Shown here: piece after piece, positions 1-42,041 of the stretch
Layout: each line of letters begins with the position of its first letter
How positions within the stretch are numbered: position 1 is the stretch's first letter
IMG/VR virus record: IMGVR_UViG_3300044633_001398
Coordinates: 1-42,041 of that record
Source of the DNA: a virus
DNA length: 42,041 nucleotides
Reading direction: 5' to 3' (one strand)
Program-made: the position numbers and the translations under genes
Notes under the pieces: model-generated
What the model was told of the DNA's origin: nothing
Database searches by the model: none
Seen by the model: only the letters and a program-made list of their open reading frames with translations

Positions 1-174
1 CCTCTTCTCAACCCACAACCCTACCATGAGCAATAAAAAACAAAAACACGCCGCGCCGGAGCCTGCTCTGGCTCAGGACACGCCGACGCCTCCCGCGCCG
101 GAATACATCAATGCCCGCCTCCTTGGGCATGAGCTAAACAAGCAGTTCCTCACGCTCTCCGTTCCCGATGGGTC
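1..174. repeat. terminal direct repeat, left copy
   Basis: The first 174 bases align without gaps to the last 174 bases (41868-42041). I count four mismatches, at 8, 14, 15 and 47; the last changes His to Asn in the first gene. This shows that the molecule is circular or terminally redundant. The mismatches are unexpected for a replicated terminal repeat and fit closure of a circular assembly from a mixed population. Confidence 0.9.
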
Positions 175-304
175 GGGGGGCTTCACCCGTGCACGGATGC
201 GCGTGCCGCTCCGCCTCAGCCATTGCTTCAAAAAAAACGCCGTCGTCCGTGTGCGCCGCACGAACGATCCCCTTGTAGTCGAACCCTTTCCTTCGATTTT
301 ATGA
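26..304 (+). CDS. hypothetical protein, 92 aa
   Basis: This is a small protein of unknown function. It has a Lys/Ala/Pro-rich, probably disordered N-terminus (about residues 1-26), then a compact segment rich in Arg and Val (about 27-90) that could form a small beta domain. It starts with ATG directly after the TerS-like gene: in the right-hand copy of the terminal repeat that gene's TGA overlaps this ATG. Its own TGA overlaps the next ATG at 301, so it opens a translationally coupled chain. I do not recognise a family. The coupling and the clean frame support a real gene. Confidence 0.7.
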   Translation: MSNKKQKHAAPEPALAQDTPTPPAPEYINARLLGHELNKQFLTLSVPDGSGGFTRARMRVPLRLSHCFKKNAVVRVRRTNDPLVVEPFPSIL

Positions 305-447
305 AAAAAACACCCGTCACCCTCTATACCACCGCCTCGGAATCAGCGGCTTTGTTCCGCCGATTTCTGGAAAAACAATCCCCCCGCATCACCGCTGCCT
401 CGTTCTTGGCTGCCTTTCGCGCCCGCCGCGCAAGGAGGTCCGCATGA
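301..447 (+). CDS. hypothetical protein, 48 aa
   Basis: This is a short basic protein (Arg/Ala-rich C-terminus) of unknown function. The ATG at 301 overlaps the preceding stop, and its TGA overlaps the exonuclease ATG at 444. A longer in-frame reading from 223 would lie inside the previous gene and is unlikely. The last codons contain AAGGAGGT, which is the ribosome-binding site of the exonuclease gene. The ORF may therefore serve mainly to couple translation. Confidence 0.55.
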   Translation: MKKTPVTLYTTASESAALFRRFLEKQSPRITAASFLAAFRARRARRSA

Positions 448-1013
448 AGTCCCGTCTTGTCGTCATAGATACCGAGACCGGCGGCCTCGATGCCGAGCGC
501 CACGCCCTCCTGAGCGTCGCTGCCGTGGATAGCAAGGATGGCGAGGCGTTTGTCGGCCTCATTCGCCCCCATGCCGATTGGATCACCGAGCCCGAGGCAT
601 TGGCCAAGAACGGCTTCACCCTCGAATTTCTGCAAAAAAACGGACGCGCCGAGCGCGAAGTCCTCCAAGACCTTGCCCTCTGGCTGGCCCAGCGCCGGTT
701 CAGCATCCTCGCCGGGTGCAATGTGGCCTTCGACCGCGACTTCCTCAAAGCCGCCTTTGCCCGTTACGGCATGACCTGGCCGATGCACAAGAGCATCGAC
801 CTCCAAGCCGCCGCCTGGCTCGCCTACGAGGCCGGTCGGCTCCCGCTCCCCGAGGGCAAGGATGGCCTGCCCCGCCTCAGCCTCGACCACATCGCCGCCG
901 CCATGGGCTTCTCCCGATCCAGCAGCATCCACAACGCCCTCGAAGACGCCCTCATGACCACGGCCTGCCTCCGCCGCCTCATCGACCGCCTGCCAGCCCC
1001 CACCATTGTATGA
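444..1013 (+). CDS. DnaQ-like (DEDD) 3'-5' exonuclease
   Basis: A 189-aa exonuclease of the RNase T/DnaQ superfamily, expected to remove nucleotides from DNA or RNA 3' ends with two metal ions. The Exo I motif is DTETGG (residues 9-14, with D9 and E11). The Exo II region is NVAFDRDF near residue 94, and the Exo III region is HNALEDA near residue 165. All acidic residues expected for catalysis are visible. The length fits a stand-alone proofreading-type domain with no polymerase attached. AAGGAGGT lies just upstream of the ATG. It sits at the head of the replication block, so a role in replication, repair or host DNA turnover is likely. The substrate cannot be read from the sequence. Confidence 0.9.
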   Translation: MKSRLVVIDTETGGLDAERHALLSVAAVDSKDGEAFVGLIRPHADWITEPEALAKNGFTLEFLQKNGRAEREVLQDLALWLAQRRFSILAGCNVAFDRDFLKAAFARYGMTWPMHKSIDLQAAAWLAYEAGRLPLPEGKDGLPRLSLDHIAAAMGFSRSSSIHNALEDALMTTACLRRLIDRLPAPTIV

Positions 1014-1177
1014 AAAAAAACGGCCAAGAATTTCTGGAAGTTCTCGACGACCGCGACGCCCGTGCCGGTTGGAAGCTCGCGGGCGGTGGCCGCGACATTG
1101 ACCGCGCCTGCGCCCGCTGGCTCGAAAAAAACACCCCTCCCTCAAAAAAGAAAAAACGCCGCTTCGGCAACTACTAA
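1010..1177 (+). CDS. hypothetical protein, 55 aa
   Basis: This is a small basic protein. The ATG at 1010 overlaps the stop of the exonuclease gene. The body is charged, with a run of lysines and arginines (residues about 44-50) before the C-terminus. It may bind nucleic acid, but no family is recognised. The upstream in-frame extension lies inside the exonuclease gene and is rejected. Long A-runs encode the lysines. Confidence 0.55.
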   Translation: MKKNGQEFLEVLDDRDARAGWKLAGGGRDIDRACARWLEKNTPPSKKKKRRFGNY

Positions 1178-1179
1178 TT

Positions 1180-2091
1180 ATGAACGCAAAAATCGAAAGC
1201 GAAATCTGGGACGACCCCGATTTCATGGAACTCCAAGACACCGAAAAGCTCGCCGTCTTCTGGGTTCTCACCAAAGTCAACCTCCTCGGCTATGTCGAGA
1301 TCACCCCTCGGAAGTTCTCCCGCGACATCGAAGCCCCTTTCCATGTCATCGAAGCAGCTTGCAAGGGGCTTCCAAGGGGCTTTGTCCGCACCGAGCGCGG
1401 GGTCTGGTGCCGCAACTATATTCGCAAGCAATTCGGTTTCGGGCAGTCGCTTGTGCGTTCTCACATGGCAAAAAGCATCCGCAAGCAAATGGAGAATGTC
1501 CCCGAAGAAGTCTGCCTTTTGATTCTTAAAGAATATCCCGAAATCTCTCCATGCCCGAAGGGGCTTGGTAGCTCCTTGGAAGCTACAATAGAAGGAGAAG
1601 GAGAAATAGAAAGAGAAATAGAAGGAGAAACTCTTTTGCTCCAATCCGAGACTTCCGCCCCAGCAACCCCCGATCCTCTCCTGACACGAATCCGAAATCT
1701 CTTCAACCTTCGAGACTCCACCCCGCTCGATACCTCCTCCCTCCGAGCTTGGGAGAAAAATAAAAAAAGCGCGGCGGCCCTCACCGAAGACGAGTGGCGC
1801 ACCCTCGAATGGGCCTACCGGCAAAAAGAAGGCCCCGCCGCGCAGTTCCGCCGCAAGGATTTATCCACCCTTTTGAATAACCTCCTCGCCGAAGTCACCC
1901 GCTCCGGCGAGTGGGCCACCCGCTCCGGCTACCACCCCAGCGCCACCGCCACCGCCCCCGTCGAACCCACTGGCTGGCGCGACCTTATCGAGACCGAACA
2001 CCCCGAATGCAACCTCACCACCTGGGCCGCTCTCCCCGACAGCATGAAAGCCTGGGTGCGAGAAAAACAACGCGAACTTTCCGCAGCCTAA
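1180..2091 (+). CDS. replisome organizer / replication initiator-like protein
   Basis: A 303-aa protein located two genes before a DnaB helicase. The N-terminal about 120 residues look like the winged-helix domain of phage replisome organizers (begins near ESEIWDDPDF, then LAVFWVLTKVNLLGYVEITP). A Glu/Ile-rich linker (residues about 137-150) is encoded by a purine-rich hexamer-like DNA repeat at about 1589-1631. The C-terminal region (about 165-260) is helical and could bind helicase. Phage proteins of this kind open the origin or load the helicase, and the origin often lies inside the gene. Domain identity is inferred from residue pattern and gene order only. A generic DNA-binding protein is the alternative. 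Confidence 0.6.
   Translation: MNAKIESEIWDDPDFMELQDTEKLAVFWVLTKVNLLGYVEITPRKFSRDIEAPFHVIEAACKGLPRGFVRTERGVWCRNYIRKQFGFGQSLVRSHMAKSIRKQMENVPEEVCLLILKEYPEISPCPKGLGSSLEATIEGEGEIEREIEGETLLLQSETSAPATPDPLLTRIRNLFNLRDSTPLDTSSLRAWEKNKKSAAALTEDEWRTLEWAYRQKEGPAAQFRRKDLSTLLNNLLAEVTRSGEWATRSGYHPSATATAPVEPTGWRDLIETEHPECNLTTWAALPDSMKAWVREKQRELSAA
1589..1631 (+). repeat. purine-rich short repeat, possible origin element
   Basis: Repeated GAAGGAGAA / GAAATAGAA units form an almost pure purine strand inside the putative initiator gene. Several phage initiator genes carry iterons of the origin in this position. The repeat may equally be a simple low-complexity linker. No matching copies were noticed elsewhere. 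Confidence 0.35.
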
Positions 2092-2107
2092 ACAAAACAA
2101 AAACAAC

Positions 2108-2434
2108 ATGATCAACTACATCGAAACCATCGAAGAAGCCACCGACGGCCCCCGTGTCGTCACCCGCCATTACCCCGATTGCATCAATGATTTCCTCCGC
2201 TGGCAAGTCGGCATCTACACCGCCCGCCCCGTCGAAGAACCTCTCTACGAGACCATTTACGACGAGAATGGCCAACCCATCCTCACCGAGTCCGACGCCA
2301 TCCAGCACCGCCTCATTGGCTACGAGACGAACCCCACCGTCTTTGTCAAAGTCTTCCACCTCCTCGGCTTCGGCGCGGATTTGAAAATCGCCACCGCCGC
2401 CGCATCTCCCAAGCTCGCCGCCCTCGCCGCCTGA
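2108..2434 (+). CDS. hypothetical protein, 108 aa
   Basis: This is an unknown protein between the initiator-like gene and the DnaB helicase. It begins MINYIETIEE and carries a central aromatic, acidic region (residues about 30-60), then an Ala-rich C-terminus. There is no signal peptide or membrane segment. The TGA overlaps the ATG of the helicase gene at 2434, so it is probably co-translated with it. A helicase-accessory role is possible from position only. Confidence 0.6.
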   Translation: MINYIETIEEATDGPRVVTRHYPDCINDFLRWQVGIYTARPVEEPLYETIYDENGQPILTESDAIQHRLIGYETNPTVFVKVFHLLGFGADLKIATAAASPKLAALAA

Positions 2435-3798
2435 TGAAAAGCTCCCTACCCGAAAACCTCCTCGCCGAACGCGCCGTCCTCGGAGCCGCCATCGCCGATG
2501 GCCGCCACGCCGATGCCGTCCTCGAAGTCGTGAGCCCCGACCAGCTCACGCACCCCGCCCACCGCCTCATCCTCTCCTGCCTCGCCACCATGCGTCAGGA
2601 GGCCCGGCCCGTCGATCTCATCCTCGTCACCACCGAGTTGGAAAAACTCGGCCAGCTCGAAGAGTGCGGCGGCCATCACGGCCTCACCGATCTCGTCCAA
2701 GACCTCGCCGTCACGGCCAACTGGCGCTACTACGCCGTTGAAGTCCTCGACATCTGGCGCCGCCGCGCCATGCGCTCCGCCGCCCTCGCCATGGCCGAAG
2801 CCGCCAACGACCCCGCCCTCACCACCGACGACGCCATGGAGCGGTGCGAAGTCGCCCTCTACGGCCTCCGCGAGCAATCCACCAGGGAAAACCCCGTTTC
2901 CCATTGCAAAACCGCCGTCCTCGCCGCCGTCGATCACATCGAGAAAGTCTATGCGAACCGAGGCCAATGCGTCGGCCTCTCCACCGGCATCCACGATCTC
3001 GACCGATCCACCGGCGGATTCCTCGGCGGCCAGATGATCATCATCGCCGCCCGCCCCGCCTGCGGCAAATCCGCCCTCGGGATGCAATTCGCCCTACACG
3101 CCGCCATGGAGGCCGCCGTGCCCACCCTCGTCTTCAGTGTCGAAATGCCCAGCACCGAACTCATGGTCCGCGCCCTCTGCTCCGAAGCCGGGGTCGATCT
3201 CCAGCGCATCCGCGACGGCTTCCTCGGCACCGCCCAGCTCTCCGGAGTCGGAGCTGCCGCCGGGCGACTCGCCCAGGCCAAGCTCTACCTCGACGACACC
3301 CCCGGCCTCACCGTCGCCCAATTCCGCTCCCGCGCCCGCCGCGCCAAGACCCAGCACGGCCTCGGCCTCATCGTCGTCGATTACCTGCAATTCATGCACG
3401 GCAGCTCCAAGAGGGCAGGGGAGAGCCGCGCCCTCGAAGTCAGCGAGATCAGCAAAGCCATCAAGACCACCGCCAAAGAGTTAAACATCCCCATCATCGC
3501 CCTCGCCCAGCTCAACCGCGACGCCGACGAAGGCTCCAAGCCCAAGCTCTCCAACCTCCGCGAGTCCGGCAGCATCGAGCAAGACGCCGACACCGTTTTG
3601 TTGATTCACCGCCTGGATAAAAACAAAAAACGCGACGCCGACGAAGAGCCCATGGATCACAACACCCTGCTCATCTTGGCAAAACAAAGAAACGGCCCCA
3701 CCCCCGAAATCAAGCTGAACTTCATCGGCCAGCACACCGTCTTCCGCAATGTCACCGAAAAGCAATACAGCAACAACCAGAACGAAAGACAGAAATGA
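2434..3798 (+). CDS. dnaB: DnaB-type replicative DNA helicase
   Basis: A 454-aa hexameric helicase that unwinds the fork 5'-3' for phage replication. The N-terminal helical domain covers residues 1-105. The RecA-like domain starts near 175. Walker A is ARPACGKS (about 206-213), the H2 region is FSVEMP (234-239), and Walker B is LIVVDYLQF (312-320). Further on are the Gln-containing sensor IIALAQLNR and SNLRESGSIEQDADT, a DnaB signature. The length matches normal DnaB. The start at 2434 overlaps the preceding TGA, and the C-terminal stop overlaps the next ATG. The phage thus brings its own helicase, with the initiator-like gene just upstream. No primase or polymerase was recognised, so the host must supply them. 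Confidence 0.95.
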   Translation: MKSSLPENLLAERAVLGAAIADGRHADAVLEVVSPDQLTHPAHRLILSCLATMRQEARPVDLILVTTELEKLGQLEECGGHHGLTDLVQDLAVTANWRYYAVEVLDIWRRRAMRSAALAMAEAANDPALTTDDAMERCEVALYGLREQSTRENPVSHCKTAVLAAVDHIEKVYANRGQCVGLSTGIHDLDRSTGGFLGGQMIIIAARPACGKSALGMQFALHAAMEAAVPTLVFSVEMPSTELMVRALCSEAGVDLQRIRDGFLGTAQLSGVGAAAGRLAQAKLYLDDTPGLTVAQFRSRARRAKTQHGLGLIVVDYLQFMHGSSKRAGESRALEVSEISKAIKTTAKELNIPIIALAQLNRDADEGSKPKLSNLRESGSIEQDADTVLLIHRLDKNKKRDADEEPMDHNTLLILAKQRNGPTPEIKLNFIGQHTVFRNVTEKQYSNNQNERQK

Positions 3799-4016
3799 AA
3801 AACACCGAAACCAACTCCATCATCACCTGGTCGCCTGCCAAGCGCGGCCTGCCTGATAGCGACATCACCGTCCTCGTCCACCTCGCCGATGGCGAAGTCT
3901 GGACCGGCTTTCACGATGGCGAAGTCTGGCGATTCGTCTCCGGCGACCGCATCGAGTCCCAAGTCGTCCATTGGGCACCATTCCCCGAACCGCCCACCAC
4001 CCAGCCCGCTAAATGA
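3795..4016 (+). CDS. DUF551-like small protein
   Basis: A 73-aa protein with the pattern of the DUF551 family common in phages: an early Trp, then LPDSDITVLV, a central DGEVW turn used twice (residues about 33-37 and 41-45), and the closing VHWAPFPEPP with the conserved Trp and prolines. The function of the family is unknown. The ATG overlaps the helicase stop and its TGA overlaps the next ATG at 4013. It is expected to be a cytosolic early protein. Confidence 0.65.
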   Translation: MKNTETNSIITWSPAKRGLPDSDITVLVHLADGEVWTGFHDGEVWRFVSGDRIESQVVHWAPFPEPPTTQPAK

Positions 4017-4273
4017 AAAACACCATCGACCCCGAAATCGCCTGCCCCGCCTGCCGCCGCGAGTGGCAGGACCACCCCGGCGTCGCGCATACCTGCCGAC
4101 TCGCCACCGAGTTAGCCGCCAGCCTGCGCGACATCCTCACCTATGTCCGCGCCCCCGAATACTCCCGTGACATCACCGAGCAGGAAATCTTCTTCGACCT
4201 GGTGGAAAACGCCCGCCGCCTCGTCGTCAAAGCCGGGCATTTCCAAGACTATCCCCCCGAGCCCCATCCATGA
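4013..4273 (+). CDS. hypothetical protein with CPAC motif, 86 aa
   Basis: An unknown protein with one Cys pair, CPACRREW (residues about 11-18), and a later HTC motif near residue 27. These could form a small zinc-binding knuckle. The rest is acidic and helical. It is coupled to both neighbours by ATGA overlaps at 4013 and 4270. No family is recognised. Confidence 0.6.
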   Translation: MKNTIDPEIACPACRREWQDHPGVAHTCRLATELAASLRDILTYVRAPEYSRDITEQEIFFDLVENARRLVVKAGHFQDYPPEPHP

Positions 4274-4491
4274 AATTGACCACAGAGGACACAGAGAACA
4301 CGGAGTGGAGGACACCAGAGACGGACGCCAAAGTTTCCGGACACATTGGATTCTATTCGTGTGCAACGGTTCCCGCTGAATTGTGCCGCCGCATGGAACG
4401 CGAGCGCAACCAGGCGCGGGACCAAGTGGAAGAACTCACAGCCGTTATCAAAGGGCTCCGCGCCATCATGCGACAGGATGCCACCAAATGA
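4270..4491 (+). CDS. hypothetical coiled-coil protein with repeat-derived N-terminus
   Basis: A 73-aa protein. Residues about 4-14 (TTEDTENTEWR) are encoded by one copy of the dispersed CACAGAGGACACAGAG-type repeat, directly after the start codon. The C-terminal half (about 40-70) is strongly helical and charged and is likely a coiled coil. The ATG overlaps the preceding stop. Either the repeat landed at the start of an old gene and was kept in frame, or the true start lies further in. No later ATG with better support is obvious. Function unknown. Confidence 0.5.
   Translation: MKLTTEDTENTEWRTPETDAKVSGHIGFYSCATVPAELCRRMERERNQARDQVEELTAVIKGLRAIMRQDATK
4279..4310 (+). repeat. CACAGAG-type dispersed repeat, copy 1
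   Basis: ACCACAGAGGACACAGAG followed by AACACGGAG. It is the same family as copies at 6783, 7646 (both inverted) and 18687. This copy is read as protein. The same kind of repeat is known between genes in many environmental bacteria. Confidence 0.85.
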
Positions 4492-4721
4492 CCTGCCCCA
4501 TCTGCCAAGCCGAGACCGGCGTTGTCACTTGCCGGGCGGAGGGCCATCAAGTCCACCGCCTGCGCGAGTGCGCTGCCGGGCACCGCTTTTACACCTGCGA
4601 ATTGCCAGCTGAAGGCCGGTATCCCTGGCCAAAAAAACCCGCCCCCAAACGCCCCAAGCCCAAACCCAAACAACAATCCACCCACTGGCTCGCCCGCATC
4701 GCCGCCTTCGTTACCGCATGA
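4488..4721 (+). CDS. NrdR-like zinc-ribbon protein, 77 aa
   Basis: The start at 4488 overlaps the previous stop. Residues 3-6 are CPIC, and a second ligand pair is suggested by REC and the GHRFYTC region (about 27-38). The order CPxC, then VVTCR, then RxRxC and GHRFxT resembles the zinc ribbon of the regulator NrdR, but the ATP-cone domain of NrdR is absent. The C-terminal half is Pro/Lys-rich and ends in a hydrophobic helix. It probably binds DNA or a protein partner. The in-frame extension upstream (from 4383) is inside the neighbour and rejected. Confidence 0.55.
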   Translation: MTCPICQAETGVVTCRAEGHQVHRLRECAAGHRFYTCELPAEGRYPWPKKPAPKRPKPKPKQQSTHWLARIAAFVTA

Positions 4722-4900
4722 ACTCACTCCGCGACTACCTCACCGCCCGCTGCTTCGATCCCGACCACGCCCTCAATCTCCTGCAAGACCACGGCATCAT
4801 CTCCGACGAATGCGTCACCCCCGAAGATGTCGGCGACTCGGGAAAAGCCATCACCTGGTTAAGCCTCCGCGAATCCGAACTGAAAAAGGTTACAAAATGA
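4718..4900 (+). CDS. hypothetical protein, 60 aa
   Basis: A small acidic, helical protein beginning MNSLRDYLTARCFDPDHAL. The sequence suggests two or three helices and perhaps a small helical DNA- or protein-binding fold. It is coupled to both neighbours by start/stop overlap (4718 and 4897). No recognised family. Confidence 0.55.
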   Translation: MNSLRDYLTARCFDPDHALNLLQDHGIISDECVTPEDVGDSGKAITWLSLRESELKKVTK

Positions 4901-5079
4901 AAGAAGTAGATTGTCTGGTGTATACATCCGCTGATGATTTGCGGGTTCAAACCAAGTATTTCCGCATGACGGGCGTTTATCCTGAGAGTGCTGTTTTGCG
5001 CGAAGCTCACGAAACTTGCGTGCGGCTTGGCTACAAAACAAAAGCAAAAATTTTGCAGCCTCTTTTGAAACGCCCATGA
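4897..5079 (+). CDS. hypothetical protein, 60 aa
   Basis: A small protein starting MKEVDCLVYTSADDL. Its base composition is more AT-rich than that of its neighbours. The ATG at 4897 overlaps the preceding stop and its TGA overlaps the terminase ATG at 5076. The frame reaches back to 4522, but that part is antisense-like noise within other genes. It is directly before TerL, but nothing in it indicates a small terminase. Confidence 0.5.
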   Translation: MKEVDCLVYTSADDLRVQTKYFRMTGVYPESAVLREAHETCVRLGYKTKAKILQPLLKRP

Positions 5080-6779
5080 TCCCCCAAACCCCCAACCCCG
5101 TCATCCCTCCCATCGAAGTCGAAGGCCGCCGCGCCGATGGCAGCTTCGTCGTCCGCTACCGAGGCCAAAAGCTCGCCGCCACCGAGGCCCAACTTCTCGC
5201 CATCCACCGCGAGCGCGAGGAGCAGATCGCCCGCATGGTCGAAGACCCTTGGCGCTACGGCTGGCTGAACCCCGCCTGGCAGCGAGCCGACAGCGCCTAC
5301 GACAGCCTCCGCGAGAAATTCCCCAAAGGCGTCACCGAACTCCTGATCCTCGGCGGCAACCGCTCCGGCAAGTCCCGCTACTTCGCTCGCCGCGCCATGC
5401 AACACCTCGTCGAAAAGCCCGGCGCGAAAGTCTGGTGCCTCCAATCCACCGAAGCCGCCAGCATCCAAAACCAGCAGCCCTACTTGTGGGAGTATTTGCC
5501 GAAAGAATGGAAACCCAGCGCCAGCGGCAAATTCAAAAAAGGTGCCGTCGCCAACATCACCTATTCGCAGAAAGGCGGCTTCACCGAAAACTCCTTCGTC
5601 CTGCCGAATGGCTCCCAATGCTGGTTCAAGTTCTACTCCATGGATGTCAGCTCCATCGAAGGCGCGGAGTTAAATTTCTGTTGGGCCGACGAACTTGTCA
5701 CCCCCGATTGGCTCGAAGCCCTGCGCTTCCGCCTGCTCACCCGCGACGGCGAACTCGGCATCGGCTTCACGCCGGTCGAAGGCTACACAACGACGGTCAA
5801 AGAATACCTCGATGGCGCGAAGACTTTAGAGGAATGCCCCGCCCCGCTCCTTCCCCGCTACCGCGACGGCCACCTCCTCGGCGTCGAGAGCGTTCCCCGC
5901 ATCCAGCAATGCACCAGAGAAAAAGCCCGCGTCGTTTATTTCCACACCTCCGACAATCCTTACGGAAACCCCGAGGCCATGGAGACCGAGCTGCGCGGCA
6001 GCAACCGCGAGCGAATCTTGATGCGAGCCTACGGCGTCCCCACCAAAGCGCGGATGTCCATGTTCCCGAAATTCCGCGAGAATGTTCATGTCGTCCCTCA
6101 CGACAAAGTTCCCACAGCGGGAACCGTCTTCCACTTCGTCGATCCCGGCGAAGGGAAAACTTGGGCCATGTTGTGGATTCGCTTCACCCCCGATGGCCGG
6201 TGCTGGATTTACCGCGAGTTCCCCGACCAGCTCGACTACATCGAGGGCGTCGGCTACCCCGGCGAGTGGGCCGAAGCCGATGGCAAGCTGCAAGACGGAC
6301 GCCCCGGCCCCGCGCAAAAAGCCTGCGCCGGGTTTGGCTTCGAGGACTACAAGCGCCTCATCGAAGCCGCCGAGAAAGCCGACTACGCCGAGCCCGCCGA
6401 GCGTTGGATGGATAGCCGCTATGGCAACACGCCGACCATGACACACGAAGGCGTGCGCACCCTCATCGAGCAATGCAGCGAGCGCATCGGCCTCGACTTC
6501 CGCGCCACCAGCGGCCAAGCCATCGTCGAAGGCGTCACCCTCATCAACGATTGGCTCGCCTACAACGACGAAGCCCCCGTCGATGCCCTCAACTCCCCCC
6601 GCCTCTACATCAGCGAGCGTTGCCAAAACCTCATCTACGCCCTCAAGACCTGGACCGGCAGCGACGGCAAACGCGGTGCCACGAAAGATTGGATCGACCT
6701 CCTCCGCTACATCACCCTCTCCGGCGTCGAATACGAAGACCCCGCCTCCCTCCGCACCCGAGGAGGCGGGTGTTACTAA
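5076..6779 (+). CDS. terL: terminase large subunit
   Basis: A 567-aa DNA packaging motor. The ATPase domain has Walker A GGNRSGKS (residues 93-100), adenine-side and coupling segments around VWCLQSTEA, and Walker B ending in FCWADE (near residue 206). The C-terminal nuclease domain starts near HFVDPGEGK, with an acidic cluster and a final KDWIDLLRY containing the last acidic residue. I chose ATG 5076, which overlaps the stop of the previous gene, over the in-frame start 60 bases upstream. Length and motif order are those of podovirus-type large terminases. The portal, scaffold and capsid genes follow. The presumed small terminase is not adjacent (40883-41896). Confidence 0.93.
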   Translation: MIPQTPNPVIPPIEVEGRRADGSFVVRYRGQKLAATEAQLLAIHREREEQIARMVEDPWRYGWLNPAWQRADSAYDSLREKFPKGVTELLILGGNRSGKSRYFARRAMQHLVEKPGAKVWCLQSTEAASIQNQQPYLWEYLPKEWKPSASGKFKKGAVANITYSQKGGFTENSFVLPNGSQCWFKFYSMDVSSIEGAELNFCWADELVTPDWLEALRFRLLTRDGELGIGFTPVEGYTTTVKEYLDGAKTLEECPAPLLPRYRDGHLLGVESVPRIQQCTREKARVVYFHTSDNPYGNPEAMETELRGSNRERILMRAYGVPTKARMSMFPKFRENVHVVPHDKVPTAGTVFHFVDPGEGKTWAMLWIRFTPDGRCWIYREFPDQLDYIEGVGYPGEWAEADGKLQDGRPGPAQKACAGFGFEDYKRLIEAAEKADYAEPAERWMDSRYGNTPTMTHEGVRTLIEQCSERIGLDFRATSGQAIVEGVTLINDWLAYNDEAPVDALNSPRLYISERCQNLIYALKTWTGSDGKRGATKDWIDLLRYITLSGVEYEDPASLRTRGGGCY

Positions 6780-6782
6780 ATC

Positions 6783-6816
6783 CTCCCTCTGTGCTCTCTG
6801 TGTCCTCTGTGGTCAA
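6783..6816 (-). repeat. CACAGAG-type dispersed repeat, copy 2 (inverted)
   Basis: On the minus strand it reads TTGACCACAGAGGACACAGA and then GAGCACAGAGG. It fills most of the short gap between TerL and the next small gene. Confidence 0.85.
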
Positions 6817-6854
6817 TCCCTCCCTTGACTCCCTCCCGTAAAATCTCCCTAAGC

Positions 6855-7007
6855 ATGAAACTACTCCGCCGCCGCGATGTCATGGCCCGTCTGGGCGTTA
6901 GCGCAAAGCAAATCACCAAACTCATCGACTCCGGCATTCTCCGCCCGATTCGCCGCCAAGGAGCCCGCGCCTGGTATCGCGCCGCCGACCTCGAAAAACT
7001 CGCATGA
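6855..7007 (+). CDS. small HTH protein (excisionase/MerR-like), 50 aa
   Basis: A 50-aa protein with a helix-turn-helix of the excisionase/MerR N-terminal type: RRDVMARLGVSAKQITKLID, then a wing with GILRPIRRQGARAWYRAADLEKLA. This fold recognises DNA and is used in Xis proteins and small phage regulators. I chose ATG 6855 over an in-frame TTG 30 bases upstream. The stop overlaps the next ATG at 7004. It sits between terminase and head genes and may be a late-gene regulator or a packaging helper. A second HTH protein of this type is at 39937. Confidence 0.65.
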   Translation: MKLLRRRDVMARLGVSAKQITKLIDSGILRPIRRQGARAWYRAADLEKLA

Positions 7008-7258
7008 GCACCAAACGCACCGACAACCACGGCAGCCTGAGCCGCAACAAGAAAAAGGAAAAGGAAACGCACCCCACGCACAAAGGCTCCTGCACCATCG
7101 AAGGCCGCGAGTATTGGATCAGCGCGTATGTGAACGAAAGCCGCGACAGCGGAGAAAAGTATTTCAAGCTCTACTTCGAGCCCAAGAAGCCCCGCGAGGA
7201 ATCCGCCGCCGAGCCGCATTCCGCCTCGCTCCCCGAGTCTCCTGACATTCCCTTTTGA
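7004..7258 (+). CDS. conserved phage protein (DUF736-like), 84 aa
   Basis: A small basic protein with the pattern N-x-KKEKETHPTHKGS, then GREYWISAYVNES, then GEKYFKLYF. This resembles short phage and plasmid proteins that pair a Lys-rich start with a five-strand beta core (DUF736-type). The function is unknown. The C-terminal tail (about 60-84) is Pro/Ser/Glu-rich and probably disordered. It is coupled to its neighbours by overlap at 7004 and 7258. Confidence 0.55.
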   Translation: MSTKRTDNHGSLSRNKKKEKETHPTHKGSCTIEGREYWISAYVNESRDSGEKYFKLYFEPKKPREESAAEPHSASLPESPDIPF

Positions 7259-7509
7259 TGAGCGCCGAAGACTTGCAAGCCGCCTGGTGCGTGCCGCCCG
7301 AGGAACTTTGGTTCCGCAGCGTCATCGCAAAAATCACCGACGCCATCGAGGACGCCGCCGAGATCACCTGCATGCCACAGACCGCGCAGAACCCCGGCCT
7401 GCTCGCCCACAGCGCCGGTGGTCTCGAAGCCCTCCGCACCCTCCGCGAAGAAATCGAGCGCACCCGCTCCGAGGCTTTCCAAAACAAATTTCGACAGGCA
7501 GACGCATAA
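7258..7509 (+). CDS. hypothetical helical protein, 83 aa
   Basis: A small acidic helical protein. ATG 7258 overlaps the previous TGA, and the in-frame TTG at 7255 is less likely. It contains PPEELWFRSVIAKITDAIED (about residues 13-32) and a C-terminal helix rich in Glu and Arg. It is the last gene before the 361-bp gap ahead of the scaffold gene. Function unknown. Confidence 0.55.
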   Translation: MSAEDLQAAWCVPPEELWFRSVIAKITDAIEDAAEITCMPQTAQNPGLLAHSAGGLEALRTLREEIERTRSEAFQNKFRQADA

Positions 7510-7645
7510 CACGGATGAGCGGCAGTGGAGCATGGCTTCGACCCGCCGCATCGAGGTCGGGAGGCGTCCGTATGGGCGACCGCAACCTTGGAAACCCGGC
7601 GTTTGAAAAGGGAGCGCGCACCCGTCCCTGTCTTCTTCCTCCCCC

Positions 7646-7678
7646 CTCTCCGTGCTCTCTGTGTCCTCTGTGGTCAAA
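7646..7678 (-). repeat. CACAGAG-type dispersed repeat, copy 3 (inverted)
   Basis: On the minus strand it contains GACCACAGAGGACACAGAG, then AGCACGGAG. The orientation is the same as copy 2 and opposite to copies 1 and 4. Confidence 0.85.
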
Positions 7679-7690
7679 TCTTTTTAGCCC

Positions 7691-7730
7691 CCGTTAGCAC
7701 CCATTAGCTCCCGTTAGCGCCCGTTGCGCC
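7691..7730. repeat. four tandem 10-bp repeats
   Basis: Consecutive units are CCGTTAGCAC, CCATTAGCTC, CCGTTAGCGC and CCGTTGCGCC, exactly 10 bp apart. A period close to one helical turn would place identical sites on one DNA face, as in an operator array. It could instead be one more host-like intergenic repeat. Confidence 0.7.
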
Positions 7731-7870
7731 AGCACCCCCTTCCGCTCCCCGTATTTCGCAGGCATTTCCTTTCTCAAGCGAGGGCTGAACTGCTCGCCGC
7801 GAACTCCGTGGAAACCGTGCGGAGCCGCATAAAACCTCAGTTCTGACACCGCGACTTGGAGCAATAAACC

Positions 7871-8920
7871 ATGGACCAGACAGAATCAGCATTCAGCATC
7901 GGCGAAGTCATCGACGCGCTGGGAGTCACCCTCCCCACCGTGGATGAGACTACTCCGGCGGCCCCCGAGGCCGACCAGGAAGCAATCGCGGATGAGACGC
8001 CTGACAACACCCCAACCGAAGAAACCGAGACCGAAGATTCCCCCGAAGATTCGTCCGATTCGTCCGATCCCTCCGACGAAGCAGACGACGAGCCCGAGGA
8101 AACCGACGCCGACACCGACGACGAAGACCCCGACGAGGAGCCTGTAGAGGCCGAGCCCGCCGCCGTGAGGAAACTCACCAAGCGCGTGGACAAACTCACC
8201 GCCCGCGCCAAAAGCGCCGAGGAGCAAGCCACCACCCTCCAAGCCGAACTCGCCGCCGCGAAGGATGCGCTCACAAAAGCCCAGCCCATCGTTGTGCAAG
8301 ACGCCAGCGACCCCCTCGCCGATGTCACCACCGCCGAAATCCTCGAAAGCCGCCTCGCCGCCGCCAACACCGTCCTCGACAATGTGCCCGACCTCATTGC
8401 CAAGGCCGACATGGAAGGCGAAGTGGAAGTGCCCATGGGAGACGGGTCCACCCGCAAGTTCACGAAGCAAGAGCTTCAAGAGCGCCTGCGAGTCGCCCGC
8501 CAAATCCTCAAAGCCGAGCCCGCCCGCCGGAACTACCTCGCCCAGCGCGAGAATTTCCAGCACGAAGCCCGGCAAGTTTATCCCGAGCTTTTCCAAGACG
8601 ACTCCCCGGCCCGCAAGATGATGCTCACCACGCTCCAGGCGTATCCCGGCATCGCCAAGCTGCCGAATCTCGAACTCATCATCGGCGACGCCATTCGCGG
8701 CCAAGCCCTCCGCTTCCAGCAAGCCGAGGCCATGGCCAAGAAATCCGCTACGGCCAAGCCAAAAGCTCCCGCCGCTCCCGCGAAACCCGCCGTCGCTCCC
8801 AAGGTTGTCAGCCCCTCCGCCGCCCCGAAAACCAAAACCAAAGCCGACCCGCTCGAAGTGTTGAAGAAGTCAGGAAACCGTGATGCCGCCGAGAATTTCG
8901 TCGCCTCACTTTTCAACTAA
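7871..8920 (+). CDS. capsid scaffolding protein
   Basis: A 349-aa protein directly before the major capsid gene. Residues about 25-100 are extremely acidic (Glu/Asp/Ser/Thr). A predicted coiled coil covers about 100-140 (KLTKRVDKLTARAKSAEEQ). A helical body follows, and the C-terminal tail (about 285-325) is Lys/Ala/Pro-rich. Acidic coiled-coil proteins with a basic tail in this position act as head-assembly scaffolds. No protease gene was seen nearby. GGAG about ten bases before the ATG supports the start. Confidence 0.8.
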   Translation: MDQTESAFSIGEVIDALGVTLPTVDETTPAAPEADQEAIADETPDNTPTEETETEDSPEDSSDSSDPSDEADDEPEETDADTDDEDPDEEPVEAEPAAVRKLTKRVDKLTARAKSAEEQATTLQAELAAAKDALTKAQPIVVQDASDPLADVTTAEILESRLAAANTVLDNVPDLIAKADMEGEVEVPMGDGSTRKFTKQELQERLRVARQILKAEPARRNYLAQRENFQHEARQVYPELFQDDSPARKMMLTTLQAYPGIAKLPNLELIIGDAIRGQALRFQQAEAMAKKSATAKPKAPAAPAKPAVAPKVVSPSAAPKTKTKADPLEVLKKSGNRDAAENFVASLFN

Positions 8921-8956
8921 CCCAACCCAAAAACTCAAACCCCCAAACCTAACCCT

Positions 8957-9967
8957 ATGCCAGCTACCCCCATCACCACAGTCAAAGGCCAACGCGAGGA
9001 TCTTTCCGACGCGATGGTCCTCATCGAACCCGGCGACACACCCCTGTTCAGCCTCTGCAAGAAATCAAAAGAGCCCGCGAATGTCCTCTTTTCTTGGCCC
9101 GCCGACCGCTACAACGACCCGCAAACCGCTGGCGTCCTCGCCAACGATGATGTCTCCAGCTTCGACGACCAGCACGCCAACCGCGAACTCCTCTCGGGCC
9201 GCATCCAAAAAGTCCGCCGCAGCTTCCAGGTTGACGATCTCGTTGAGAATGTCGCCGACCTCGCAGGCGTTGGCAAAAAGCAAGCCTTCAACAAGGCCGC
9301 TGCCAAAGCCCTCGTCGAATTGAAAATCGACATCGAGAGCATCATGGGCTCCGACAACGACAGCCAGGTGCAGTCCGGATCGAACCCCTACAAGACTCGC
9401 GGAATCGGCGAGTGGGTCAAAGCCACCGCGCAGGCCGACACAGCCACAGCCGTTCCCGCCGCGTTCCGCACCCCTGCCGCGTCGATTAACACCACCGCCA
9501 CTGCTTCTCTCACCGAGAACAATGTCATTGATGTGTTGGAGTCGATGTTCAAGGTCCGTCGCGCTCGTCGCAACTACGACCTCGTTTGCGGCACCAGCCT
9601 CAAGCGTGCGTTCACCAACTTCATCCGCACCCAAGCGGGCTCGACAAATGTGATGTCCTCGGTTCGCACCTTCGGCAGCAATGTGGAAGACAAAAAAATC
9701 GTGAACACTATCGACCTGTATGAGGGAGATTTTGGAATTCTCTCGCTGCATGTCTCGACCTACCTCGCTCATGGCGCGGCAGCCGCCGTCTCGGCAGCTC
9801 GCGGCTATGTGCTCGACATGGACCTCGTTTCCATCGGCTTCAATCGCAAGCCTCGCATGGAAGAGCTTGAAGACCGTGGCGGTGGACGCCGTGGCTTCTG
9901 CGACGCCATCTTCGGCGTAGCGGTCAGCAACCCGCAGGTTCTCGGCAAATTTGCCGCAACGACCTAA
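8957..9967 (+). CDS. major capsid protein (DUF5309/SU10-like, HK97 fold expected)
   Basis: A 336-aa protein, the main building block of the icosahedral head. The N-terminus carries the pattern REDLSDAMVLIEPGDTPLFS, typical of the DUF5309/SU10-type major head proteins of podoviruses. The remainder matches in length and in features such as the VRRSFQVDDLVENVADLAG segment, a long helix-rich central region and the GGGRRGFCDAIFGVAV end. It follows the scaffold gene and is followed at once by a strong terminator. This is expected, because capsid mRNA is made in excess. The fold is inferred from the family. Confidence 0.85.
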   Translation: MPATPITTVKGQREDLSDAMVLIEPGDTPLFSLCKKSKEPANVLFSWPADRYNDPQTAGVLANDDVSSFDDQHANRELLSGRIQKVRRSFQVDDLVENVADLAGVGKKQAFNKAAAKALVELKIDIESIMGSDNDSQVQSGSNPYKTRGIGEWVKATAQADTATAVPAAFRTPAASINTTATASLTENNVIDVLESMFKVRRARRNYDLVCGTSLKRAFTNFIRTQAGSTNVMSSVRTFGSNVEDKKIVNTIDLYEGDFGILSLHVSTYLAHGAAAAVSAARGYVLDMDLVSIGFNRKPRMEELEDRGGGRRGFCDAIFGVAVSNPQVLGKFAATT

Positions 9968-9978
9968 TTCCGCCCCCC

Positions 9979-10038
9979 AGCCCTTGCCGGTGGCCCCTCG
10001 TCTCAGGACAGGCCACCGGCAACCGGGCTCCCCTTTTT
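9979..10038 (+). terminator. rho-independent terminator after capsid gene
   Basis: A perfect 12-bp stem, TTGCCGGTGGCC (9984-9995) with GGCCACCGGCAA (10011-10022), is lengthened by AGCCC (9979-9983) with GGGCT (10025-10029) across a two-base bulge. It is followed by TTTTT at 10034-10038. It is probably partial, since the downstream portal gene is on the same strand. Confidence 0.88.
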
Positions 10039-10042
10039 AACA

Positions 10043-10390
10043 ATGGAAATCCTCAAAGAAGCCCTCAGCGACCTTTCCAGCGAACTCGCCGAAGGAGCGA
10101 AATCGGAACTCTTCTCGCAGTGGAACTCCCGCGCCGTGCAGGCCGACGCCCGCCAGCACGCCATCGCCGCCGACCACGCCAAGCAAGCCCTCCGCTCCAT
10201 CGAAGGCGTAGGCGCTTTGACCCTTTCCGTTGACCCCCAAATTTATCACTTCTGGAATTGGAAAGTGCCGGGCTGCTGGCGCGACTCCGATTTCATCGCG
10301 TGGTTCAAACGCAACTTCCCCCAATGCGTCGTCAAATGCGGCGGCACAGGGAAGTTCGCCATCCTCATGCCCGGACTCCGCACCGCATGA
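10043..10390 (+). CDS. hypothetical protein, 115 aa
   Basis: An unknown protein between the capsid terminator and the portal gene. The N-terminal half (1-55) is helical and probably coiled. The C-terminal half has HFWNWKVPGCWRDSDFIAWF, rich in Trp, then a Cys and Gly turn (VVKCGGTGKFAIL). The TGA overlaps the portal ATG at 10387. The position suggests a head or packaging accessory protein, but the family is not recognised. Confidence 0.6.
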   Translation: MEILKEALSDLSSELAEGAKSELFSQWNSRAVQADARQHAIAADHAKQALRSIEGVGALTLSVDPQIYHFWNWKVPGCWRDSDFIAWFKRNFPQCVVKCGGTGKFAILMPGLRTA

Positions 10391-12486
10391 CTGAATCCGA
10401 CGAGCCAGACCGCGACACGAAATACTGGATCGGCCAGCTCACCGAAGCCGCCACCGATGGCGGCTGGTTCTCCTCCGTCCGCGCCCGCAACTACGACACC
10501 CGCATGGCGCTGTGGGACGGCCAATCCTCCGATGGCCGCAAGTGGGCCAGCAACTACGGCAAAAATGTTTTCCCCTGGGAAGGCTCCGCCGACAGCCGCA
10601 TCCGCCTCGCCGATCTCGTCTGCAACCGCGAGGCTCAGCTTTGTCTCACCGCAACTTTTGCCGCCCGCTTGCAAATGATGCCGGTCGAATCCTCCGACGC
10701 CCTCTCCCGCACCGCCGCCGAGGCCGTGTTGAAGTGGATGCTCTTTACCCATTGCGCCAGCGACCTCCGGCGCGAACTCGAACTCGCCCTCAACATCCGC
10801 GCCACCTACGGCCTCGCCATCATGGGCGTGTTTTGGAAAACGACGACACGCATTGAGCAGAAGAGCGTCAGCCTCGAAGACCTCATCGTCATGGCCCAAG
10901 AGCAGGGCGACCCCGCCTCGCCGCTCGCCATGCTCATCGGCGCGATCCTCGATCCACTCCAAGAAGAAATCGCCATCGAGATGGCCGAGCAATTCGCCCC
11001 CGGCACCGGCACCGCCGCCAATGTCCGCAAGCTCCGCGAAGGCGGCACCGTCGAATACACCGAGCCCTACATTTTTGAGAGCAAGCCCGAGTGGACCGCC
11101 CTCGAACCTTTTAACGACATCATTTTCCCCACCGCCACCTACGACCTCCAACGCGCCCCCTGGATCGCCCGCCGCGAAATGGTGACTTGCGAGGAGCTGG
11201 AAGAGCGCACCGTCACCGAAGGCTACCCCTACGAATTTTACGAGAAGGCCGAGAACTACAAAGGCACTTCCCTCTGGCCCATCTACGCCCACCAGAACAC
11301 CAACCGCCGCGACTCCATCCTCTGGCAAGACCACCGCGACTTGGTGGAAATCTGGCATGTCTATTCCAAGGAAACCGACGAGAAGACCGGCGCGACCAAA
11401 ATCATGTGCCGGGTCATGCACCCGAATGTGGACATCTTCGCCAAAGAAGAAATCTCCCCCTACTCGCACGGCGAATATCCTTTCATCGAACTCCCCCGCG
11501 AGCGCGTCACCCGCTGCCTCATCGAAGCCCGAGGCATCCCCGAGATCGTCAGCACCATGCAGGCGGAAATCAAAACCCAGCGCGACTATCGCACCGACCG
11601 CGCCGGAATCGCCATCCTCCCGCCCATGCGCGTGCCCGCCAACCGTGGCAAGCTCGACATCATCCTTGGCCCCGCCGTCCAAATCCCCGAGCGCCGCCCC
11701 AACGAAATCGGCTGGATGCAACCCCCGCCCTTCGACCAAGGAACCATCGAGATCGAACGCGCCGTCCGCCGCGATGTAAACGAATACTTCGGCATGGCAG
11801 GCGAGGGAGTCGATCCCAACTATGTCGCCCTCGTCCAGCAGCACACGGTGGACCGCTGGCTCCGCGATTTTAAGGGCATCATCACCCAGACCTACCAGCT
11901 CATGCAGCAATACATGCTGCCCGTCCAAATCCTCCGCGTCTCTGGTGGACAGGCTCTCCCGTTCCAAGCCGACCGCGAAAGCATCCAAGGCAAGTTCGAC
12001 CTCATCATTGATTGGGACGCCCGAAACCTCGATGCCGAAGCCCTCGGCGCAAAGCTCGACTACATCAGCAAAGCCATCGTCCCGATGGATACCGCCGGAG
12101 TCATCGACCGCGCCGGACTCATCAAATTCATCATGTCCGCCGTCGATCCCGTTCTTGCCGAAATGCTCGTCCGCGACCCCGGCCCCGCCGCCGCCATGGA
12201 AGCCAACGAAGAACAACTCGCCTTCACCAAGATCGCCGCAGGCACCGAGCCCGAACTTCCCGCCGAAGGGCAAAACCACCAGCTCCGCGCCCAAGTCCTC
12301 CAAGGCATCATAGCCGCCAACCCCGCCCTCCAGCAGCGCATCCAGCAGGACGAGATTTTCCGCAACATGATCGAGGCCCGCATGAAGGGCTTCAACTTCC
12401 AGCTCCAGCAACAGCAAAACGCCCAGATAGGCCGACAAGGCACCCTGCCCGCGTTGCAATCCCCCCAACAACCCACCCCCCAATAA
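10387..12486 (+). CDS. portal protein
   Basis: A 699-aa protein, taken as the dodecameric portal through which DNA enters and leaves the head. The N-terminal helices are followed by a wing region (YNDIIFP-like ALEPFNDIIFPTATYDLQRA, about residues 235-260). The central LVEIWHVYSKE and YPFIELPRERV segments come next. The stem/crown region near AEIKTQRDYRTD and the C-terminal Gln-rich barrel-like tail (about 640-699) complete the pattern of podovirus portals of about 700 aa. The start at 10387 overlaps the previous stop. Position between capsid and adaptor genes agrees. The 43-residue in-frame extension upstream is inside the neighbour. Confidence 0.85.
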   Translation: MTESDEPDRDTKYWIGQLTEAATDGGWFSSVRARNYDTRMALWDGQSSDGRKWASNYGKNVFPWEGSADSRIRLADLVCNREAQLCLTATFAARLQMMPVESSDALSRTAAEAVLKWMLFTHCASDLRRELELALNIRATYGLAIMGVFWKTTTRIEQKSVSLEDLIVMAQEQGDPASPLAMLIGAILDPLQEEIAIEMAEQFAPGTGTAANVRKLREGGTVEYTEPYIFESKPEWTALEPFNDIIFPTATYDLQRAPWIARREMVTCEELEERTVTEGYPYEFYEKAENYKGTSLWPIYAHQNTNRRDSILWQDHRDLVEIWHVYSKETDEKTGATKIMCRVMHPNVDIFAKEEISPYSHGEYPFIELPRERVTRCLIEARGIPEIVSTMQAEIKTQRDYRTDRAGIAILPPMRVPANRGKLDIILGPAVQIPERRPNEIGWMQPPPFDQGTIEIERAVRRDVNEYFGMAGEGVDPNYVALVQQHTVDRWLRDFKGIITQTYQLMQQYMLPVQILRVSGGQALPFQADRESIQGKFDLIIDWDARNLDAEALGAKLDYISKAIVPMDTAGVIDRAGLIKFIMSAVDPVLAEMLVRDPGPAAAMEANEEQLAFTKIAAGTEPELPAEGQNHQLRAQVLQGIIAANPALQQRIQQDEIFRNMIEARMKGFNFQLQQQQNAQIGRQGTLPALQSPQQPTPQ

Positions 12487-12492
12487 CCACCC

Positions 12493-13338
12493 ATGAGAAC
12501 CGTCACATTCCAATCCGTCCTCGACGGAGCCGCCGCCCGCATCGGGCTTGACCCAACGCAGACTATCCAGCCCTCCACAGCTTCCGCGCTGACGGAGTAT
12601 ATCAACACCCGCACCCGCTTTGCGTGGGAGGCTTACAAGTGGCCTGAGCTTTCGGCTATCGAGAAGCGCCAGTTCCGCCCGACCTTTGACGCGGCGGCTA
12701 CCTATGCCAGCGGCACGGAGGTTTTTTACCTTGGCAACTACTACCGCAAGACCGGCACAGGCGCTGCGGGCGTGCTGCCTACCGTCACGGCGACATGGAC
12801 CTCGGCCGCGACTCTCACCGATTTCGTCCGCTCGATTGATTTCGACCAAACATTTACCGCCGCCTCTGGCTCCATAAAAGCCACACCGATTGGCGAGGTG
12901 ATGCATGTTTACCGGCAGGACCCCCGCGTGGTGCGCTACGCCGAGCGTGTCAACTTTTGGGTCACGGACTCGGGAGCCATCGTAGGCCCGACTCAGTTCA
13001 CGAATGCGACGCCGAACGAAGTGTATGTGGAGTTCACGATCCGGCCGACCATGTTTAACACCAGCTCGAACGACGAGGACTTCCCTCGCGTGATTTCCGA
13101 GTATGTCAAATTCTCGGCCGCCGCCGACGCTCTGCGCGAAGACGGGCAGTTCGACAAAGCCTCCTACATGGATGGCTTGGCCGCCGATGCGCTCCAAAAA
13201 GAGATGGACATCATCGAGCTCAAGCAGGGCCAGACTCGCTTGCAGGGCAACCGCCGCGACCTGTTCCCGAGCACTCCAATGCAGCGTGCATCGTCCAGCC
13301 CCGTCGCCAGCGCACTCGACAAAGCCGCCCGCCAGTAA
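12493..13338 (+). CDS. head-tail adaptor (gp11-like), copy 1
   Basis: A 281-aa protein directly after the portal gene. The N-terminal helical segment (MRTVTFQSVLDGAAARIGLD, then TRTRFAWEAYKWPELSAIEKR) is closely paralleled in the next gene, so the two are tandem paralogues. The helical bundle is interrupted by a beta insert, YASGTEVFYLGNYYRKTG (from about residue 71), which resembles a type-3 chitin-binding/CBM5-12 module. The C-terminus is helical. Proteins of this type form the ring that joins portal and tail nozzle. Assignment is from gene order and architecture. Confidence 0.7.
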   Translation: MRTVTFQSVLDGAAARIGLDPTQTIQPSTASALTEYINTRTRFAWEAYKWPELSAIEKRQFRPTFDAAATYASGTEVFYLGNYYRKTGTGAAGVLPTVTATWTSAATLTDFVRSIDFDQTFTAASGSIKATPIGEVMHVYRQDPRVVRYAERVNFWVTDSGAIVGPTQFTNATPNEVYVEFTIRPTMFNTSSNDEDFPRVISEYVKFSAAADALREDGQFDKASYMDGLAADALQKEMDIIELKQGQTRLQGNRRDLFPSTPMQRASSSPVASALDKAARQ

Positions 13339-13341
13339 CGC

Positions 13342-14280
13342 ATGAAAACCGTCCGCCTCCAGCAGCTCCTCGACAGCATTACAGCCAGGGCAGGGATCGA
13401 TCCCAACCTGCCTGAGAATGCGCGTCGCGGGGCGCTGGTGATGGACTATGTGCAGGAGGCGGTCAACTACGCTTGGACCTTTTTTGATTGGCCCGAAATC
13501 AACCATATTGAAGAGCGCATCGTTCTGGGTGCAGGCTTCGCCGAAGGCGGCTACACCTACGAAAGCGACTATGACGGCACCATCAGCTACATTGGCCGAG
13601 CTATCGAGGGCAGCACCTTTGACCAAGCCGTGTGGCGCATCAAGCGCGTCACCACCAATGCCGCCGGAGCAGCGCTCAACATCGACACCGCGCTCAATGT
13701 GGCGTGGAACAACCGACTCACCGCGACCTATGTCGAGGACAGCCAAAACTCGCCATCCACTGAAATCCCGTATGTGTTGCTTTATTCGGAGGGCCGCACG
13801 CCCATTGGCGCAGTCTCTGCCGTGTATGCCTCAAACCCCGACACCTCGCTCGCGGCATCTCTAAAATACAGCATCACTGCCGACCGTCTTCTCATTACAG
13901 ATACCGCTTACGCGGGCGGCAATGTTTTCATCAGCTTCTGCGAGCCAGTGCCAGAGTTTACCATCGCCAGCTACGAGGCCCAGACAGCCTACGCAAGCGG
14001 CGACCTCGTTTACCACAACGGCGATTGCTACCGTGCCACCCTCGCCACCACTGGCAATGCGCCAACAAATACCGGCTACTGGTCTAAGCAAGCCATTCCG
14101 TTTTTTCTCGGAGACTACATCAAGACCAGCGGCCTTGCCTCCATCATGCTGGAAGAGCCCGGCATGGAGAACAAATCCAACTACCTCACAGCCCGCGCCG
14201 AGGGGCAACTCCTCAAAGCAATGGACGACGCCTGGCTCCGCAAAGGCGAGGTCCGCCGCTACTCCGCTTCGTTCCAATAA
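13342..14280 (+). CDS. head-tail adaptor paralogue, copy 2
   Basis: A 312-aa paralogue of the previous gene. It begins MKTVRLQQLLDSITARAGID and has VNYAWTFFDWPEINHIEER, aligning with the first copy. A CBM5/12-like insert (YASGDLVYHNGDCYRAT, about residues 217-233, closing with GYWSK) sits later in the chain than in copy 1. It may form a second adaptor ring or an alternate ring subunit. Only three bases separate it from copy 1. Confidence 0.65.
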   Translation: MKTVRLQQLLDSITARAGIDPNLPENARRGALVMDYVQEAVNYAWTFFDWPEINHIEERIVLGAGFAEGGYTYESDYDGTISYIGRAIEGSTFDQAVWRIKRVTTNAAGAALNIDTALNVAWNNRLTATYVEDSQNSPSTEIPYVLLYSEGRTPIGAVSAVYASNPDTSLAASLKYSITADRLLITDTAYAGGNVFISFCEPVPEFTIASYEAQTAYASGDLVYHNGDCYRATLATTGNAPTNTGYWSKQAIPFFLGDYIKTSGLASIMLEEPGMENKSNYLTARAEGQLLKAMDDAWLRKGEVRRYSASFQ

Positions 14281-14285
14281 TTACC

Positions 14286-14319
14286 CCTTGACACCCTTCA
14301 CCATAATTAAATTAACGAC
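14286..14319 (+). promoter_or_regulatory. possible promoter in AT-rich gap
   Basis: TTGACA (14288-14293) is followed 17 bases later by ATTAAC (14311-14316) in an unusually AT-rich spot of a GC-rich genome, just before the fibre genes. The -10 match is poor, so this is tentative. Confidence 0.3.
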
Positions 14320-14616
14320 ATGAGTAACCCCACCATTCAGATCGCCGCTCGCAACACCGCTGGCATTGTCCAGCCCGTCCAAGCCACACCAGATGGGGCT
14401 CTGCGGGTGAGCACAGGTTTTCCCACTCCCGCTTATACGAAGTATGAAAATGTTCGTTTCACATCCCCTGCGACGAACAACACAAGCTATGTCGAGTTCA
14501 CCTTCAATGGCACCTCGGTAGCCAGAATCATCAATACCTATTTCGGAACCAATCCCCCCACCGCCGACAACGCGGAGATCCGCAGCGTCGAGATCAAATT
14601 CCCGCCCTACGCGTAA
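14320..14616 (+). CDS. hypothetical virion protein, 98 aa
   Basis: A small protein likely to be beta-rich (TIQIAARNTAG, then YVEFTFNGTSVARI). It is low in Cys, without signal peptide or membrane segment. It starts the fibre/decoration gene group and its stop overlaps the next ATG (14616). It may be a head-decoration or tail-attachment protein. No family is recognised with confidence. Confidence 0.6.
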   Translation: MSNPTIQIAARNTAGIVQPVQATPDGALRVSTGFPTPAYTKYENVRFTSPATNNTSYVEFTFNGTSVARIINTYFGTNPPTADNAEIRSVEIKFPPYA

Positions 14617-14882
14617 TGTCGCAGGTTTTTTTCAATCCCTTTTCCGGCGCAGCGCAAAACATCGCTCTGCCCCAGCTCGACTCAGCGGGCCAGATCAGTG
14701 GCTCGATGATTCCCGACGAGTTCGACGATGTGCAGACTTTCCCCGCCGTCGCCGACTTCCCCGCGCCTGGCTTGGTCGGCCGCATTTACTTTCCCGCAGA
14801 TACCAACCTCCCACACCGCTGGGATGTCGAAACCCTTTCCTACATACCCATCGTCGCCGATTCGGACGGCGGTGAGTTTTAG
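14616..14882 (+). CDS. small tail-fibre-associated protein, 88 aa
   Basis: This protein contains FPAPGLVGRIYFPADTN then HRWDVETLSYIPI (about residues 48-80). The pattern is the small beta motif 'GKIYVDTxTNxxYRWxGxxY' often found in phage fibre and baseplate proteins as a repeated connector. The first part (SGQISGSMIPDEFDDVQ-like) is a linker. It probably belongs to the fibre assembly with the next gene. Confidence 0.55.
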   Translation: MSQVFFNPFSGAAQNIALPQLDSAGQISGSMIPDEFDDVQTFPAVADFPAPGLVGRIYFPADTNLPHRWDVETLSYIPIVADSDGGEF

Positions 14883-14922
14883 GACTAACCCCGCAGAACA
14901 ACCCCAATACCCCTAAAACATC

Positions 14923-15750
14923 ATGGCAAATATCAGAATCAAACGCCGCTTGACCGGCGCAGCAGGAGCCCCCGCAAGTCTTCTTTCGGGTGAGCCAGCG
15001 TATAACGCCGTAGACGGCGTTCTCTACCTTGGAACCGGCTCATCGGTGGTGCCAGTGGGCGGAAGCCACTACGCGACCGCAGCAGCCCTCGCTACCGAGA
15101 CCAGCAACCGCACATCGGCAATCTCCTCGGAGAACTCCCGTGCCGTTGCAGCGGAGCAAGCCCTCGGCACTCGCATCGACAATGTTCTCTCGAATGTTGA
15201 CAGTGCAGCCCTAGATAGCTTGACAGAGGTTGTGAGCGCTTTCCAGAGCGCAGATTCCAGCTTGAACGGAGCCATCACCTCCCTCTCTAACAGCGCCTCC
15301 TCGGCCCTCACAGCCGAAGTCAACCGCGCCACCGCAGCCGAGCAAGCCCTTGATGGCCGTGTCACCACAGCCGAGAGCGACATCGACGCCCTTGAGTCCC
15401 GTGCCACCAGCATCGAAGGTGCTGCCTCGACCCTCGCAGGCCGTGTCACCACAGCAGAGAATGACATCAACGCCATCGAGTCCGCAGCGACAACTCTCTC
15501 TGGCCGTGTCACCACAGCCGAGAGCGACATCGACGCTATCGAATCCGCTGCCACCACCCTCGCGGGTCGTGTGACCACAGCCGAGTCCGACATCAACGCC
15601 ATCGAGTCCGCCGCAACGACCCTCGCCGGTCGCGTGACGACTGCCGAAGGCAATATCACCTCCGAAGCCAGCACACGCGCTTCGGCCGACTCAGCCCTCG
15701 ATTCGCGTCTGGACGCCATCGAGGCAGAAATCGACGGCGGCAGCTTCTAA
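14923..15750 (+). CDS. tail fibre with coiled-coil repeats
   Basis: A 275-aa fibre. Residues about 1-45 match a common virion-anchoring motif (RLTGAAGAPASLLSGEPAYN, then LYLGTG). Residues about 50-270 form a long, probably trimeric, coiled coil. Within it, a 21-residue unit (GRVTTAESDIDAIESAATTLA) occurs in four near-identical copies from residue 173, preceded by a diverged copy at 145. A 21-residue period equals three heptads. There is no receptor-binding head at the C-terminus, so it may be a stalk that carries another protein. The unit number could vary among relatives by recombination. Confidence 0.75.
   Translation: MANIRIKRRLTGAAGAPASLLSGEPAYNAVDGVLYLGTGSSVVPVGGSHYATAAALATETSNRTSAISSENSRAVAAEQALGTRIDNVLSNVDSAALDSLTEVVSAFQSADSSLNGAITSLSNSASSALTAEVNRATAAEQALDGRVTTAESDIDALESRATSIEGAASTLAGRVTTAENDINAIESAATTLSGRVTTAESDIDAIESAATTLAGRVTTAESDINAIESAATTLAGRVTTAEGNITSEASTRASADSALDSRLDAIEAEIDGGSF
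15439..15690 (+). repeat. 63-bp tandem repeats in fibre gene
   Basis: Units begin at 15439, 15502, 15565 and 15628, exactly 63 bp apart, each starting with codons for GRVTTAE. An older, diverged unit begins at 15355. Confidence 0.85.
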
Positions 15751-15771
15751 GCTCCCCTCCCTCCCCCCACA

Positions 15772-15802
15772 GCGGCGGTGCGGTTCCAGCCCGCGCCGCC
15801 GC
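15772..15802 (+). terminator. strong hairpin after fibre gene, terminator-like
   Basis: GCGGCGGTGCGG (15772-15783) pairs with CCGCGCCGCCGC (15791-15802) over 12 bp with one G-U pair and a seven-base loop. There is no clear T-run after it, so it may stall polymerase or protect mRNA ends more than terminate. Confidence 0.55.
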
Positions 15803-15815
15803 CACGGGCCCACTG

Positions 15816-15848
15816 CTTAAAACTTAATCCTTAAAACTTAAAACTTCC
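15816..15848. repeat. TTAAAACTT-type repeat, copy 1
   Basis: Short TTAAAACTTAA blocks form a 33-bp AT island directly before the gene at 15852. It is almost identical to the copy at 18318. Confidence 0.85.
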
Positions 15849-15851
15849 TCA

Positions 15852-16220
15852 ATGGCCACGGTCATAAAACTCCTGCGAAGCACGGTCCCAGGCCGAGTCC
15901 CCACCGCCGCGCAAGTGGCCCAGGGGAGCCTCGCCCTCAACCTCCCCGACCGCCGCCTCTACAGCAAAGACCACAACAACGAAGTTTTCAGAATAGCCCG
16001 TCCCCGCGACCCCTCGGACTACCAACTCCTGCACGCTGCGGACGGCAACCACCTCTACCTCGGCCGCCTCGCTTGGGAAGACTACCCCGCCACCGGCCCA
16101 GCCGAGGACGCCGAAGAGTGGACCATCTACCGCATCACCACCGACTCAGCCGGAAATGTCACCGCCGAGCAATCCGCCACCGGCGCGTGGTCGAACAAAA
16201 CCAACCTCACTTTTTCTTAA
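15852..16220 (+). CDS. tail fibre / virion attachment protein, 122 aa
   Basis: A short protein whose N-terminus (LRSTVPGRVPTAAQVAQGSL then LNLPDRRLYSKD) is a widespread phage fibre anchor motif ('PGxVPTxxxLxxGELAINxxDGKLY'). The gene at 14923 has a related motif. The remaining 75 residues (EEWTIYRITTDSAGNV...) are probably beta structure. It may be an adaptor that docks a longer fibre to the tail. The start lies right after the AT repeat, with no clear Shine-Dalgarno sequence. Confidence 0.6.
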   Translation: MATVIKLLRSTVPGRVPTAAQVAQGSLALNLPDRRLYSKDHNNEVFRIARPRDPSDYQLLHAADGNHLYLGRLAWEDYPATGPAEDAEEWTIYRITTDSAGNVTAEQSATGAWSNKTNLTFS

Positions 16221-16238
16221 CCCAAAAATCCAAACACC

Positions 16239-16523
16239 ATGAACGCTACCAACCCAATCGAAATCAACGGCAAAACCTACGACAAATTCAGCCTCAATAT
16301 CGCCATCACGGGCCGGTATGAAACCGACGGAAGCCAGAATGCTTGTATCAACCTGCTGCTCACGCCCACACGCATCGATGCGGGCGAGGTCATCACCGGG
16401 CCAGACTCCGCGATCAGCATCCTGCGCGGGCGCTTGAGCGAGGTCACCGACCCCGCCGAGCAAGCCGCCATTGCCGCGATCCAGACCGCGCTTCAGACCT
16501 ACATCACCGCGAAAGGACTTTAA
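16239..16523 (+). CDS. conserved phage protein, 94 aa
   Basis: It starts MNATNPIEINGKTYDKFSLN and continues NIAITGRYETDG, with a helical end (AIAAIQTALQTYITAKGL). This arrangement recurs in phage fibre regions near receptor-binding proteins. Function unknown. It is probably a small structural or assembly protein for the neighbouring large fibre. Confidence 0.55.
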   Translation: MNATNPIEINGKTYDKFSLNIAITGRYETDGSQNACINLLLTPTRIDAGEVITGPDSAISILRGRLSEVTDPAEQAAIAAIQTALQTYITAKGL

Positions 16524-16526
16524 GCC

Positions 16527-18137
16527 ATGCCTACCTACTTTGCTCGAAAAGCAGGCAACATCAACGCCGCCGATGTCTGGGCGACCGCGCCCGGCGGCAC
16601 AGCCAGTAACTTTTTTCCCGCATTCACAAACGCAGATGTGTTGGTTGCAAATTCTTTTGTAATAACAATAAATGTGGACACAACCGTGGCTGAGGTGCGT
16701 AACGACACGACCGGAGGCGCAACAGCACAAGGTTATTTCGATCTATTAAATGGCGTTTTGCTTAAAGCAAATGTTTTTGGTGGAAGTAGCCTCGGCCTGT
16801 CCTGTTGTCGTTTTAATTTAGGATATCCAAGTTTTGCAGCCATTGAAGGAAACATTACGGGCGGCCCTAATAGTTCCGGCATTGGCGTCAGGAACGGGTC
16901 TTCTGGAAGCCTCAATATCACAGGAAATTGCACTGGAGGAGTGGGTGACGGCTCGCAAGCTATTGTCAATGGATCGACGGGAATTTTAAATATTGTGGGA
17001 AATTGCACCGGAAACGGTAGCGTCTCCGGCAATCAAGCACACGGCGCACTAAACAGCTCAACCGGCACAATAAACATCACGGGAGATTGCACTGGAGGGG
17101 TTGGTGGAGCAACTCCATGCGGAGTGCATAACTCTTCGACGGGAACAGTTTTTGTAAACGGCAATGCGACCGGAGGCAGTCAGACAGGTGCTTTTGGCGC
17201 AAACAACGCATCTACTGGAACTTTAACTGTCACGGGAATTTGCACTGGAGGCACAACGAATGGGGCCGCTGGCGCAAACAACGCCTCAAACGGAATTTTA
17301 AATGCAGGGCGAGCCAAGGGCAATGACTTTGGAATTGGATCAAGCGGAATTGCGTCTGGCCCCGGAGTCGTATCGGTGCAAGCCAGCATTACTCGAATTA
17401 AAGCACTGGAATACGGGCTGCGCGGACAAACTCCTACAAGCGGACCCTGTTATTTAGACCCGGCGCTAACCAATGTCGCTGTGCTGGTAAATTACCCCAG
17501 CGGCGCAGGCTCTAAAACATTATCCGACCCGCTTAATACCGCCGGGCTCTCTCCAGCGACAAACAATGTGCGCTTTGGAGTAGTTTATAACAACGGAAAT
17601 AGCACTGGAAGCTGCGCAGTCCCCGCCGCCGCCTCCACCGCTTTCGGAGTCCCCGTGGACAACACCACCGGCACCGCAGTCCTCACGCCAGAAGCGGTTT
17701 GGGGCCACGCATCACGCACGATCACCGAAGGCGGCATCACAGCCGCCGATGTCTGGAACGCAGCAACCCGCACGATCACGGGCGGCACGGTGGATACATT
17801 GACCAATGCGCCGAGCGTGCCTACGCCAAGCCAAATCGCCTCGCAGGTGAGAACTGAGCTATCCGTGGAGCTTGGCCGGGTGGATGCCGCAGTCAGCAGC
17901 AGGGCAACCGCAGCAAATATCCCTGCCGCAGACATCACCGCCATCAAGAGCAAGACCGACGCGCTCCCTGCCTCACCCGCAGCGACCGGAGACATTCCTA
18001 CAGCCGCGCAGAACGCCACCGCCGTCTGGTCCAAACCGGCAAATGAATTGACGGTGGCAGACTCCATCGGTGAACGCGCAAAGCAACAAAGCACGGTAGC
18101 AATTACTGGCGCTCAACTCGCAGCCGCCCTCAGCTAA
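16527..18137 (+). CDS. large tail fibre / receptor-binding protein with repeats
   Basis: A 536-aa protein. The N-terminal FARKAGNINAADVWATAPGG motif recurs in altered form near the C-terminus (GGITAADVWNAATRTITGG). Residues about 108-270 are six or so repeats of about 20-28 residues with the core STGTLNITGNCTGG, compatible with a beta-solenoid. Base composition from about 16,610 to 17,600 is clearly more AT-rich than the flanking genes. This suggests that the receptor-binding part was acquired from another source. The C-terminal 120 residues return to the phage norm. It may determine host range. Enzyme activity is not evident. Confidence 0.7.
   Translation: MPTYFARKAGNINAADVWATAPGGTASNFFPAFTNADVLVANSFVITINVDTTVAEVRNDTTGGATAQGYFDLLNGVLLKANVFGGSSLGLSCCRFNLGYPSFAAIEGNITGGPNSSGIGVRNGSSGSLNITGNCTGGVGDGSQAIVNGSTGILNIVGNCTGNGSVSGNQAHGALNSSTGTINITGDCTGGVGGATPCGVHNSSTGTVFVNGNATGGSQTGAFGANNASTGTLTVTGICTGGTTNGAAGANNASNGILNAGRAKGNDFGIGSSGIASGPGVVSVQASITRIKALEYGLRGQTPTSGPCYLDPALTNVAVLVNYPSGAGSKTLSDPLNTAGLSPATNNVRFGVVYNNGNSTGSCAVPAAASTAFGVPVDNTTGTAVLTPEAVWGHASRTITEGGITAADVWNAATRTITGGTVDTLTNAPSVPTPSQIASQVRTELSVELGRVDAAVSSRATAANIPAADITAIKSKTDALPASPAATGDIPTAAQNATAVWSKPANELTVADSIGERAKQQSTVAITGAQLAAALS
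16849..17330 (+). repeat. degenerate repeats encoding beta-solenoid units
   Basis: Recurrent codons for NxSTGTxNITGxCTGG give a degenerate DNA repeat in the AT-rich part of the fibre gene. Confidence 0.6.
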
Positions 18138-18322
18138 TGGACACGCACCAAGCCACAGCCTCCTTCACCGGTCTCGTCGCTACGGCGACGGGGCTCGGGG
18201 TGTCGATGCTCCCTGAGCTGGAAGCCTGGCTCCGCATTGCCTCACTCCTCATCGGCTGCGCGGTCGGTCTCGCGTCCCTCTACGCCATCCTCAACAAGAA
18301 GCGCCCGCCGCACGACCCTTAA
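18137..18322 (+). CDS. holin-like membrane protein 1, 61 aa
   Basis: A small protein with two probable membrane helices (about residues 9-26 and 33-52) and a basic C-terminus (NKKRPPHDP). The start overlaps the stop of the fibre gene. Position at the head of the lysis genes suggests a holin or antiholin, which forms lesions in the inner membrane to release the hydrolase. It shares no sequence with the second holin-like gene. Confidence 0.6.
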   Translation: MDTHQATASFTGLVATATGLGVSMLPELEAWLRIASLLIGCAVGLASLYAILNKKRPPHDP

Positions 18323-18349
18323 AACTTAATTCTTAAAACTTAAAACTCC
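18318..18349. repeat. TTAAAACTT-type repeat, copy 2
   Basis: An AT island between the two holin-like genes, nearly identical to that at 15816. The stop codon of the first gene (TAA) is formed by the first bases of the repeat. Confidence 0.85.
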
Positions 18350-18358
18350 CTCCCCCCC

Positions 18359-18526
18359 ATGAATAAATTCCTCTCGCACCTCAAACAAAAATCCACCTGG
18401 GCGGGCATCGCCTCGCTCGTAGCACTCACCGGTTGGCAGGTTAGCCCCGACCAATTTTCGGCCATTAGCGCCGTGATCATCGCGCTCGTAGGAGCCTACG
18501 AGGTGATCCGCAACGAGAAGAAATGA
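18359..18526 (+). CDS. holin-like membrane protein 2, 55 aa
   Basis: A short protein starting MNKFLSHLKQKSTWAGIASL. The motif KSTWAG followed by a hydrophobic helix is common in small phage holins. Then comes a short loop (TGWQVSPDQ) and a second helix (AVIIALVGAYEVI) with a charged tail (RNEKK). Two membrane passes fit a class II holin. The TGA overlaps the ATG of the lipoprotein at 18523. Confidence 0.7.
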   Translation: MNKFLSHLKQKSTWAGIASLVALTGWQVSPDQFSAISAVIIALVGAYEVIRNEKK

Positions 18527-18687
18527 GTGCACCGGCCAAGGTCTCCGCGATGGCCCTGCTGATCGGATACATCTTTGTGACGATCAGTTTTCTGACCGGC
18601 TGCAGCACCCTCGGCGTCAGTCTCGAAACCGACTACGGGCGCTTTAGCTACACCCTCCCCGAGCTGCCCGCCCTCAAGGATAAATAA
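18523..18687 (+). CDS. small lysis lipoprotein (spanin-like), 54 aa
   Basis: The ATG overlaps the holin stop. Residues about 7-25 are a hydrophobic signal, ending in the lipobox FLTGC (Cys26). The mature part is only about 29 residues (STLGVSLETDYGRFSYTLPE...). A tiny lipoprotein between holin and cell-wall hydrolase genes fits an outer-membrane spanin (Rz1-like). No Rz-like partner was seen. It lacks the Pro-rich character of classical Rz1, so a different envelope function is possible. Confidence 0.6.
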   Translation: MSAPAKVSAMALLIGYIFVTISFLTGCSTLGVSLETDYGRFSYTLPELPALKDK

Positions 18688-18718
18688 CCACAGAGGACAC
18701 AGAGAGCACAGAGGGAGA
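18687..18718 (+). repeat. CACAGAG-type dispersed repeat, copy 4
   Basis: ACCACAGAGGACACAGAG then AGCACAGAGG, directly after the lipoprotein stop and joined to the TTAAAACTT-type repeat that follows. Here the two families touch. Confidence 0.88.
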
Positions 18719-18752
18719 ACTTAAAACTTAAAACTTAAAACCTAAAACTCCT
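18719..18752. repeat. TTAAAACTT-type repeat, copy 3
   Basis: Three TTAAAAC units in a row, ending just before the hydrolase ATG at 18754. All three copies of this family sit immediately upstream of a start codon. Confidence 0.85.
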
Positions 18753-18753
18753 G

Positions 18754-19299
18754 ATGCTCCCCCCGAGCCGCCCCCAACAAGCGAAGTCGAAAACGCAAGC
18801 CCTGCTGACAAAAGCTCGCGTCGCCGATGAGGTCGCGCTGGTGGGCATCCGAGGATACTACCGCGACACCATGGGCAAGCCCGGCGAGAACGACCGTGGC
18901 ATTTATGACGATGCGATTTTTCTCATCAGCCCAAACGCCTACGCCACCTTCAATGCGAATACCGATCCCAGCGTGAAGCGCAAAGGCATCGCCGTCCTCA
19001 AGCCCGGCGTGCATCGCTACCGCAAGGGCAAGCACGGCCTGTCAAAGCCCGGCGGCGGCTACCCCGCCCTCCGCCCCGCCACGCCTGGCGAACAACTCCC
19101 CGTGACCCGCGACGGCGAAGGCGACAGCATGGGAACCGCCATCAACCTGCACAAAGGAGGCTACAACACTACGAGTTCGCTCGGCTGCCAGACGATCCAC
19201 CCCAGCCAATGGCCCGCGTTCGTCGCCCTCGTCTATTCCGAAATGGACCGCGCCGGTCAGAAGACCATCCCCTATTTACTCGTCGAGGAGGAAGCATGA
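18754..19299 (+). CDS. putative cell-wall hydrolase / endolysin (YkuD-like signature)
   Basis: A 181-aa soluble protein in the lysis block. It has IRGYYRDTMGKPGENDRGIYD (from about residue 32; a conserved block), then a beta-rich core. The final block is INLHKGG (about 130-136) and SSLGCQTIHP (141-150). His133 with Ser142-x-Gly-Cys145 resembles the HxG...SxGC catalytic block of L,D-transpeptidase-fold enzymes. Cleavage of peptidoglycan peptides is the likely role. There is no signal peptide, as expected for a holin-released enzyme. The exact bond cleaved cannot be read. Confidence 0.6.
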   Translation: MLPPSRPQQAKSKTQALLTKARVADEVALVGIRGYYRDTMGKPGENDRGIYDDAIFLISPNAYATFNANTDPSVKRKGIAVLKPGVHRYRKGKHGLSKPGGGYPALRPATPGEQLPVTRDGEGDSMGTAINLHKGGYNTTSSLGCQTIHPSQWPAFVALVYSEMDRAGQKTIPYLLVEEEA

Positions 19300-19544
19300 G
19301 CCGCCTGCGCAAACCCAAAACCTCCCCACCGAAAGACCGCGAGGCCATCATGCTCCAGGTGCGCTCCTTGCTTGCCGAGCATTTCGATGTCGGCATTGCC
19401 GTGGTCTCTTGGGAGGACGGCGGCGAGACCTACTACATGGATTTTAAGTATGGCAACGACTACGCCGCCCGCGCCCTGTGCCGCGAGGCCGACGAAATCT
19501 TGTGGCCTTACGAAACCGAAGACGACGAGGAGGACGACGAATGA
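19296..19544 (+). CDS. hypothetical acidic protein, 82 aa
   Basis: Begins MSRLRKPKTSPPKDREAIML. It has a helix, a beta hairpin (GIAVVSWEDGGETYYMDFKY) and an extremely acidic tail (TEDDEEDDE). The ATG at 19296 overlaps the hydrolase stop, and its TGA overlaps the next ATG at 19541. Unknown function. It may inhibit or chaperone its neighbour. Confidence 0.55.
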   Translation: MSRLRKPKTSPPKDREAIMLQVRSLLAEHFDVGIAVVSWEDGGETYYMDFKYGNDYAARALCREADEILWPYETEDDEEDDE

Positions 19545-20548
19545 AAACATCATGGAGTTCCATAGCCCGCGAACAAGCGGACAAATCTCACAAGACCGAG
19601 GTGGACGCGCTCAAAGCCAAGCTCGCCCAATACCAAGCCAGCGTCGAAAATTTAGAGAAGCAACTCGGCATCGCGCTCTCGCTCGGCAAGACCCGCATCC
19701 GCCCGCACCCGCTCTCCGTCTCGATGAGCGACAAAGCCGAAGCCGTCGCCATCGCGCTCGCCAGCGATTGGCATGTCGAGGAAACGGTCGAATCCGCCAG
19801 CGTCAACGGCCTCAACGAATACCGGCTCCCCATCGCCAAGACCCGCATCGAGAAATTTTTCAGCACCATCGCCCGCCTCACCGAGATCGAGCGCCACGGG
19901 GCCAAGATCGACGACCTCATCCTCTGGCTCGGCGGTGACTTGATGACCGGCATGATTCACGAAGAACTCGCCGAATCGAACAGCAAGACACCCACGCAAG
20001 TCATCCTCTGGCTGCAAGACCGCCTCGCCGACGGCCTCGCCACGCTCAAGCCCCACTTCAAGCGCATCCTCATTCCGACCAGCTACGGCAACCACGGACG
20101 CACCACCGTCAAGCCCCGCCACGCCACCGGAGCCGCCCACAGCTACGAATGGCTTCTGTATCGCATCCTCGAAGGCCGCTTCGCCGACGACCAGCAAATC
20201 GAATTTCAAATTGCCGACAGCTACTTCAATTTCATGACCGTCTTCGACCGCCGCCTCCGCTTCCATCATGGCGACGGCCTCAAATTTCAAGGCGGCATCG
20301 GGGGCCTTACCATCCCGACAGAAAAGGCCATCGCCTCATGGAATAAGTCGCCCAACCGAGCCGACCTTGACCTTTTCGGGCACTGGCACCAATACCAGCA
20401 GAACCGGCACTGGCTCTGCAACGGCAGCCTCATCGGCTACAACGCCTACGCCCTCTCAATCAAAGCCAGCTTCGAGCCCCCCACACAGACCTACTTCCTC
20501 CTCGATAAAAAGCGCGGCAGGACCATGACCTCCCCCATTTACCTATGA
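19541..20548 (+). CDS. calcineurin-like metallophosphoesterase
   Basis: A 335-aa predicted two-metal phosphoesterase. After a coiled-coil N-terminus (about residues 15-45), the metal-binding series is present: SDWH (75-78), GGD (131-133), GNH (183-185), HHGD (242-245) and GHWH (280-283). All canonical ligands appear intact. Phages often carry such an enzyme near tail genes. The substrate is unknown (nucleotide, DNA end or phosphoprotein). The start at 19541 overlaps the previous stop, and the end overlaps the next ATG at 20545. Confidence 0.85.
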   Translation: MKTSWSSIAREQADKSHKTEVDALKAKLAQYQASVENLEKQLGIALSLGKTRIRPHPLSVSMSDKAEAVAIALASDWHVEETVESASVNGLNEYRLPIAKTRIEKFFSTIARLTEIERHGAKIDDLILWLGGDLMTGMIHEELAESNSKTPTQVILWLQDRLADGLATLKPHFKRILIPTSYGNHGRTTVKPRHATGAAHSYEWLLYRILEGRFADDQQIEFQIADSYFNFMTVFDRRLRFHHGDGLKFQGGIGGLTIPTEKAIASWNKSPNRADLDLFGHWHQYQQNRHWLCNGSLIGYNAYALSIKASFEPPTQTYFLLDKKRGRTMTSPIYL

Positions 20549-20973
20549 GCTGGAAATCCCTCGCCAAGCGCACCAACAGCCTCCCCGAAGGCTGGAGCAC
20601 CCCCGACGAAATCGCCGCCGACCTCGATTGCGAAATCTCCGAAGTCCCCAAAATCCTCGCCGCCGCCATCCGCGACGGCCAAGTCGAGAAGCAGAATTTC
20701 CCGCACTGGCAACCCGGCAGCCGCCAACTGCTCTATCAAACCGGCTACCGCCAGCGCACGGCTGGCACCAAATCCTCTCCAACTCTAGCCACCGTTACCT
20801 CCATCCCCGGCATCCCCGACGACCTCCTGCCCAAGGTCCGCCAGAAAATCGCCGAATACCCGAACAAAACCGCCGGAGCCATCCGCGACCTTTTCAGCAC
20901 GAACAACCGCCGCCGCCTCTCCACCCCGGCCATCCGCGCCCTCCTTGACAAGCCCCCGCACAATAGAAGGTAG
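20545..20973 (+). CDS. hypothetical winged-helix-like protein, 142 aa
   Basis: Residues about 13-55 (LPEGWSTPDEIAADLDCEIS then VPKILAAAIRDGQVEKQNF) look like a helix-turn-helix with a wing. The C-terminal part (about 90-142) contains PDDLLPKVRQKIAEYPNKT and ends in a basic tail. It may bind DNA. It is coupled to the phosphoesterase gene by overlap and ends one base before the nozzle gene. Confidence 0.5.
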   Translation: MSWKSLAKRTNSLPEGWSTPDEIAADLDCEISEVPKILAAAIRDGQVEKQNFPHWQPGSRQLLYQTGYRQRTAGTKSSPTLATVTSIPGIPDDLLPKVRQKIAEYPNKTAGAIRDLFSTNNRRRLSTPAIRALLDKPPHNRR

Positions 20974-23900
20974 ATGCCCGATGACCAAACCATAGTCGAA
21001 GGCGATGCCGGATTCCTCGGCATGGCCTCCCGCTTGAACCCGCTGCAACTCCAGCCGGGCATGGTGCAGTATTGCGAAAACATGCGCTTGGACCGAGGTG
21101 TGGCTCAGACGCGCAAAGGCGCAAAGCGGGTGGCTAATGAAATCTCGTTGCCGGGAGATTTTCAGTTTGTCCGCTCCACGGGAGCATCGATGACTCTTGC
21201 CGCAGACCGATCCATCACAATCACCCGCAGTGGCACGACAGCCACCGCCACCATTGCCTCTGGGCATGGCTACGCGGCCAATGATCTCCTCAACATCCGA
21301 GGCGCGACTCCAGACGATTACAACGGCGATTGGTTTATCACGAATGTGACGGCTACCTCGTTTAGCTACACGCTGCCAAGCGATCCGGGAGTGAATGCGA
21401 GTGGTTCGATTTTTGCTAACAAGGGGCCGATCATTAAACAGGTCTATGAAGGTGGAATTTTCGCCTCCGGCCTCTACTCGTCGCCGCGTCTGGATAATGC
21501 CAGTGAATATATCGTCCTGGCTGGACCAAGCTCGGCTTTTTTGTGGAAGCAAAATGGCAGTGTCATTTCCAAAAGCTACCCAACCACAGACACCATTCTT
21601 TCAACAGATGATGTCTCGATCCTTCAAGCCTTCGACAAACTCTACATCTTGCGCGACCGGGCAGAATCGAAGATTCGGATTAGCGGCATCACGCAGACCG
21701 GCGGCACGCTGAATACCCTGCGCGACATCTGGCTTTTCAGCACCACCAGCATGATTGCGGTGGGCGACCTCGGGACGATTCTTTCCTACAATGGCAAAAT
21801 CTGGGCGGCGCAAGTTACCGGAACCGACGAGGGTATCAATGCCATCTGGGCGGCCAACGCGACGAATGCGTGGGCGGTCGGAAACAACGGGACGATCTTG
21901 AGATGGAACGGCGCGTCTTGGACTGCGCAGACCAGCGACACGACAGAAAACCTCCTCGCCGTGTGGGGCACCAGCGCCTCGCATGTCGTCGCGGTAGGGA
22001 CTAACGGGACGATCTTAATTTACAATGGCACCTCTTGGTCTCCGCAGACCAGCAACACCGCCTCGACTCTGCGTGGCGTGTGGGGCACGGCGGCAAATAA
22101 TGTTTACGCGGTGGGCGACACCGGCACCATCCTGCGCTGGAACGGCACGGCATGGGCAACGCTCACCAGCGGCACGACCGATTCCCTTAATGCCGTGTGG
22201 GGCACGGGTAGCACAAACATCTACGCCGTGGGATCCTCGGGGCGCATCGTGCGTTCGACCAATGGCACGGCATGGACCGCCCTGACCAGCGGCGTCACCG
22301 ACACTTTCAACGCCGTATGGGGCTCCGGCACGACTAACATTTTTGCGGCTGGCAATGGCGGCCGGTTGCTGCGCTCGACCGATGGCACCACATGGGTGGC
22401 TCTCACCTCCGGCACAACGGGCGACCTTTATGGCGTGCGAGGCAGTGCCTCCACCAACCTGGCTGCCGCAGGCTCTGCTGGCACCATTCTCCTCAGCACA
22501 AACAGCACGACCTGGACCGCCGTGGTGCGTGGAGTGGCCACCGCCACCAGCGCTGCACCGCATGGCTACAAAGTGAATGAGGCGGTGCGAATGAGCGGCG
22601 TGGTCGATCCGGCCACATTGCCGGAGGGCGTCACGACCTCCGAGGCTTACAATGGCGAGTTCATCATCCGCTCGGTGCCTAGCACGACCACCTTCACCTA
22701 CTCGGTGCCGGGCACGACTTTCGCCTTGGCGGCGGGAGCGATGTTCAGCCAGCGCGTGCAGCCTTCGCTGGTGTGGGATGGCGACCCGGATACCAATTTC
22801 ACCCGCGTCAACATTGGCACGCTGGCCTCGCTCAATTCGCTTTCATTTATCGGCATGCCATCAACGGCGATTGCGACCTATTTTAACAACCAAGTAGTGG
22901 TGGCTCGCGGCCGCGACGAGATTTTGGTTTCCGATGTTTTCGATGGCGAGACCTACGACGCCATTCTCAAGACCTTTCGAGCCAATGCGGGGTCGAACGA
23001 TTACATCGTGGCCGTCCACCCATTCGCCGAGCAGCAGCTTCTTATTTTCTGCCGAAATTCGATTTACTTGGCGACCGCTGCCTTGGATGCCTCGGGCAAC
23101 ATCGATCCGGTCAACAGCTCGCTCATGCTGCTCACCAACGAAGTCGGCTGCGCGGCCCGCCGGTCGGTGGTTACTGCCGGAACTGCGGTATTTTTTCTCA
23201 GCGACCGGGGCGTTTTTCGACTTGATAGCCAGTTTGACCTCAAGCTGCGCGGCAATACCAAACCGCTCTCAGACGAGATCAGCGACCAGATCGCTAAGAT
23301 TAACACCAACGCCATCTCAAAATCCTGCGCGGCGTATTACGACAACCGTTTGTATGTCGCCGTGCCGCTCATGGGCGACGACAAGCCGGTGACTTCGCTC
23401 ATCCGCCCGAATCTGGCGGCCAATACCGCCCGCGCCACGGTGGTTAAGCATGGTTACCAAGCCGGGCAATTCATCACCATCAGTGGGGCGGTGCAGGATG
23501 CCTACAATGGCACCTGGGCGATCAACAGAGTGGAGCAAAACACTTTTCAGTTTACCGTGCAAAACCTGCCGGATTCCCCAGCAACCGGCACGATCATTGC
23601 CAATCGCGGAGCCACCGCGCCGACGACGGTTTTTATTTACAACATGCTTAACCAGCAGTGGGAGAGCAAGGACACCTACAATTTCCCTATCGACGGGTTC
23701 ATTGTCGCCACCTTCGGCAAGGAGCGCCGCCTTTTTGCCAACTCGGTCAATGGACGCCTCTACCTGCTGGATGAAAGCGCGGATGGCTACGATGACACGC
23801 AGACCGCCGATGATCAGTTCGAGTTCGTGGAAGGCACCCTGCTCACCCGCCGCTACACCTGGGGAACTCCGAGCCCGAAGCGCATCCACCGCCTGCAAGC

Positions 23901-24162
23901 CAATGTCCTCACCACTACGGACCACGACGATATGGCTTTCGATGCCATCACGCTCGACCCAGACACTGACGAGCAAGCCTTGGCATTGAGCGAAAACGAC
24001 TACGAGGGGCCGGAAGATTATTCACTGAAAGCCTCCGTGCGTCTCCGCGCCTCTGGATTCGAAGCTCGCTACCGCACGCTGCGAGGTCGCCCCACTCTCC
24101 GCCAAATCACTGCTGACGCCCAACTCTCCCCAGGCGCGATGCGAACCCACACCATCAAATAA
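20974..24162 (+). CDS. tail nozzle-like protein with inserted seven-blade propeller
   Basis: A 1062-aa tail protein. The start (FLGMASRLNPLQLQPGMVQY then CENMRLDRGVAQTRKGAKR) and the core from about residue 610 (AIATYFNNQVVVARGRDEIL; VGCAARRSVVTAGTAVFFLS; YDNRLYVAVPL; FIYNMLNQQWES) resemble podovirus nozzle (tail tubular B-like) proteins. Residues about 252-520 are seven repeats of about 39 aa (VWGTGSTNIYAVGSSGRIV, then NGTAWTALTSG), fitting a seven-blade propeller. Three copies of a roughly 60-residue HGY...YNG beta domain flank and interrupt these. The insertions make it longer than usual nozzles and may help surface contact. Confidence 0.75.
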   Translation: MPDDQTIVEGDAGFLGMASRLNPLQLQPGMVQYCENMRLDRGVAQTRKGAKRVANEISLPGDFQFVRSTGASMTLAADRSITITRSGTTATATIASGHGYAANDLLNIRGATPDDYNGDWFITNVTATSFSYTLPSDPGVNASGSIFANKGPIIKQVYEGGIFASGLYSSPRLDNASEYIVLAGPSSAFLWKQNGSVISKSYPTTDTILSTDDVSILQAFDKLYILRDRAESKIRISGITQTGGTLNTLRDIWLFSTTSMIAVGDLGTILSYNGKIWAAQVTGTDEGINAIWAANATNAWAVGNNGTILRWNGASWTAQTSDTTENLLAVWGTSASHVVAVGTNGTILIYNGTSWSPQTSNTASTLRGVWGTAANNVYAVGDTGTILRWNGTAWATLTSGTTDSLNAVWGTGSTNIYAVGSSGRIVRSTNGTAWTALTSGVTDTFNAVWGSGTTNIFAAGNGGRLLRSTDGTTWVALTSGTTGDLYGVRGSASTNLAAAGSAGTILLSTNSTTWTAVVRGVATATSAAPHGYKVNEAVRMSGVVDPATLPEGVTTSEAYNGEFIIRSVPSTTTFTYSVPGTTFALAAGAMFSQRVQPSLVWDGDPDTNFTRVNIGTLASLNSLSFIGMPSTAIATYFNNQVVVARGRDEILVSDVFDGETYDAILKTFRANAGSNDYIVAVHPFAEQQLLIFCRNSIYLATAALDASGNIDPVNSSLMLLTNEVGCAARRSVVTAGTAVFFLSDRGVFRLDSQFDLKLRGNTKPLSDEISDQIAKINTNAISKSCAAYYDNRLYVAVPLMGDDKPVTSLIRPNLAANTARATVVKHGYQAGQFITISGAVQDAYNGTWAINRVEQNTFQFTVQNLPDSPATGTIIANRGATAPTTVFIYNMLNQQWESKDTYNFPIDGFIVATFGKERRLFANSVNGRLYLLDESADGYDDTQTADDQFEFVEGTLLTRRYTWGTPSPKRIHRLQANVLTTTDHDDMAFDAITLDPDTDEQALALSENDYEGPEDYSLKASVRLRASGFEARYRTLRGRPTLRQITADAQLSPGAMRTHTIK
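21727..22533 (+). repeat. seven 117-bp-scale repeats encoding propeller blades
   Basis: Seven successive units encode [IV]WxxxxxNxxAVGxxGTIxx followed by NGTxWxxxTSGT. Units 4-6 are the most alike, which suggests recent duplication within the gene. Confidence 0.75.
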
Positions 24163-24164
24163 CC

Positions 24165-24824
24165 ATGGCCACACTCACTAAAGGCAAAACTTTTACAACC
24201 AACGAAGTCGTCACTCCGACCAAGCTCAACGATCTGGTCGATAAAGCAACGATCAGAGATATCGTCAATGCGGACATCTCGGCCTCCGCTGCCATTGAGC
24301 AATCTAAAATCGGCACCATCTCCACCGCTGGCAAGGTTAGCGGCACGGCGATCACCTCTGGCAATATCTCGACCTCCGGCAGCATCACGACCTCTGGAAG
24401 CATCTCGACTTCCAGCAACCTCTCGGTCTCGGGCAACTCAACCCTCACCGGAAATGTCACTATTTCCACCGGCAACCTCAGCGTCGGTAGCGGCTATATC
24501 TCAGGCAAAATCAATCCGAACTGGATCAGCAAAACCGACGCAGACACCGGCGACACGGTATCCGACGGCGACCTCATCTCCGCCGACACGCGGTCGGCCG
24601 CCTTTACCCTCAAGCTTCCTGCTAACCCGTCCAAGTTTCATCAAGTGATTTTTGCGGACCACTACAAGACTTGGGATCAAAGTGGAAAGAACCTCACAAT
24701 CGACCGCAATGGGAAGCTCATCGAAGGGCTGGCGGAAAACCTCACCTGCAATGTGCCGGGTAAGCAATTCACCCTCCGATATGAAGAAGCCACGATTGGC
24801 TGGAGGATTTATACAACACTATGA
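24165..24824 (+). CDS. tail fibre protein, 219 aa
   Basis: The N-terminus has GKTFTTNEVVTPTKLNDLVD and IVNADISASAAIEQSKI, a motif frequent in phage fibres. A low-complexity beta stretch of Ser/Thr/Gly (about 55-110: SGNISTSGSITTSGS) follows, probably a triple beta-helix stalk. The C-terminal about 100 residues form a compact head (FHQVIFADHYKTWDQ; LIEGLAENLTC; WRIYTTL). The stop overlaps the next ATG at 24821. Confidence 0.65.
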   Translation: MATLTKGKTFTTNEVVTPTKLNDLVDKATIRDIVNADISASAAIEQSKIGTISTAGKVSGTAITSGNISTSGSITTSGSISTSSNLSVSGNSTLTGNVTISTGNLSVGSGYISGKINPNWISKTDADTGDTVSDGDLISADTRSAAFTLKLPANPSKFHQVIFADHYKTWDQSGKNLTIDRNGKLIEGLAENLTCNVPGKQFTLRYEEATIGWRIYTTL

Positions 24825-25378
24825 AGCTAAACTCTTACTATCCAGAATCCGTCTCGGCTTGGGCTGTCGTAAACGGATCAATAAACGACATTCCAGTTCA
24901 GGGCACCACTTTTACCAGGTCTACCAATAATGTGGTGCAAGTTGGCAGGAATGCGCACGGGTTAACCAATGGAATGTGGGTTTCGTTTGATGGATTAACC
25001 TCTGCTCAAGCCTACCTAAACGGCACATGGCTGGTATCTAATGCATTACTAAATAGCTTTCAATTCACCGTTACTGGGTCTGTGCCAGCTACTCCGACGC
25101 CAGCGACTATTCAAACGGTGCAACTTCTAAAAAAATTCAATGTAGCAAAAGTGGGAAAGTTAAACAAGGGAGTCTATCGCGTTTATTTCGAGCGAGAAAT
25201 GGATGATACAAGCTACGCGGTTCTGTGTAACGCAATGGATGAATCAAAATCGTTGCCCGCTGCATGTATTTCCATACTCGAAAATGTTTTATATTGCGAC
25301 ATTCAGACAACGGACGACGATAAAAACAAAACTGATATTTCAAAGCTCCATGTCGCCGTCATCGGAGGCATCAACTAA
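24821..25378 (+). CDS. virion protein with HGL...YLNG domain, 185 aa
   Basis: This contains one copy (residues about 31-101) of the beta domain found three times in the nozzle-like protein: NAHGLTNGMWVSF then AYLNGTWLVSNALLNSFQFT. The rest (GVYRVYFEREMDDTSYAVLC...) looks like an all-beta fibre-tip domain. It is clearly more AT-rich than its neighbours, so it was probably acquired separately. It is probably attached to the fibre encoded just upstream. Confidence 0.6.
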   Translation: MKLNSYYPESVSAWAVVNGSINDIPVQGTTFTRSTNNVVQVGRNAHGLTNGMWVSFDGLTSAQAYLNGTWLVSNALLNSFQFTVTGSVPATPTPATIQTVQLLKKFNVAKVGKLNKGVYRVYFEREMDDTSYAVLCNAMDESKSLPAACISILENVLYCDIQTTDDDKNKTDISKLHVAVIGGIN

Positions 25379-25741
25379 ATGCTCCCTTGGGAACGCGCCC
25401 GAAACTGGCATGACGAACACACCACCGAACCATTCGAGTCCCTCCTCGCCTGGCACATGGCCCACGGCCTCGTTTTCAACACCCCGCAAGTCTTCCTCCT
25501 CGCCCACGAAATCCACTACTCCCCCGATACCAACACCATGACCTACGACCTCCCCCCCAACGCCTGGTTCGTCGAACTCGCCGCATCGGTCGGCCACGCG
25601 AACCCCGTCCGCGAATTTCTCCGCGTCGCCACGCACCCCCAAGAGTGGGCCATCTGGCACCGCCGCAATTCTTTTCAGCCCCACGCCTACCCATGGGCCA
25701 AACTCGCCCGCCGCGTCGGCCTTGAAAGGAGGATAGCGTAA
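25379..25741 (+). CDS. hypothetical virion-region protein, 120 aa
   Basis: A His- and Trp-rich protein (MLPWERARNWHDEHTTEPFE; LLAWHMAHGLVFNTPQVFLL). It is soluble with no signal peptide. The first base follows the preceding stop, and its TAA overlaps the next ATG (25741). It recalls small proteins preceding internal virion proteins in podoviruses. I know no function for it. Confidence 0.55.
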   Translation: MLPWERARNWHDEHTTEPFESLLAWHMAHGLVFNTPQVFLLAHEIHYSPDTNTMTYDLPPNAWFVELAASVGHANPVREFLRVATHPQEWAIWHRRNSFQPHAYPWAKLARRVGLERRIA

Positions 25742-27039
25742 TGGGCGGCGGATCAGCACAAAAACCCCAGCAGCAAGCCGCTCCTCCCCAAGCGCAGCCT
25801 ATCGACTACGGCAAGCTCATGGCAGAATCCAGCAAAGCCGCCAAAGAGCAATACCGCGACCAACTCAACGCGCAGATCGAAGCCTATCCAAAACTCGAAA
25901 GGCTTCAACTTGGAACGGTATCCAACTTCGCTTCAAACCTCTCTGGCGAAGGCGGCACTCTCTACGAGAATAAATGGGTGCCCGGTGAAACTATTACCAC
26001 CGGCAAAGGTAAAAATAAAAAAACCGTAACAGGTGAAGGCCGCTGGGAAAAAGTCGCTGTAGGAGAGGCTACGCCAAACCTCTATACCAAACGCGCCACC
26101 GACCAGCTCATCGCCGCCGAAGATCAGGTCAACCAACTCGGCCGCATCGGCGACTACACCGAGCAACTTGGCTACGCCGCCGCCCGCGACCTCGAAGGCA
26201 CAGACATCGAGCGCGAGCTTCAACGCCAAGCCACCAGCGAACTCGCCCTCGGCCGCGCCCTCAGCCCCGAGCAGGAGCGCCAAGCCACCCAGCAAGCCCG
26301 CGCCGGAATGGCCGCCCGTGGCCTCGGCGTCAGCAACTCCGCCCTCGCCGCAGAAGTCCTCAACCGCGACGCCTACGCTTCCCAACGCGAGGCCGACCGC
26401 CGCAACTTCGCTGGGTCCACCAACCAAATGCTCGTAGGCAACCGCCAGAACCGCATCGGGATGGTCGGCAACATCCTCGGCCAATCCGCCAACACCAGGA
26501 TGAACCAAGCCAACCTCCGCAGCAGCCTCGCCGGAGCCAACATTACAATCGACCCCTACGCCCGCGCCATGAACCCTGCCCTTGGCATGGGAGCCAGCAC
26601 CCTCGGCCAATCCGGCCAAATGATTGGCAACACCTACAACAACGCCACGCAGATGGCCGGGAATGTCGCCGGGGTCAACGCCTCCATGCTCGATTCCCGC
26701 TGGAACACGGTGCAAAACAACAACGCCGCCCTCCAAAGCGCCTACATGGGAGCCAAGGCCAGCGACAATGCCGCTAACATGGGCCTCCAAGGAGCGGCCA
26801 TGGGAGCCAGCGCCGTCATCGGAGCCGCCGCCGCTGCCTGCTGGATCGCCCGCGCCGCCTTCGGCACGGCCACCACCCGGTGGAAGGACTACCGCCGCGC
26901 CATGCTCCGCCATGCCAGCGACCGCACCATCCGACTCTACTGCCAGCACGGCCAAGCCATCGCCGCCGCAATCACCACCCCCCTCCGCCGCCTCGCCGCC
27001 CGCCTCACACTCCGCACACTTCAATGGTCCTGGAACTAA
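25741..27039 (+). CDS. internal virion protein with C-terminal Cys-Trp domain
   Basis: A 432-aa protein. The N-terminus is disordered (MGGGSAQKPQQQAAPPQAQP). Residues about 120-350 are long helices rich in Ala, Gln and Asn (coiled coil, virion-internal type). An Ala/Gly-rich hydrophobic segment (about 348-366) is followed by CWIARAAFG (Cys367-Trp368) and a basic helical tail to 432. The CW[IV]AR...YG block recurs at the C-terminus of many phage fibre or internal proteins. The last 16 bases overlap the start of the ycaO gene, so translation is coupled. It is a candidate substrate for the YcaO-TfuA enzymes, by position only. Confidence 0.65.
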   Translation: MGGGSAQKPQQQAAPPQAQPIDYGKLMAESSKAAKEQYRDQLNAQIEAYPKLERLQLGTVSNFASNLSGEGGTLYENKWVPGETITTGKGKNKKTVTGEGRWEKVAVGEATPNLYTKRATDQLIAAEDQVNQLGRIGDYTEQLGYAAARDLEGTDIERELQRQATSELALGRALSPEQERQATQQARAGMAARGLGVSNSALAAEVLNRDAYASQREADRRNFAGSTNQMLVGNRQNRIGMVGNILGQSANTRMNQANLRSSLAGANITIDPYARAMNPALGMGASTLGQSGQMIGNTYNNATQMAGNVAGVNASMLDSRWNTVQNNNAALQSAYMGAKASDNAANMGLQGAAMGASAVIGAAAAACWIARAAFGTATTRWKDYRRAMLRHASDRTIRLYCQHGQAIAAAITTPLRRLAARLTLRTLQWSWN

Positions 27040-28196
27040 CAGAGAAAATCCGGCTCGAAGGAGCCCAACGCGCCTGCACGCCAGAAGAAACTCTGGAGCG
27101 CATGCGCCCGCATTTCCACACCGCAGGCATTACCCGCCTCGCCGAGATCACCGGGCTCGACCGCATCGGTATCTGTGTGGCTCAGTGTATGCGGCCCGAC
27201 GCCATCGTTCTGGCCGTGGATTCCGGCAAAGGAGCCACCATCGAAGCCGCCAAATGCTCGGCCATGATGGAGGGCTTCGAGCGCCATGTCGGTGAGACCA
27301 GCCGCCCGCCCCACACCCTGGCCTCTGCCGCGCAACTCGGCGACCAAGCCGAGACCCGCCTGCCCATGATCAAAGGCGCGGTCTTCCACCCCTATGCCGT
27401 CATGCCCTGGACCGAGGTTTTGGGTCTGCGCAGTGGAGCGCCCCGCATGGTGCCCACCGACGCCGTGCGACTCATCGCCCGCCCCGATCCCGCTCCGCTG
27501 ACCAGCCTGCCCTTTGCCTACACCAGCAACGGCCTTTCCTCCGGCAATACCTACGCCGAGGCCGTCGCCGGGGGGCTCTACGAGTGCATAGAGCGCGACT
27601 GCACCGGCATCGCCCAGCGGCGCTTGCAGGATTTTCCACGCGTCGATCTCGACACCATCACCGACCCCACCGTCGCCCGCCTCGTCCGCACCCTGCGCGA
27701 GGCCGATGTCACCCCGGTCCTCATCGATGTCACCAGCGACATCGGCGTGCCCGCCTACATTTGCTATCTCATCGACTGCGACAAGGGCTTCGGAGTCAAC
27801 AAAGGCTACGCCGCCCACCTTGACCCCGCCATCGCTCAAGCCCGCGCCATCACCGAGACCATCCAAGCCCGCGCCGTCTGGATCGCCGGGAGCCGTGACG
27901 ATTTTTTCCATCACCTCCATGAGAAGGTCAAATCCACCGACTCCGCTGCGGTCCTCGCCCGCCTCTACAAGTCCGCCACCATCAGCGCCAACGCCCATCC
28001 CGACCGCTCCGGAGAGACCTTTGAAGCCGACATCGACACCCTCCTCGATCTCCTCGATGCCGCCGGTATTCCCGAGCCGCTGGTTTACCAATTTACCCAC
28101 CCCTATCCCTGCTCCGTCGTGCGAGTCATCGTTCCGACCCTCGAAGGCTACACCTTCGACTACGCCCAACCTGGCCCCCGCGCTCTTTCCAAATGA
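27024..28196 (+). CDS. ycaO: YcaO-domain protein (predicted backbone thioamide synthetase)
   Basis: A 390-aa YcaO enzyme, which uses ATP to activate a peptide amide oxygen. Family motifs are present in order: SGKGATIEAAKCSAMMEGFE (67-86), SNGLSSGNTYAEAVAGGLYE (168-187) continuing to CIERDC, QARAITETIQARAVWIAGSR (272-291) followed by DD, and the C-terminal PGPRA (383-387). It lacks the PxPxP end of azoline-forming YcaOs and has the end seen in TfuA-linked members. I chose ATG 27024, overlapping the previous gene by 16 bases; an in-frame extension to 26880 lies inside that gene. Its stop overlaps the ThiS-like start. With TfuA and ThiS adjacent, thioamidation is the most likely reaction. The substrate is unknown. 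Confidence 0.93.
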   Translation: MVLELTEKIRLEGAQRACTPEETLERMRPHFHTAGITRLAEITGLDRIGICVAQCMRPDAIVLAVDSGKGATIEAAKCSAMMEGFERHVGETSRPPHTLASAAQLGDQAETRLPMIKGAVFHPYAVMPWTEVLGLRSGAPRMVPTDAVRLIARPDPAPLTSLPFAYTSNGLSSGNTYAEAVAGGLYECIERDCTGIAQRRLQDFPRVDLDTITDPTVARLVRTLREADVTPVLIDVTSDIGVPAYICYLIDCDKGFGVNKGYAAHLDPAIAQARAITETIQARAVWIAGSRDDFFHHLHEKVKSTDSAAVLARLYKSATISANAHPDRSGETFEADIDTLLDLLDAAGIPEPLVYQFTHPYPCSVVRVIVPTLEGYTFDYAQPGPRALSK

Positions 28197-28459
28197 CACT
28201 CAAAGTTGCTGACTTCCACACCCGCTTCACCGACGGCCTGCGCGAAATCATTTGCCCTGCGAAATCCATGGAAGAGCTCATGGATCACTTGGCAAAAATT
28301 TTCCCAGCCTACCACGCCGCCGTTTACTCCGACGGCAAAATCCCACGCTTTTACATAGTTTTCCGCAACGACGACGACATCCGCTACCTCGATGGCATGA
28401 AGACCTCCCTCTCCGAAAACGATACCGTCACCATCATGACCGCATTCGCCGGAGGCTAA
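28193..28459 (+). CDS. ThiS/MoaD-like sulfur-carrier protein
   Basis: An 88-aa ubiquitin-fold protein. The C-terminal half reads DDDIRYLDGMKTSLSENDTV then TIMTAFAGG. It closely follows the MoaD/ThiS pattern (xDIRxLxGxxTxLxxxDxVxIxxxxxGG), ending exactly at Gly87-Gly88. Family members are adenylated on the last Gly by a ThiF/MoeB-type enzyme and carry sulfur as a thiocarboxylate. Here the protein is flanked by ycaO (4-base overlap) and tfuA (3-base gap), so it is the likely sulfur donor. No activating enzyme is encoded in the window. A role in host thiamine or molybdopterin synthesis is less likely in this context. Confidence 0.9.
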   Translation: MTLKVADFHTRFTDGLREIICPAKSMEELMDHLAKIFPAYHAAVYSDGKIPRFYIVFRNDDDIRYLDGMKTSLSENDTVTIMTAFAGG

Positions 28460-28462
28460 CCC

Positions 28463-29482
28463 ATGAAAATCTTTTTCGGCCCCACACGCCCCAGCAACAT
28501 CCCCCCCGATGCCGACCTCCGGCCCCCGGCCCAGCAAGGCGACATCGCCGCCGCCGCGCTCGAAGGGCCAGACACCCTCATCCTCCTCGACGGATTTTTC
28601 CACCAAAGTCTCGCGCCCTGGCACAAAGAAATCCTTTTCGCCATCGACCAAGGCTGCCGCGTCATTGGCGCAGGCAGCCTCGGAGCCCTCCGCGCCGTCG
28701 AGTGCGCCCGCTACGGAGCCGAGCCCGTCGGCCTCATCGCCGAATGGTATGCCGATGGCACCTGCACCGACGACGCCGATGTCGCTGTCGCCCACGGCCC
28801 CGCCAGCGAGGACTACAAAAGCTACACCATCCCACTCGTCAACATCCGCGCCACGCTCGACGCCCTCTCCGCCGATGGGTTCCTCCCCACCGCCGAAGCC
28901 CGCCAGCACCTCGCCACCATCTCCCGCATCTACTACCCCGAGCGCACCTGGTCCGCCATCGAGTCCGTGCTCCCGGCATTGGATTTCCAAGCCCTCAAGC
29001 ACAACCTCATCGACCAAAAAGCCAAAGACGCCGCCGCCGCCATCCGTCACGCCCAGCAGGCCCCGCCGCCCGCCACCCGCGATCTCCCCCGGCACATCCA
29101 CACCGCCTATTTCACCGCCCTCCTAGCCAACGACCTGCCGACCAGCAACGGCCAACGACAGCACCACCTCGCCAGCGAGACCGACCGCACCCTCGCCACC
29201 GACCGCCACCTCGTCGCCGAACTCGCCCAACTCCTCGGCATCGTCACCACCCCCGAGGACATCTTCGCCGCCAGCACCCGCATGTGGCACCGACTCGGCA
29301 TCACCGACTCGGAAACCGCAAAAGCCTGGCTCTCCGAACACGCCTGGACCGACCAGCAATGGTTCGCCCACGCCCAGCGCGAAGCCCTCCGCCAAGCCGC
29401 CCGCGATTGGCACAACGCCACCGGAGCCTGCCTCGACACCGTCCCCCTCACCCTCGCCCACAACCTCCTCAACCCCGCCTAA
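28463..29482 (+). CDS. tfuA: TfuA-like protein (thiocarboxylate hydrolase for YcaO)
   Basis: A 339-aa protein. The first about 165 residues are a TfuA core: FFGPTRP (4-10), GDIAAAALEGPD (26-37), LLDGFF (41-46), APWHKEILFAID (51-62), GAGSLGALRAVE (69-80), EWYADG (94-99), PLVNIRATLDAL (124-135) and YYPERTW (157-163). The methanogen homologue hydrolyses ThiS thiocarboxylate with a Ser-Lys pair and helps YcaO bind its substrate; Ser72 and Lys55 are candidates here. The C-terminal 170 residues are a helical extension of unknown role. It is the third gene of the cassette, and the next virion gene begins four bases after its stop. Confidence 0.92.
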   Translation: MKIFFGPTRPSNIPPDADLRPPAQQGDIAAAALEGPDTLILLDGFFHQSLAPWHKEILFAIDQGCRVIGAGSLGALRAVECARYGAEPVGLIAEWYADGTCTDDADVAVAHGPASEDYKSYTIPLVNIRATLDALSADGFLPTAEARQHLATISRIYYPERTWSAIESVLPALDFQALKHNLIDQKAKDAAAAIRHAQQAPPPATRDLPRHIHTAYFTALLANDLPTSNGQRQHHLASETDRTLATDRHLVAELAQLLGIVTTPEDIFAASTRMWHRLGITDSETAKAWLSEHAWTDQQWFAHAQREALRQAARDWHNATGACLDTVPLTLAHNLLNPA

Positions 29483-29485
29483 CCC

Positions 29486-30088
29486 ATGCAATACGCCCCC
29501 GCCGTCACCGACCGCTCCGCCGAGATTTACGCCCAAGGAGCCAACAACGCCACGAACATCCGAGCCCAAGGACAAGCCAACTTCCAAAACTCCCTCACCT
29601 CCTCGTTCAATACAGCCATGGGTATGGTAACTAAGCGCATCGAGAAGAACGAAACCGACAACGCTAAGATGGAGCAATCCATGGCATCGGGCCAAGCCAT
29701 GATGAGCCTTTCCGATAACTACGGAGAGCAGGGTCAGAATTTCAAAATGTCTCTTGGCAAAGCTCTCGAAGACACCAAAGGCAACCCAGATAAAATGTCT
29801 GGAGCCGTCATGGCCCACGCCGCTGAGTTTGAAAACATGCAGCAAATAGCCCGCATGAACGCCCAAGTCGAAGGCTACAAAGACCTCGCCGACTACAAAT
29901 CCGCCAACACTCCTGCTGCCGCGAACACTCAACCCAAGCTCGATGCCAACTACGGTCGTCAATTTTACCAAGTGTTCAGACAGCAAGGCAAAATGACCCA
30001 TGAGCAAGCTTTGGCCGAAATGGATAAAGCCGGGCTGTCGTGGGCTAAACAATACATCGAAAAGCAAGAAAACCCATTCTTCCAGTAA
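29486..30088 (+). CDS. putative internal virion protein, 200 aa
   Basis: A helical protein rich in Ala, Gln, Asn and Met (MQYAPAVTDRSAEIYAQGAN; FQNSLTSSFNTAMGMVTKRI). The C-terminal about 60 residues contain QFYQVFRQQGKMTHEQALAE and end PFFQ. Composition and location between tfuA and the giant ejection protein point to a virion-internal protein. It starts after the sequence TAACCC, as tfuA does. It is a second position-based candidate for modification. Confidence 0.6.
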   Translation: MQYAPAVTDRSAEIYAQGANNATNIRAQGQANFQNSLTSSFNTAMGMVTKRIEKNETDNAKMEQSMASGQAMMSLSDNYGEQGQNFKMSLGKALEDTKGNPDKMSGAVMAHAAEFENMQQIARMNAQVEGYKDLADYKSANTPAAANTQPKLDANYGRQFYQVFRQQGKMTHEQALAEMDKAGLSWAKQYIEKQENPFFQ

Positions 30089-30090
30089 CC

Positions 30091-33000
30091 ATGAGCGGCT
30101 ACCAAGCAGCCCTCGATTACCTGGCAAAACTCAACGGGCCTACAAACCAATCCCCCGATCCTCTCGCCGCGCCCACCCCGGCCCAAGGCGCACAGATCAT
30201 CGACTTTGAAACGCCGCTCCCGGAAATGGGAGGCGAGCCCGATTTCATTTCGATACCCGAGGACTCCGAAGAAACCCTCACCGCCACCGCATACGAACCC
30301 GCTCCCGCGCCCTCGCAGCCCATGGGCGACGGCTACACCGCCGCACTCGCCTACCTAGAACGCCAGCAAGCCGACCAGCAAGCCCAAGCCGCCACCCAGC
30401 AAGCCGTCGCCGAGGCCACCACACCCGACCAAAACCTCCCCGTCCTCAAGCCCGAACTCGCCGATGCCCTCGGAGTCCTCGACTACCGCGACCCCCAAGA
30501 AGGCGCACGCCGTTCCCAAGCCGCCGCCCTCGGCGAAATCCTCGGTCTCCCCGAATACGAGAAAGTCCAACTTGGAGCCGCCCCCGTGAATGACGACGGC
30601 ACCGTCACCATCCGCCGCGCCCAAGCCGTCTCTCCCGAAGCCAATGCCGCCGCTGCCAAGCAGCTTGAAAATCTGCGCATCATGGCCGCTGGCGAGATGC
30701 TCGTCGAAGATTCTCCCAAAGAAGTCGGCACCCTCCAAGGCATCGCCAACGCCGCGCAGAATGCTTTCGACTCCGCCCGCCAAGCCCTCATGGCCACCGA
30801 TGGCCTCGATGAGAACGACGCCGCGCAACTCGCCCGCATCGAATACAACAAAGCCGCCCGCCGCGTCGCCCCAGGCTACGCCGCCTACCAGCAAGCCGAA
30901 GGTTGGGATGCCGTAAAAGCCTTTGCCAAAAATCCCTTCGAGGTCTCGGCAAATATCATCACCGAAGGACTCGCCGGAAGCTGGCCCGCCCTCGCAAGCG
31001 GCCTCGCCACCGGAGCCACTACCGCCGCCGTGGCCGGAGCCGCCGGATCGGTCGTGCCCGGTGCTGGCAATGTCGTCGGTGCAGGCGGAGGCTTCACCGC
31101 AGGCATGGTCGGAGGCACCGCCGCCGGTTCCTTTGCCACAGAATACGGCAGCAAAATCCTCGAAGAATTGCAGACCGCCGGGATGAATCCCAAAAACCCC
31201 GAGAGCATCGCCAAATTCTTCAGCAACGAAACGCTCATGGCCGAAGCCAAGGATGCCGCCTTCAAGCGAGGCGTTCCCGTCGCCGCCTTCGACGCCCTCT
31301 CCGCAGGCATAGCCGGGCGAGTCGGCTCCGTCTTCCGCGCCGCCGCCAAGACCCCTGTCCGCCTCGCCGCGACAGAAGGAGTCATCCAAGGAGGGCTCGG
31401 AGCAGGAGGCGAAATCAGCGGTTCCCTCGCCGCTGGTGATCCAGTAAACCCCAAAGCCGTCTTCGCAGAAGTCCTCGGCGAAGTCGGCCCCGCCGCCATC
31501 GAGATCGCCGCCGGACGCGCCGCCTCCGCCAGCCAGCCCGCCCCCATGGGAACGCCGTCGTCCCCGACGGCCCCTCCGTCATCCGCTCCCATCGCCCAGC
31601 CCGCCCCCGCCGAAGTCCCCCAAAACTTCACCCCTATTTCCTCCCCCGCGCCCGCCGCCACAGGCCCCGCGCCCCGCACCCTCGGCCAAGTCCGCGCCCC
31701 GCAGATCGCCATCGACCCAGCCGCCCTCGATGAAACCTTCGGCCCCGCCACCGGAACTCCCCCTGCCGCCTCTGCTCCCGCTGCAAGCGCACCAACAGCG
31801 CCTGAACCGACAGGCTCACCCGAAATGATCACCGGGGAGGGGGCCGGTTTATCTTCTCCACAAAATCCAATTACAGTTTCCACGGATTGGATTTCCTCAT
31901 TCACTGAAAAGCCTCAAGCGCAACAAGCAGCCCGTGAATGGTGGAGAACAAACCGTCCGGAACCAGTTGAGGTATCTCATCCAAAATTTGAAACTCCTAT
32001 CGTCGTATCCTGGCAAGGAATCAAGCATGCCACACGCAAAAGCGCAGGAATTGAGGAACTTGCTACCGTTCCTTTTATTCAAGAAGCTATTGCAAATTCT
32101 GAATGGGTAGGCCAAGCGCCAGATAAACGACAACGGAATACAATTAAATCCGTTCATGAATTAAAGGCCCCGATTCTATTGAATAACGAGCCTAAAGATC
32201 TTCGGATCGTTGTGCGCCAAACAACCTCAGGCACTCTTTTTTACGATCATTCTTATATCAAAACGACAGAACCCGCCGTTACATCTGAGGAGCCTAGTAT
32301 AAAGGACTCTGGTCAGCAGGCGGCGGGCTCTGCTGAAAACGATAGCCAATCTACTCCTGCTGTCAAACCTTCCGATTTGCAAAACACTGAATCGGAATTT
32401 GAATCCACCATGCGCAATGCTATGCGTCGAAACAATGAAGCTGGATTTGTTGACATTCAAGCAATTCAAGATTTCGGCCAAAGCCTTTATGAATCGGGCA
32501 AAGGTTTCGCTCAATGGTCAGGAGAAATGGTCCGCAAGTTCGGGGAAGCGATCCGAGATGTTTTAGAAACTATCTGGGAATATGTCTCCGGCGGGCAATA
32601 CCTCCCCCAAGCCCGCGAGCGTGGCAGCGTAAACATTTCTCCTGGCACTGGACCAAAGCCCCGCAAGTTCGGCCAATCCCTCCAAGCCGCCCCCGGCGTT
32701 GCGCCCGAAGTCAAATCCCGCCTCACCTCGCTCGACTACGATCCTGTCTCGAACGCCCAAACCCTCGCCAATGCCCGAGCCCGCATCGACTCGGCAGGTA
32801 GCCTCGACAAAGCCTATGACGATTTAATGGACAGGCGTGACATCGGAGGCTGGCAGCCCACCGCCGAGGATTACGCCACCGGCATGGAACTCATGGCACA
32901 ATTCCAAAACCGAGGAATCCACTACAAAGCCGCCTCCATCGCCAACATGATGGCCGCCCGCGCCACCGACCAAGGCCGCGCCATCCAAGCCCTCTCGATG

Positions 33001-35634
33001 ATCGGCCGCCTCGGGCCGCAAGGCATCGAGCTATTCGCTCAAAGCCAACTCCAAGCCGCCGCCACCAAGCCCGCTAAGACGGATAAGCAGAAGGCCGATA
33101 TCCAAGCCAAGATCACCGAGGCCGGGCAGTTGCAATCCGAAGTGGACAAGCTCCGCCGCGACTCCACCACCGCCGCCATCGTCGGCAATAAAGACCTCAT
33201 CAAATCCTCGCTCCCCGCCGGAGTCGATGCCGTGCAGGTCAACATCGCCATCCGCGAAGCGATCCTCGGCGCACCCACGCCGCTTGCCGCCCAAGCCGCG
33301 ACCTCCTCCATCCTCACCGGCCAAGGGCTCTCCGACAAAGGAGCCGCCCGCATCTCCGGCAGCATCGTCCGCGACTTACTCAAGACCACGCAGGACACCC
33401 GCGCCAAAGTCCTCCAAGACCTCCTCGCCACAGCCGATTCCGACCGACGCCTGGATAAATCCAAGCTCGGCTCCCTCATCCGCCTCAACCGCGAAGGCAA
33501 TCTCACCGATGCCAGCCTGCACGCAGGCATGGCTAAGATGCTCGGCATCCCGCATTGGAGCGCCGAGCACAGCGCCAAGGTCCGCCGCATCCTCGCCCAG
33601 CACGAGAAAGCCACCGACCCCCGCATCAAGCTCGTCAAAGCCGCTGAAGCCCTCGATGTCGTTTACCGCGACTTCATGCCGCCGGGCTTCCTCGACAAAG
33701 TGGACACCATCCAGACCATCGCCATGCTGCTGAATCCCAAAACGGTGATCCGAAATGTGGTTGGCAACGCTCTCATGGCCGGGGCCGACCTCGCCGCCGA
33801 TACTGTCGCCGTGCCGATGGATGCTCTGGTTTCCCTTGGCACCGGCGAGCGCACCCGCACCGGCCTTTCACTCGGTGAACGCCTCATGGGCCTCGGAGCC
33901 GGGGTAGGGGACATCAAAGCAGGCTACGACTTCGCCCGCTCCGAAGGCCGTGGCCGCATTGGAAGCATCGCCGAGGGCGTCGATACCCTCGTCCGCCTTG
34001 GCCGCCTGCAATCCTCGGGCAAATACAACTCCTCCGACATCTCCGCCCTCAGCGGCCCCACCTTTACCGCCCCGGTCCTCCGCCAACTGGAATCCACTCT
34101 TGGCCTTGTCCTCTCCATCACCGACCGAGGTTTCTACGAATCCGCCTTCCGCGCCAGCCTCGACACCCGCATGAAAGCTGCCGCCGCAAATGGCAACCCT
34201 ATGCTCGCGCCCGATACCGACATGGTGACAGCCGCCCGCATGGATGCTGGCCGCGCAATATACCAAGACCCCAATGTCGCCAGCCGCACGCTCAGCATGT
34301 TCCGCCGCGGTTTCAATTTCAATCAACGCTGGGGCATCGGCTCCCTCCTAATGAAATTCACCCAAGTCCCCGGCTCGATCCTCACCCGCGCCGTGGAATT
34401 TTCCCCGCTTGGATTCATCAACACCGCCTACCAAAGCCTCGCGCCAATGCTCTCCAACTCCCGCGAGTTCGACCAGCAAGCCTTCACCGACTCCTTCTCC
34501 CGCGCCCTCGTCGGCACCACCGGCCTCGTCGCCACCGGCTACTGGCTCGCCCACCTCGGCATCATCTCCGCTGGCAACGACGCCAAAGATGAAGACAAGC
34601 GAAACCTCAACCGCGCCATGGGCTGGGGCACCTACAAACTCAATGTCGATGCCCTCAAACGCGCCCTCATGACCGGCAACTTCTGGACCCCTCAGAAACA
34701 GCAACGCGATGACATGGTGATCGGCTACGATTGGGCACAGCCCCTCTCCATCGGCGTTGCCATGGGTGCCTACGCACGCGAGAACCAAGACGCCGTGCGC
34801 CAAGACATCCTATCAGGCAAAAAGCAGGACATCTTTTCCAATGGTGTCAACTGGCTCGCCTATGCAGGCGGAGCGGTCAGCGGCGCAATGAACTCCCTTG
34901 TCGAGCAACCCCTGCTTTCAGGTATCAATCAATTCGCCCGCGAAGTTAGCTATGATAATTTCATCGGGGCTCTCCTCAAAACCGCCGCCGACGCCCCCGG
35001 CACCTTCATCCCCACCGCCGCAAGGCAATGGATGCAACTCACCGACAACGCCGCCCGCGAAACCCGCGACAGCTCCCCGGCTCGCCAATACATCAACGAA
35101 CTCAAAGCCCAACTCCCCGGCCAAAGCCAAACCCTCCCGCAGAAATACGACATCACCGGGCAGCCCATCGAGCGATGGGCCAAGGACAGCAACACGCTCT
35201 TCAATGTCCTCTTCAATCCCTCGATGGTCAGCTACATCAAACGCAGCCCCGCACTCACCGAAATGAGTCAGGTTTACAAATACACCGCCGAAACCGGAGC
35301 CGTTCCAAACCCCGTCAAACCGGAATTTAAACTTGAGGGAGTTACCGTCCGCCTCACCTCCGAAGAGATCAGCGCCATGCAGAAAGACATGGGCGCTCTC
35401 AGCATCGCCGCGCTGGAAAAGTTCGTCCTCTCCGATCCTCGCTACGACAAAGCCACCTGGGACGCCAAAGCCCGCGCCATGACCCGCGCCCTGGAGAAAG
35501 CCAGCACCGCCGCCAAATACCGCATCCTCTTGTCTCGCCCCGACCTCAAGACCCGCGCCAAGCAGGAATACGACGCCGCCCGCGCCAACGAAGCCGCCAC
35601 CCAAGCCGAAATGGTCGCAGCCGACGCGCCGTAG
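30091..35634 (+). CDS. giant polyvalent internal virion / ejection protein, 1847 aa
   Basis: A 1847-aa protein. Residues about 1-180 are Pro/Gln-rich linkers with a twice-used short helix (YQAALDYLAKL, YTAALAYLERQ). Residues about 280-480 include glycine/alanine-rich hydrophobic segments (GLATGATTAAVAGAAGSVVP) that could enter membranes. Residues about 480-590 are a Pro/Ala linker. Residues about 610-730 are an AT-rich-coded domain resembling an LPD3/BECR-type nuclease-associated domain. From about 860 it is a large helical region with LLNPKTVIRNVVGNALMAGA (about 1211-1230), a hallmark of large phage polyvalent proteins. Such proteins are packaged and injected with the DNA. It is the last gene of the late operon, three bases from the convergent integrase gene. 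Confidence 0.75.
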   Translation: MSGYQAALDYLAKLNGPTNQSPDPLAAPTPAQGAQIIDFETPLPEMGGEPDFISIPEDSEETLTATAYEPAPAPSQPMGDGYTAALAYLERQQADQQAQAATQQAVAEATTPDQNLPVLKPELADALGVLDYRDPQEGARRSQAAALGEILGLPEYEKVQLGAAPVNDDGTVTIRRAQAVSPEANAAAAKQLENLRIMAAGEMLVEDSPKEVGTLQGIANAAQNAFDSARQALMATDGLDENDAAQLARIEYNKAARRVAPGYAAYQQAEGWDAVKAFAKNPFEVSANIITEGLAGSWPALASGLATGATTAAVAGAAGSVVPGAGNVVGAGGGFTAGMVGGTAAGSFATEYGSKILEELQTAGMNPKNPESIAKFFSNETLMAEAKDAAFKRGVPVAAFDALSAGIAGRVGSVFRAAAKTPVRLAATEGVIQGGLGAGGEISGSLAAGDPVNPKAVFAEVLGEVGPAAIEIAAGRAASASQPAPMGTPSSPTAPPSSAPIAQPAPAEVPQNFTPISSPAPAATGPAPRTLGQVRAPQIAIDPAALDETFGPATGTPPAASAPAASAPTAPEPTGSPEMITGEGAGLSSPQNPITVSTDWISSFTEKPQAQQAAREWWRTNRPEPVEVSHPKFETPIVVSWQGIKHATRKSAGIEELATVPFIQEAIANSEWVGQAPDKRQRNTIKSVHELKAPILLNNEPKDLRIVVRQTTSGTLFYDHSYIKTTEPAVTSEEPSIKDSGQQAAGSAENDSQSTPAVKPSDLQNTESEFESTMRNAMRRNNEAGFVDIQAIQDFGQSLYESGKGFAQWSGEMVRKFGEAIRDVLETIWEYVSGGQYLPQARERGSVNISPGTGPKPRKFGQSLQAAPGVAPEVKSRLTSLDYDPVSNAQTLANARARIDSAGSLDKAYDDLMDRRDIGGWQPTAEDYATGMELMAQFQNRGIHYKAASIANMMAARATDQGRAIQALSMIGRLGPQGIELFAQSQLQAAATKPAKTDKQKADIQAKITEAGQLQSEVDKLRRDSTTAAIVGNKDLIKSSLPAGVDAVQVNIAIREAILGAPTPLAAQAATSSILTGQGLSDKGAARISGSIVRDLLKTTQDTRAKVLQDLLATADSDRRLDKSKLGSLIRLNREGNLTDASLHAGMAKMLGIPHWSAEHSAKVRRILAQHEKATDPRIKLVKAAEALDVVYRDFMPPGFLDKVDTIQTIAMLLNPKTVIRNVVGNALMAGADLAADTVAVPMDALVSLGTGERTRTGLSLGERLMGLGAGVGDIKAGYDFARSEGRGRIGSIAEGVDTLVRLGRLQSSGKYNSSDISALSGPTFTAPVLRQLESTLGLVLSITDRGFYESAFRASLDTRMKAAAANGNPMLAPDTDMVTAARMDAGRAIYQDPNVASRTLSMFRRGFNFNQRWGIGSLLMKFTQVPGSILTRAVEFSPLGFINTAYQSLAPMLSNSREFDQQAFTDSFSRALVGTTGLVATGYWLAHLGIISAGNDAKDEDKRNLNRAMGWGTYKLNVDALKRALMTGNFWTPQKQQRDDMVIGYDWAQPLSIGVAMGAYARENQDAVRQDILSGKKQDIFSNGVNWLAYAGGAVSGAMNSLVEQPLLSGINQFAREVSYDNFIGALLKTAADAPGTFIPTAARQWMQLTDNAARETRDSSPARQYINELKAQLPGQSQTLPQKYDITGQPIERWAKDSNTLFNVLFNPSMVSYIKRSPALTEMSQVYKYTAETGAVPNPVKPEFKLEGVTVRLTSEEISAMQKDMGALSIAALEKFVLSDPRYDKATWDAKARAMTRALEKASTAAKYRILLSRPDLKTRAKQEYDAARANEAATQAEMVAADAP

Positions 35635-35637
35635 TCC

Positions 35638-36789
35638 TCAAAGCGGATCCGGCTCGCTCACCAAATCATGGTAGTGCGCCCAGGTAGTCTGGAACGATCC
35701 ATGCCGCAGCATCCGGCTCGCCACCTCCAATCCGCTCCGCATCGCAATCTCCGCGCCAAATTGCCCCCGCAGCGCATAGCTCACTTTGTTTCCAGGTCGA
35801 TTTTTTAGAAAGCCGTGCGCCCATTCATTGATCGTCCGCTGATACAAATCCTCAGCATCCGTCTTGTGCTTGCGCGGAATCACAAAATCTTCCGACTCTG
35901 GAAATGCTCCGCGCAATTGCTCCAACAATTCCCGCCGTGCCGGAACCACCCCGTCGCGGCCCTTGGGAACATAGTAGGAGCCATCCGATAGTTTTCTTTT
36001 CACAAACTCCAACACCGGCCCCTTCGTTCCCTCGCGCACCCAAGCCCAGCGCAACTCCATCGTCTCGTTGTTCCTCAAACCGCACCACCGCATCAACGCA
36101 AACACCGCCCAAATTTTTCGATCCTCCTCCTTCTTGCTCTTCCGCAACTTCTCCGCAGCCTCCTCCATCGCCACAAGCTGCTTCGGGTCGATCACCCGAA
36201 ACGGCTCCGCCTTGCCAGCCTCCGCCCCGCCCCGCCGCCGAGTCGAAAACGCCACCGCTCGAAACCCCGCCACATCGGGCAAATGCAAATCCTCGTAATA
36301 GTGCATCACTCCTGGTGCAAACATCGACTTGATCGAGTTGACATCCGACCGAATCCCCGCCGCCGCCCGCCCCGCCGCCATTTGTTTCTCCACCCATTTC
36401 CGAAACCGATCCGCCCTCAAAACCTCATTGATCCGGCGACCTCCCGCCGCCTCCGTCTCAAACTCCTCGCGCACATACCGCTCAAACCTCCCCGCGACTG
36501 CCCGCGCCGACTTCGGCCCCTTCTCCTCCCATTTTTCCGCCACCTCTTGCACGGTAGCGAACCCCTGCCGCCTCGACACCTCCTCTTGGGTCTTCGTGTC
36601 ACCCGTCTTGATGGCCTCCGCCAAACGCTTCGCCACCTTCAAAGCCGTCGGCTTGTCCGATTTCGTTCTAACATCGGTAGACCGCAGATACCGCCTGCCC
36701 CGATACTGGCAGCGATAATACCAAACATGCCGGGATTCGTCCCAGAACACCGAAACCTCGCCCCATTTTCGTTGTGATTTTTCTTTCAT
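35638..36789 (-). CDS. int: tyrosine-recombinase integrase
   Basis: A 383-aa phage integrase. The N-terminal arm-binding and SAM-like core domains cover about residues 1-165, and the catalytic domain follows. Visible catalytic residues: Arg239 in CGLRNNETMELRW, a Lys in VPKGRDG (about 276), Arg341 in SYALRGQFG, His363 in MLRHGSFQTTW and the nucleophile Tyr373 in HYHDL. The usual His of the HxxR box is Tyr338. I chose ATG 36789; a GTG 24 bases upstream is inside an inverted repeat. The attP lies about 120 bp upstream. It should integrate the phage into a host tRNA-Lys gene. Confidence 0.92.
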   Translation of the reverse strand: MKEKSQRKWGEVSVFWDESRHVWYYRCQYRGRRYLRSTDVRTKSDKPTALKVAKRLAEAIKTGDTKTQEEVSRRQGFATVQEVAEKWEEKGPKSARAVAGRFERYVREEFETEAAGGRRINEVLRADRFRKWVEKQMAAGRAAAGIRSDVNSIKSMFAPGVMHYYEDLHLPDVAGFRAVAFSTRRRGGAEAGKAEPFRVIDPKQLVAMEEAAEKLRKSKKEEDRKIWAVFALMRWCGLRNNETMELRWAWVREGTKGPVLEFVKRKLSDGSYYVPKGRDGVVPARRELLEQLRGAFPESEDFVIPRKHKTDAEDLYQRTINEWAHGFLKNRPGNKVSYALRGQFGAEIAMRSGLEVASRMLRHGSFQTTWAHYHDLVSEPDPL

Positions 36790-36817
36790 AAAAGTGGCCA
36801 CTCCGCAGACCACTTTT
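36790..36817 (-). promoter_or_regulatory. inverted repeat at integrase start, operator-like
   Basis: AAAAGTGG (36790-36797) and CCACTTTT (36810-36817) are separated by 12 bases. The palindrome GTGGCCAC (36794-36801) overlaps the left arm. It begins next to the integrase ATG, so a protein or RNA fold here could block translation or transcription of int. Confidence 0.45.
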
Positions 36818-36908
36818 CACTAAACCACAACCGAACCAATTTTCCACATTTAACAGAACAACCAGTGTAAAACCCTCTAAATGAACCCTCCGATCAACAA
36901 TCAGGAAG

Positions 36909-36950
36909 TGCGCCCCCCGGGACTCGAACCCGGAACCAATTGATTAAGAG
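36909..36950 (-). other. attP core: 3' half of a tRNA-Lys(CTT) gene
   Basis: On the minus strand the segment reads as the anticodon loop CTCTTAA, the 3' anticodon stem, the T arm (CCGGG, TTCGAGT, CCCGG) and the acceptor 3' end with GGGGCGCA. The bases before the loop do not pair with the anticodon stem and no 5' half is present, so it is not a complete tRNA. Tyrosine integrases of this kind recombine at the 3' part of tRNA genes, and the phage copy restores the host gene. Confidence 0.85.
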
Positions 36951-37012
36951 ACTGGCGTTCTTTATTTGAAAATGAATATCTTACCAAAACCGCCTGCCGC
37001 TTTGCATGTCGG
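36951..37012. other. attP flank without a gene
   Basis: AT-rich sequence between the tRNA-like core and the small minus-strand ORF. It may hold integrase or excisionase arm sites. I see no clear repeat. The open frame running through it on the minus strand crosses the tRNA segment and is not a gene. Confidence 0.4.
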
Positions 37013-37183
37013 TTAAATAGGATTTGCTGGCTCTTTTCCGTCCACCAGGGCGGGTGGAAATTCGCGGTCTTCGGCAGCAAGGTTTTCATCGGTGGTGACT
37101 GAAATGTCGAGCTCGTCGATGAACTTGGCAAGGGCTTCAAGGGCCGGTTCGCTTTTGGGTGAGTTCTTGGGGCGTGTGGGCAT
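37013..37183 (-). CDS. possible small acidic protein, 56 aa
   Basis: A minus-strand ORF beginning MPTRPKNSPKSEPALEALAK, then FIDELDISVTTDENLAAEDR, ending PANPI. It overlaps the end of the lipoprotein gene by 47 bases in another frame. The acidic helix-forming centre looks like a real small protein, and it would be the last gene of the lysogen operon. Support is limited to composition and position. Confidence 0.35.
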   Translation of the reverse strand: MPTRPKNSPKSEPALEALAKFIDELDISVTTDENLAAEDREFPPALVDGKEPANPI

Positions 37184-37574
37184 CTTTGATGAGGGCGTCG
37201 AGAAGAGGATTGTGGCGGTATGAGGGGCTGACGATTCCGATGTTTTGCGGGATGGGTTCGTTGCTGCCGAACATCTCCCAGTTCATGGAGCCGTCGGGCC
37301 AGCGGGCGCGGAATTTCTGGCTCATGCGTCCGTTGTAGGGCCAGCGGGGATAGGTGTTCGGATAGGGCTTTTGCGGTGTGACTTTGATGGTGAGGGGAGC
37401 CGCGCCAAGGACATTTCCGTTCCAATCCACAATGCCGCCTGCGGGGCTGGTGTGGATGGTGATTTCGACGGGCTCGGGCGCGGGCTCGGCGCGTCGAACT
37501 TGCGGTGGTGGTTCGGGAGTCGCGCAACCCGACAGCATCGCCGCCAGAGCTAGGATTGATGCGGGTCGGCACAT
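37137..37574 (-). CDS. lipoprotein with PEGA-like domain
   Basis: A 145-aa protein with signal peptide and lipobox MLSGC (Cys17). After a Pro/Glu-rich spacer it has ITIHTSPAGGIVDWNGNVLG then APLTI (about residues 38-63), which matches the short beta PEGA domain. The rest (WPYNGRMSQKFRARWPDGS...) is unknown. It would sit on the inner face of the outer membrane or at the cell surface. In the repressor-led operon it is probably made in lysogens and could block superinfecting phages or alter the envelope. It starts four bases after the stop of the membrane protein. Confidence 0.7.
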   Translation of the reverse strand: MCRPASILALAAMLSGCATPEPPPQVRRAEPAPEPVEITIHTSPAGGIVDWNGNVLGAAPLTIKVTPQKPYPNTYPRWPYNGRMSQKFRARWPDGSMNWEMFGSNEPIPQNIGIVSPSYRHNPLLDALIKDAHTPQELTQKRTGP

Positions 37575-37577
37575 GAT

Positions 37578-37970
37578 TTAATCCCAAATTGGAAAGGTTT
37601 GATGTTTTCTCAACCATTCCGCCACAACGCGCGGCCTTTGCTCGTCACTGTAGCTTAAAAAGCCCTTAATGGTTTCTCTGGCTTCAATGTTTTTGATGCT
37701 TTCTTCCGTGTAGCTGAATGCCATTGCAGCGAAGAAACAAGCAACAAGAGAAAATAGGAAGAACAACTGTCCAACAAGCCATCCAACCATCTCGGCTTTT
37801 CTGAAATTTATAAACTCACTGATAAAGGTGGTGATTTTATCAGCTATTATCTTACCAAACTTCGCGCTGGCATATCCGCAGCAAACGATAGCCCAAAGAA
37901 CCAAAATTTTTTGAAGACCCCATGCATTATTTGCATCCAGCCATAAATGAAATTCATCAACAAAGTTCAT
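37578..37970 (-). CDS. membrane protein of the lysogen operon, 130 aa
   Basis: It has two to three hydrophobic segments: about residues 19-37 (GLQKILVLWAIVCCGYASA), and 63-87 (GWLVGQLFFLFSLVACFFAA...). A soluble C-terminal tail of about 40 residues ends in a tryptophan-rich motif. The DNA is notably AT-rich compared with the late genes, which indicates recent transfer. Between repressor and lipoprotein, it is a likely superinfection-exclusion or lysogenic conversion gene. No family is recognised. Confidence 0.65.
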   Translation of the reverse strand: MNFVDEFHLWLDANNAWGLQKILVLWAIVCCGYASAKFGKIIADKITTFISEFINFRKAEMVGWLVGQLFFLFSLVACFFAAMAFSYTEESIKNIEARETIKGFLSYSDEQRPRVVAEWLRKHQTFPIWD

Positions 37971-37982
37971 GATTTTTCAGTT

Positions 37983-38303
37983 CTATGATTTCGGCCCGGT
38001 GCCCTTCTTGTAGCGAACTTGGGTTTTCGCTGGTGAGGGTCCAGGCACGGGCAGTTCGCAAATGTTCCCAGGGTTTTCCTGCATCATTGTGGTTTCGGGC
38101 GCATGAAACGATGTCGTGGGCAAAATATTTCTAGTCCTGGCAAACTCGGAGGGGCTGACAATTTTTTTCTCCATTCCGAAAAATTGTTCGAGAGCTTGCA
38201 CGACTACAGCGGAGCGTTTGATTCCCTGGCTGTCCGCGTAACCGTCGACCAAATCATACAGTCGCTTTGACATCCTGGTGTCGATTTTCCTGTGGTCTGA
38301 CAT
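37983..38303 (-). CDS. ribbon-helix-helix regulator, candidate lysogeny repressor
   Basis: A 106-aa protein. Residues about 7-45 (IDTRMSKRLYDLVDGYADSQ then GIKRSAVVVQALEQFF) fit a ribbon-helix-helix DNA-binding fold: one beta strand and two helices, acting as a dimer. The remaining 60 residues are Pro/Thr-rich and probably disordered. It is divergent from a second RHH gene at 38398, with TCTGACA-type half-sites at its own start codon. It is the first gene of the minus-strand operon, so it probably regulates itself and the early + genes. The role as repressor is inferred from layout. Confidence 0.7.
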   Translation of the reverse strand: MSDHRKIDTRMSKRLYDLVDGYADSQGIKRSAVVVQALEQFFGMEKKIVSPSEFARTRNILPTTSFHAPETTMMQENPGNICELPVPGPSPAKTQVRYKKGTGPKS

Positions 38304-38312
38304 AGTCGGACA
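38296..38312. promoter_or_regulatory. operator pair over the minus-strand RHH start
   Basis: TCTGACA (38296-38302) and TCGGACA (38306-38312) lie exactly 10 bp apart and overlap the start codon of the leftward regulator. Tandem half-sites one helical turn apart suit RHH dimers. Confidence 0.55.
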
Positions 38313-38397
38313 TTCGCCGTCGATGTTCGAGGGGGCAACAAATATTTTTATTTTTTTCCATTGACTTGTCTGACACTTTCAGAAAATATCTGACGCC
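38313..38397. promoter_or_regulatory. divergent promoter/operator region of the switch
   Basis: Between the divergent RHH genes is an AT-rich core (38337-38360), then TTGACT (38361-38366) as a possible -35 for the rightward gene. TCTGACA (38369-38375) and TCTGACG (38389-38395) are 20 bp apart, with an inverted TTTCAGA between them. The rightward ATG at 38398 has no clear Shine-Dalgarno sequence, so the message might be nearly leaderless. Confidence 0.6.
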
Positions 38398-38592
38398 ATG
38401 ACAGAAAAACCAACACACACACGACTGTCTGCGCGGCTCCCAGAGCCGCTTTGCGGGCGGCTCCGCGAGGAAGCAGCTAAACGGATGTGCAGCGCGTCAG
38501 ACATTGTTCGCATGTCGCTGCTCAATTTTTTTGAAGCTAATTGTCAGAAAGTTTCTGACAACTCCAAGCAAATCGAGGAGGTGCCGGTATGA
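38398..38592 (+). CDS. ribbon-helix-helix regulator, rightward (Cro-like role)
   Basis: A 64-aa protein. THTRLSARLPEPLCGRLREE then AAKRMCSASDIVRMSLLNFF matches the Arc/CopG-type ribbon-helix-helix: a beta strand with RLSARL and two helices. It is divergent from the RHH gene at 38303 and probably competes for the same TCTGACA-type sites. A perfect 10+1+10 palindrome containing these half-sites lies inside its coding region. The stop overlaps the next ATG at 38589. Confidence 0.75.
   Translation: MTEKPTHTRLSARLPEPLCGRLREEAAKRMCSASDIVRMSLLNFFEANCQKVSDNSKQIEEVPV
38541..38561. promoter_or_regulatory. perfect palindrome, probable RHH operator within gene
   Basis: TTGTCAGAAA, one central G, then its exact reverse complement TTTCTGACAA. 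It contains the TCTGACA half-site in both orientations and lies within the rightward RHH gene, where bound repressor could block elongation. Confidence 0.7.
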
Positions 38593-38786
38593 GCCTCGGT
38601 TACACCATCAGGGAGGAACGGGGCGCGTGGGAGATTGTTTTGACCCATGTTGTGAAGACCTGCCTTACCGAGCGTGATGCTCGGTTCTGGGTGGAAAACT
38701 GGAACGAGGGTCGCAACCCGACTCCCGAGGAAATCGCCGACCATTTGTCCCGCGACTGGCCGAAGGCCGAGGAGGCGCAGCCATGA
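38589..38786 (+). CDS. hypothetical early protein, 65 aa
   Basis: A small acidic protein with Trp residues (GAWEIVLTHV; ARFWVENWNEGRNPTPEEIA). Function unknown. It is well supported as a gene: GAGGAGGTG lies just before the ATG, which overlaps the previous stop, and its TGA overlaps the next ATG at 38783. Confidence 0.6.
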   Translation: MSLGYTIREERGAWEIVLTHVVKTCLTERDARFWVENWNEGRNPTPEEIADHLSRDWPKAEEAQP

Positions 38787-38941
38787 GCCCCCTTCGCAAG
38801 CGCCTTTGGTATGTGGAGGGGCTGAATACCCTCCGGCACAAAGTGGGCGAGTATTTTTGGAGTGCCTCGAGCTCGGAGGCGCGCATGGAGTGGACCCTGC
38901 GTTTCGGGGGGATTCCGACTCACTGGAGGTTGGAACGATGA
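38783..38941 (+). CDS. hypothetical protein, 52 aa
   Basis: A small basic protein, MSPLRKRLWYVEGLNTLRHK followed by VGEYFWSASSSEARMEW and ending HWRLER. Coupled by overlap at both ends (38783 and 38938). No family recognised. Confidence 0.5.
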   Translation: MSPLRKRLWYVEGLNTLRHKVGEYFWSASSSEARMEWTLRFGGIPTHWRLER

Positions 38942-39045
38942 GCGGGGCGGATTTTTTGCGGCTGGCGGGCTATGCCTGGGATTTTGTGTGGCTCATTAGC
39001 CCGGCGCTTTTTTTGGCGGGGCTGACCTGGAGGGTGTCGAGATGA
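38938..39045 (+). CDS. mini membrane protein, 35 aa
   Basis: MSGADFLRLAGYAWDFVWLI followed by SPALFLAGLTWRVSR: a single membrane helix (about residues 12-30) with a basic end. It is coupled to the previous gene by ATGA overlap. It may alter the host inner membrane early in infection. Confidence 0.5.
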   Translation: MSGADFLRLAGYAWDFVWLISPALFLAGLTWRVSR

Positions 39046-39054
39046 GTTGCTTTT

Positions 39055-39270
39055 TTACTTTAGTAGGGCGTAAAGAGAAACAGCCAGAGAAAGGATGGAG
39101 ATGGCTATGGCGATCCAGTTTTGGACGCGGGATACAGCGTTTTTTCTCCGCTCAATCTCGTAATGATGAGCAAGGCCGGGATAGGAATCGGTTTTATATC
39201 CAGCAGTATCCCGCAGAAGCTGGGCTGTATTCTTTTTCTGAATTGTGGAAAGAAGGTCGTCTTCTGTCAT
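39055..39270 (-). CDS. membrane-anchored protein on the opposite strand, 71 aa
   Basis: From the ATG at 39270 it reads MTEDDLLSTIQKKNTAQLLR, then DSYPGLAHHYEIERRKNAV, then WIAIAISILSLAVSLYALLK. It has an amphipathic helical N-terminus and a C-terminal membrane helix with two lysine ends (tail-anchored). Residue use is convincing, while the overlapping + strand frame looks like its shadow. A TTG 33 bases upstream is a less likely start. It is an isolated, oppositely oriented small gene in the early region, in the manner of a phage moron. No function can be assigned. Confidence 0.65.
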   Translation of the reverse strand: MTEDDLLSTIQKKNTAQLLRDTAGYKTDSYPGLAHHYEIERRKNAVSRVQNWIAIAISILSLAVSLYALLK

Positions 39271-39581
39271 CGGAGGAACTGGCTCAGATCGAGGACCGGT
39301 CAAGGAAAGTCGCCAGCAGCCTTCTGTGGTCTGACCGGGTGCCAGTAGATGACCTCTCGGACATGGGGGCTCTGTGCGTGTGGGATGTGCCGCGCCTCAT
39401 GGGAATGATTTCACTGCTTTCGAGTGAATCGGAAGCGGCCCCAAGCAGTCAAGCGCAGGAGGGCGGACTATGAGCGAGGGCTATCTTTTCCGCAGTGAGG
39501 GAGTGTGGAGGACTTGGGCGACCTGCCTGACGCTGGCAAACACGGGGAACTACGACTTGGCGAAGCGGTGGTATGGGGGCT
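39271..39581. other. gap between two minus-strand genes
   Basis: About 310 bases without a gene I can support. The leftward gene's promoter should lie near 39271-39340. On + there is an open frame (39042-39473) whose last 65 codons are not opposed by a gene. Its end carries AAGCGCAGGAGGGCGGACTA just before an ATG at 39470, and a near copy of this precedes the real start at 39937. Confidence 0.4.
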
Positions 39582-39884
39582 TCAGTATGCTCCGCCGCCT
39601 CGGACGGAGTAATCCTCATCGGTTTGGCGGCCACATTTCTCGCACCGATGGGTTCCGTCTGGTTGACGAATGGATAAGCCGGGTGGAAACGCGCAGTGGC
39701 ACAGGTCGTATCCAAGGTGGTGCGCCGATTCTGCCCTGGCTATGGCGAGCTGTGCTTCGGCTTGCTGCAATGTGCGCTGGAGTGCTTCTCGATCTGGGGA
39801 CTTTGGCAACAAGTCGCGGGCTGATCGAAGTATCGAAAGGGCTTTTTCAACATAGAGGAACCATTCTGCGGGGTTGTCTGCCAT
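39582..39884 (-). CDS. coiled-coil plus zinc-ribbon protein on the opposite strand
   Basis: A 100-aa protein. Residues about 5-55 form helices with QRTLQQAEAQLAIARAESAH. Then LGYDLCHCAFPPGLSI and RCEKCGRQ (about 59-85) give a C-x-C...C-x-x-C zinc-ribbon pattern. The order 'LxxAExxLAxAxxxxAxxLGYxLCxCxxPPxI' is a recurring bacterial family of unknown function, often near mobile elements. The minus-strand sequence is convincing and the opposing + frame (39470-39940) is probably its shadow. It is probably a moron-type accessory gene. Confidence 0.7.
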   Translation of the reverse strand: MADNPAEWFLYVEKALSILRSARDLLPKSPDREALQRTLQQAEAQLAIARAESAHHLGYDLCHCAFPPGLSIRQPDGTHRCEKCGRQTDEDYSVRGGGAY

Positions 39885-39936
39885 CCGGGCAGTGCATCAA
39901 AGCAGGAGCCAAAGCGCAAGCGCGGGAGGTCGGACT

Positions 39937-40167
39937 ATGATTGAGAAGCATTATTCGCTGCGCGAGCTTGGGCGGGTGCTTGGCATCAGCCATGTGACTT
40001 TGAGCCATCGCGTGGAGGAGGGTGATCTCCGAGCGGTGCGGATCGGGAAGAGGGTGCTGATCCCTGAGTCGGCGGCCTCGGATTGGCTGAATCGCCATAC
40101 GGTGAATGCCGCCGCAGGGGTGCGTCGTGGCCGTGGGGCTGCCCCGCTGGCTGCTTCTTTTTCTTAA
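39937..40167 (+). CDS. excisionase-like HTH protein, 76 aa
   Basis: MIEKHYSLRELGRVLGISHV, then SHRVEEGDLRAVRIGKRVLI and PESAASDWLNRH: a MerR/excisionase-type helix-turn-helix with a beta wing (residues about 5-52), plus a basic tail (GVRRGRGAAP). The upstream GGGAGGT supports ATG 39937. Such proteins act as Xis factors that direct integrase to excise, or as small activators. Distance from attP (about 3 kb) permits either. It is similar in fold to the gene at 6855. Confidence 0.75.
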   Translation: MIEKHYSLRELGRVLGISHVTLSHRVEEGDLRAVRIGKRVLIPESAASDWLNRHTVNAAAGVRRGRGAAPLAASFS

Positions 40168-40185
40168 CCGCCGCGCCTTTTTTTT

Positions 40186-40890
40186 GTGACCACTGAGGGA
40201 AACACCCCATTGACGCCGGACGCGCCGCCTTTTTTTTGTGCCGATTTTTCGGATGGGGTGAATGCCCCATTGGCAACGGAGATCGACTTGGAGGGCTTGG
40301 GGGAGTCGCGGGCCGAGGTGGCCTTCCCTCTTCGCTCGAATCGCTACATGAAGCAATTCCATGCCGCGAAGGCTGACGACAAGCGGAGCCGCCGTGGGAT
40401 TAAGCGACTGGTGAGGCCGGAGAATGCTGCCGCGCTTGCCGAGTATTTGCCGGAGCCGGGGGAATGCACCCATGCGGTGGTGCGTGGGGATTTCGTGATG
40501 GCGGAAATCATTCCGCTGCTTTTGGGGAATCGAGTTGCCGACTTGGTGGGGATTTCGACTCTGGGGATGAGCAGGGATAACGCGGTGAAGCTGGCCGAGT
40601 TGCTGGCCACGGGCAAGGTGCGCCGCCTTTTTTTGCTGGTGAGCCATTATTTTTCCCAAGTCGATAAGACGGGAACCTATCGGGAGGTGAAAGGGCTACT
40701 CGGGGATGCTGTGGTGGTGGCCCGCACTCATGCGAAGGTGATCCTGGTCTCTGCCGCGCCGTCTTTTTTTGTGGTGGAGGGATCGGCCAACCTTCGTTCG
40801 AGCGACAACATCGAGCAGTTCGCCATCTGGAATGATGAGGAGCTACTAAACTGGCATCTGGAATGGATGCAGGAGGTGCAAGGTGCCTGA
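40186..40890 (+). CDS. PLD-like domain protein, 234 aa
   Basis: The C-terminal half contains ARTHAKVILVSA (HxK, near residue 185) and VVEGSANLRSSDNIEQFAIW (about 200-219), the pattern of phospholipase-D-like HxK(x)nN motifs; a single such motif would need dimerisation. The N-terminal half includes RSNRYMKQFHAAKADDKRSR. Phage relatives lie near terminase or early genes and may act on DNA. The start is GTG 40186 with no Shine-Dalgarno sequence; internal ATGs are possible. AGGAGGT near its end serves the next gene. The catalytic assignment is tentative. Confidence 0.55.
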   Translation: MTTEGNTPLTPDAPPFFCADFSDGVNAPLATEIDLEGLGESRAEVAFPLRSNRYMKQFHAAKADDKRSRRGIKRLVRPENAAALAEYLPEPGECTHAVVRGDFVMAEIIPLLLGNRVADLVGISTLGMSRDNAVKLAELLATGKVRRLFLLVSHYFSQVDKTGTYREVKGLLGDAVVVARTHAKVILVSAAPSFFVVEGSANLRSSDNIEQFAIWNDEELLNWHLEWMQEVQGA

Positions 40891-41896
40891 GCCCTCGAAC
40901 CTCAACGCGGAGATCGCTGCGAAGGTGCTCGAAGCGAATGTGCGGAACATCGTGGAGAAGGTGAGGGCCGGTGGAACGCTGAACGCCACGGAGCGGGCCA
41001 TGATGGAGCAGGCCGCGACAAAGGCCGCGACGCCATTGCAGGAATCCGAAGCCGCCCTTTCCTCCGCGCCTTTTTTATTTTCTGAAGACGAAATCGGGTT
41101 TGAGAAATTGGAAGCCACGGGAGAGTTCACAGGGGAACGCTTGCTGGCTCGACGCCCCGAGGTTTACCGGGCTTTGGTCCGCATGGCTGCCGAGGGACAG
41201 AGCATCAGCGCCACGGCCCGAGCCCTCTCGGTGAGCCGGAATACGGTAGCCGCTGTGAGGGAGCGGGAAGGGATTTCTATAGAGCAGGAGAAAAAGGAGC
41301 TATTGAGGGATGTTCGCCGTGCGGCACGCATGTCGGTCGAGCGAGCCATCGAGTTAGTGCCTTCGATCAACAGCGCCAAGGACGCTGCCATCGTCGCTGC
41401 CGTGATGGTGGACAAGATGCAGTTGTTGTCTGGTGAAGCCACAAGCAGAGTCGAGAAGGTAGAAGTCAACCAAGACAAGCTCGCCGAAATGCTGGCTGCC
41501 TTGCCGGTCCTCGAAGCCGAGTTGGTGGATACCGGTTTACAGCCGAGCGTGTCCAGCCAAATGCCGCCCGCTGCCTCCGCCCCCAGCCAACCCTTCTCCT
41601 TGGTTCAAGGCGTATCTAATGCGGATAGTAAAGGTGTTTCTAGTGATATTGAATGCGTTGCAGAACCTATTCGTGAAGTCAATAGTCATAAGTCATTCAA
41701 AGACAATGATAGTCAACTGTCCTCTTTAGGTGTTATTGGAAGTTATGGACTAGATAACGCCGACCAGGGGGGGGAGGGGGTCGAGAATTTCGAGCCCCCC
41801 CCATTGGATAGCACTGGTTTGGGTTCACAGAAAATTTTCACTAAAGGGCCTTCTACCACGGCCCCTGCCTCTTCGCAACCATCAACCCTACCATGA
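40883..41896 (+). CDS. HTH protein, candidate small terminase subunit
   Basis: A 337-aa protein. GGTLNATERAMMEQAA (about residues 30-45) recalls small-terminase N-termini. A helix-turn-helix follows: MAAEGQSISATARALSVSRN (about 97-116) then TVAAVREREG. A helical segment ends with DAAIVAAVMVDKMQLLSGEA. The last 125 residues are Pro/Ser-rich, with an AT-rich insert (nt about 41,610-41,755). AGGAGGT precedes GTG 40883. It may recognise the packaging site. It is about 5 kb (around the circle) from TerL, which is unusual, so a replication or regulatory role is possible. Its TGA overlaps the ATG of the first gene in the right repeat copy. Confidence 0.55.
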   Translation: MPEPSNLNAEIAAKVLEANVRNIVEKVRAGGTLNATERAMMEQAATKAATPLQESEAALSSAPFLFSEDEIGFEKLEATGEFTGERLLARRPEVYRALVRMAAEGQSISATARALSVSRNTVAAVREREGISIEQEKKELLRDVRRAARMSVERAIELVPSINSAKDAAIVAAVMVDKMQLLSGEATSRVEKVEVNQDKLAEMLAALPVLEAELVDTGLQPSVSSQMPPAASAPSQPFSLVQGVSNADSKGVSSDIECVAEPIREVNSHKSFKDNDSQLSSLGVIGSYGLDNADQGGEGVENFEPPPLDSTGLGSQKIFTKGPSTTAPASSQPSTLP

Positions 41897-42041
41897 GCAA
41901 TAAAAAACAAAAAAACGCCGCGCCGGAGCCTGCTCTGGCTCAGGACACGCCGACGCCTCCCGCGCCGGAATACATCAATGCCCGCCTCCTTGGGCATGAG
42001 CTAAACAAGCAGTTCCTCACGCTCTCCGTTCCCGATGGGTC
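41868..42041. repeat. terminal direct repeat, right copy
   Basis: The second copy of bases 1-174, with four substitutions. It joins the TerS-like gene to the first gene of the window and proves that the map is circular. Confidence 0.9.
41893..42041 (+). CDS. partial second copy of the first gene
   Basis: The first 49 codons of the 92-aa protein at 26-304, cut by the window end. His8 of the first copy is Asn here. It is the same gene seen again on the circular molecule. Confidence 0.85.
   Translation, partial: MSNKKQKNAAPEPALAQDTPTPPAPEYINARLLGHELNKQFLTLSVPDG

Follow-up and report, generated by a model that had tools for sequence, protein, structure and literature searches.

To our knowledge, protein backbone thioamides are known from a few cases only, namely McrA and ribosomal uL16. 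Thioamidation of McrA requires YcaO together with TfuA (PMC5589413). In E. coli, YcaO alone thioamidates uL16, recognising the folded structure of the protein, and ThiS-type carriers and TfuA have been named as the usual sulfide supply (PMC13063428).

Here we describe a YcaO–TfuA cassette in a virus record from IMG/VR (hereafter the window, that is, the whole stretch of 42,041 bases that was analysed). Profile matches over the whole record recognised a terminase, a major head protein and an integrase. A tRNA-Leu (CAA) at 36908-36993 adjoins the integrase gene and marks a possible attachment site. By eye, the region 40186-40890 contains an H.K...GS.N pattern that recalls phospholipase-D-like proteins, with no Pfam match at E 0.05.

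A reading made from the DNA alone (the sequence-only reading) had described three adjacent, translationally packed genes (Table 1), and the frames and overlaps at 27024-29482 bear this out. The start of ycaO lies inside the 3′ end of the upstream gene (16-nt overlap, with the upstream stop at 27039), ycaO and thiS overlap by ATGA, and tfuA begins after a gap of 3 nt. The cassette is thus flanked by the overlapping 432-aa gene on one side and, 3 nt away on the other, by a virion-type gene encoding 200 aa. It had also been placed inside a virion operon; what stands is its position between two presumed virion genes, the term 'virion operon' itself, like the presumed virion functions of the flanking genes, reflecting gene order and weak profile matches.

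Table 1. Coordinates of the cassette and the neighbouring features in the window
Feature	Position	Strand	Product	Basis
Virion-type protein upstream of ycaO ('gp14-like' by position only)	25741-27039	+	432 aa, Gln/Ala-rich	gene order
CWVAR domain of the upstream protein	26839-27039	+	residues 367-432, C-terminal ~66 residues	
ycaO	27024-28196	+	390 aa; predicted ATP-dependent, backbone-amide-activating enzyme	PF02624
thiS/moaD-like sulfur carrier	28193-28459	+	88 aa, C-terminus FAGG	PF02597
tfuA	28463-29482	+	339 aa; predicted thiocarboxylate hydrolase and YcaO partner	PF07812
Virion-type gene after tfuA (gp15-like by position)	29486-30088	+	200 aa	
Very large virion-type protein (gp16-like by position)	30091-35634	+	1847 aa	LPD3 domain PF18798, E 2e-17

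All three products matched their Pfam families above the curated cut-offs: YcaO over the full-length domain (219 bits, E 1.1e-64, residues 67-374), ThiS with 34.6 bits (E 2.8e-8) and TfuA with 124 bits (E 3.4e-36). The closest solved structures were MJ1094, a YcaO from M. jannaschii (6pe3, E 4e-24), the ThiS/MoaD protein 4n6e (E 6e-8) and the TfuA-domain protein 6xp8 (E 3e-23), which aligns to residues 17-165 of TfuA; a C-terminal extension continues past this solved core. The sulfur carrier in the window ends in GG and the TfuA core GA.S.GALRA is conserved. Residues invariant in 14 diverse phage YcaOs, including E83, E86, E187, E190, R191, D192, E278, Q281 and R283, are all present here, and in the alignment E83, E86, E187, E190, E278, Q281 and R283 are common to phage YcaO and MJ1094. 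Compared with 11 relatives, ycaO showed dN/dS values of 0.08-0.30, indicative of purifying selection. With complete genes, relatives of solved structure and low ycaO dN/dS, the cassette is real and no decayed relic. The YcaO, GG-ending carrier and TfuA named in the sequence-only reading are therefore sound, with the YcaO and TfuA domains present by profile search and the conserved residues intact. By analogy with characterised systems, the chemistry of the cassette would be thioamidation.

Using close and profile-based scans, we found the ycaO–tfuA pair at about 70 distinct IMG/VR phage loci, with YcaO identities of 30-99%, and TfuA directly follows YcaO in every locus where the contig continues. 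The sequence-only reading had named absence of the trio from related phages, together with loss-of-function changes here, as evidence that would speak against it; the pair is in fact widespread in related phages. That reading had also treated the trio as the unit, which holds for YcaO and TfuA and not for ThiS, found in 7 of 47 cassette-bearing phage records, all near the window phage, and absent from the other 40. ThiS is a local extra, the conserved unit being YcaO–TfuA, and those 40 relatives would need the sulfur carrier of their host.

The constant presence of TfuA beside YcaO, joined in the window by a GG-ending ThiS, corresponds to the sulfide-supply pair of thioamidation. This speaks against another YcaO reaction (an azoline on Cys, Ser or Thr, an amidine, or proteolysis) with TfuA in no more than an accessory role, which we regard as quite improbable, even though YcaOs are chemically diverse (PMC13063428), the McrA-specific NCBIfam cut-offs were not reached and an invariant Cys starts the CWVAR domain. 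A small RiPP product whose precursor is encoded elsewhere in the phage seems more improbable still. RiPP-type clusters are the assignment of most bacterial YcaO–TfuA pairs (PMC8120280), but neither an exporter or peptidase gene nor a conserved short ORF lies beside the phage pair, and the window locus has no short precursor with an exporter or peptidase nearby, the mark of thioamidated RiPP clusters; the sequence-only reading had likewise seen no export, leader-peptidase or precursor genes. A 72-aa ORF between ycaO and thiS occurs in only a few relatives (L005, at 5158-5376, L012, L038 and L046) and not in the window.

Among INPHARED phages, there was neither a YcaO–TfuA pair nor any TfuA, the only gene being one annotated as E. 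coli ycaO (25% identity), and prophages and contigs in a bacterial and archaeal genome set of ~85,000 species contained no YcaO relative above 44% identity. These searches thus yielded neither an isolate nor a host. In the YcaO tree the phage sequences fell into two groups, suggesting that the cassette had been captured twice, independently, next to one and the same gene; as a single phage clade was not rejected (p-AU 0.46), we make no claim either way.

We examined where the cassette lies in these viruses. Of 73 distinct loci, 64 have ycaO overlapping, or within 200 nt of, the 3′ end of a gene whose product terminates in the CWVAR domain; in these linked loci the domain starts with CW[VIL]AR and once with CVVAR. 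The linked position also recurs in the group with 30-33% YcaO identity. In cassette-less phages with CWVAR, mostly just a few nucleotides separate the CWVAR gene from the virion-type gene that follows; accordingly, the cassette fills a junction that is otherwise empty. The nine exceptions fall into several kinds. L375-L377 and L056 keep the position without the CWVAR domain: the protein before the cassette stops just short of it, and the rest of these records yielded no CWVAR domain. L047, L048 and L054 carry the cassette on the opposite strand, close to genes for terminase and portal, with a CWVAR protein still encoded elsewhere in the L047 record. In L385, a 12-kb fragment, portal and head genes flank the cassette, and L384 has a gap of 426 nt. 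Conversely, 49 of 50 tested CWVAR records contained neither YcaO nor TfuA. CWVAR is thus neither sufficient for the cassette nor, as L375-L377 illustrate, necessary for it, and the retention of the cassette in L375-L377 and L056 contradicts CWVAR as an obligatory substrate. An 81-95-aa protein near the CWVAR-less group was considered as a replacement substrate and rejected, being also present in the CWVAR-bearing L049 and L374.

Such a strict place beside one phage gene over deep divergence would be unexpected if the enzymes, whether made late in infection or packaged for delivery alongside the ejection proteins, modified a host protein such as a ribosomal protein or a defence factor. We consider a host target rather unlikely, while noting that E. 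coli YcaO acts on ribosomal uL16 (PMC13063428) and that the cassette of L047 lies outside the virion genes.

Another enzyme gene occurs at the CWVAR spot in other phages. A SET-domain protein (PF00856, E 1e-10; L016:7211-7606), a second possible protein-modifying enzyme, is encoded just before the CWVAR gene at 35 loci, duplicates included, in phages where another long N-terminal region precedes the CWVAR domain.

The 432-aa upstream protein is encoded between a tail/virion-type gene and the gene for the 1847-aa protein, and the name gp14-like, after the T7-type ejection protein gp14, refers to this gene order. It matched no PHROG and no Pfam family of known function. Its AlphaFold2 model is mostly helical and of low confidence (pLDDT 56), with the CWVAR domain modelled as four short helices (pLDDT 77-87), and fold searches with the protein and with the domain gave no significant PDB match. 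Across 114-118 phage copies, the domain contains an invariant Cys, Ala-Arg, Trp, Arg, Tyr, Gly and Ala. It remotely resembles the CFI_box_CTERM family (NF041770), with which it has in common the C-aromatic-aliphatic-A...G start and the overall pattern. That family was weakly matched by 81 of 114 phage CWVAR copies (best E 5e-5), but the phage copies fall under its cut-off, with seven scored records reaching at most 19.9 of the required 40 bits, and the window copy gave no match. A literature search found no paper on the family. In L171 (2031-2303), CWVAR ends a protein with, by eye, a lambda-type tail-assembly-like start, and the domain may therefore join different virion proteins.

A second Cys in the domain (Y-C-x-x-G) was evaluated as the YcaO site. 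Of the 64 linked loci, 53 have it, as does L047, where cassette and domain are unlinked; among the matches listed, 4 of ~110 CWVAREVYG domains contain it, one of them that of L047. We rejected this candidate, as 11 linked loci have Leu or Val instead and the Cys-bearing L146, L177 and L201, possibly fragments, are without YcaO or TfuA. The second Cys is common in cassette-bearing phages and neither required nor exclusive. No single residue marks cassette carriers, in a comparison where the cassette-less set comes mostly from the CWVAREVYG DNA pattern (at least 120 matches), so that residues 1-9 are not comparable with the cassette-bearing set.

We compared the divergence of the upstream protein with that of YcaO in 46 cassette-bearing phages. 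CWVAR identity closely tracks YcaO identity (Spearman rho 0.93; partial correlation 0.90 once the remainder of the protein is controlled for). The residues ahead of the domain, up to 300 of them, track YcaO less (rho 0.61; partial 0.34), because this part is often exchanged among phages: in 73 pairs, identity is below 35% in the preceding stretch and above 80% in YcaO, with a mean of 91% in the CWVAR domain. In a 36-phage set, the correlation with YcaO was 0.90 for CWVAR, 0.72 for the 90 residues just before the domain and 0.70-0.75 for the N-terminal 90 residues of the product encoded next after tfuA. Physical linkage and the higher conservation of the domain may explain part of this coupled divergence. 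As CWVAR diverges in step with YcaO although the rest of the protein is freely swapped, the upstream protein is the best substrate candidate. This C-terminal domain, the neighbour that tells most about the cassette, had escaped the sequence-only reading.

The same values bear on the possibility that thioamidation falls on another virion protein (the gp15-like or the gp16-like one, for instance) or on the upstream protein ahead of CWVAR, with the adjacency to CWVAR reflecting operon logistics. The same late genes flank the cassette, and it is retained where CWVAR was lost, as this explanation would predict. Nevertheless, the start of the gp15-like protein and the segment before CWVAR track YcaO divergence less than CWVAR does, and we judge this alternative unlikely, if the most serious of those considered.

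On the basis of these observations, we favour, at just short of even confidence, a phage-borne module for protein backbone thioamidation, whose most likely target is the upstream virion-type protein, probably in or near CWVAR. Since known systems thioamidate proteins, the phage pair should, by analogy, also thioamidate a protein, and its constant neighbour is the strongest candidate; because dozens of related uncultured viruses keep the enzymes beside an injection-type protein, a viral protein is probably the one modified. The sequence-only reading had left the choice between a virion and a host protein. Conservation of the pair beside one virion-type gene points to the former. The chemistry, the target, the site and the role of the target in the virion or in ejection are inferred. 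Somewhat more tentatively, several uncultured phage lineages may thioamidate the backbone of their own DNA-ejection protein within its conserved C-terminal domain.

In the proposed mechanism, a thiocarboxylated ThiS-type carrier, encoded here by the phage and in most relatives by the host, would bring the sulfur, and TfuA would free it from the carrier as sulfide. With ATP, YcaO would activate one backbone amide and exchange its oxygen for sulfur, acting on the protein encoded directly upstream and made simultaneously from the same operon. We speculate that the thioamide might locally stiffen this protein, or shield it from proteases, as it exits the capsid to function in the host envelope.

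Literature searches, with most subscription papers outside their coverage, found no phage YcaO–TfuA system and no thioamide in a virion, in keeping with the statement of the sequence-only reading that no such phage system has been described. Among described systems, the archaeal pair that acts on McrA glycine (TIGR03266/NF033432; MJ1094, 6pe3) gave the best NCBIfam matches and resembles the phage pair in both enzymes, the conserved residues and the presumed protein target. However, the phage scores lie well under the cut-offs (191.7 bits against 365 for YcaO and TIGR03266; 133.6 against 235.2 for TfuA and NF033432), the phage has no McrA, and its pair sits in a virion-type operon. Bacterial YcaO–TfuA(–ThiS) pairs (Azospirillum, Sphingomonas, Streptomyces and others; mostly thioamidated RiPP-type clusters) include the closest cellular YcaOs (≤44% identity) and share the adjacency of YcaO and TfuA, but have no CWVAR-type neighbour, and the phage proteins form one or two groups of their own. 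In Azospirillum (L250, L251, L252, L254 and L256), genes for YcaO, TfuA and a ThiS-like protein follow one another, the closest cellular parallel to the window trio. The action of E. coli YcaO on uL16 is similar in that a folded protein is thioamidated with no adjacent precursor gene (PMC13063428), and differs in being encoded by a host housekeeping gene without TfuA or a dedicated sulfur carrier. The enzymes are thus of a known kind, and the phage setting and the presumed target are new. If the favoured reading is true, the upstream protein would provide the first known case of a thioamide in a virion protein, and phages would chemically rewire the backbone of a structural protein, a new role for YcaO–TfuA. 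With a phage version that has stayed with one virion-type gene through deep divergence, the known range of YcaO–TfuA targets would broaden.

Follow-up and report, generated by a model that had tools for sequence, protein, structure and literature searches.

Phage lysogeny switches are mostly known as helix-turn-helix (HTH) systems. The phage lineage described here, which has no match in the phage collection searched, appears to do the same job with ribbon-helix-helix (RHH) proteins. RHH phage regulators are in themselves known already (P22 Mnt/Arc, SSV1 F55), as are abutting RHH half-sites and changing immunity types. In the temperate phage P22, the immI region holds two RHH repressors on one regulatory region (PMC8022706, PMC10516654), and F55 of SSV1 is a small RHH protein that maintains lysogeny by binding to a number of short repeated sites, found both at early promoters and at its own promoter (PMC9608457). 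In the RelB operator, two half-sites of 12 bp directly adjoin on one face of the DNA, and each takes up one RHH dimer (PMC2812701); Cluster A mycobacteriophages exhibit several immunity types in one family, in which repressor and sites have diverged in step (PMC6550527). The RHH protein of the Bacillus phage B83 is a partition adaptor and was set aside as a precedent (PMC6669507).

Organization of the locus

The window, i.e. the whole stretch of DNA that was analysed, is a virus record of 42,041 bases. Two genes diverge in it from a gap of 94 bp with an A/T-rich stretch: the left RHH gene (37,983–38,303, minus strand) encodes a 106-amino-acid protein with the ribbon KIDTR, and the right RHH gene (38,398–38,592, plus strand) a 64-amino-acid protein with the ribbon RLSAR. 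The divergent RHH pair reported in the preliminary description is confirmed, with starts at 38,303 (minus) and 38,398 (plus) and with family profiles for both proteins. The left gene is oriented toward the integrase side and occupies a CI-like position, for which we propose a lysogeny or immunity repressor; the right gene is the first of the early operon, in a Cro-like position. On the leftward side, the left gene is followed by a membrane protein and a PEGA-like lipoprotein, then by a tRNA-Leu and a tyrosine integrase (35,638–36,813, minus strand; Pfam Phage_integrase E=1.1e-6, PHROG integrase E=4.5e-17). Rightward of the pair are small genes, an AlpA/excisionase-like HTH_17 protein in the early operon (39,937–40,167, plus strand, the longest ORF being 39,874–40,167; HTH_17 E=3.1e-6, PHROG excisionase E=4.9e-6), a nuclease-like protein and a terminase-small-like protein. 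The AlpA-like gene served as anchor for comparing loci.

The window opens with an exonuclease gene, followed by a DnaB-like helicase gene; because the same genes run on from one another without a break in the close relative L002, the record probably represents a nearly complete genome in permuted form. Several features of the surroundings were recorded along the way. The tRNA-Leu (CAA anticodon) is complete (36,908–36,993, minus strand), lies directly upstream of the integrase gene and is probably part of the attachment site. The PEGA-like lipoprotein gene (37,137–37,574, minus strand), near the left gene, lies to the left of the pair in 51 loci and is a possible conversion or exclusion gene. 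Two minus-strand ORFs (39,055–39,303 and 39,582–39,884) lie within the rightward early region and are missing there from L002, and a ThiS-family (ubiquitin-like) protein is encoded among the late genes (28,193–28,459, plus strand, Pfam E=2.8e-8).

Both proteins belong to the RHH superfamily

As single sequences searched against Pfam, the right protein gave a weak RHH_1 match (E=0.011) and the left protein none. Family profiles built from 28 left and 27 right homologues and compared with solved RHH proteins matched, among others, the antitoxin Rv0298 (E=1.8e-6) and CopG (0.005) for the left family, and VapB26 (3.9e-6) and CopG (5e-4) for the right one. The AlphaFold models of both proteins resemble CopG and Arc by Foldseek probability in a PDB search, in which no E-value was below 0.01 and none is thus significant; these models, which are of monomers, have two helices after an N-terminal segment and no assigned strand. 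Both proteins are members of the RHH (MetJ/Arc) superfamily, the fold being assigned by homology, and the statement that a fold other than the HTH stands on both sides of the gap holds. The ribbon of the right protein is conserved in its family. The alignment of the left proteins also revealed a C-terminal tail (37,983–38,090 in the window), of the SPAKT..RY..KS or KSSHPAG type, which is common to different RHH classes, as if it were exchanged separately from the RHH class.

Conservation of the pair in temperate relatives

The close relatives L002, L003, L007 and L008 possess the same pair together with TGTCWGACA-type sites; two further candidates of the first scan, L004 and L005, were rejected as chance matches in another frame. 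To widen the family, the neighbouring terminase-small-like protein was used as query, which yielded 80 loci; the testable set consisted of the 61 loci in which 1.5 kb or more was available upstream of the AlpA-like gene. The divergent RHH pair is present in 61/61 of these loci (51 recognized by the first profiles and 10 by an iterated profile), which are not all independent, some being near copies. In these relatives the pair sits at the junction of the integrase side and the early operon, and a leftward integrase was found in 37 of the 39 pair loci having at least 3.5 kb on the left. No INPHARED phage record matched either RHH protein, the integrase or the neighbour protein.

This constancy bears on the idea that the pair is a toxin-antitoxin or plasmid-partition regulator that came to lie here by chance. 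Antitoxins and CopG are indeed the nearest solved sequence relatives of the two proteins, but no toxin match was obtained among the neighbours tested by Pfam, no ParA was identified beside the pair in the window, and a pair kept at every testable locus makes such an accident highly improbable.

Two relatives were recovered by the genome scan, each from a Verrucomicrobia assembly. In one of them, L089, located in a contig of a Chthoniobacter MAG, host-like genes (SMC-like and thioredoxin-reductase-like, by reading the translations) stop at a 3' fragment of a tRNA gene, after which the phage genes start, including the RHH pair. L089 thus looks like an integrated prophage whose far end would lie past the contig, and since one relative is a prophage, the family is temperate; an integrase and an integrated relative were both found. 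The tRNA fragment (6230–6290 of L089), at the prophage border, is the 3' part of the gene, with the 5' part missing; it is apparently a tRNA-Thr according to its CGT loop, and ARAGORN gives no call. The left operon of L089 also has a PIN-like ORF (by reading), which the window lacks.

In another reading, the main lysogeny repressor would lie elsewhere in the genome, and the pair would be a secondary regulator like P22 immI (Mnt/Arc). This reading is suggested by the presence of two RHH repressors in immI too (PMC8022706; fold link, PMC10516654), and a repressor of an unrecognised family might lie elsewhere in the phage. We nonetheless consider it quite unlikely. No antirepressor-like gene (ant) was identified beside the pair, the genes downstream being small, AlpA-like, nuclease-like and terminase-small-like; in almost every relative the pair is placed between the integrase and the early operon, whereas immI belongs to the late region; and no lambda-type repressor was detected in the window with the models used, over the combinations of ORFs and libraries that were scanned. 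There, no HTH_3 match exceeded the cut-off (the best, of 13.7 bits, is in the AlpA-like gene) and no S24 repressor was found, so that the conventional HTH repressor named beforehand as the observation that would speak against an RHH switch was not encountered.

Operator boxes around and within the pair

The operator unit is a nine-base near-palindrome, TGTC-N-GACA, which recurs in three clusters with a centre-to-centre spacing of 10 bp. O_L (38,294–38,312), which covers the left start codon and the bases just upstream, is made of two boxes, GGTCTGACA and AGTCGGACA, 10 bp apart, and similar box pairs are also found in relatives. O_R (38,367–38,395) has three boxes, TGTCTGACA, TTTCAGAAA and TATCTGACG, with the same 10-bp spacing, and ends 2 bp short of the right start codon. 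Directly before it is a -35-like TTGACT (38,361–38,366, plus strand), and nearly all relatives have a TTGAC or a TTGTT/TTGC element ahead of the operator. Because a sigma-70 promoter scan returned no full match, and none at O_R, we infer the promoter positions from this conserved TTGAC-like element. O3 (38,541–38,561) lies inside the right gene at its 3' end and forms a perfect inverted repeat of the 10+1+10 type, TTGTCAGAAA-G-TTTCTGACAA, in which two boxes (38,542–38,560) are spaced 10 bp, and the relatives of groups A and B have box arrays at the equivalent place in their right gene. A single box-like CGTCAGACA inside the right gene (38,495–38,503) is probably due to the conserved coding sequence ASDIV.

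The preliminary description had reported four half-sites of the TCTGACA type. Those at 38,296 and 38,369 are exact, while those at 38,306 (TCGGACA) and 38,389 (TCTGACG) are near matches differing by one base; the 10-bp and 20-bp spacing proposed for them survives as a phased array, from which the box at 38,377 and the third cluster at 38,542–38,560 had been missed. The whole-window search for the half-site, suggested as a check, gave nothing unusual: exact TCTGACA occurs 5 times against 2.95 expected, a number reached by 21/100 shuffles. This count was dropped as a signal, and the absence of window-wide enrichment made the phased nine-mer necessary, the unusual feature being the clustering and phasing of the boxes and not the number of heptamers. 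Between 38,281 and 38,600, the nine-mer TGTCNGACA has nine boxes with at least 6/8 matches against 1.5 expected, and six with at least 7/8 matches against 0.14 expected; none of 5000 simulated regions matched either count, although the resulting probabilities are optimistic, because the consensus was picked after inspection of these sites and of the relatives. Throughout the window, the only 10-bp-spaced pairs scoring 14/16 with this consensus are 38,294/38,304, 38,367/38,377 and 38,542/38,552 (the next best score 12), and the best triple, at 38,367, scores 20/24, the maximum in 300 simulated windows being 18. As the same sites shaped the consensus, independent support for the boxes comes from their conservation in relatives. 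In L002, the three-box O_R array differs from that of the window at hardly any position other than the box centres (T-A-T replaced by A-T-A), a swap that, in this one comparison, is what a symmetric dimer needing an A/T centre would allow.

Operator types follow the ribbon of the left protein

The relatives have several operator types, and the type follows the ribbon residues of the left protein. Ribbon triples were defined as the positions equivalent to the DNA-contact residues of Arc, which we take from established knowledge, and were aligned by eye. The left triple K-D-R goes with TGTCNGACA, N-S-R with TGTAACA and Q-S-R with ATCACAAA. Five other triples have a common TTCT-NNNN-AGAA frame with a class-specific centre: TTCT-ATAC-AGAA for V-S-T, TTCT-AATT-AGAA for N-S-T, TTCT-TATA-AGAA for L-S-S, TTCT-TTTA-AGAA for I-S-S and TTCT-CACG-AGAA for S-S-S. 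The exception is L067/L068, where the triple S-S-T is accompanied by TTCC-AATT-GGAA and not by an S-type operator. For most non-K classes, the motif is found only in the gap, or nearly so, within 5–17 kb of the locus; for TTCTNNNNAGAA, 28 of 32 occurrences fall in gaps, which amount to 7.9 kb of the 732 kb of pair loci (1%). Many TTCTNNNNAGAA-type loci display no clear O_L, and autorepression is therefore not universal. Two further observations concern the gaps: the leaders of L025, L030, L050 and others, which belong to the TTCTNNNNAGAA groups, have a short inverted repeat of the CTGGGGTGAATGCCCCAG type between the operator and the right gene, and the O_R core GAATCACAAA is oppositely oriented in L017/L088 and L075/L013 at otherwise corresponding positions.

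The covariation of operator and left ribbon suggests, indirectly, that the DNA would be read by the paired strands of the left dimer. Among right proteins at least 75% identical, the median operator score is 25 when the left triple is the same and 8 when it is different. In a regression over all pairs, right-protein similarity keeps an independent effect on the operator (coefficient 0.19, P=0.006) about equal to that of the left ribbon (0.20), the left helices having 0.43. As this matrix regression did not cleanly separate left from right, the argument rests on near-identical recombinant pairs.

Natural recombinants

Three settings combine a right protein that is 97–100% identical with an operator core that varies along with the left ribbon. 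In L055/L054 and in L043/L075, both genes are 87–100% identical per 30-bp block outside an exchanged stretch of about 140 bp, which contains the left ribbon, O_L and O_R. The left ribbons of L055/L054 are NFSIR or QFSVR, the rest of the left gene is 93–100% identical per 30-bp block and the right gene is identical; the same exchange of about 140 bp occurs in L043/L075 against a different right protein. In L058/L053, the DNA of the right gene and the leader are identical, and the operators and left genes differ. Such changes of the operator in step with the left ribbon are as expected if the immunity type had been switched among these related viruses. Since the ribbon and the operators adjoin, their joint inheritance by recombination could give part of the covariation without contact.

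These recombinants bear directly on whether the locus is a true analogue of CI/Cro, with both RHH proteins acting on the same boxes with opposite preferences for O_L and O_R. The divergent layout with shared operators would fit such an analogue, as would the ribbons of groups A and B, which are alike in having a basic first residue and a last Arg (K-D-R on the left, R/K-S-R on the right), and the independent association of right-protein similarity with the operator. We hold it unlikely, because a nearly unchanged right protein accompanies changing operator cores in all three settings, and because the TTCTNNNNAGAA types combine a nearly constant right ribbon (mostly x-Q-Q/K) with a core tetramer that exists in several forms. 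There is therefore no evidence that the right protein reads the boxes, and the comparative data favour the left protein alone as operator reader. The CI/Cro layout of the preliminary description thus stands for the divergent RHH genes and the operators over both starts, and is not supported for the implied competition of the two proteins for the same half-sites.

The right protein could instead be an antirepressor, inactivating the left one through mixed dimers or otherwise; this is a refinement compatible with the left protein being the lysogenic repressor. The right gene heads the early operon and its product is indifferent to the operator type. RHH dimers share one two-stranded ribbon, and mixed dimers would therefore lose operator recognition. 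We give this reading a limited chance, given that the conserved ribbon of the right protein suggests DNA binding of its own.

Proposed mechanism

We consider it probable that the locus serves a temperate phage as its immunity (lysis-lysogeny) region, with the left RHH protein as lysogenic repressor acting at the phased boxes. Binding, repression, the direction of the switch and the roles of O3 and of the right protein are set out here as we infer them. Dimers of the left protein would bind side by side on tandem boxes spaced 10 bp; at O_R this would silence the early operon to the right, and at O_L, for groups A to C, it would limit expression of the left gene itself. A roadblock or a loop may be contributed by O3, within the right gene. 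The right protein, whose gene comes first in the early operon, probably acts against the lysogenic state, though not by reading the variable operator bases; since these bases do not follow it, it would read something else or act without reading. Of the lysis-lysogeny switch first proposed for this DNA, the CI-like left half is thus well supported by the comparison of sequences, and the Cro half is not. More tentatively, all elements may combine into an RHH-only primary switch, in which the left ribbon sets the immunity type, types change when a cassette of about 140 bp is exchanged, and the right protein is an operator-independent antagonist, acting for example by mixed dimers.

Many operator types in otherwise near-identical phages amount to a natural mutagenesis experiment on DNA recognition by RHH ribbons. 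The same set informs how superinfection immunity changes, and both questions are directly testable.

Comparison with known systems

As in lambda CI/Cro, the genes are divergent, operators with phased repeated boxes lie over both starts, and the early operon is on one side with lysogeny and integration on the other. Unlike in lambda, both proteins are RHH and not HTH, there is no S24-type cleavage domain, and nothing indicates that the two proteins read the same bases. P22 immI also has a pair of RHH repressors on one regulatory region, and its Arc protein, like CopG, ranks among the best structural matches of the two proteins. However, immI is a secondary immunity region that lies in the late part, controls an antirepressor and stands beside a lambda-type primary region, whereas the present pair lies between the integrase and the early operon, with no antirepressor identified and no lambda-type repressor detected. 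F55 of SSV1 resembles the left protein as a small RHH lysogeny regulator with repeated short sites, as proposed here, but it belongs to an archaeal virus, is a single RHH protein and not one of a divergent pair, and has no reported family of operator types. The RelB operator resembles the 12-bp TTCTNNNNAGAA arrays of the relatives, RelB serving toxin-antitoxin autoregulation, unlike a phage switch.

The Cluster A mycobacteriophages, with a different repressor and many dispersed sites (stoperators), are comparable in that immunity types occur within one family and repressor and sites change together; here, by contrast, the motifs stay within the gap, with groups A and B having them in the right gene as well. 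Set against these systems, and provisionally, on a partial coverage of the literature, what appears to be new is a combination: the primary switch of a phage lineage is apparently a conserved pair of divergent RHH genes, and it comes with many operator types exchanged as small cassettes.
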